Assembly (NCBI GenBank): GCA_014360845.1
Contig: JACIWR010000005.1
Location: forward strand, 1 to 33,547
From: Anaerolineae bacterium
GTDB lineage: Bacteria > Chloroflexota > Anaerolineae > JACIWR01
DNA length: 33,547 nucleotides
Direction: 5' to 3'
The position numbers and the translations under genes were made by a program. Within the stretch, counting starts at the first letter, position 1. Every line of letters starts with the position of its first letter. The notes under the pieces were generated by a model. That model saw nothing but the letters and a program-made list of their open reading frames with translations. It ran no database searches and was not told the DNA's origin. Shown in pieces: positions 1-33,547 of this stretch.

Positions 1-20
1 ATACAGCGCCCCCAGACAAA

Positions 21-49
21 TTGCCTGTATTACAGAGATATGGTAGAAT
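21..49 (+). promoter_or_regulatory. Candidate sigma70-type promoter: TTGCCT (21-26), 17-nt spacer, TAGAAT (44-49)
   Basis: Motif and spacing read directly; sits just upstream of the tandem-repeat leader of the 360-1526 CDS. Confidence 0.4.
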
Positions 50-56
50 AATGATG

Positions 57-335
57 GCGGCGCTGGGTAACTTCCCAGATTGAAAAACCCATCCAGCACC
101 GGCTCTTCAGGCCGGTGCTGGCGGCGCTGGGTAACTTCCCAGATTGAAAAACCCATCCAGCACCGGCTCTTCAGGCCGGTGCTGGCGGCGCTGGGTAACT
201 TCCCAGATTGAAAGACCCATCCAACACCGGCTCTTCAGGCCGGTGCGACATCGAAAGACCCTTCCAGCACCGGCTCTTCAGACCGGTGCGACATCGAAAG
301 ACCCTTCCAGCACCGGCTCTTCAGGCTGGTGCAAC
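57..335. repeat. Tandem repeat: two near-identical 64-bp units (57-120, 121-184), then degenerate and shorter units, each with an AGCACCGGC-tcttcag-GCCGGTGCT hairpin
   Basis: Direct sequence repetition; hairpins at about 95-119, 159-183, 223-247, 266-289, 309-332. Confidence 0.9.
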
Positions 336-359
336 CCTATCCATATGCAGGAGATTCTG

Positions 360-1526
360 ATGGCGAAGAAAAAAAGGAAACAGAAAAAAGATAAGAAAAA
401 GAGGCAAAGACAAAGACGCACCCAGCAGCAGCAGCGAACCAGGCCCCGCTCCCCCATCCCTGCCTCAGTTCCAGATGAACAAATGGTGTTGAAAGCATTT
501 CTGACGATGGAAACGCTGGCCGACGAGCCTGAATTCAGCGACTTTAAGCTAGATGAACACGCTGCGGACATCATTGCAAGAACGATCGCCGACTCCGACG
601 ACGAGATACAGCGCCTGGAGAAAGCCGGTGACGAGAAAGCGATAGACCGATTAATCTCCGAAGCCAGCTTAGAAGCCTTGGAGAAGATAGTCACTCCGGC
701 GCTCAAGAACGATATCCGCCAGCGGCTGAAGCATTTGAGCCGCCGCCTGCAACAAGAAGGACAAATGGAACGAGCCGAGAGCATTGCCACTCTGGCATAC
801 ATTCTCGACTTTCCCGCCTTCCCGTGGATGCTTTTTACACCACTGACTGAAGCCTTCCGAAACACGGTGCAGCAGATCCTGAGCATGGTAACCATCTATC
901 ATTACATCGCTGAAGCCGTAGGCCACCCTGTGGATGACTTGTCGCCAGAAGAACTAATGAATCTACTGAACGACCCCAAAGTCGCGAGCTATATCGAAGA
1001 ACTATACGAAGAAGACGAGACCTTACGGGAGTTCCTGGACAGTCAGTTTGAGCGTGCGGAAGATGAGCTTATAGATCTGCTCTTCACCAATCAAATCCAC
1101 CTGGGACTGTTCACCTTCGAAGAACTGGCGCTGGGTATTGCCTGGAGCGACAAAACACTGGAAGAGGCTGGCATCACCGATGACGAGATACAGTATACTC
1201 AAGTAGTGCTCGAAGCCTGCTTCGAGACTCTTTCTCACCTCTACACGCCAGAACAAAGAGAGCAATGGCGACATCGCCTGGAACAGGCGGAAAAAGAAGC
1301 GAGGTTTTCGAGAGAAGCACAGGTTGCGTTAAAAGTAGTTCTCCCTACCCTGTCCGATCCTGAGTATGCCGACGCTCCAAGCCATCTGCTTCTCTGCGCC
1401 TATATTGGTGAAATAAACAGATTGCAGGAGCAACTCTCTACCTCCGATTCACCCGAAGCTCAGGCGCAACTGGCATTGATACAACAAATCAAGGACCGAT
1501 TAAAAGCAGGAGAACCGCCCTGGTGA
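360..1526 (+). CDS. Hypothetical protein, Lys/Arg-rich N-terminus (MAKKKRKQKKDKKKRQRQRR...), acidic helical body
   Basis: ORF 144-1526; internal ATG at 360 preceded by GGAG is a better start because the upstream part is the tandem repeat. Confidence 0.75.
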   Translation: MAKKKRKQKKDKKKRQRQRRTQQQQRTRPRSPIPASVPDEQMVLKAFLTMETLADEPEFSDFKLDEHAADIIARTIADSDDEIQRLEKAGDEKAIDRLISEASLEALEKIVTPALKNDIRQRLKHLSRRLQQEGQMERAESIATLAYILDFPAFPWMLFTPLTEAFRNTVQQILSMVTIYHYIAEAVGHPVDDLSPEELMNLLNDPKVASYIEELYEEDETLREFLDSQFERAEDELIDLLFTNQIHLGLFTFEELALGIAWSDKTLEEAGITDDEIQYTQVVLEACFETLSHLYTPEQREQWRHRLEQAEKEARFSREAQVALKVVLPTLSDPEYADAPSHLLLCAYIGEINRLQEQLSTSDSPEAQAQLALIQQIKDRLKAGEPPW

Positions 1527-1590
1527 GCTCCCCTTGCTGGTCACTCACCGACACCTACGACTACACGAAAGAGAAGGATAGAGGAAAGAA

Positions 1591-1965
1591 ATGATCAACC
1601 TGGAAGTCTGGCTGTACGGCCCCCTAGCCCGCTACGGCGGAGATGCCGCCACCCCGACCCATGCTCAGCTTCTCCTGCAGGTCCCAGAAGGCACCACCGT
1701 GGGCGATCTGGTGAAGCAGTTGGGCATTCCCCTCGAGGAGAAGGGCATCACCTTCATCAACGGTCAATTGAGCGACATGCCCGGCCTGGCCGCCGACCTG
1801 GAACGCGTGCTTGAAGATGGAGACCGCATTGGGATGTTCTCTCCTGGCAGCATGTGGCCATTCCAATATCGCCTGGGAGCGAACATGGCCCCAGAACTAC
1901 AGGAGAAGTTGGAAAAACGCGAGCAAGGCTCGCTGCACCATTCATATAAAGCCGGGCAGGAGTAA
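1591..1965 (+). CDS. MoaD/ThiS-family ubiquitin-like protein with a C-terminal extension and no terminal GG
   Basis: MINLEVWLYGPLARYGGD...VPEGTTVGDLVKQLGIP...FINGQLSDM...LEDGDRIGMFSPGSMW; beta-grasp pattern. Confidence 0.7.
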   Translation: MINLEVWLYGPLARYGGDAATPTHAQLLLQVPEGTTVGDLVKQLGIPLEEKGITFINGQLSDMPGLAADLERVLEDGDRIGMFSPGSMWPFQYRLGANMAPELQEKLEKREQGSLHHSYKAGQE

Positions 1966-1973
1966 AAACCGCA

Positions 1974-2024
1974 GGGGCCGCCTCACAAGCCCTGCACTGC
2001 GCAGGAGGCTTGCAAAGCGGCCCC
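1974..2024. terminator. Hairpin GGGGCCGC (1974-1981) / GCGGCCCC (2017-2024) with inner AAGCC/GGCTT stem, between convergent genes
   Basis: Perfect 8-bp outer stem; no long T tract. Confidence 0.45.
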
Positions 2025-2119
2025 ACTGATTTTCCCCGCTCCCGGCGGGTCCATACACCGCAAGTCAAGAACCTGGCCGCGCCGGCCGGAAAGCCTGCGC
2101 CACAGGCCACCCACAACCA

Positions 2120-2143
2120 GCACCGCCTGTTTCACGGCGGTGC
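2120..2143. repeat. Hairpin GCACCGCC / GGCGGTGC in the convergent intergenic region
   Basis: 8-bp perfect inverted repeat, 8-nt loop. Confidence 0.5.
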
Positions 2144-2198
2144 GCCCTCCCAACCCGCCCTACTACCGCGAGAAGGCCCCACTGCGGATTTGGAGGCC

Positions 2199-3323
2199 TT
2201 ACACCTCAACCAACTCGTACTTCTGACTGCCCAAGCCAATGCGCGCCGCGGCATTGATGTGCAACTGTCCGTCCACACCTAACGCCCCGGCCAGCACGCG
2301 CTGCCCCACCTTCACCCCGCGATCCTCGGCCAGCGAATACGGCAGCGGCACCGCGTTGTTGATCAAGTCCAGGGCTGCCTGCTCCACGGCCACGATGTCC
2401 GCCGAGGCCAGGATACCCTGATCCTGCACCAGCGGCGTATCGGCCATGGGCATGCAATCGCATTCCGGCTGCACCTCCAGCACGAAGTTGAAGAACAGCA
2501 CCTTGCCCGGCTGGAAAGTGCTCAGCACCGCCTTGGCCCCCTCGGCCAGCGCCATCTGGAACTCGTCCTCACCGCGCTTCTGCAACTTGATCGCATCCTC
2601 CGGGCAGACGCGCTCGCAGCGCCCGCAACGCCAGCACTTCTCATCGTCCACGACCAGCCCCCCATCTACCTCTGAGATAGCTTCCGTGGGACAGACGTGC
2701 AGGCATTGCAGACACATGATACACAACTCCGCATCCCGCATAACGGACGACTCCGCACCGGCAGCATGAAGATGACCGCGGGCCTGCTTCCAGTCGCCGC
2801 TGCGATGGCGACCGGCCACACCGCCCATGGCCAGATTTTTGATCGCCCCGCCGAAGCCGGCCTCGATATGCCCCTTGCAATGGCTGACCACGATCATCGC
2901 TGGCGCGTCGTGGATGGCCGAAGCGACGCGCACACTGCCCAACACCGGCCCTGCCGGCACCTCGATGCTATCGAAACCAAAAAGGCCATCGGCCAGGATC
3001 ACCGGGCAGCCCACCGACTGGGGATTGATGCCGTTTTGATTCGCCACCTCCAGATAATCCCAGCCCTGGATGCGCACCGTGTCGCAGACGAAAGGCTTAC
3101 CGCCCACCGCTTTCACCGCCTCCACGATTTTGCGCAGGAAAACCGGGCGCACGATGCGGTGAGCCCCTTCCGAGCCAAAGTGGGTCTTGATGGCCACGTA
3201 CTCCCCCTTGGCGATGGCCTGGCTAAAATCTAACTTCTCAATCAGGCGCTCCAATCCGGCCACCTGACTGGCACTATAATCCCAACGTTTTGCCCGGGCC
3301 GGGGCAAAGTACACCTTGCTCAT
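2199..3323 (-). CDS. DUF362 domain protein with a 2x[4Fe-4S] ferredoxin segment
   Basis: N-terminal MSKVYFAPARAKRW...VAIKTHFGSEGAHRIVRP; CIMCLQCLHVCPTEAI and CWRCGRCERVCPEDAI motifs. Confidence 0.85.
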   Translation of the reverse strand: MSKVYFAPARAKRWDYSASQVAGLERLIEKLDFSQAIAKGEYVAIKTHFGSEGAHRIVRPVFLRKIVEAVKAVGGKPFVCDTVRIQGWDYLEVANQNGINPQSVGCPVILADGLFGFDSIEVPAGPVLGSVRVASAIHDAPAMIVVSHCKGHIEAGFGGAIKNLAMGGVAGRHRSGDWKQARGHLHAAGAESSVMRDAELCIMCLQCLHVCPTEAISEVDGGLVVDDEKCWRCGRCERVCPEDAIKLQKRGEDEFQMALAEGAKAVLSTFQPGKVLFFNFVLEVQPECDCMPMADTPLVQDQGILASADIVAVEQAALDLINNAVPLPYSLAEDRGVKVGQRVLAGALGVDGQLHINAAARIGLGSQKYELVEV

Positions 3324-3368
3324 TACTCCTCCTCTTTGCTTCTCGCTCGTTACTCGTTACTCAACTGG

Positions 3369-4409
3369 CTACTGACCACAGAAAATATCCATGATGTCCC
3401 GCAACATCGTCGCCGCCGAGGGCAGCGGTGTGGGCTCGTCAATGGCAGCCATCACCGTGCCGTAGATGTCGGTGTGATAGACAACCCCCATCTGCTTGCG
3501 GCCCAGATGGGCCAGGAAGTGCTCGGCGGGCAGAGGCGTGGGAGCCACGCGCAAGTCCACGCCGCCGTCGGCACGGCGCTCGGCGGTGACCACCAGCTTG
3601 TAGACCCGGCCCTCCCGCCGCGCGGCCAGCACCTCGGCCCCGCTGATACCGGTGATGCCGGCGCGCTCCACGTCCTCCAGCCGGGCGGGGAAGTCCATCA
3701 CCGCGTTGACCAGGATGACCAGCTTGGCCGCCGCGTCCCAGCCGTCCAGGTCGAAGGACGGATCGGCCTCCAAAACCCCTTCGGCCCGTGCCCGCTCCAG
3801 CGCTTCATCCCAGGGCAACCCCTCAGCCAGCAACTCCAGGATGTAGCCGGTGACCAGATTGGGCACGGCCTCGATACACCGGACGACGGCCCCGCGCAGG
3901 TCGCGCTGACCGATGTACAGAGCGGGCAATCCCCCGGCGACGGTGCCGTCGAAGCGCAGTTGCACCCCCTGCCGGGCTGCCAGGTTGTGGAGTTCCTGGT
4001 AGGCCAGGACCAGGGGCCCCTTGTTGGGAGTGACCACGTGCATGCCCCGCTCCAGCGCCAGACGCACGTGAGTCAGGCCCGGTTCCGCTCCCCGCTGCAA
4101 ATTGACCGGCGAAGCCTCGCAGAGCAGATCGGCCTCGGCGTAGGCCACAAGATTGGCAGCCTGTCCCGGTCGCCCCACCAGGGGATAATCGGCGACCGTC
4201 CCCCCGTCCTGCTTAATCTGCGAGATGAGGGCCGGGTTCAGACCCTGAGGGTCATAGGCCAACCCCCGGCTATCGGCCGCCCCGACCAGCAGCAGGCGCA
4301 GACCATAGCGCTCCTCGACAGGAGGCCCTTTCTCCGCCAACAGGTCACAGAAGCGGCGGCCCAGGTTACCCAGGCCCACCAACAAGATACGCACAGTTTG
4401 AGTACTCAT
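3369..4409 (-). CDS. Homoserine dehydrogenase
   Basis: ILLVGLGNLGRRFCDLL NAD-binding start, VVTPNKGPL, FDGTVAGGLPAL; start set at 4409, 4-nt ATGA overlap with the upstream gene. Confidence 0.85.
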   Translation of the reverse strand: MSTQTVRILLVGLGNLGRRFCDLLAEKGPPVEERYGLRLLLVGAADSRGLAYDPQGLNPALISQIKQDGGTVADYPLVGRPGQAANLVAYAEADLLCEASPVNLQRGAEPGLTHVRLALERGMHVVTPNKGPLVLAYQELHNLAARQGVQLRFDGTVAGGLPALYIGQRDLRGAVVRCIEAVPNLVTGYILELLAEGLPWDEALERARAEGVLEADPSFDLDGWDAAAKLVILVNAVMDFPARLEDVERAGITGISGAEVLAARREGRVYKLVVTAERRADGGVDLRVAPTPLPAEHFLAHLGRKQMGVVYHTDIYGTVMAAIDEPTPLPSAATMLRDIMDIFCGQ

Positions 4410-5005
4410 CGAGTCATCACCTCCGCCAAACTTGATAACCAATCGCGCGCCGCCTGAGGGGAGCGCAAGTGCACCACTGTGAGATGGGCGTACTCTGGTC
4501 GGCTGAACAGAAAGGGGTACTCCCTTCGTCTTCTGCGATAGGTTTGCAGGGCCCACAGGAAGATGGAATCGCGACTGAAGAGTTGCGGCCACAGCCGTTC
4601 CCGGTTGCCGTTCCACAGCTCCTCCTGCTTGATAACCCGCCGCAAAGTCCGCCACACCAGTCGCCCCATAATCACCGGTAAAGCATAATCCAACCACACA
4701 ACCGTATCGGCCCGGGCCCAGATAATATCGCGCACCTTGCTGTAATTGCCGTCAACGACCCATCGGTCGCCCCGCAACGCCCGCCTGGTACGCTCCCGAA
4801 ATACATCATCCGGCACCGGCGTCCAGTTGGCAGCCCAGTGGAGAGCGTCCAGTTCCACGTGAGGGCACCCGGTCAACCGCGAGACGTGACAGGCCAAAGT
4901 CGTTTTGCCCGACCCGGTGGTGCCCACCACGGCTATACGCCGCCCTCCTGCCGGTTGAGACGCGCTCTTGAGTTGGAACAGTGGCCTGCTCATCTCTGAT
5001 GACAT
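4406..5005 (-). CDS. Adenylate kinase / topology-modulation-like P-loop kinase (FlaR-like)
   Basis: RRIAVVGTTGSGKTTLACHVSRLTGCPHVELDALHW...RWVVDGNYSKVRDIIWARADTVVWLDY; exact start uncertain (ORF opens at 5065). Confidence 0.75.
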   Translation of the reverse strand: MSSEMSRPLFQLKSASQPAGGRRIAVVGTTGSGKTTLACHVSRLTGCPHVELDALHWAANWTPVPDDVFRERTRRALRGDRWVVDGNYSKVRDIIWARADTVVWLDYALPVIMGRLVWRTLRRVIKQEELWNGNRERLWPQLFSRDSIFLWALQTYRRRRREYPFLFSRPEYAHLTVVHLRSPQAARDWLSSLAEVMTR

Positions 5006-5108
5006 CAAGTCAATCCCCGTTACTGAACTTCGGCGAACAATCCTCTCCCGTTCCCAGCGGGTCACAGAAAACGCCTTATTTTACCACATTTTCCCCATTC
5101 GAAGAAAA

Positions 5109-5137
5109 CCAGCACCGACCAGCAGAGCCGGTGCTGG
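5109..5137. repeat. Hairpin CCAGCACCG / CGGTGCTGG, similar to the 57-335 repeat hairpins
   Basis: 9-bp perfect inverted repeat, 11-nt loop. Confidence 0.6.
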
Positions 5138-5159
5138 ACACCCCGGCAATAATTTATGT

Positions 5160-5188
5160 TTGACAATTCGTGGTCTTTGAGGTATTAT
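5160..5188 (+). promoter_or_regulatory. Strong sigma70-type promoter TTGACA-N17-TATTAT
   Basis: TTGACA 5160-5165, TATTAT 5183-5188, 17-nt spacer. Confidence 0.75.
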
Positions 5189-5194
5189 AAAAAT

Positions 5195-5386
5195 ATCCAA
5201 AAACAGCACTACGTCTGTGCGCGGGAGAAAGCCCTCCGACTCATCGTGTTCCCTCTGGGACAGATGAGCGATAAGGTGTGGGGAGCAATTCCCACGCCCG
5301 CCGTGTTTGCAAAGGAGGAGCTCCGCCGATCTATCCGCACCGCCCGGCCGGTGACGGATCAGAAGGGGAGCGACCTCCTTTTTTTG
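5195..5386 (+). ncRNA. Candidate structured RNA (about 190 nt) from the promoter to a terminator-like stem; family unknown
   Basis: Hairpins CTCATC..TGTTCCC/GGGACA..GATGAG and GTGGG/CCCAC; terminal stem AAAGGAGG..GCTCC..ATCCG.CACCG / CGGTG.CGGAT..GGAGC..CCTCCTTT followed by T run. Confidence 0.55.
5310..5386 (+). terminator. Complex intrinsic terminator-like structure ending in CCTCCTTTTTTT
   Basis: Nested stems AAAGGAGG/CCTCCTTT, GCTCC/GGAGC, ATCCG-CACCG/CGGTG-CGGAT, then poly-T. Confidence 0.6.
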
Positions 5387-5540
5387 ATGGGTTTCGGATT
5401 AGGTCCGACGGCGAATCGGTAACGTCGTGCCATTCCGACACGGCCCGAGTTGGGCTGAGAAGGGGGGTGATGCAAAACGCAATAAAAACCTCTTGTGCCC
5501 CGGTTTTGGCAGATCTGATCAACCTGGTACTCTCCCTATA

Positions 5541-5657
5541 GAGTGTTGGCGACCGGCCATTCCCATGCGGGGCCTCTTGCTTCCACCGCATTGCCAGATG
5601 CGGTGGCACGGCGGCGGGATCTAACCATCTCGCCAGAGCAGCAGGGCCATAACACTC
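5541..5657 (+). promoter_or_regulatory. Candidate molybdenum/tungsten cofactor (Moco/Tuco) riboswitch-like RNA upstream of AOR
   Basis: Closing stem GAGTGTT (5541-5547)/AACACTC (5651-5657); inner GGCC/GGCC, CCACCGCAT/ATGCGGTGG (5583-5606) and GGCGGGAT/ATCTCGCC (5613-5634) stems; GCGACCGGCC...GGGGCCTCTTGC segments; context is an AOR operon. Confidence 0.6.
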
Positions 5658-5675
5658 AGGGGGAGACTACCACCA

Positions 5676-5710
5676 ATTTGAACTATTCAGACAAGGGGGT
5701 AAGTTCAAAT
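5676..5710 (+). promoter_or_regulatory. Start-site hairpin ATTTGAACT / AGTTCAAAT with GGGGG Shine-Dalgarno in the loop and the AUG at the stem base
   Basis: 9-bp perfect inverted repeat; AOR ATG at 5709-5711. Confidence 0.7.
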
Positions 5711-7451
5711 GGCCAAGATTCTGCGCGTGAATATGACCGATCGCTCGGTCAAATACGAAGACGTACCGGAAAAGTACCGGTTCATGGGTGGGCGGTGGCT
5801 GACCTCTTCTATCATCGCCGATGAGGTGGATCCCACCTGCCATCCCCTGGGGCCCAACAACAAACTTGTCTTCGCCCCGGGGATCGTCACCGGCACCAAC
5901 GCGCCTTCTTCGGGTCGCGTATCGGTAGGCGGCAAATCTCCGCTCACCGGAGGCATCAAGGAATCCAATGCTGGATCCAACTGGCCGCAATTCCTCGCCA
6001 AACTGGGCATTAAAGCCATCGTTGTCGAAGGCCACCCCTCCGATGCCGGGTGGTGGGGGTTGCACATCACCAAGGACGGCGCCGAGTTCTTCCCCGCCGA
6101 CGAGTATGCTGGCCGCAGCCTCTACGAAGTCTTCCCGCTCCTCTTCGAGCGCTTCGGGAAGAAAGTGGCCATCGCAGCGACAGGCGTAGCGGGCGAGATG
6201 CGAATGGCCATGGCCGGAGTTTGCTTCAACGACACCGAGAACCGCCCCAGCCGCTACTCCGGTCGTGGTGGATTGGGCGCTGTGATGGGTGCTAAACACC
6301 TCAAATTCATCGTCGTAGACCCGCAAGGCGCGCCCGGTGTCGAGATCGCCGACAAGGACCTCTTTGAACGCGGGCGCAAGAAACTGATCGAGGCCCTGCG
6401 CACTCACGACATCACCAAGCCCAAAGGCACCCTCAACACTTACGGCACCGCTGCCCTGGTTAACGTCCTCAACGAGGCCGGCGCGTACCCCACTCGCAAC
6501 TTCCGCGAGGGCCGCTTCGAGGGCGCAGCCACCACCTCCGGCGAGGCTATCTTCGAAGGCAATAAGCAGCGCCTGGGCAAGGAACTCTACAACCACGGCT
6601 GCCACCCCGGTTGCATCATCCAGTGCTCCAACACCTGGCACAAACCAGATGGAACAGAGTATGTTTCCTGCATCGAGTATGAGTCCACCTGGGCGCTGGG
6701 GGCCAACTGCGGCATTGACAACCTGGACGACATCGCCGAATTGATCTGGCTGTGCAACGACCTGGGCCTCGACACCATTGAGACCGGCGGCACTATCGCC
6801 GTGGCCATGGACGCCGGACTGCTGGAGTTCGGTGATGGCAAAGGCGCTATCCGCTTATTGCGCGAAGAGGTCGGCAAGGGCACGCCCCTGGGCCGCATCC
6901 TGGGCAACGGCGCAGCCTTCACCGGTCGCGCCTTTGGCTGGACGCGGGTGCCGGGGTGCAAAGGGCAGAACATGCCCGCCTACGAGCCCCGCGCCGTCAA
7001 GGGCATCGGCATCACTTATGCCACCACCCCCATGGGCGCCGACCACACCGCCGGATACACCATCGCCCCCGAGATTCTGGGTGTCAGCGGCAAGGTGGAC
7101 CAGTTCGCCACAGACAAAGCGGACCTTTCCCGCAACTTCCAGCACTCCACCGCCTTCATTGACTCCTCCGGCCACTGCCTGTTCATCGCCTTCGCCATCC
7201 TGGACATCCCCAGCGGCTTCGAGGGGTTCGTGGAAGAGTGTGCTGGTGTCGTGGGTGCCGACTGGACCGGAGACGACGTCATGAGAATCGGCAAGGAGAT
7301 TCTCGACAAGGAGGTAGCCTTCAACCGGGCGGCAGGCTTCACCTCAGCTCACGACCGCGTACCTGAGTTCATGAAGTACGAGAAACTCCCGCCGCACAAC
7401 GTCGTCTGGGATGTACCCGATGAGGTATTGGACGCCGTCCACGGCGCATAA
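5709..7451 (+). CDS. Tungsten-dependent aldehyde ferredoxin oxidoreductase family protein
   Basis: MAKILRVNMTDRSVKYEDVPEKYRFMGGRWLTSSIIADEV...GRVSVGGKSPLTGGIKESNAGSNWPQFLAKLGIKAIVVEG; AOR-type Cys motif CHPGCIIQC. Confidence 0.92.
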   Translation: MAKILRVNMTDRSVKYEDVPEKYRFMGGRWLTSSIIADEVDPTCHPLGPNNKLVFAPGIVTGTNAPSSGRVSVGGKSPLTGGIKESNAGSNWPQFLAKLGIKAIVVEGHPSDAGWWGLHITKDGAEFFPADEYAGRSLYEVFPLLFERFGKKVAIAATGVAGEMRMAMAGVCFNDTENRPSRYSGRGGLGAVMGAKHLKFIVVDPQGAPGVEIADKDLFERGRKKLIEALRTHDITKPKGTLNTYGTAALVNVLNEAGAYPTRNFREGRFEGAATTSGEAIFEGNKQRLGKELYNHGCHPGCIIQCSNTWHKPDGTEYVSCIEYESTWALGANCGIDNLDDIAELIWLCNDLGLDTIETGGTIAVAMDAGLLEFGDGKGAIRLLREEVGKGTPLGRILGNGAAFTGRAFGWTRVPGCKGQNMPAYEPRAVKGIGITYATTPMGADHTAGYTIAPEILGVSGKVDQFATDKADLSRNFQHSTAFIDSSGHCLFIAFAILDIPSGFEGFVEECAGVVGADWTGDDVMRIGKEILDKEVAFNRAAGFTSAHDRVPEFMKYEKLPPHNVVWDVPDEVLDAVHGA

Positions 7452-7507
7452 AATCTGATCTGCGCGGTGCCGGGCGCCAACTGGTGCCCGGCACCCACGA
7501 GGGAGCT

Positions 7508-8698
7508 ATGGCCAAAATCGCCCTTGACGCCAGCGGACAGATCGTGTTACCCGCCCGCTGGCGACAACGCCATCAACTGGATACCGGTGGAGAGCTGCTA
7601 TTGGAAGAAACCGAGAGCGGCCTGGTCCTCCACCCCATCCGGCCCGATGTGCGCAAGGTATACCTGGAAGTGACCACGCGCTGCAACCTCCACTGCCGCA
7701 CCTGCGTGCGCAACATCTGGTCCGAACCTCTGGCCGACATGGAGGAGAACACCTTCGCCCGCCTGCTGGCCCAGATGCAGGAGTTGCCCCAACTGCGCGA
7801 GGTCGTCATCGGCGGCTATGGGGAGCCCTTCGTCCACCCCCGTCTCCTGGACATGCTATCCGCCCTCAAGGGCCTGGGCCTTAAAATCACCATCAGCACC
7901 AACGGGCTGCTGCTAGATGAGGAGCGGGTCACGGCGCTGGTACAAATGGGGATAGACGGCCTCACCGTCTCCCTCGACGGGGCCAACCCGGAAACTTACG
8001 CCAGCATCCGCCAGGGCTCCAATCTTCACGCTGTGCTGCGCAACATCGAGACCCTAAAGCGGGTCAAAGCAAAGTTGGGCCAGGTGCTCCCGCGCCTGGG
8101 TATCGAGTTCGTGGCCCTGAGACGGAATGTGGAAGAATTGCCCGATCTGCTGCGGCTGGCGGGGAGGATGGGAGCCAATCGGGCCATCATCACCAACGTT
8201 CTGCCCCACACGCCAGAGATGGCCCAGGAACTGCTCTACAGCCGCGACGGGAGCGAACCCCTACCCGTTCCCACCGGTTGGGCCGTTCTCAGCGATGACT
8301 GGCTGCTGTGGGGCACGATGGAAATGCCGCGCATGACCTGGGGCGCTGAGCGACGCTGCCGCTTCATCGCCAGCCACGCCCTGGTCGTCGGCTGGGATGG
8401 AGGAGTGAGTCCCTGCTACGCCCTGTCTCACTCCTACCCCTACTACATATTCGGTCGCCGCAAGGAGGTCAGCCGCTACACCTTCGGCAACGTGAACCGG
8501 TCCACCCTGACCGAGATATGGACCTCCGAGGATTACATCCGTTTCCGGGCGGAAGTGCGCCGCTTCCACTTCCCCTCGTGTGTGGATTGCGAGTTGCGCG
8601 ACACTTGTGATTTGACGGCCGCCAACGAGGCTTGCTGGGGCTGGACCCCTTCCTGTGCCGATTGTCTATGGGCACAAGACATCATTCGCTGTCCGTGA
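7508..8698 (+). CDS. Radical SAM/SPASM protein of the tungsten-oxidoreductase maturase type, with N-terminal SpoVT-AbrB-like segment
   Basis: CNLHCRTC radical SAM motif; C-terminal CVDCELRDTCDLTAANEACWGWTPSCADC; N-terminal MAKIALDASGQIVLPARWRQRHQLDTGGELLLEE; adjacent to AOR; ATG at 7508 with GAGGGAG upstream. Confidence 0.85.
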   Translation: MAKIALDASGQIVLPARWRQRHQLDTGGELLLEETESGLVLHPIRPDVRKVYLEVTTRCNLHCRTCVRNIWSEPLADMEENTFARLLAQMQELPQLREVVIGGYGEPFVHPRLLDMLSALKGLGLKITISTNGLLLDEERVTALVQMGIDGLTVSLDGANPETYASIRQGSNLHAVLRNIETLKRVKAKLGQVLPRLGIEFVALRRNVEELPDLLRLAGRMGANRAIITNVLPHTPEMAQELLYSRDGSEPLPVPTGWAVLSDDWLLWGTMEMPRMTWGAERRCRFIASHALVVGWDGGVSPCYALSHSYPYYIFGRRKEVSRYTFGNVNRSTLTEIWTSEDYIRFRAEVRRFHFPSCVDCELRDTCDLTAANEACWGWTPSCADCLWAQDIIRCP

Positions 8699-8707
8699 GG
8701 GAGACTG

Positions 8708-8950
8708 ATGCTCACTGTCCAGGTTCGCTTGTTTGCTACCTTACGCCGCCACTTTCCCGACCTGAAGCTGGGCGAGGCGATGTCGGTGGAGTTGCCCGAC
8801 GGCGCGACCGTGGGCCAACTCATCGCGCACTTGGGCCTGCCCCCCCAAGAGATCAAAACGGTCTTCGTCAACAATCTCATCCGGGAAATGGAAAGTCCGC
8901 TGGCGGACGGGGATGTGGTCGGTATCTTTCCCCCCGTAGGCGGAGGATAG
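8708..8950 (+). CDS. MoaD/ThiS-family sulfur carrier protein ending in GG(G)
   Basis: MLTVQVRLFATLRRHFPDLK...LPDGATVGQLIAHL...LADGDVVGIFPPVGGG. Confidence 0.85.
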   Translation: MLTVQVRLFATLRRHFPDLKLGEAMSVELPDGATVGQLIAHLGLPPQEIKTVFVNNLIREMESPLADGDVVGIFPPVGGG

Positions 8951-8963
8951 GTTCAGAAGTGCC

Positions 8964-8998
8964 AAACGTGCCCTGGCAGTTGTTGTCAGGGCACGTTT
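8964..8998 (+). terminator. Hairpin terminator AAACGTGCCCTG / CAGGGCACGTTT
   Basis: 12-bp perfect stem 18 nt after the moaD-like stop. Confidence 0.75.
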
Positions 8999-9150
8999 TG
9001 TGTTGCTATGGCTACAGAGGCTCGGAGGGCGGGGTCATGCCCCGCCGCATCCACGTCGGGCCACGGGCCCGACCTACTGCACACATCGTGCGTTTTCCTG
9101 TGTGCTTCTGGGGCTACAGAATACTCTGAGGCTGATCGCCCGTGCCGCCA

Positions 9151-10533
9151 TCAAATCCGCACCCCCACAATGGGCACCGGGAAGCGATGACAGAGCTCTC
9201 GTACCTCGGCGCGCACTTCCTCGCGCACGGCCTCATCACCCACGTTGTGCAACAGGCGGCTGATCAGACGGGCTATCTGACGCATCTGCGCCGGCCCCAT
9301 GCCTCGCGTGGTGGCCGCCGGCGTGCCGATGCGGATGCCGCTGGTCACCATGGGCGGCTGCGGATCGTAGGGGATCAGGTTCTTGTTGACCGCGATGCCC
9401 GCCGTCTCCAGCACCTCCTCGGCCACGTTGCCGGTCACCCCCACACTGCGCAAATCCACCAACAGCAGGTGGTTGTCCGTGCCGCCGGACACCAGGCGGA
9501 ACCCCTCTTCTTGCAAGGCCTCGGCCAGCGTCTGCGCGTTGACCACGATCTGCTGAGCGTATTCGCTGAATTCGGGGCGCATGGCCTCCCGCAGGGCCAC
9601 GGCTTTGGCGGCGATGACGTGCATCAGCGGCCCGCCCTGGGTACCCGGAAAGACGGCGCGATCAATGTCATCTGCCAGTTCCTTGCAGCAGAGAATCAGC
9701 CCCCCACGCGGCCCGCGCAGGGTTTTGTGTGTGGTAGTCGTCACCACCTGGGCATAAGGGATGGGGCTGGGATGCACGCCAGCGGCGACCAATCCAGCGA
9801 TGTGCGCCATGTCCACCATCAGATAGGCCCCCACTTCATCGGCGATCTCCCGCAGGCGGGGGAAATCAATGATTCGCGGGTAGGCGCTGGCCCCGGCCAG
9901 GATCACCCGCGGGCGATGCTCGCGGGCCAGACGAGCTACCTCGTCGTAATCAATGCACTCGGTCTCCCGGCTGACCCCATAATGCACGAAGTTGTATAGC
10001 TGTCCCGAAAAGTTCAGTTGGTGGCCGTGGGTCAGGTGCCCACCATGATCCAGACGCATGGCCAGCACCGTCTCCCCCGGTTTGAGCAGGGCCAGGTAAG
10101 CGGCGGCGTTGGCCTGCGAGCCGGAGTGGGGCTGCACGTTGGCGTGTTCGGCCTTGAACAGATCGCAGGCCCGCTCTATGGCCAGGCGCTCGGCGATGTT
10201 GACGAAATAGCAGCCACCGTAGTAACGCTTGCCCGGATAGCCCTCCGCGTACTTGTTGGTCAACAGCGAGCCCTGGGTCTCCAGCACCTCCAGGCTGACG
10301 TAGTTTTCGGAGGCGATCAGTTCCAGCGTCTCCTGCTGACGCTGGCGCTCGGCGACGAACATGCGGTAGAGAATGGGGTCGGAATGGGCCAGCCCGGTGA
10401 GCAATCCCTGACAGGCCAGTCGTTCCGCCTCCTGGGCGGATACGCCCCAAATCTCGCGCACCTCTTTCCAGATGGCCTGGTAAGCAACGGCACTGATGCC
10501 TTCCTGTTCATAGCATATCAGTTCTTCTTCCAT
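9151..10533 (-). CDS. glyA: Serine hydroxymethyltransferase with N-terminal extension
   Basis: [48 protein letters not shown]. Confidence 0.95.
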
Positions 10534-10639
10534 TTTTGTCTCACTTCCGTCTTCTCAATCTCTGGCCCCGGTACAACCGCCCGGCCCCTGAAGCCCGTGC
10601 TGGCCTCATCTATCTTTCCGTCCGTTTTTGGCTTGGCGA

Positions 10640-10762
10640 CTCCTCTGTCAACGAATATTCAACGAATAGACCGCGATGCTGATCATTCGTTTATTCGTTC
10701 CACCATTCGTTGACAGTATGTTGCCCGATTAAAGTGTCAACCCATTCTGAACCATCCCCCTA
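10640..10762. repeat. Dispersed element, copy A: CTGTCAACGAAT...ATTCGTTGACAG core (10645-10716) plus flank to about 10762
   Basis: 12-bp perfect inverted termini; inverted copy at 27462-27590. Confidence 0.75.
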
Positions 10763-11002
10763 TTTCCCCGGAAAATTGCACCATCCCCTATCCTATCAGC
10801 GCCTTGCTGATTATACAGTGCTGCCTGGCAAAAGTCAATCATTCCGCCAACGAGTTCCCCGCAAGCCTCTTACTACGTGAGGAGTCCAATGACAGCTTGC
10901 CCACCGACGCAGCAGTACAAGTGGCTGGAATCACTAGACGCAGCGCGCGAGTTATGCTACAATATGACCAGCCTGCTCATGCGTACTCCAAGGAGGATGC
11001 AG

Positions 11003-11926
11003 TTGAGAGAATATCGCTTCATCCAGGTAGACGTTTTCACCGACCGCCCCTTTGGTGGCAACCCTCTGGCCGTCTTCCCCGAAGCTGAGGGACTATCCAC
11101 CGAGGAAATGCAGTGCCTGGCACGAGAGATGAACCTCTCCGAGACAACCTTCGTGCTCCCGCCCCAGGCCCCAGAGGCCGATTTCAAAGTGCGCATCTTC
11201 ACCCCCGCCAAGGAACTGCCCTTCGCCGGACATCCGGTAGTAGGCACCCACTGGGTTCTGGCGCACCTGGGCCGCGTGATCCTGCAGGAGCCGGTAACCC
11301 AGGTGCACTTCGAACTGGGCGTGGGCGTGCTACCCGCCACTCTACACGTCACCGCAGGCCAGGTAGAGCGGGTAGTGATGACCCAGGACCGGCCGACCTT
11401 CCACGCCGTGTTGGAAGACGTGACCCATCTCGCGGCGGGGCTGGGCCTGTCCGCCGAGGCCATCACCGAAACGGGATTGCCCGTACAGGTCGTCTCCACG
11501 GGAGTGCCGCAGATGATGGTCCCGGTGCGCTCTCTGGACGAGGTGAAAGCCTTGGACGCCGGCCAACTCAACATAGCTGCCCTCAACCAAGCCTGCCACG
11601 CCGTCGGCACCGAGTGCGTGATGGTCTTCACCTTCGAGACAGAACGCCCCGAGTCCACAGTCCACGTGCGCATGTTCGCTCCGCTGCTGGGAGTGCCAGA
11701 AGACCCGGCCACCGGCAGCGCCAATGGCGCGCTGGGGGCCTACCTGGTTCATCACAAGGCCGTACCCGTGACCGGCCCCACCGTCCACATCGTCAGCGAG
11801 CAGGGAGCAGAACTCGGTCGGCCCAGCACATTGTACATCGAGGTGGACAGCGTGGGCGAGGAAATCACCGCCGTACGCGTGGGTGGGCAGGTAGTCCCGG
11901 TGGCGGAAGGTGTGGTGCGATTCTGA
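11003..11926 (+). CDS. PhzF family isomerase/epimerase
   Basis: REYRFIQVDVFTDRPFGGNPLAVFPEA...AREMNLSETTFVLPP...FTPAKELPFAGHPVVGTHW...GVPEDPATGSANGALGAYL; AGGAGG at 10991-10996 favours TTG at 11003 over ATG 10997. Confidence 0.9.
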   Translation: MREYRFIQVDVFTDRPFGGNPLAVFPEAEGLSTEEMQCLAREMNLSETTFVLPPQAPEADFKVRIFTPAKELPFAGHPVVGTHWVLAHLGRVILQEPVTQVHFELGVGVLPATLHVTAGQVERVVMTQDRPTFHAVLEDVTHLAAGLGLSAEAITETGLPVQVVSTGVPQMMVPVRSLDEVKALDAGQLNIAALNQACHAVGTECVMVFTFETERPESTVHVRMFAPLLGVPEDPATGSANGALGAYLVHHKAVPVTGPTVHIVSEQGAELGRPSTLYIEVDSVGEEITAVRVGGQVVPVAEGVVRF

Positions 11927-11947
11927 GATCAAAGGAGGTCTTGTGGA

Positions 11948-12097
11948 ATGAGTGGATTGCTGATCGTCGTCCTTTGCATTTTCGCAGTGATGGGGCTGGT
12001 ATTCCTGGTGAATTATTGGGCCACGCACTATCCACACACCAGACTGGGACGCATTTGCAAAGCGATTGACGATTGGATCGACCGGCTGCCCGACTGA
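11948..12097 (+). CDS. Small single-TM protein, 49 aa
   Basis: AAAGGAGG about 10 nt upstream; MSGLLIVVLCIFAVMGLVFLVNYWATHYPHTRLGRICKAIDDWIDRLPD*; not in the supplied ORF track. Confidence 0.6.
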   Translation: MSGLLIVVLCIFAVMGLVFLVNYWATHYPHTRLGRICKAIDDWIDRLPD

Positions 12098-12175
12098 GAA
12101 CCGGGAAAACGCGTCATCGCTGTGAAGTAGAAGAGGTAGGCCTATCACCATCGCATAAGCAGAGAGGAGGCACTC

Positions 12176-15019
12176 ATGAAACGCACTGTTGTCTCGCTAC
12201 TGGGTTCTCTGGCCTTCTCGGCATTGCTTTTGCTGAACGCCGCAGCCCAGGAGCCTGCACATGAACTGAGGCAAGAAGTACAGCCCACGCCCATTCCCTA
12301 CCGACAACTGATTTACGAAGGTCGAGTCTTGCTGGATGAGGAGTGGAATGCCAGCCACGACCTGTACGCCTGCGAGCGGGTGGAAGTGCCCATCCCTGGC
12401 CCGGGGTATATCGCCTATGACTCGAACCCCTACCGCCCGGAATGCCCGGACCACAGTTGCTGGTGCGGTTATGGGGGAGTAGTGAACTTCTTCATCCGCA
12501 ATACGCAGGGCGAGGAATTGCCCTCTTATGAGTGGACTGACGGCGGGGCAGTGATCGTGGATACCTGCATGTGCGTCAGTTCCAACATTGATCCCTATGA
12601 GTATCAGCACGATTTCGCGATCTATTGGGATCCGGACACCGACGCCGACCGAGTGCCAGACTGGCGGGATGAGTGTCCCAACACCTACGTGGAGACCTCC
12701 GACCCCGGTAGCAGCAACGGCTGTCCCCCACCAACACCCGAACCATCCCCAACACCAGAGCCCACCCTGGCGGCCTGTAACCTTGAACTCTACGTCTCTC
12801 CGGAGACCCTCTCGGCGGGCGAGGTCGCTTATCTGACCTTGCGGGCCTTCTACGACACGGGGGAACCGATTGCCGGAGACCTGGCGCAAGTAGCGATTCT
12901 GGACGGGCCGGGAGCCATCCTGGAAGAAGCCCTCACTACGGACGAATACGGCGAAGCGGAGTTTACTTACCAGGCGCCTGCGGATGTCGCCGAGCCGATC
13001 ACCGTACAAGTGATGACCACAGTCGGCGGATGCCCCGACGACGCGGCTACGGCCCTCATCTTGCTGCAACCCGCCGAAAGACCTACTCCCATCCCTTCAC
13101 CAACACTTACTCCGTCTGAAGCCGGCATAGACCTGGAAGTGGCCGACACCAACCCGGCCGGCCAACCCTACACCGCCATAGCAGCCGATGGGGCCACCCA
13201 ACTGCGCCTGGTGGCCCGCCTCTCCGGCCCCATTACCCCCGATCAGGTTTCCTGGGAACTTGCCTCTGACACCGAAAAGGAACCCGGTATCCTGCACTAT
13301 GTACAGAGCACATCTCCTGACGTATCCAGCCGTGCCTTCGAGCCATGGCAGGTTTTTGATAAACCTTACACCGTCCAGATAACGGCCAAGGTTCAGACAC
13401 CCAACGGGCAAGTGCTGAGCGATACGGTGTCCGTGCAAGTCGTGCGTACCCCGGTCATCCTCATCCACGGGATATGGTCTAATCGCTCCTCGATGACCAC
13501 CGTAGCCTGGGCCTTGAAACACACCGGCCAATTTGAATTTGCCGCTGTTGACTATGGCTCCGCTCCTAAGAAGAGCAACCAGGATATACGCCTGTCCGTC
13601 AAATATCTGGCCGAGGGTGTGGACCGTATGCTGGACCGGTTGAACAACCGCGGTATCAAGGTATCCCGTGTGGACATAGTGGCCCACAGTATGGGTGGAC
13701 TTGTCTCTCGCCTCTACATCGTGGGCGATGGGCAATCCATACCTCCTCACCCTGACAAAGTACGCCGGCTTATCACCCTGAGTACCCCTCACGGGGGTTC
13801 CCCAGTCGCGGACTGGTACTCGGACCTTATTGCCAATCGCCGCGTTGTCTGTGATAGCGACCCCTCCAAACTCGAAAAGGCCAAGGTCACCGAAAACGAG
13901 ATAAACTGGTTTATAGAAGAAATTCGCGAGAGAGCAGAACTGGCTCCTGGAGCACTCGAATTCGGAGAAGCTGTGCGACAGATGCAAACCAGAGGCAATC
14001 CTGGCTCCATCATAGACCTGCTCACCGCTCGTCAAACCCAGGTCAACGTCAAGACGGAGTACTATACCATCGCCGGGAACAGGCCGCTCGCGAGCTGGCT
14101 TGAGAAAGTAGGTGGTTACGACGCTGTGCGCCTAGCCTACATGGCGTGGGATGGCCCCTGCGGTGAATCCTGGCGTCAGGCAACGGAGGACATGGTCAAG
14201 GAATTCCTGGAGCTGATAACCCTGAGTGACTCCGATGGGGTGGTACTGGAGGCTAGCGCCCTGGGGACCGGCACAGGCATAAAACCGGAGTTCACTCATA
14301 TTGTTCCGGCCAATCACTTCGACATCACTGGCAACGGCTGGGCCCTGGACGCTGTCCTGAACTACCTTACTGATGGGCAGGTCTGGCTGGGCGCGGGGAT
14401 GTCTGTCATTTCCCGTTCGCCGGGACATCTGCACGTTTACGACGAACAGGGGCGTCACGTGGGGCTCACTGCTGAGGGTCAGGTGGAAATTGGTATTGAA
14501 GGAGCCGAGTACGAAGCCTTTTCGGATACAAGCGGAGACCACGAGCTCATCTGGGTGCCACAAGACAAGGGCATCACCATCCGCTTCCTGGCCGAGGAAG
14601 AAGGAATGGTGGGCCTGGACATCAGCCAGGGCAGTGATGATGGCCTGCACTGGTTCAGCTACAATGATATAGAGGTCAAGCCCGGCAGTGAGGTCACCGT
14701 TCGACTCACCTCCTCCGGCACTGAAGGGCGTCTGGCCCATCCTGACGGCGAGGGGGAAGAAATCATTTCGCCGACCCACACCGCCTTTGCGCCCACCCCA
14801 GCGACCTCTGAGCCCCTCACGGGTTTTCAGCCTCTGGCCGGGCTTTTGCCGCTCACCTGCTGCGGGTTAGTCGCAGTGGTTGGCGTGGGCGTGAGCGTGT
14901 TTGTCTTCGCCCGGCGTCATCCTTTCGCCAAGTGGATGTTGGTCTTTTTGGCCGGGTTGGCAGTCCTGCTGATAGCCGTAACTTGCCTGATCGCAGTGCT
15001 GTTGGCAGGTCAGAGCTAA
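12176..15019 (+). CDS. Secreted/membrane-anchored lipase-like alpha/beta hydrolase with Ig-like segments and C-terminal TM
   Basis: Signal peptide; DTDADRVPDWRDECPNT (thrombospondin-3-like); PVILIHGIW and IVAHSMGGLVSRLYI; C-terminal hydrophobic helices. Confidence 0.8.
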   Translation: MKRTVVSLLGSLAFSALLLLNAAAQEPAHELRQEVQPTPIPYRQLIYEGRVLLDEEWNASHDLYACERVEVPIPGPGYIAYDSNPYRPECPDHSCWCGYGGVVNFFIRNTQGEELPSYEWTDGGAVIVDTCMCVSSNIDPYEYQHDFAIYWDPDTDADRVPDWRDECPNTYVETSDPGSSNGCPPPTPEPSPTPEPTLAACNLELYVSPETLSAGEVAYLTLRAFYDTGEPIAGDLAQVAILDGPGAILEEALTTDEYGEAEFTYQAPADVAEPITVQVMTTVGGCPDDAATALILLQPAERPTPIPSPTLTPSEAGIDLEVADTNPAGQPYTAIAADGATQLRLVARLSGPITPDQVSWELASDTEKEPGILHYVQSTSPDVSSRAFEPWQVFDKPYTVQITAKVQTPNGQVLSDTVSVQVVRTPVILIHGIWSNRSSMTTVAWALKHTGQFEFAAVDYGSAPKKSNQDIRLSVKYLAEGVDRMLDRLNNRGIKVSRVDIVAHSMGGLVSRLYIVGDGQSIPPHPDKVRRLITLSTPHGGSPVADWYSDLIANRRVVCDSDPSKLEKAKVTENEINWFIEEIRERAELAPGALEFGEAVRQMQTRGNPGSIIDLLTARQTQVNVKTEYYTIAGNRPLASWLEKVGGYDAVRLAYMAWDGPCGESWRQATEDMVKEFLELITLSDSDGVVLEASALGTGTGIKPEFTHIVPANHFDITGNGWALDAVLNYLTDGQVWLGAGMSVISRSPGHLHVYDEQGRHVGLTAEGQVEIGIEGAEYEAFSDTSGDHELIWVPQDKGITIRFLAEEEGMVGLDISQGSDDGLHWFSYNDIEVKPGSEVTVRLTSSGTEGRLAHPDGEGEEIISPTHTAFAPTPATSEPLTGFQPLAGLLPLTCCGLVAVVGVGVSVFVFARRHPFAKWMLVFLAGLAVLLIAVTCLIAVLLAGQS

Positions 15020-15136
15020 GCCCTAAACTGCAAAGAAGGTGAAATCACGATTCGCCCACATTGTGAATCATATCCATTTTGTGTGCGGGCAGCGCGTTGG
15101 CTGCACCGCTGATTTCGAGTCTCCTCAATCTCTCCA

Positions 15137-15598
15137 CTATGGCCCGTACTGCCTCAACACCAGAGGAAGATACACACCCATCCTAATCTCGATCTCTCTG
15201 GACAGGAGGTTGCCGGCCGCGTCGTAGGTGTAGATGACACGCTTGCTGCCATAGTCGGCCTGCACCAGCCGACCGGCATCGTCGTAGGTGTAGATGACAG
15301 TGCGGGCCGTGGTCTGGCCAAAGGGGCGGAGGTGCTCTTGAGACAAGGGGACACTCTCTCCCTCTCCTTGCCTCCCCATCTCCCTGTCCCCCCCTCTCCC
15401 TGTCTCTCCTGCTATCCCCCTCTCCTGCACCTCTGCTTCCTGGCCCCCGCCGGCGCCCAGCACTAGCCCTTCGGCTGGGCTTAGAGCAAGCCCTTCGGCG
15501 TTGCTCAGAGCGAGCAGCAGGGCCAGGGCCGCAACTAGCCCCCAGCGGGCCATCTTCTGGCCCGACGGTGATTGAAGCTTGCGTGCTCTGTTCATCAT
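15137..15598 (-). CDS. Short secreted RHS/YD-repeat protein with two YD repeats and C-terminal VYLPLVLRQYGP
   Basis: GGAGG-AAGA-ATG start; VIYTYDDAGRLVQADYGSKRVIYTYDAAGNLLSRE. Confidence 0.65.
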   Translation of the reverse strand: MMNRARKLQSPSGQKMARWGLVAALALLLALSNAEGLALSPAEGLVLGAGGGQEAEVQERGIAGETGRGGDREMGRQGEGESVPLSQEHLRPFGQTTARTVIYTYDDAGRLVQADYGSKRVIYTYDAAGNLLSREIEIRMGVYLPLVLRQYGP

Positions 15599-15678
15599 TC
15601 TTCCTCCGGTTCCCAACCTTCCCAGGCTGATCGTTTTCAAATGTTATTTCTAAACTCAAGTACGTTTTTCATGCTTTT

Positions 15679-18600
15679 TTATCTGTATTGCCTGCCTCCG
15701 AACTCCCATTGGGGCAAAGGCCTTTCCGGGTCAAATATTTTTATACCCTCCACTTCTTCATCGGGGAACCATCCCACGACCTCTCCATCGTAGAGTATCT
15801 GCCAGCCGCTAATCATCGACTCAGTTTCAGCCCCCCTGAAGAAATACCAGACGTTATGTCTCAGGACCCAGACTCCCTTGACTTTTTCCATCGCTCGCCT
15901 GTTTCCGCCAAAATTGATTGCATCCCACCTGGCTTGACGCCTGATCTTGTTCCATCGTGCCCACCATTTCCTATCTTCAAGCCTCTCTTCCCTTTCTCTG
16001 TAATAATTTTCCCACCAGGCTGCTTCAGCCTCTCTAGCCCGCCGCTGTTCTTCCCGCCGTTTCCAAACCTCATAATCTTCTTTAGTTATAAATGTGACGC
16101 CGCCGCACCTATAGCTGAGAGTACCGGGTACACAGGGATTACCACCATAGCCCCACTCTGGATCACCCTCTGAATACCCCGTCGGTGTGCCTTCTAAGAA
16201 CGTGAATAAGGCCCCCCCTACGCTTGCCGGCACATTGGGAATTTCAACTCCCGCCGCCGCTTCCAAACCCCAACCGGCTATTTCCCCAGCAAATCCTCCC
16301 CTCAAACCGTTTGGATCAACTTTCGACAGGGGGTCGCTCAGTGCGTACTGATATGGATTGCTCTCTCTCGAGTCCAAACTGGTGGGCCAGATGGGGTCTC
16401 GCGAGACAAAATGCCCTGTGGCGGCATCATAGTACCTGGCCCGCATATGATAGAGCGTTCCATCAGCGCCCTCCTGTCTGACTCCCCACTTGCCCACAAA
16501 GGTAAAGGGCTGGTCGCTGGGGCCGGTGTGGGCCAGCAGGGTGCCGTAGGGGTCGTAGGCGTAGGCATCGGTCACGTTGCCCCCGCCGTCGGTTAGGAAC
16601 AGGGTTGAGCCCACGCGGTCAAAGTGATAAAAGCGCACCTGGCCCGTGGCCGGGTCAATCGAGTAAAGCAGGCTCCCGCCGGGAGTGTAGACGTAAAAGC
16701 GCTTGTAACTGCCCCCCACAGATTCCGCCACGATGGGCGTCAGGCCCAGGGCGTAGTTGTAGTAGTAGTGAGTGGTGCTGCCCCCCTCGCTGCGAGTCAC
16801 GAGATCTCCCAGGCCGTTGTAGGTGAAGGTGACACTATCCACCCCCACCAGGCGGGAGGCCCCGTCCCAGGTGAAGGTGTAGCCGGGGGAGCTGGTCAGC
16901 CGGCCACGAGCGTCGTAAGCATAGCCAGAACTGCTCACCTGAGAGGCATCGTCGTAGGACAGGTTGATCACCTGTTCGACCAGATAGTCGGCCGGGTCCA
17001 GCGGCAGGTCCAGCACCGCCTGGGTCACCTCGCCGGCCGCGTTGTAGGTGTACTGCATATCGGCCAGGGCGCCTTCCTGGATGCGGGTCAGCCGGGAAGC
17101 GTCGTCCCAGGTCAGGGTGGCGTTCACACCGTTGGAGCGAGTAACCCCCGTCAGCCGCCCGTCGTCGTCGTAGGTGAACTGGACGGTCGCGCCTGTCAGG
17201 CTATCCGAGACCTGGGTGAGCAGGTCACGGCTGTCGTACTGGTAGGTGACGGTGAAGAGGCCGTCAGCGTAACTTACCGTCTCCAGCCGCCCGCCGTCGT
17301 CGTATGTGGCCCCGAAGGAGACGGGCGGGTTCTGGGTATTCACCACCTGCCCAACCTCGTTATAAGTGAGGGTGATGCCATCGGCCGAGATGAGCCGGTT
17401 CAGGTCGTCGTAGGTGAAGTGCAGGTCAAGGCCGCCGGAGTATTGCTGCCGGATAAGATTGCCCGCCGCGTCGTAGGTAGGCGTCCTGGTCTCGCCGGTG
17501 GGGTAGGTGACCTGCTCCAGAAAGCCGCGTTGGTTGTAGGCGTACTGCCACCGGTTCCCCAAGGGGTCGGTCAGGCGCTGCAGGCGACCCATCGAAGTGT
17601 AGTCAAAGGACCATTCCTTGCCTCGCAGGTCGTGGATGGTGGAGAGCAGCCCCAGGTTGTTGTAGTCATAGGTCGCCGCGCTGCTATCGGGCAGCGTGAC
17701 CGCGGTGAGCAGGCCGCTCTCGTCGTAGGTATAAGCTGTGGTGCGATTCAGCGGGTCGGTGGCCGCCGTGACGCGGTTCATTTCGTCGCGGGTGAAGGTT
17801 TCGGCATTGCCCAGGGGGTCGGTGATGCCGGTGAGGTTGCCCAGTTGGTCCCGGTCAAAGGTCGCCGTACGGTTCCCAGGTGTGGTGGCAGAGGTGAGTA
17901 CCCCCTCATCGTCGTAGACCAACTGCCATATCTTGCCCGCCGGGTCGGTGATCTGGGTCAGCCAGCCCCGGCTATTGTAGTCCAGTTGATAGCTATTGCC
18001 GTTGGGGTCGGTGACGGAGGACAGACGGCCCATCTCGTCGTAGGCGAACTGGGTGGTCTTGCCCCGGCGGTCCGTGCGCCCGGTCATCCGGTCCATCAGA
18101 TCGTAGGCGTACTGCATCTCTTCCCCGGACGGGTCGGTGGCTCTGATCAGACTGCCATTGTCATCGTACTCGAAACTGTAGGTCTTGCTCCGCTCGTCGG
18201 TGATGGCAGTCACCCGATCGTTCAGGTCATAAGCGATCTGGACGAAGGTGCTGTCGGGATGGGTGATGCGGTTGAGCCGCTTGTAAGCGTCATAGCCGTA
18301 GGTAGTGATGCCGACGTCAGAGTCGGTGCTGGTGGCCAGGGTTCCATCGGAGTTATAGGTGTAATCCATCGTGCCGCCGGTGGGGTTGGTGACGCGAGTC
18401 ACCTGCCCCCGGGCATTGTACTGGTACGACCAGACTTGCCCGGCCTGGTCGGTGTAAGTGGTCAGGTTACCCTGCGTGTCGTAAGCAAACTGTTCATTTG
18501 TCCCGTCGGGATAGTCCACCCGGATCAGGTTATAGAAGGTACAAGTAACCGTCTCGGTGGGGCTGATGGGGTTGGTGAAAGTTTGCACCTGGGCGGCGTA

Positions 18601-21600
18601 GGTGTAGGTGATGGTGTTCCCCTCGTTGTTGGTAACGGTAGCCAGCCATCCGCTCGCGGGATCATAAGTGAAGGAAGTGGTATCGCCCATCCGGTCTGTC
18701 AGCGTGCGCAGATGGTATTGGCCGTCATAGGACATCTGCACGCGGTTTCCGAGCGTGTCCTCGCGGCCAGTGGCGCGGGCCTGGGCGTCAAAGTAGTGCA
18801 CCTGGCGGCTGCCGTCCGGGTTCTCCTCCATGTTGCGAAAGTCGCTGAAGAAGAAGCGGGACACATTGCCCAGCGCGTCCGTCTGCGTCACCACCCGACC
18901 AAAGGCGTCGTAGACGTTGGTGACCACAACGTTGGACAGGGGATGGGTCACCGAGACCATGCGGTGGGCCGTGTCGTATGCATAGCGCCAGGTGTGGCCC
19001 TCGGCATCCTGATAGGTGGCAAGATCAGCGTCTGTGTACCCAAAAGAGACCGAACGGCCGGCCTGATCGGACACCGAGGTAATCAGACTCCCGCTGTAGG
19101 TGAGCGTGAGTGTCAGACCCAGGCTGTTGGCGATAGTCTGGAGTTTGCCGCCGCCGTCGTAGGTATAGATCACCGTATTGCCGTTGGTATCCTGCCAGGC
19201 CCTGACCTTGCCCTCCGCGTCGAAGGTCAGGCAGGCGTTGACCGGTCCGCACAGGTAGTAGCTAGAGCCAGCCTGAACCAGGTTGTCGCGGATACCAGGA
19301 GGGGGATTGTAGGTGCCGTCGGCCAGTTTGATGTATTCAAGAGTGGTGAGCCCCATGTAGACGGTGATACCGTTGTCAATGAGTTGATCCATGGCCCACT
19401 TGTTGGTCAGGACGGCGGTGGTCCATTTCTGTATGTTAAGCGGAGTCTCGAGCAAGTCGAGCGTCACGTATGCGGAGACGATGAGTGAGGCAGCATCTGT
19501 CGGCTGACGTTGGCCCAAAGGTGGACCGCCGTCGCTGTGGAAGCGCAGGAATATGTTGTGATTGTGGCTCCAACCGTAGCCCAGTGGCGAAGCCTCGCGG
19601 TGACCGCTGTTGTAGGAACGGACGAAGCCCAGCTCCAGCGGCCCCGCCGGCCCGACCGCCAGATCAAGATGATCGTAGAGAAAAGCGCCGCTCGTCATAT
19701 CCACCGGGTCCCGGCTCGCGGGAGAGTCTATCTCCTCTCTCATAAATGGAGACAGGTATGCCTCCTTAATTTCCTTAAGGACCTGCTCGATAGATAGATC
19801 ATCCTTGGTACTGTTATAGCCGCCAAGATAGCCCCCGGAGATGATCATGCTCGTAGAACCCTGGTCACCGCTCTGGTAATGGTCTATGTAGCCAACACCC
19901 CGCCATTGATTCAGCGTGATGTTGGCATCCTCGGGCAGCACGTACTCATGACCGGCACTGATCCCCGCAGCGATGGCAGCCTTGGTAGAGGCTGAATAGT
20001 TCTGCAATTGTGGTTCCACGGTAGACCAATTACCGCTGTTGGCCAGGAAGGTCTTCGCTACGGCGGTGCTGTTGCTGATCTGGAGCAATTTGACAGTAGA
20101 GGCGGCCGGCTTATCGCTCCCCTGCTGCTGTTCCAGCACTCCATGCTCAAAGGCGCTGGCCATCATGGTTTGGGCCCTGAAGACCGGCCATGTATCCGAT
20201 GTCCCATCGCCCGGAGCGATGCTGACCATAACCATAGGCATATCAATAAAGTAGCCCTCCTCCTGGCCCATCACCCCTACGGTGTGGTGCCGTAGAGAGA
20301 CCACATTCCCCAACCGGCCCACCAGGTCGCTGAACAGGCTCACCTCATGACACCAGGTCAGACCCATTATCCACAGCGCCTCACCCCGCACCGATTCGGA
20401 CGCCTCTGCCAGGCCATCCTGGAGGTATTGGGTAAGCAACCGGTTGCGTTGGGAGATGAGAGGTGACGAGACGGAGCCCAGGTCGTGGATGACGACGTAA
20501 GAAGAGCCACTTGTCAAGTCGAAGCTACCCTGCTGGTCGGCAAAGGTACCACCAGCGGCAGCGTAAGGATGATCCACCGTGATGGTCATCGGGTAGGTGG
20601 TGCCGCTGATGGTGACGCTGCCAGTGACCACCGGCGTGCCATCCACCCGTAGAATGGGCACATAGTCACCATCGCGGTAAAAGATGGAGACCCGCCGAGT
20701 GGCGATCTCGAACGTCTTGAAGGTGTAGTCAATCCCCTCGTGTTGAACGCGCAGGGTGTGGCGATATGTGTCTGGGAGTGTTGTATAAGTCGTTTCGTTC
20801 GACACGGAGAGCGCGTAGGGCAGCGAGGTGGGGTAGGTTGACATCTCAGTGGGGATAATCTCGTGACCGCCGATAACCTCCGCCACACTGGCGTTGGGCA
20901 CGTTGTCCTCGATATAGTTCACCAGATTGGTGCTGTAGGTCGCCAGATCCGCCCGGATGTTAGCTTCGTTCATATTCTGGGCGTAATCGCCGGTCACAGT
21001 TGCCCCTGACTGGGCACGGGACAGAAACGTCGCCTGATCGTAGCCAGTGGCTGCGGCCAAGTCAATGCCGGTGACGTCCTGGTACTCCTTCATGGCAGGG
21101 TCAAAGACGTAGGTCTGACCGCCAATGACCGCCTGGGCCCAGACACGGGTGATTTTGAGCCCGTCCGGCACGCCCTCCACCGGCACACCGCCGTTGGCAA
21201 AAACGTTTCCGACGACGTTGATGTCATTCTCAACGCCCGTCCAGTTGGCCAGGCGGCTCACGCTGTAGACGACATCTCCCACGACATAGTTCGCCGTGTA
21301 TCCTGCGGCGCGCATCAGGGCGATAAAGAGAGAGGCCTGGTCCCAGTCGTTGCCCCGCCTGGCGTACAAGGTGGCCGTTGCTCCATTGGCTGAGCCATAG
21401 GTGGGCACATAGTCAATATAGTTGTGGACGTAGTCGAAAATGAGTTTCGGGTCGTTCTGCAACGCCTGCGCCAGAGCCAGGATCTCGGGCGTCGCCTCTG
21501 TCTCAGAAGTGGGTAGTCCGGCAGCCAGGTTCTGTACATCCTGGCCTTCCACGGGAGCCTGTTGGCTGGAGAGAACCTGTTGCGCCTCGTCGGGCTCCAC

Positions 21601-21789
21601 CCAGCCAGCAGAAGCCAGGTGCCAACCTGGACCGGCCACTTCGGACACGCCGGGTAGGTCGGGCGGCGGCTCTTGCGCCCGGCTGGAGGAGCGCGTGGGT
21701 AGAGACCCTACCAGCGAGCTGACGATCAAGAGCAGGCAGAGGGTCCTGGTGAAAAAGCGGCCATTACCGTCCTTCCGGTTCATTGTCAT
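15679..21789 (-). CDS. RHS repeat protein (2036 aa): signal peptide, transglutaminase-like N-terminal region, YD repeats, RHS core, unique C-terminal domain
   Basis: GNDWDQASLFIALMRAAGYTANYVVG; many YTYD..G.L repeats; RARYYDAATGHFVSRDPI...NPYQYALSDPLSKVDPNGL. Confidence 0.93.
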   Translation of the reverse strand: MTMNRKDGNGRFFTRTLCLLLIVSSLVGSLPTRSSSRAQEPPPDLPGVSEVAGPGWHLASAGWVEPDEAQQVLSSQQAPVEGQDVQNLAAGLPTSETEATPEILALAQALQNDPKLIFDYVHNYIDYVPTYGSANGATATLYARRGNDWDQASLFIALMRAAGYTANYVVGDVVYSVSRLANWTGVENDINVVGNVFANGGVPVEGVPDGLKITRVWAQAVIGGQTYVFDPAMKEYQDVTGIDLAAATGYDQATFLSRAQSGATVTGDYAQNMNEANIRADLATYSTNLVNYIEDNVPNASVAEVIGGHEIIPTEMSTYPTSLPYALSVSNETTYTTLPDTYRHTLRVQHEGIDYTFKTFEIATRRVSIFYRDGDYVPILRVDGTPVVTGSVTISGTTYPMTITVDHPYAAAGGTFADQQGSFDLTSGSSYVVIHDLGSVSSPLISQRNRLLTQYLQDGLAEASESVRGEALWIMGLTWCHEVSLFSDLVGRLGNVVSLRHHTVGVMGQEEGYFIDMPMVMVSIAPGDGTSDTWPVFRAQTMMASAFEHGVLEQQQGSDKPAASTVKLLQISNSTAVAKTFLANSGNWSTVEPQLQNYSASTKAAIAAGISAGHEYVLPEDANITLNQWRGVGYIDHYQSGDQGSTSMIISGGYLGGYNSTKDDLSIEQVLKEIKEAYLSPFMREEIDSPASRDPVDMTSGAFLYDHLDLAVGPAGPLELGFVRSYNSGHREASPLGYGWSHNHNIFLRFHSDGGPPLGQRQPTDAASLIVSAYVTLDLLETPLNIQKWTTAVLTNKWAMDQLIDNGITVYMGLTTLEYIKLADGTYNPPPGIRDNLVQAGSSYYLCGPVNACLTFDAEGKVRAWQDTNGNTVIYTYDGGGKLQTIANSLGLTLTLTYSGSLITSVSDQAGRSVSFGYTDADLATYQDAEGHTWRYAYDTAHRMVSVTHPLSNVVVTNVYDAFGRVVTQTDALGNVSRFFFSDFRNMEENPDGSRQVHYFDAQARATGREDTLGNRVQMSYDGQYHLRTLTDRMGDTTSFTYDPASGWLATVTNNEGNTITYTYAAQVQTFTNPISPTETVTCTFYNLIRVDYPDGTNEQFAYDTQGNLTTYTDQAGQVWSYQYNARGQVTRVTNPTGGTMDYTYNSDGTLATSTDSDVGITTYGYDAYKRLNRITHPDSTFVQIAYDLNDRVTAITDERSKTYSFEYDDNGSLIRATDPSGEEMQYAYDLMDRMTGRTDRRGKTTQFAYDEMGRLSSVTDPNGNSYQLDYNSRGWLTQITDPAGKIWQLVYDDEGVLTSATTPGNRTATFDRDQLGNLTGITDPLGNAETFTRDEMNRVTAATDPLNRTTAYTYDESGLLTAVTLPDSSAATYDYNNLGLLSTIHDLRGKEWSFDYTSMGRLQRLTDPLGNRWQYAYNQRGFLEQVTYPTGETRTPTYDAAGNLIRQQYSGGLDLHFTYDDLNRLISADGITLTYNEVGQVVNTQNPPVSFGATYDDGGRLETVSYADGLFTVTYQYDSRDLLTQVSDSLTGATVQFTYDDDGRLTGVTRSNGVNATLTWDDASRLTRIQEGALADMQYTYNAAGEVTQAVLDLPLDPADYLVEQVINLSYDDASQVSSSGYAYDARGRLTSSPGYTFTWDGASRLVGVDSVTFTYNGLGDLVTRSEGGSTTHYYYNYALGLTPIVAESVGGSYKRFYVYTPGGSLLYSIDPATGQVRFYHFDRVGSTLFLTDGGGNVTDAYAYDPYGTLLAHTGPSDQPFTFVGKWGVRQEGADGTLYHMRARYYDAATGHFVSRDPIWPTSLDSRESNPYQYALSDPLSKVDPNGLRGGFAGEIAGWGLEAAAGVEIPNVPASVGGALFTFLEGTPTGYSEGDPEWGYGGNPCVPGTLSYRCGGVTFITKEDYEVWKRREEQRRAREAEAAWWENYYREREERLEDRKWWARWNKIRRQARWDAINFGGNRRAMEKVKGVWVLRHNVWYFFRGAETESMISGWQILYDGEVVGWFPDEEVEGIKIFDPERPLPQWEFGGRQYR

Positions 21790-21999
21790 GCCTCCTTGCC
21801 TAGAGCCATCACTTGTGCACCGTTGTTCGTTGATCGTATGGCCATCGGCGTTTGCCTTACCGGCCTTTCAACTCGGTGCCCTGCCCTTATTATAACAGCA
21901 CACCCCACTGCAATAGCACCGGGTGTATTTCACTTTGGAGGCGAGTTACTGCTGTGCCCTGGCCTCGGAGACCTCTCCCAGCCTCCCAGAATATGGTAA

Positions 22000-22018
22000 G
22001 CGCGGTTTCTTACCGCGC
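22000..22018. repeat. Hairpin GCGCGGT-ttctt-ACCGCGC
   Basis: 7-bp perfect stem, intergenic. Confidence 0.5.
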
Positions 22019-22596
22019 AACCCCGGGCACGACAATGTGCCTTCGCGGTGCTGGGGGCCGTCGGCCGCTATGGAAAGGGCGGCTACCCCCACTTCGTTCA
22101 GGGCGCCGCCCTTTGTCGGAGCTCAGGACGCAGCAGCGGTCGGCCGCTACGGGACAAACCTGCCCCGAAACTGAAATGCACCCATAGCACCCTTCTGATT
22201 GACAAACCCAGCGGTCTACCCACCCTGAGATTGGACAGTTCTCGCCGTTGGGCCTCAAACTCAGCCAGAGTGAAGTGGCCTAAGGAAGAGAGGTTACGTT
22301 TGTGTATCTAGACTTTGTCGAGAAAACGATCAACTGGTGGTGAACATAATTGTAACCCAAACACTCCGCCGAGTCAACTCTGCATCTGGCGCTGACTTAC
22401 TACCACTTCCTCAGACACCACACCAGCTTGCGGGTCAAATTGCCAGAGCCGATCTCAAGGCATGACCACGGCTCATCCGAGAAGTGACAGCAGATCGAAA
22501 GACCTGTGAACGCTCAAGAGCAACCCCAGGTAGGCACTCAGCACCGCCACCTGCCCCCGCAGCTGACCCAGCAGATTCCTCATCGCCTCCTCTATT

Positions 22597-22638
22597 TGCA
22601 ATTCATCTATTGACAAATTGCACATAGTGTGGTATAAT
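22597..22638 (+). promoter_or_regulatory. Consensus promoter TTGACA (22610-22615)-N17-TATAAT (22633-22638) overlapped by inverted repeat TGCAATT-N12-AATTGCA (22597-22622)
   Basis: Read directly; located upstream of the PadR-like regulator. Confidence 0.8.
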
Positions 22639-22693
22639 CAAGCGCGGTACCGACAAGAGACTGCTTATGCATTCATTTACGACGGAGGAAAAC

Positions 22694-23086
22694 ATGCCCG
22701 GCGGAAGAGGTCACAGATGGCGCTGGCGGGGGTGCTCACGGCGCATGGTGCGCTTCCTTGACCCTGCCCTCCTGCTGTTGCTCCACCGGGGACGGGCGCA
22801 CGGCTACACCCTGCTGGAGCAACTGGCCGAGTTCGGCCTGGAGAACTTGAACCCCAGCGTGATCTACCGTGCCCTGCGGGATATGGAGGATAGAGGCTGG
22901 GTCACTTCCACCTGGGACGAAGAGCAAACGCAGGGCCCCCCGCGCCGGGTGTACAGCATCACCGCCGCAGGGGACGACGCCCTGGCCCAGTGGGTGCAAG
23001 ACCTGGAGGAGACGCGCGATCTGATTAACTACTTCATGGCAGCTTACGAGCAGCACATGGAGGAGGGCGAGGGTGAGCATCACTGA
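22694..23086 (+). CDS. PadR family transcriptional regulator
   Basis: LLLHRGRAHGYTLLEQLAEFGLENLNPSVIYRALRDMEDRGWVTSTWDEEQTQGPPRRVYSITAAGDDAL; GGAGG before ATG 22694. Confidence 0.9.
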   Translation: MPGGRGHRWRWRGCSRRMVRFLDPALLLLLHRGRAHGYTLLEQLAEFGLENLNPSVIYRALRDMEDRGWVTSTWDEEQTQGPPRRVYSITAAGDDALAQWVQDLEETRDLINYFMAAYEQHMEEGEGEHH

Positions 23087-23810
23087 GCGGTTGCTGGCCT
23101 CTTTGCGTGCGGAGCGTGCGGACGCCGCGGTACGCGAGGTGTGCGTGGGAGCCTTCTGGACGGCGGTGGCGCTGAAGACCGACCCACCCCGCTGCGGACT
23201 GGCCTCGACCCTGCGCAGCGAGGTGCACGAGGGGCCACCGGTACGTGATGCGGGGCGGCTTTTGGAGAAGAGGGCGCTGGAGCTGGCTGCCTTGCTCCGC
23301 TCCACCAGCCCCGTGGAAGCCAGCATCGGCATGGCAGCGGTGAACGCGCTGCTGGAAGTGGCCGAAGAGGCATGCCTCGAGGTCAACGCCGAGGAGGTGA
23401 TCGTCGAGAAGGGCGCGGGAAAGAAAGTGGCCATCGTCGGACACTTTCCCTTCATCCCCCGCGTGCGACGGGTAGCGGACACAGTGTGGGTGCTGGAACA
23501 GCGTCCACGGGGCGATGACTTGCCCGCCGCAGCCGCGCCGCAGGTCATCCCCCAGGCCGATGTGGTGGCCATCACCGGCACGGCACTGATCAATCACACC
23601 TTCGAGGAACTGGTGGCCCTTTGCCGTCCCGAGGCCTATGTTCTCGTCCTGGGTGGGAGCGCCCCCCTCTCGCCGCTGCTTTTCGACTACGGTGTGGACG
23701 CCATCGCCGGGACGCAGGTGATAGACGTACCCGCCGTGTTGCGAGCCGTCAGCCAGGGCGCAACCTTCCGGCAGATCCCGGGCAAGCGTCTGCTGACGAT
23801 GAAACGATAA
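23073..23810 (+). CDS. DUF364 (putative heavy-metal chelation) domain protein, GTG start, overlapping the PadR gene
   Basis: VGAFWTAV...GLASTLRSEVHEGPPVRDAGRLLEK...SIGMAAVNALL...VAIVGHFPFIPRVR...ITGTALINHTFEELVALC. Confidence 0.85.
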   Translation: MSITERLLASLRAERADAAVREVCVGAFWTAVALKTDPPRCGLASTLRSEVHEGPPVRDAGRLLEKRALELAALLRSTSPVEASIGMAAVNALLEVAEEACLEVNAEEVIVEKGAGKKVAIVGHFPFIPRVRRVADTVWVLEQRPRGDDLPAAAAPQVIPQADVVAITGTALINHTFEELVALCRPEAYVLVLGGSAPLSPLLFDYGVDAIAGTQVIDVPAVLRAVSQGATFRQIPGKRLLTMKR

Positions 23811-23979
23811 CGTCCGTCGGGGACAAGACCGGTGACGCCCCACTTAACCGTGGGATTAATTCCGCCACAGAAACACACAGATTCCCACAGAAAGTCCGAT
23901 TTTCTGCGTGGTTCTGTGACCGGAAAAGCCCTTACACCATCATCAGCAGTTTTGCACTTTTTACAATGTCTCCGATCAT

Positions 23980-24048
23980 CACCGCAGAGGCGCAGAGGAC
24001 GCCGAGAAAATCTATAAAGTTCTCCGCGTGCTCGGCGTCTCGGCGGTG
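23980..24048. repeat. Foldback repeat CACCGC...GACGCCGAG/CTCGGCGTC...GCGGTG
   Basis: 9-bp perfect inner stem (23998-24006/24031-24039) and outer CACCGC/GCGGTG arms. Confidence 0.6.
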
Positions 24049-24120
24049 AAATAGGCAGCCATTGGGACTGTTCTGTAAAATCTGCAAAAGTACCGATCAT
24101 ATCTGACAGGAGAAAAGCGC

Positions 24121-25194
24121 ATGATTACAACCGAGGCAATTTTTGACGCACTACGAGGAGTGATAGACCCCGAATTAGGGCGAAACATTGTTGAACTGGG
24201 AATGGTGCGCGATGTCACCATTGAGAACGGGCAGGTAAACGTTGTTCTGGCCTTGACCACCCTGGCCTGCCCTCTCAAGAGCAAAATCGTGGATGACGTG
24301 AAATCCGCCATCGGCAAGCTGGACGAAAATCTGGCGGTCGAGGTGGAATTGGCCGAGATGACCCCTCAAGAGCGGGCTCAGATTCTCGGTCAGCAGCAGG
24401 AAGAAAAGCCCCTGGCCGAGCGCTTCAACGACATTCATCACGTGATCGCCGTGATGAGCGGCAAGGGTGGGGTGGGAAAGTCGTCGGTGGCGGCGCTGCT
24501 GGCGGTGGCCCTGCGACGCCAGGGGCAGCGCGTGGGCGTGTTGGACGCGGACATCACCGGACCCAGCATCCCGCGCATGTTCGGCCTGCACAATCCACCG
24601 GCCATGAGCCCGCTGGGCATTCTCCCGGCCGACAGCCAGACGGGCATCAAGGTCATCTCCATCAACCTGTTGCTGCCCAGCGAGGACGAGGCCGTCATCT
24701 GGCGCGGGCCGCTGATCAGCGGGGCCATCAAGCAGTTCTGGGGCGAGGTGTTCTGGGGCGACCTGGACACGCTGGTCATTGACCTGCCGCCGGGCACGTC
24801 GGACGCCTCGTTGACGGTGATGCAGTCCATCCCCCTGAGCGGGGTGGTGCTGGTCACCTCGCCGCAGGACCTGGCCGGGATGGTGGTGCGCAAGGCAGCG
24901 CGCATGGCCCAACAGCTCAACATCCCCATCCTGGGGCTGGTGGAGAACATGAGCTACGTCACCTGCCCCGACTGCGGGCGGCGCATCGAGGTCTTCGGTC
25001 CCAGTCAGGCAGCGTTGACGGCGGCGCAACTGGGCATACCCATGCTGGGCCACCTGCCCCTCGATCCCAACCTGGCCGCTCGCTGTGATGCGGGCCAGGT
25101 CGAGGACTACCCGGCCACGGAGTTCGAACCTATCGCGCAGCGCATCATGGAACGAGTGCCGGCACAAAAGGTCAAGCCGGTTTTCGGACACTGA
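24121..25194 (+). CDS. mrp: Mrp/NBP35 family ATP-binding Fe-S carrier with N-terminal MIP18 (DUF59) domain
   Basis: DALRGVIDPELGRNIVELGMV; VMSGKGGVGKSSVAALLAVAL; ENMSYVTCPDCGRR. Confidence 0.93.
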   Translation: MITTEAIFDALRGVIDPELGRNIVELGMVRDVTIENGQVNVVLALTTLACPLKSKIVDDVKSAIGKLDENLAVEVELAEMTPQERAQILGQQQEEKPLAERFNDIHHVIAVMSGKGGVGKSSVAALLAVALRRQGQRVGVLDADITGPSIPRMFGLHNPPAMSPLGILPADSQTGIKVISINLLLPSEDEAVIWRGPLISGAIKQFWGEVFWGDLDTLVIDLPPGTSDASLTVMQSIPLSGVVLVTSPQDLAGMVVRKAARMAQQLNIPILGLVENMSYVTCPDCGRRIEVFGPSQAALTAAQLGIPMLGHLPLDPNLAARCDAGQVEDYPATEFEPIAQRIMERVPAQKVKPVFGH

Positions 25195-25207
25195 TCAGGT
25201 GCGGTCG

Positions 25208-25238
25208 GGTGCGACGCGCTTCGCAAGTGCGTCGCACC
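25208..25238. terminator. Hairpin GGTGCGACGCGCTT-CGC-AAGTGCGTCGCACC after mrp (terminator or REP-like element)
   Basis: 14-bp stem with one G.U pair. Confidence 0.55.
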
Positions 25239-25252
25239 TCCCGAAAGCGAGA

Positions 25253-25361
25253 GATGTAGCGGCGAACGGCCCTTCGACGAAGCTCAGGACATGCCCTGTC
25301 CGCCCGTGAACGCGGCCACAGCGGGCCGCCGCTACGGCTTCGCACTAAATTATGCGAGGAG
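25253..25361. repeat. Intergenic repeat copy 1 (about 108 bp) with GTAGCGGCG/CGCCGCTAC arms
   Basis: Near-identical to 26839-26946. Confidence 0.85.
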
Positions 25362-25371
25362 GTGATGTGCA

Positions 25372-25668
25372 ATGCCAGGCTTTGATGGAACCGGCCCCCG
25401 TGGACTGGGGCCTATGACCGGGCGCGGGGAGGGTTATTGTGCCTTCGTGCTCCCTGAACCGGGTACACAGGGCCCTGCCTACGGATACGCGGGGCTGGCG
25501 GGCATACCGGCGCGCTTGAGCCGTCCGTTGGGGATGCCTGTCCCCTCGGCTTTCGGCATGCTCCGCCGCGCGGCGACGTTCTTCCGGCCACGCCTGGGCC
25601 TGTGGTTCAGGCGCTGGGGCGGACGAGGCCGGGGCCGGGGTCGCTGGTCCCGCGCACGACGATGGTGA
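25372..25668 (+). CDS. DUF5320-like small Gly/Arg-rich protein
   Basis: MPGFDGTGPRGLGPMTGRGEGYCAF N-terminal signature; AGGAGGTGATG upstream. Confidence 0.75.
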   Translation: MPGFDGTGPRGLGPMTGRGEGYCAFVLPEPGTQGPAYGYAGLAGIPARLSRPLGMPVPSAFGMLRRAATFFRPRLGLWFRRWGGRGRGRGRWSRARRW

Positions 25669-25707
25669 AATCACACAAAAACCAACTGCGGAAAGGAGGT
25701 GAGCTGA

Positions 25708-26055
25708 ATGCCAAGAGGAGATAGAACCGGCCCGATGGGTATGGGTCCGATGACCGGGCGGGCAGCCGGGTACTGCGCCGGCTACGGCGTGCCGGGTTAC
25801 GCCAATCCCATCCCCGGACGCGGCTACGGCATGGGCTGGGGTGGCGGCTGGGGACGCGGCTGGCGCTGGCGGCACTGGTACTACGCCACCGGGCTGCCGG
25901 GCTGGGCCCGTTTCGGATACGCACCGGCTTACGGTCCCTACGCCCCGCCGACCAGGGAACAAGAGGCCGAGATGCTCAAAGAACAGGCTGAATGGCTGAA
26001 AGGACAGCTCGACGCCATCAGCAAGCGCATCGCCGAGCTCGAGCAGGAGAAGTAG
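25708..26055 (+). CDS. DUF5320 domain protein with C-terminal coiled coil
   Basis: [26 protein letters not shown]...[34 protein letters not shown] upstream. Confidence 0.8.
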
Positions 26056-26255
26056 CGGGGCGACAACGGAATAACATCGGGGCGGGTGAACGGAATCTGG
26101 GGAATCGCCACCCGCCCCGAGCACCCGTTGCGTGAGGCGTAGAACGTGAAGCGTGAAACGCGAGGCGTGAAACGTGACGCCTGTCTCTTTCACGGCACGT
26201 AATACGCAACACACAACGTACAAGGTATTATATCCTCAAACAAGGAGGTTCGCAA

Positions 26256-26840
26256 ATGAAAGTCGTCATCACGTCCAACGGGGCTGACCTGGACGCGCCA
26301 GCCAGTCCCGTTTTCGGGCGATGCTCTACTTACATCTTCGTAGACCCGGAGACGATGCAGTTTGAGGCGGTGCCCAATCCGGCCATGTCCGCTTCCGGAG
26401 GGGCCGGCATCCAGGCCGCCCAGTTCATCGTGGAGCAGGGAGCGCAGGCCGTGCTCACCGGTAACGTGGGCCCCAACGCCTTCAACGTCTTCCAGGCGGC
26501 GGGAGTGCCGGTCTATCTCATCCCAGAGGGCACGGTGCGCGAGGCAGTGGAGGCGTACAAGAGCGGGCAACTCCGGCCCGCGGGTGGGGCCAACGTCCAG
26601 GCTCACGCCGGGATGGGTATGGGAGGCGGTCGGGGTATGGGTCGAGGTATGGGCCGTGGTGGACGGAGCAGCATACCCCAGACGCCGCCAGCTCCCCCAA
26701 CAACTCCGCCCCCAACCTCCGTGCCTGCTCGCGAACGCGAAGAGGAAATCAACGCCTTACGCCAGGCAGCAGCCGATCTGCGCCGCCAGTTGGCCGAGGT
26801 CATGGAACGAATCGAAAAATTGGAAAAGCGAGATATGTGA
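26256..26840 (+). CDS. NifX/NifB-type dinitrogenase iron-molybdenum cofactor domain protein with Gly-rich linker and coiled-coil tail
   Basis: MKVVITSNGADLDAPASPVFGRCSTYIFVD...GAQAVLTGNVGPNAFNVFQAAGVPVY; tail LRQAAADLRRQLAEVMERIEKLEKRDM. Confidence 0.85.
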   Translation: MKVVITSNGADLDAPASPVFGRCSTYIFVDPETMQFEAVPNPAMSASGGAGIQAAQFIVEQGAQAVLTGNVGPNAFNVFQAAGVPVYLIPEGTVREAVEAYKSGQLRPAGGANVQAHAGMGMGGGRGMGRGMGRGGRSSIPQTPPAPPTTPPPTSVPAREREEEINALRQAAADLRRQLAEVMERIEKLEKRDM

Positions 26841-26946
26841 TGTAGCGGCGGACGGCCCTTCGACGAAGCTCAGGACATGCCCTGTCCGCCCGGGAACGCG
26901 GCCACGGCGGGCCGCCGCTACGCCTTTGCACTAATTATACGAGGAG
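26839..26946. repeat. Intergenic repeat copy 2 (about 108 bp)
   Basis: Near-identical to 25253-25361, again ending just before a Shine-Dalgarno. Confidence 0.85.
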
Positions 26947-26955
26947 AGATAACCC

Positions 26956-27438
26956 ATGCGTATCGCCATTTCAGCAGACGACAAGAACGGATTGGATAGC
27001 GTGGTCAGCCCGCACTTCGGGCGCTGCCCACACTACATTCTGGTGGATGTGGAAGGCCGCGAGATCAAAAATGTCCAGGCCGTGGATAATCCCTACTACG
27101 GCGACCACGCACCAGGCCAGGTGCCCGCTTTCATCAACAGCCAGGGTGTGCACGTGATGCTCACCGGCGGGATGGGTGGACGGGCCGTGGCTTTCTTCGA
27201 ACAATACGGCATCGAACCCGTGACCGGCGCCACGGGCACGGTGCGCCATGCCCTGGAACAGTATCTCAATGGCGCGCTGCGGGGCGCTGCCCCCTGCCGC
27301 GAGAGCGTCGCACACGGGCAAATCCCTGCGCCAGGCGAGTACGAAAAGGACGAAGCTGGTCGCCTGCGCGAGGAAGCGGAGATGCTACGCCGACAATTGG
27401 ACGAGATAACAGCACGATTGGAGAAGTTGGCGCATTAA
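26956..27438 (+). CDS. NifX/NifB-type cofactor domain protein with coiled-coil tail
   Basis: MRIAISADDKNGLDSVVSPHFGRCPHYILVDVE...GVHVMLTGGMGGRAVAFFEQYGIEPVTGATGTVRHALEQYLNG; tail LREEAEMLRRQLDEITARLEKLAH. Confidence 0.88.
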   Translation: MRIAISADDKNGLDSVVSPHFGRCPHYILVDVEGREIKNVQAVDNPYYGDHAPGQVPAFINSQGVHVMLTGGMGGRAVAFFEQYGIEPVTGATGTVRHALEQYLNGALRGAAPCRESVAHGQIPAPGEYEKDEAGRLREEAEMLRRQLDEITARLEKLAH

Positions 27439-27461
27439 ACCGGCAATGTCATACGCGATGT

Positions 27462-27590
27462 GGGGATAGTTCAGAATAGGTTGACATTTTGATCGGGAAG
27501 CATGCTGTCGGCGAATGGCGAAACGAATAAACGAATGACCATGATCGCGGATCTATTCGTTTATTCGTTGGATATTCGTTGACAGAGAAC
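27462..27590. repeat. Dispersed element, copy B (inverted relative to copy A)
   Basis: Aligns with the reverse complement of 10640-10762 by eye. Confidence 0.75.
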
Positions 27591-27739
27591 CTGCATAAGC
27601 CGAGAGGTGAGCAGGAAAGGTGTCGCGGGTTGATTGTCCAGTCGATCCGGTCACCGGGCGTAGCTATTTCGGGACTTCAAAAAGTGTAAACCTATTTCCC
27701 CCACAAAATGAACCATCCCGCGATGTGCAACTTGACTCT

Positions 27740-27854
27740 AGCGATTGAAATCGCCCCTAATAGGCTTGCAGCCGGGCGTCCCCCTACAGGGACGCCATCC
27801 GTCCGCGCAGGCGGACGGCCAGCTGGAGGCTCCATAGGCGCGGTTTCAACCGCT
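27740..27854. repeat. Three-arm foldback element: imperfect outer arms (AGCGATTGAAATCGCCCCTAATAGGC / GCGCCTATGGAGCCT-type complement) with hairpins GGCGTCCC/GGGACGCC and CCGTCCGC/GCGGACGG
   Basis: Inverted repeats read directly, intergenic. Confidence 0.65.
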
Positions 27855-27994
27855 TGACGCCAAAAGTTGCACATGGCGTGTCATGTCTCTTGCGCTGGAC
27901 AAAGCTCCCTATCGGTGCATTCTCCTTACCGGGAATGCAAAACTATTCACCCTGGCAACAGGGGCAAAGCGAACAAAAGAAAGGAGTAACCGCA

Positions 27995-29368
27995 ATGAGA
28001 AAGGCCGATGTAGTAGTTATTGGGGGGAGTGCAGCAGGGATACCGGCTGCCATCACCTCGCGCAGACACTACCCTGAAAAGAGTGTCTTGCTGGTCAGGA
28101 AGGAACAGCAGGTGTTGATCCCCTGCGGTATCCCCTACATCTTCGGGATTGTCGGATGCCCGGAAAAAGACCTGATCCCCGATGCAGTACTCGAAAAGAA
28201 CGGCATCGAGCTCCTGGTAGACGAGGTCACCGACATAGACCGTGATGCCCACACCATCACAACCGCTGGCGGGGAGAAGATAGGCTACCAAAGGCTTGTT
28301 CTCGCCACGGGTTCCGGGCCAATAGTGCCCCCTATCCCCGGGGTGGACAAAGAGAACATCTTCGCCATTCGAAAAGACGTTGCCTACCTTCAACGCATGT
28401 GCGACGCCATGGACACCTGTTCGAATCTGGTCATTGTGGGCTGCGGCTTCATCGGCGTGGAGATCGCCGAGGAGGCCAGGAGGAGGAGAAAAGACCTCAA
28501 CATCAGCATTGTCGAAATGCTCAGGCACTGCCTGCAACTGGTCTACGATGAGGACTTCTGCGTCAAAGCTGAAGAGGCTCTCCAGAACCAGGGTATCGAA
28601 CTTCTACTCGATGAAAAGGTGGAATCTTTCCTGGGCGGCGAGAGGGTGGAAAGGGTCCGACTGGCCAGCGGCAGGGAAATCGAGGCCGATATGGTGATCA
28701 TGGGCATCGGGGCCGCGGCGAATGCAGAGCTGGCCAAGAAGGCTGGCCTGGAGATAGGTCCTACCAAGGGCATTCAGGTCAATCGCTACATGCAGACCAG
28801 CGATGAGCACATCTTCGCCTGCGGCGACTGCGCTGAGAAAGTGTCCTTCTTCGACGGCAAGCCCTCTCGCCTGAAACTGGCCTCGATAGCCACCATGGAA
28901 GCGCGCGTCGCAGGAGCCAACTTGTTCTCCCCGCGCCGCGTGAACATGGGCGTGATCGGCGTTTACTCGACCATCTTAGGGGAGACCGCCTTCGCAGCTG
29001 CCGGGCTCACCGAGGCCGAAGCCAGGAAAAAAGGCTATACCGTCATCGTGGGAGAGGCGGAGGCCGTCAATCGCCACCCGGGGTGCATGCCAGGGGCAGA
29101 GAAACTGAGAGTCAAGCTGATCTTCGAAGCCGGAAGCCGCGTGATCCTGGGTGGTCAGGTGTCGGGTGCCAAAAGCGGTGGTGAGCTCATCAACGCCATC
29201 AGCGCCTGTATCCACCAGAGGATGACCGCCGATGACATCGCCACTTTCCAGACGGGAACTCACCCGGCGCTCACGGCCTCGCCCATCGCTTACCAGTTGG
29301 TTAACGCAGCCGAGATGGCCATCGCCAACTCCTGGAAACTATCCTCCAGGTGGGGAATGAGCGGGTGA
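27995..29368 (+). CDS. FAD-dependent pyridine nucleotide-disulfide oxidoreductase (CoA-disulfide reductase / NADH oxidase-like)
   Basis: RKADVVVIGGSAAGIPAA...VLIPCGIPYIFG...LVIVGCGFIGVEIAEE...HIFACGDCAE; ATG at 27995 with AAGGAG upstream. Confidence 0.88.
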   Translation: MRKADVVVIGGSAAGIPAAITSRRHYPEKSVLLVRKEQQVLIPCGIPYIFGIVGCPEKDLIPDAVLEKNGIELLVDEVTDIDRDAHTITTAGGEKIGYQRLVLATGSGPIVPPIPGVDKENIFAIRKDVAYLQRMCDAMDTCSNLVIVGCGFIGVEIAEEARRRRKDLNISIVEMLRHCLQLVYDEDFCVKAEEALQNQGIELLLDEKVESFLGGERVERVRLASGREIEADMVIMGIGAAANAELAKKAGLEIGPTKGIQVNRYMQTSDEHIFACGDCAEKVSFFDGKPSRLKLASIATMEARVAGANLFSPRRVNMGVIGVYSTILGETAFAAAGLTEAEARKKGYTVIVGEAEAVNRHPGCMPGAEKLRVKLIFEAGSRVILGGQVSGAKSGGELINAISACIHQRMTADDIATFQTGTHPALTASPIAYQLVNAAEMAIANSWKLSSRWGMSG

Positions 29369-29407
29369 AGGCAAAAGCGCCACCGGAAATTTATGGAGGA
29401 AAATCCC

Positions 29408-29794
29408 ATGGCCAAGATTTTGATCGTTGACGATGACCCCGACTTCGTGGAGATCACCCGCACGATCCTGCAATCCCAAGGCCACGAGGTCGCTGCCGCG
29501 AGCGATGGGAAAGAAGCCCTGCAGGCCATGCGCCAGGATAAGCCGGACATCGTGTTGCTGGACGTGATCATGTCCACCATTCTTGAGGGCCTGAACGTTA
29601 GCCACGAGATGCAGGCCGATCCCAACCTCAAGGACATCCCGGTGATTATGGTCTCGCATATCATTTCCAGCCCCCATGCCAGCCTTTTTCCCACAGACGA
29701 GCACATCCCTATTGACGCCTGGCTTACCAAACCCGTAGACCCGGACGACTTGCTGGCACAGGTGCAGAGGCTTCTCAGCAAAAGAGCTGGTTAA
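29408..29794 (+). CDS. Single-domain response regulator (receiver)
   Basis: MAKILIVDDDPDFVEITRTILQSQGHEV...DIVLLDVIM...KPVDPDDLL. Confidence 0.9.
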   Translation: MAKILIVDDDPDFVEITRTILQSQGHEVAAASDGKEALQAMRQDKPDIVLLDVIMSTILEGLNVSHEMQADPNLKDIPVIMVSHIISSPHASLFPTDEHIPIDAWLTKPVDPDDLLAQVQRLLSKRAG

Positions 29795-29797
29795 GAG

Positions 29798-29830
29798 ACC
29801 CTCCCGCAGGTTTCCAACCTGCGGGAGGGT
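29798..29830. terminator. Hairpin ACCCTCCCGCAGGTT-TCC-AACCTGCGGGAGGGT
   Basis: 15-bp perfect stem with 3-nt loop, immediately after the receiver stop; no T tract. Confidence 0.65.
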
Positions 29831-29861
29831 GGGAAGTAACTCAGGAGAGAAGGTGATGTGA

Positions 29862-30353
29862 ATGGTTTATGTGGATGGTGAACGTTGTAAAGGGTGTGGT
29901 GTGTGCGTGGACGCCTGCCCCAGCGGAGCGATTCGCCTGGAGGATGGCGTGGCGACCCTCGAGCAAAGCCGGTGTAACGAGTGCCAGGCCTGCGTGGATG
30001 CCTGCCCGCAGGGGGCAATCCTGGCGGTGAGTGAACCGATCAGCGAGGGCGAGCGCGTGCCGCAACCAGTGCCCATCACACAACCAGCCCCCGCCGTCAG
30101 GCCAACACCACCCACAACATGGCAACGCCCTGCCCGAACCACTTGGCTGGGGACGGCCTTGGCTTTTGTGGGGACTGAGGTAGTGCCCCGCGTGGTCGCT
30201 TCGTTGCTAAATGCATGGGACCGGCGAGCGAGCCGCTCGTCGCCATCGGCCATCAACCGCAGCGCTATCGGTTCCACAAAGACCGCTGCTCCCACCGCGC
30301 TACCGCGGGGCGGCGGTCGGCGCTGGCGGTGGCGCCAGCGGGGTGGGCGATGA
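29862..30353 (+). CDS. 2x[4Fe-4S] ferredoxin with Pro-rich linker and basic RW-rich C-terminus
   Basis: CKGCGVCVDACPSGAI and CNECQACVDACPQGAI; C-terminus RGGGRRWRWRQRGGR. Confidence 0.85.
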   Translation: MVYVDGERCKGCGVCVDACPSGAIRLEDGVATLEQSRCNECQACVDACPQGAILAVSEPISEGERVPQPVPITQPAPAVRPTPPTTWQRPARTTWLGTALAFVGTEVVPRVVASLLNAWDRRASRSSPSAINRSAIGSTKTAAPTALPRGGGRRWRWRQRGGR

Positions 30354-30832
30354 GCGGAATGTCGGAGTACTTCCTGCGTCTGCGGGAATGTGTAGGCCAC
30401 GATCCGTTGTTGCATCCTGCCGCTGCGGCCTGCATCCGCGATGAGCAGGGGCGCATCCTACTCCTGCGGCGCAGCGACGGCGTCAACCTGTGGAGTTTTC
30501 CCGGCGGGGCCATGGAACCGGGCGAACGTGCCGACGAGGCGGTGGTCCGCGAAGTGCGCGAGGAGACGGGACTGGAGGTGGAGCCGGTGGCGCTTATCGG
30601 CGTCTACTCCAGCCCCGATTATGCCGTCACGTATCCAAATGGCGACCAGGTCCAGGCGGTAATCATCTTCTTCGAGTGCCGGGTGGTGGGCGGCAGGCTC
30701 CAGCCGGACATGGATGAAATCCTGGAAGGGCGTTACTTCGGCCCGGACGATGAGTTGCCGCCGATGTACCCCTGCTGCGTGGCCAAAGCCCGCGATGCCT
30801 TCGCTTTTGACGGGCGAGCTTTCTTCCGCTGA
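30350..30832 (+). CDS. NUDIX hydrolase
   Basis: GGAMEPGERADEAVVREVREETGLEV Nudix box; 4-nt ATGA overlap with ferredoxin. Confidence 0.92.
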   Translation: MSGMSEYFLRLRECVGHDPLLHPAAAACIRDEQGRILLLRRSDGVNLWSFPGGAMEPGERADEAVVREVREETGLEVEPVALIGVYSSPDYAVTYPNGDQVQAVIIFFECRVVGGRLQPDMDEILEGRYFGPDDELPPMYPCCVAKARDAFAFDGRAFFR

Positions 30833-30850
30833 GGCTCAGGAGGGCCACCG

Positions 30851-30946
30851 ATGACCAGACACCCAAAGCTGTTCGAACCCGGCTTGATCGGGAACCGAGA
30901 TAGAGAGCCGGGGGCTGCTGGCCCTGGCGAAGTTGAGAGGAGGTGA
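30851..30946 (+). pseudogene. N-terminal stub of an old-yellow-enzyme family NADH:flavin oxidoreductase
   Basis: MTRHPKLFEPGLIGNRDREPGAAGPGEVERR*: starts like OYE N-termini (LFEP.xIGNLxLKNR) then diverges and stops. Confidence 0.45.
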
Positions 30947-31019
30947 GAGAAGGAACATAAAGGGTGTTTTTGAAACGACGAGCTGAAGCTCTCACAAATC
31001 CTTTGAAAGGGGTTTACCA

Positions 31020-32801
31020 ATGGAAAAGGAAATCTATGCTGCGATAATGGCCGTGAACTCGAATGTGGAGTACACCACCAGCGACCGGATTGAAGCTCTG
31101 ACCAAGGGCCACGGGATGCTCAACCTGGCAGCCCTCTGCGCCGCCAACGCCATGACGGTCGAGATCCTGAGAGGGCGGAGCATCGAATTGAGCGATGCCA
31201 ACCTGGAGGAACTGCCCCTGGATCATGTAGTGGAAGTGGGCGTCAAAGCGGCAATGGAGGCGGGCGCTGCGCCGGCGAACGCGGCACTGATCACCGCTGC
31301 TTTGCTCAATATCGCCGGCACAGCACCACGGGCCGGGGTTCCGGCGGGCAACCGCAAGCTGGGAGCGATGGCGCGGATGAAGGCCGGGGCCTGTCGCTCG
31401 GGCGTGGCTGCCATCCCCACCTCCAAGTTGACCAACAAGGTCTCCGGCTTCGCCGCAGTACAGGCCCTCTACGAAGCGATGCAGAAAGGCGAGCTGGTCC
31501 GCGTAGACGGTGCCAATGTGCCCGCTTTCGTGGCCGGTGGGGCTCCCATGGGGCACAGCGTGCTGGGCGAGGATATGGTCTACGTAGACCTGTGCATGAA
31601 GGGCGGTAAAATCGCGGTAGACGCGATGATGAAAGCCTATCGCGGTGTGGGCATCAGCCCCAGCCCCATCCAATGTGCCATTTTGGCCGCGGCTGCGGTG
31701 CTGGAGATCATCAACCCCGATGGGATGATCGGGGCCGAATACGGCGAGTTCTTCGTCCAGGGCACCTGCTATCTGGCCGGCAAGGGCGCCGCCGAAGCCG
31801 TCGGCCTCCCGGAGAAGCTTCATCTGCGAGGCACGGGGAAAGAATACGACACCGCCAGCCTCGTCGGCAGTCTGGGGATGATCCTCAAGGACGTGGGAGC
31901 GCCTTCAGTGATCGGCATGATGACCCTGAACGAGATCCTGGCCGCTTTCATGGAGGCCCCGATGATCGGCGCCGGCTTCGGCGGCGGGCCGGTCAACCCG
32001 CCGCTGGCCCACCTGGCAGCCGATGGGGTCATCGCCATGAACCTGCTCATCGCCCACAGCGGCGACGTCGAGGCGGCAGCCGATGCCTTGCGAGAGGTGA
32101 AACTCACCCAGTGGATTGACCCCGAGATCGCTGCCTTCTCTACCAACACAGTGGCCCGCAAGGCCGAGCAGATCCGCCGGGGGCCGGTCACCGAGACCAT
32201 CATCAAAGCCACCGATGGCATTCGGGCCAACGCCGTCTACCGCCGGGCCCGATACGCCTACGACGAGATGAAAGCCGGGAAGGACCTGGCCGACGTCTGC
32301 TTCGCCCTGGACAAGGAGCGGCAGGCCAAGGTCGAGGCCAACGCCTCCAAGATCCTCAGCGCTTTCTTCGGCAAGGACATCACCATCAAGTTCACCAAGA
32401 TGGCCGGCGGAGCACGGCGTGATCATCCCTTTGCCAAGACCTACTGGGGCTTCGACGCCGATGTAGACTGCGAGGTCACCGTGGATGGCGAGAAGTTCGT
32501 CTTCGAGGGCCTCTGCCATAAAGTGATCCCCGACGCCGTCCTGCACAAAAAGGCCGAGCTCTCCCTGCCCATCACCGTGGCCTCAGCGGTGATCCAGGAG
32601 ATTATGTACGTCGGCTGCTGCACCATCAACGTGGTTGTCCCGGCTGCCGTAGCCGCAGCCATGGGCAAGTACACCTGGAAAGACGCCGGTAAGGTCGCGG
32701 AAAAGGGAGCCAAGATCACCGCCGCCATTCCGGGAGCGAAGGACACAGCCCGAGAGGTGGCCAGGCTGGCCGTGCGGATCATGAAGGACCTGGAGGACTG
32801 A
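31020..32801 (+). CDS. Conserved-looking 593-aa protein of unknown family
   Basis: Long ORF with clear codon structure, GAAAGGGG upstream; no family recognised; C-terminal [23 protein letters not shown]. Confidence 0.85.
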
Positions 32802-32823
32802 TCCTCCGCTAATCCCAGGGGTG

Positions 32824-32848
32824 GGGGCGGAGTTGCTCGATCCGCCCC
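32824..32848. repeat. Intergenic hairpin GGGGCGGA / TCCGCCCC between the two downstream genes
   Basis: 8-bp perfect stem, 9-nt loop. Confidence 0.5.
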
Positions 32849-32871
32849 TGCCCCCATCAATTGGAGATCTC

Positions 32872-33375
32872 ATGCTGGTAATGGTGAACGTAGACAACGT
32901 AGCGGGGGAAGCGGTCCCCTACATCATCGAACAGCTTATGGCCCTGGGAGCGGAGAGTGTCCACGCCATCCCTGCCATCACGAAAAAGGGGCGGCTGGGA
33001 TTCATCTTTCTCATTGATACCGCCCGACAGAATGTAGAAGCCATCGGCGATTTCCTGGTCAGAGAGGTCGGCACCCTGGGGTTAAGGCTCTTTGAGGAGA
33101 TCGATCATATACAGTTCGATCACGAGTCGAGAAGAGTGAACCTCGTCTTTCAGGACAAGGGATTGAACCTGGCGCTCAACGTCAAAGTGGTCCGGGATAG
33201 CCAGGGACTGGTTGCTGCGGTCAAAGCGGAACACGAGGAGCTCAGGGCGGCGGTCCATGCGCTGGCCGACGCCGGGGTAAACATCTCCCTGACAGCCCTG
33301 AAGGAGTTGGTCGAAACCGCTACTTTCAGTGGGGAAAGCCAGGCTTACCGGGGCCTCAGCGCGAATTTAGAGTAG
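32872..33375 (+). CDS. Stand-alone protein resembling the LarC C-terminal (LarC2) nickel-insertion domain
   Basis: VNVDNVAGEAVPYIIEQLMALGAESVHAIPAITKKGRLGFIFLI...EVGTLGLRLFEEID...VKAEHEELRAAVHALADAGVNISLTALKELVE; ATG 32872 with GGAG upstream. Confidence 0.65.
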   Translation: MLVMVNVDNVAGEAVPYIIEQLMALGAESVHAIPAITKKGRLGFIFLIDTARQNVEAIGDFLVREVGTLGLRLFEEIDHIQFDHESRRVNLVFQDKGLNLALNVKVVRDSQGLVAAVKAEHEELRAAVHALADAGVNISLTALKELVETATFSGESQAYRGLSANLE

Positions 33376-33547
33376 AGGCGCGGTCATGGCCCTCGTAGCA
33401 GGTCGGATTGGCAATCCATTAGAAAACGTTACTACTCAGGCTAGCAGGCGCACTGTCCTCCCCAGGCTCGTAGCCCCCGTCCCGGGGGCGTCTCGGCTGA
33501 GAAAACCGCGCAAAAGACAGCATCTTGCCGCATGGAACGTCCCCGGG

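Follow-up and report, generated by a model that had tools for sequence, protein, structure and literature searches.

A P3-lacking Moco/Tuco riboswitch with its own terminator, predicted to act as an ON switch, upstream of an AOR-family gene in an Anaerolineae bacterium

Background

RNAs of the Moco riboswitch class (RF01055) occur with and without the stem P3. Regulski et al. 2008 found no P3 in 58 of 176 Moco RNAs, and these P3-less RNAs go with tungsten (Tuco) genes (PMC2408646). The same study listed four members with a GCAA tetraloop, all without the receptor, and reported that the E. coli RNA lost its regulation, with no switch of specificity, once P3 had been deleted (PMC2408646). A review of tandem switches mentions tandem Wco switches in front of genes that do not belong to cofactor synthesis.

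The RNA described here lies in a stretch of 33,547 nucleotides, which is referred to as the window. With the P3-lacking Tuco/Wco form of RF01055 it shares P1, P2, P4 and P5, the segments CUCCGA and AAAGGAG (PMC2408646), the terminator platform and the link to tungsten enzymes. It differs from this form in a GCAA tetraloop without receptor, which is the minority form, in a flipped P5 pair, in an A.C pair at the base of P4, and in an ON-type overlap of aptamer and terminator. Precedents were found for each of the subtype's oddities except for the P5 flip and the A.C pair. The E. coli moaA Moco riboswitch has the aptamer class in common with the window RNA, but it contains P3, hides the ribosome-binding site in P1, acts as an OFF switch and precedes a biosynthesis operon. 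The adenine switch of Mandal and Breaker 2004 is reportedly a transcriptional ON riboswitch. Its sensor stem and terminator are likewise mutually exclusive and ligand binding disrupts termination, whereas aptamer and ligand are unrelated to those of the window RNA. In the open-licence literature no description of an ON-type Wco switch upstream of AOR came to light; the class is known and the variant is new in detail.

Without its cofactor a tungsten enzyme is of no use, and an RNA that allows AOR to be made only when the cofactor is present would be an economical gate. ON switches before the users of a cofactor and OFF switches before its makers would form a natural contrast, which could separate ligand choice from the direction of control in a riboswitch class that is hard to assay.

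Identity and architecture of the structured RNA

A cmscan search matched positions 5222-5333 of the + strand to RF01055, the Moco/Tuco riboswitch, with 45.1 bits against a gathering score of 36 and over model positions 1-135. This was the sole Rfam match above the gathering score in the whole window. Weak matches to snoRNAs, IR_84, STnc350 and Xist scored far below their gathering scores and were rejected as chance. The structured RNA is itself the Moco-type riboswitch, with its own terminator; it is not a stand-alone sRNA, nor does it form a first attenuator in front of such an element. The first-pass annotation of this DNA had not recognised its family and had itself held that a match to a known family would speak against its reading, as the RF01055 match does. 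It had proposed either a stand-alone sRNA, 6S-like in size, or a first attenuator stacked before a Moco-like element further downstream. Neither 6S RNA nor any other catalogued sRNA family was found above the gathering score in the window by the Rfam search. An attenuator before AOR was rightly seen, but the stacking was not upheld: RF01055 matches once, no second Moco element was detected downstream in the window, and the leader at 5388-5708 gave no Rfam match near the gathering score. The features of the locus are as follows.

5160-5188, + strand: sigma-70/A-type promoter TTGACA-N17-TATTAT, 11 of 12 consensus matches
5222-5333, + strand: Moco/Tuco riboswitch aptamer, P3-lacking form (RF01055; model R1, built on the 22 homologues of alignment A1, covers 5228-5320)
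5233-5237, + strand: P1 5' strand CCUCC (RF01055 alignment; pairs kept in 22 of 22 sites)
5240-5268, + strand: P2 hairpin without GAAA-tetraloop receptor (8 pairs with double-sided changes)
5274-5299, + strand: P4 hairpin with GCAA tetraloop at 5285-5288 (5 pairs with double-sided changes)
5300-5310, + strand: P5 (5300-5301 with 5309-5310), outer pair G-C where the family has C-G
5314-5318, + strand: P1 3' strand GGAGG, also within the terminator 5' arm (folds of homologues)
5311-5385, + strand: intrinsic terminator, stem 5311-5381 (AAAGGAGG ... CCUCCUUU) followed by T to 5385 (fold, conservation in relatives)
5386-5708, + strand: remaining AOR leader outside the riboswitch, about 320 nt (Rfam search, homologue comparison)
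5709-7451, + strand: AOR-family protein (AFOR_N, AFOR_C), 580 aa, the putative regulated gene (domain matches)
7484-8698, + strand: tungsten cofactor oxidoreductase radical SAM maturase, TIGR04317 (427.5 bits against a curated cut-off of 380)

Both conserved segments, CUCCGA and AAAGGAG, are present in the window aptamer, and P3 is missing according to the RF01055 alignment and to A1, an alignment of homologous sites. The typical GAAA tetraloop of P4 and its receptor in P2, which are common but not universal in RF01055 and no excluding feature, are replaced here by GCAA without receptor. At the base of P4 (5274/5299) an A.C pair stands in place of the family's G.U. The two hairpins noted in the first reading correspond to P2 and P4, and its long nested terminator stem with T run was also borne out; P1 and P5 had been missed.

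The near-consensus promoter of the first-pass annotation held as well. When the 110 bases preceding the aptamer were shuffled, 1% of the shuffles scored as high, and 20 of 22 homologous sites carry, at a similar place, a promoter that agrees with the consensus at 10 or more of 12 positions. Transcription probably starts near 5195. The RNA 5195-5386 folds with -88.9 kcal/mol (z = -5.3), which none of 200 shuffles equalled. Seven T (5379-5385) close the terminator, whose stem is long and interrupted; it was absent from the output of a simple terminator scan and was seen instead by RNA folding and by stem conservation among relatives. An 88-aa ORF (5156-5422) overlaps the riboswitch mechanically. 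Since aptamer lengths of the relatives differ by 1-3 nt and not by whole codons, a coding role is disfavoured, in agreement with the earlier statement that there is no convincing ORF. Just 5' of the promoter, a twelve-pair hairpin at 5109-5137 is followed by TTTTCTT on the - strand.

The riboswitch is linked to tungsten-cofactor genes, namely AOR and the TIGR04317 maturase, and the latter probably belongs to the AOR operon. Three more RF01055 sites (L001, L002 and L003) were found elsewhere in the same genome: one upstream of two genes with Oxidored_molyb domains, one upstream of an ECF/CbiQ-type transporter, and one upstream of a short-chain dehydrogenase and a second, distant AOR.

Homologous sites and covariation

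The closest relatives of the AOR protein are from Anaerolineae, Thermoflexia and other Chloroflexi MAGs, and the DNA of AOR relatives was sampled at 80 loci. A search with R1 of the window and these 80 loci yielded 20 sites above 75 bits, followed by a gap to 49.5. The alignment A1 comprises 22 sites with this aptamer, including the window and two members (L035 and L036) from other genomes, outside the 80 loci. The unit of promoter, aptamer and terminator precedes AOR orthologues in 22 Chloroflexota genomes, and in most of them the AOR start codon follows the aptamer end after some 90-125 nt.

The covariation analysis of orthologous regions, which the first-pass annotation had named as a check, showed the stems to be conserved, with double-sided changes in 14 of 29 pairs. 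In A1, 62 double-sided cells were counted compared to 20.8 in shuffles (none of 500 shuffles was as high), and 92.9% of the cells were paired compared to 38-50% with the partners slid. P1, P2 and P4 are backed by covariation, P1 weakly by one pair with double-sided change. The two pairs of P5 before AAAGG are present in 22 of 22 sites, with the outer pair flipped against the Rfam consensus; they are invariant, and covariation therefore lends no support to P5. The pair at the base of P4 is A.C in nine of the 22 sequences and G.U in twelve. An exchange of A.C and G.U is a swap of wobble pairs of similar shape. P4 tetraloops in this 22-site subtype are GCAA, GUAA or GUGA, whereas the family has GAAA. 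In comparison to the family consensus and to most RF01055 members of the same phylum, the subtype is characterized by lack of P3, lack of a GAAA receptor and an outer G-C pair in P5.

Overlap of P1 and terminator

In the window, GGAGG at 5314-5318 can pair with CCUCC either at 5233-5237, forming P1, or at 5374-5378 adjoining the T run. In the full-length minimum-energy fold the 3' strand of P1 is part of the terminator at 21 of 22 sites. The exception is L052, the closest relative, where the stretch ended at a premature T run; in a longer stretch its five bases find their partners downstream. In the other 21 sites, enforcing P1 costs 3-13 kcal/mol, with 6.9 for the window. Such an overlap at a single site proves little, because about half of the shuffled downstream sequences also pair with the G-rich strand (expected 10.8 of 22). 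In the light of this control, the case is built on fixed position and covariation and not on pairing alone: the terminator stems begin at the identical GGAGG in every one of the 22 homologues, and the bases after GGAGG covary with the 3' arm of the terminator (AAC/GTT, AATCC/GGATT and others). In L035, L052 and L059 the overlapping hairpin is present and the T run is poor.

As GGAGG is common to P1 and terminator, ligand binding should block termination, which predicts an ON switch. In our judgement the RNA is quite likely a cis-acting, P3-lacking ON switch of the Moco class (Tuco/Wco) that controls AOR and the maturase via transcription termination. The absence of P3 and the associated genes point to the tungsten cofactor as the probable ligand, and the predicted ON direction derives from the P1/terminator overlap. 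Transcription would start near 5195 and the aptamer would be the first part to fold. If tungsten cofactor is absent, P1 with its weak 5 bp would be invaded, GGAGG would pair with the CCUCC beside the T run, and transcription would stop near 5385, leaving a short transcript about 190 nt long. Bound cofactor would hold P1 and occupy GGAGG; the base of the terminator would be blocked and polymerase would read through into AOR.

Terminator layout, gene type and the P5 flip

The RF01055 search covered 40 relatives, 399 genomes from the phylum and the 12 genomes behind AOR loci, together with the phyla to which a Desulforudis and a Deltaproteobacteria genome belong, at about 300 genomes each. This survey resulted in 196 distinct, pattern-recognised RF01055-type sites from three phyla. 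Gene classes were assigned by regular-expression labels, with a profile search check on six loci only. Among sites with a convincing terminator, 29 of 31 upstream of cofactor-using enzymes overlapped P1 and 2 were separate; upstream of biosynthesis or transport genes, 4 of 37 overlapped P1 and 33 were separate. The P5 flip, GC..GC in place of CC..GG, also followed the layout: 29 flipped sites were overlapping and none separate, whereas 13 of 104 unflipped sites were overlapping and 91 separate. The Fisher values of 1.6e-12 for gene class (before allowing for relatedness) and 1.6e-19 for P5 type overstate the strength of these associations, because the sites are related and unevenly sampled and the labels are regular expressions. 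Nor are the two correlations independent, since few user genes lie outside the P5-flipped group (3 overlapping, 2 separate). Four further P5-flipped sites had no detected T run, and in these the P1-overlapping hairpin was seen by eye. On inspection by eye, several of the 13 unflipped overlapping sites looked doubtful and L038, L048 and L063 looked sound; L048 and L063 are located upstream of AOR orthologues.

Outside the AOR group, the P5-flipped sites L165, L264 and L356 were found upstream of formate dehydrogenase alpha. The matches to this protein break off at a stop codon around profile position 194, which is consistent with a selenocysteine codon. L008 and L024, also P5-flipped, precede Fe-S subunits similar to those of molybdo-enzymes. 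It may be speculated, at somewhat less than even confidence, that P3-less, receptor-less and P5-flipped RNAs constitute a distinct ON-type tungsten-cofactor subtype for tungsten enzymes, and that the flip marks the direction of control class-wide. The enzymes of such a subtype would be AOR in Chloroflexota, and formate dehydrogenase both there and in a second phylum, the one sampled around the Deltaproteobacteria genome. Perhaps the flip acts by removing an alternative pairing of CCUCC in P4/P5 with GGAGG of P1. Tandem RF01055 aptamers with starts about 200-230 bases apart were observed in two cases, L014/L046 (G006:C28) and L015/L047 (G024:C130).

Ligand and direction of control

Among the alternatives, a ligand other than the tungsten cofactor specifically, i.e. 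the molybdenum cofactor or both cofactors, carries the most weight, though we regard it as unlikely. Mo and W pyranopterins are nearly identical, and absence of P3 is a statistical marker of tungsten and not a proof. Moreover, another RF01055 site of the same genome precedes the two Oxidored_molyb-domain genes, and P3-containing, P5-flipped relatives such as L008 precede molybdo-enzyme-like Fe-S subunits. Against this stand the missing P3 and the gene itself, an AOR accompanied by a tungsten maturase.

An OFF switch, in which cofactor binding favours termination like in feedback on biosynthesis genes, appears still less probable. OFF control is documented for the tested member, E. coli moaA (PMC2408646), and in front of moaA, moeA and modA the terminators of RF01055 sites mostly lie apart from P1. 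Here, however, the terminator uses the P1 strand, which makes the bound aptamer and the full terminator mutually exclusive, and in none of the 29 P5-flipped RNAs with a detected terminator did it lie apart from P1.

The AOR leader downstream of the riboswitch

While most homologues have only a short spacer between terminator and AOR, the window contains a palindromic repeat of about 146 nt at 5526-5671, which occurs once in its genome. Three further genomes from the class hold copies or pieces of it (L308, L309 and L310), and these copies have the form GGTAGTC-CCC-GTGTTG ... CAACAC-GGGG-GACTACC. It looks like a mobile-type intergenic repeat that was inserted in the leader and is unrelated to the riboswitch. 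This repeat, which the leader of the closest relative lacks, and the position of the AOR start codon and ribosome site within a hairpin would fit a relic, i.e. a defunct terminator or aptamer with AOR driven from elsewhere; with promoter, conserved aptamer positions and T run all intact in the window, we consider this highly improbable. A stand-alone small RNA, for which the discrete product of about 190 nt expected from termination could be taken, is the least credible explanation in view of the RF01055 match and of the shared arrangement upstream of AOR orthologues, where in most cases some 90-125 nt separate the aptamer end from the AOR start.

Two minor observations concern the same leader. 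A possible leader ORF of 23 aa (5470-5541) lies behind AAGGGGGG. At the matching place L052 has a 25-aa ORF, ending beside the AOR start, with few residues in common (LAD, then NL) in this comparison of two sequences by eye. The loop of a nine-pair hairpin at 5676-5710 (ATTTGAACT/AGTTCAAAT) contains the ribosome site of AOR, and the start codon lies at the foot of the stem.
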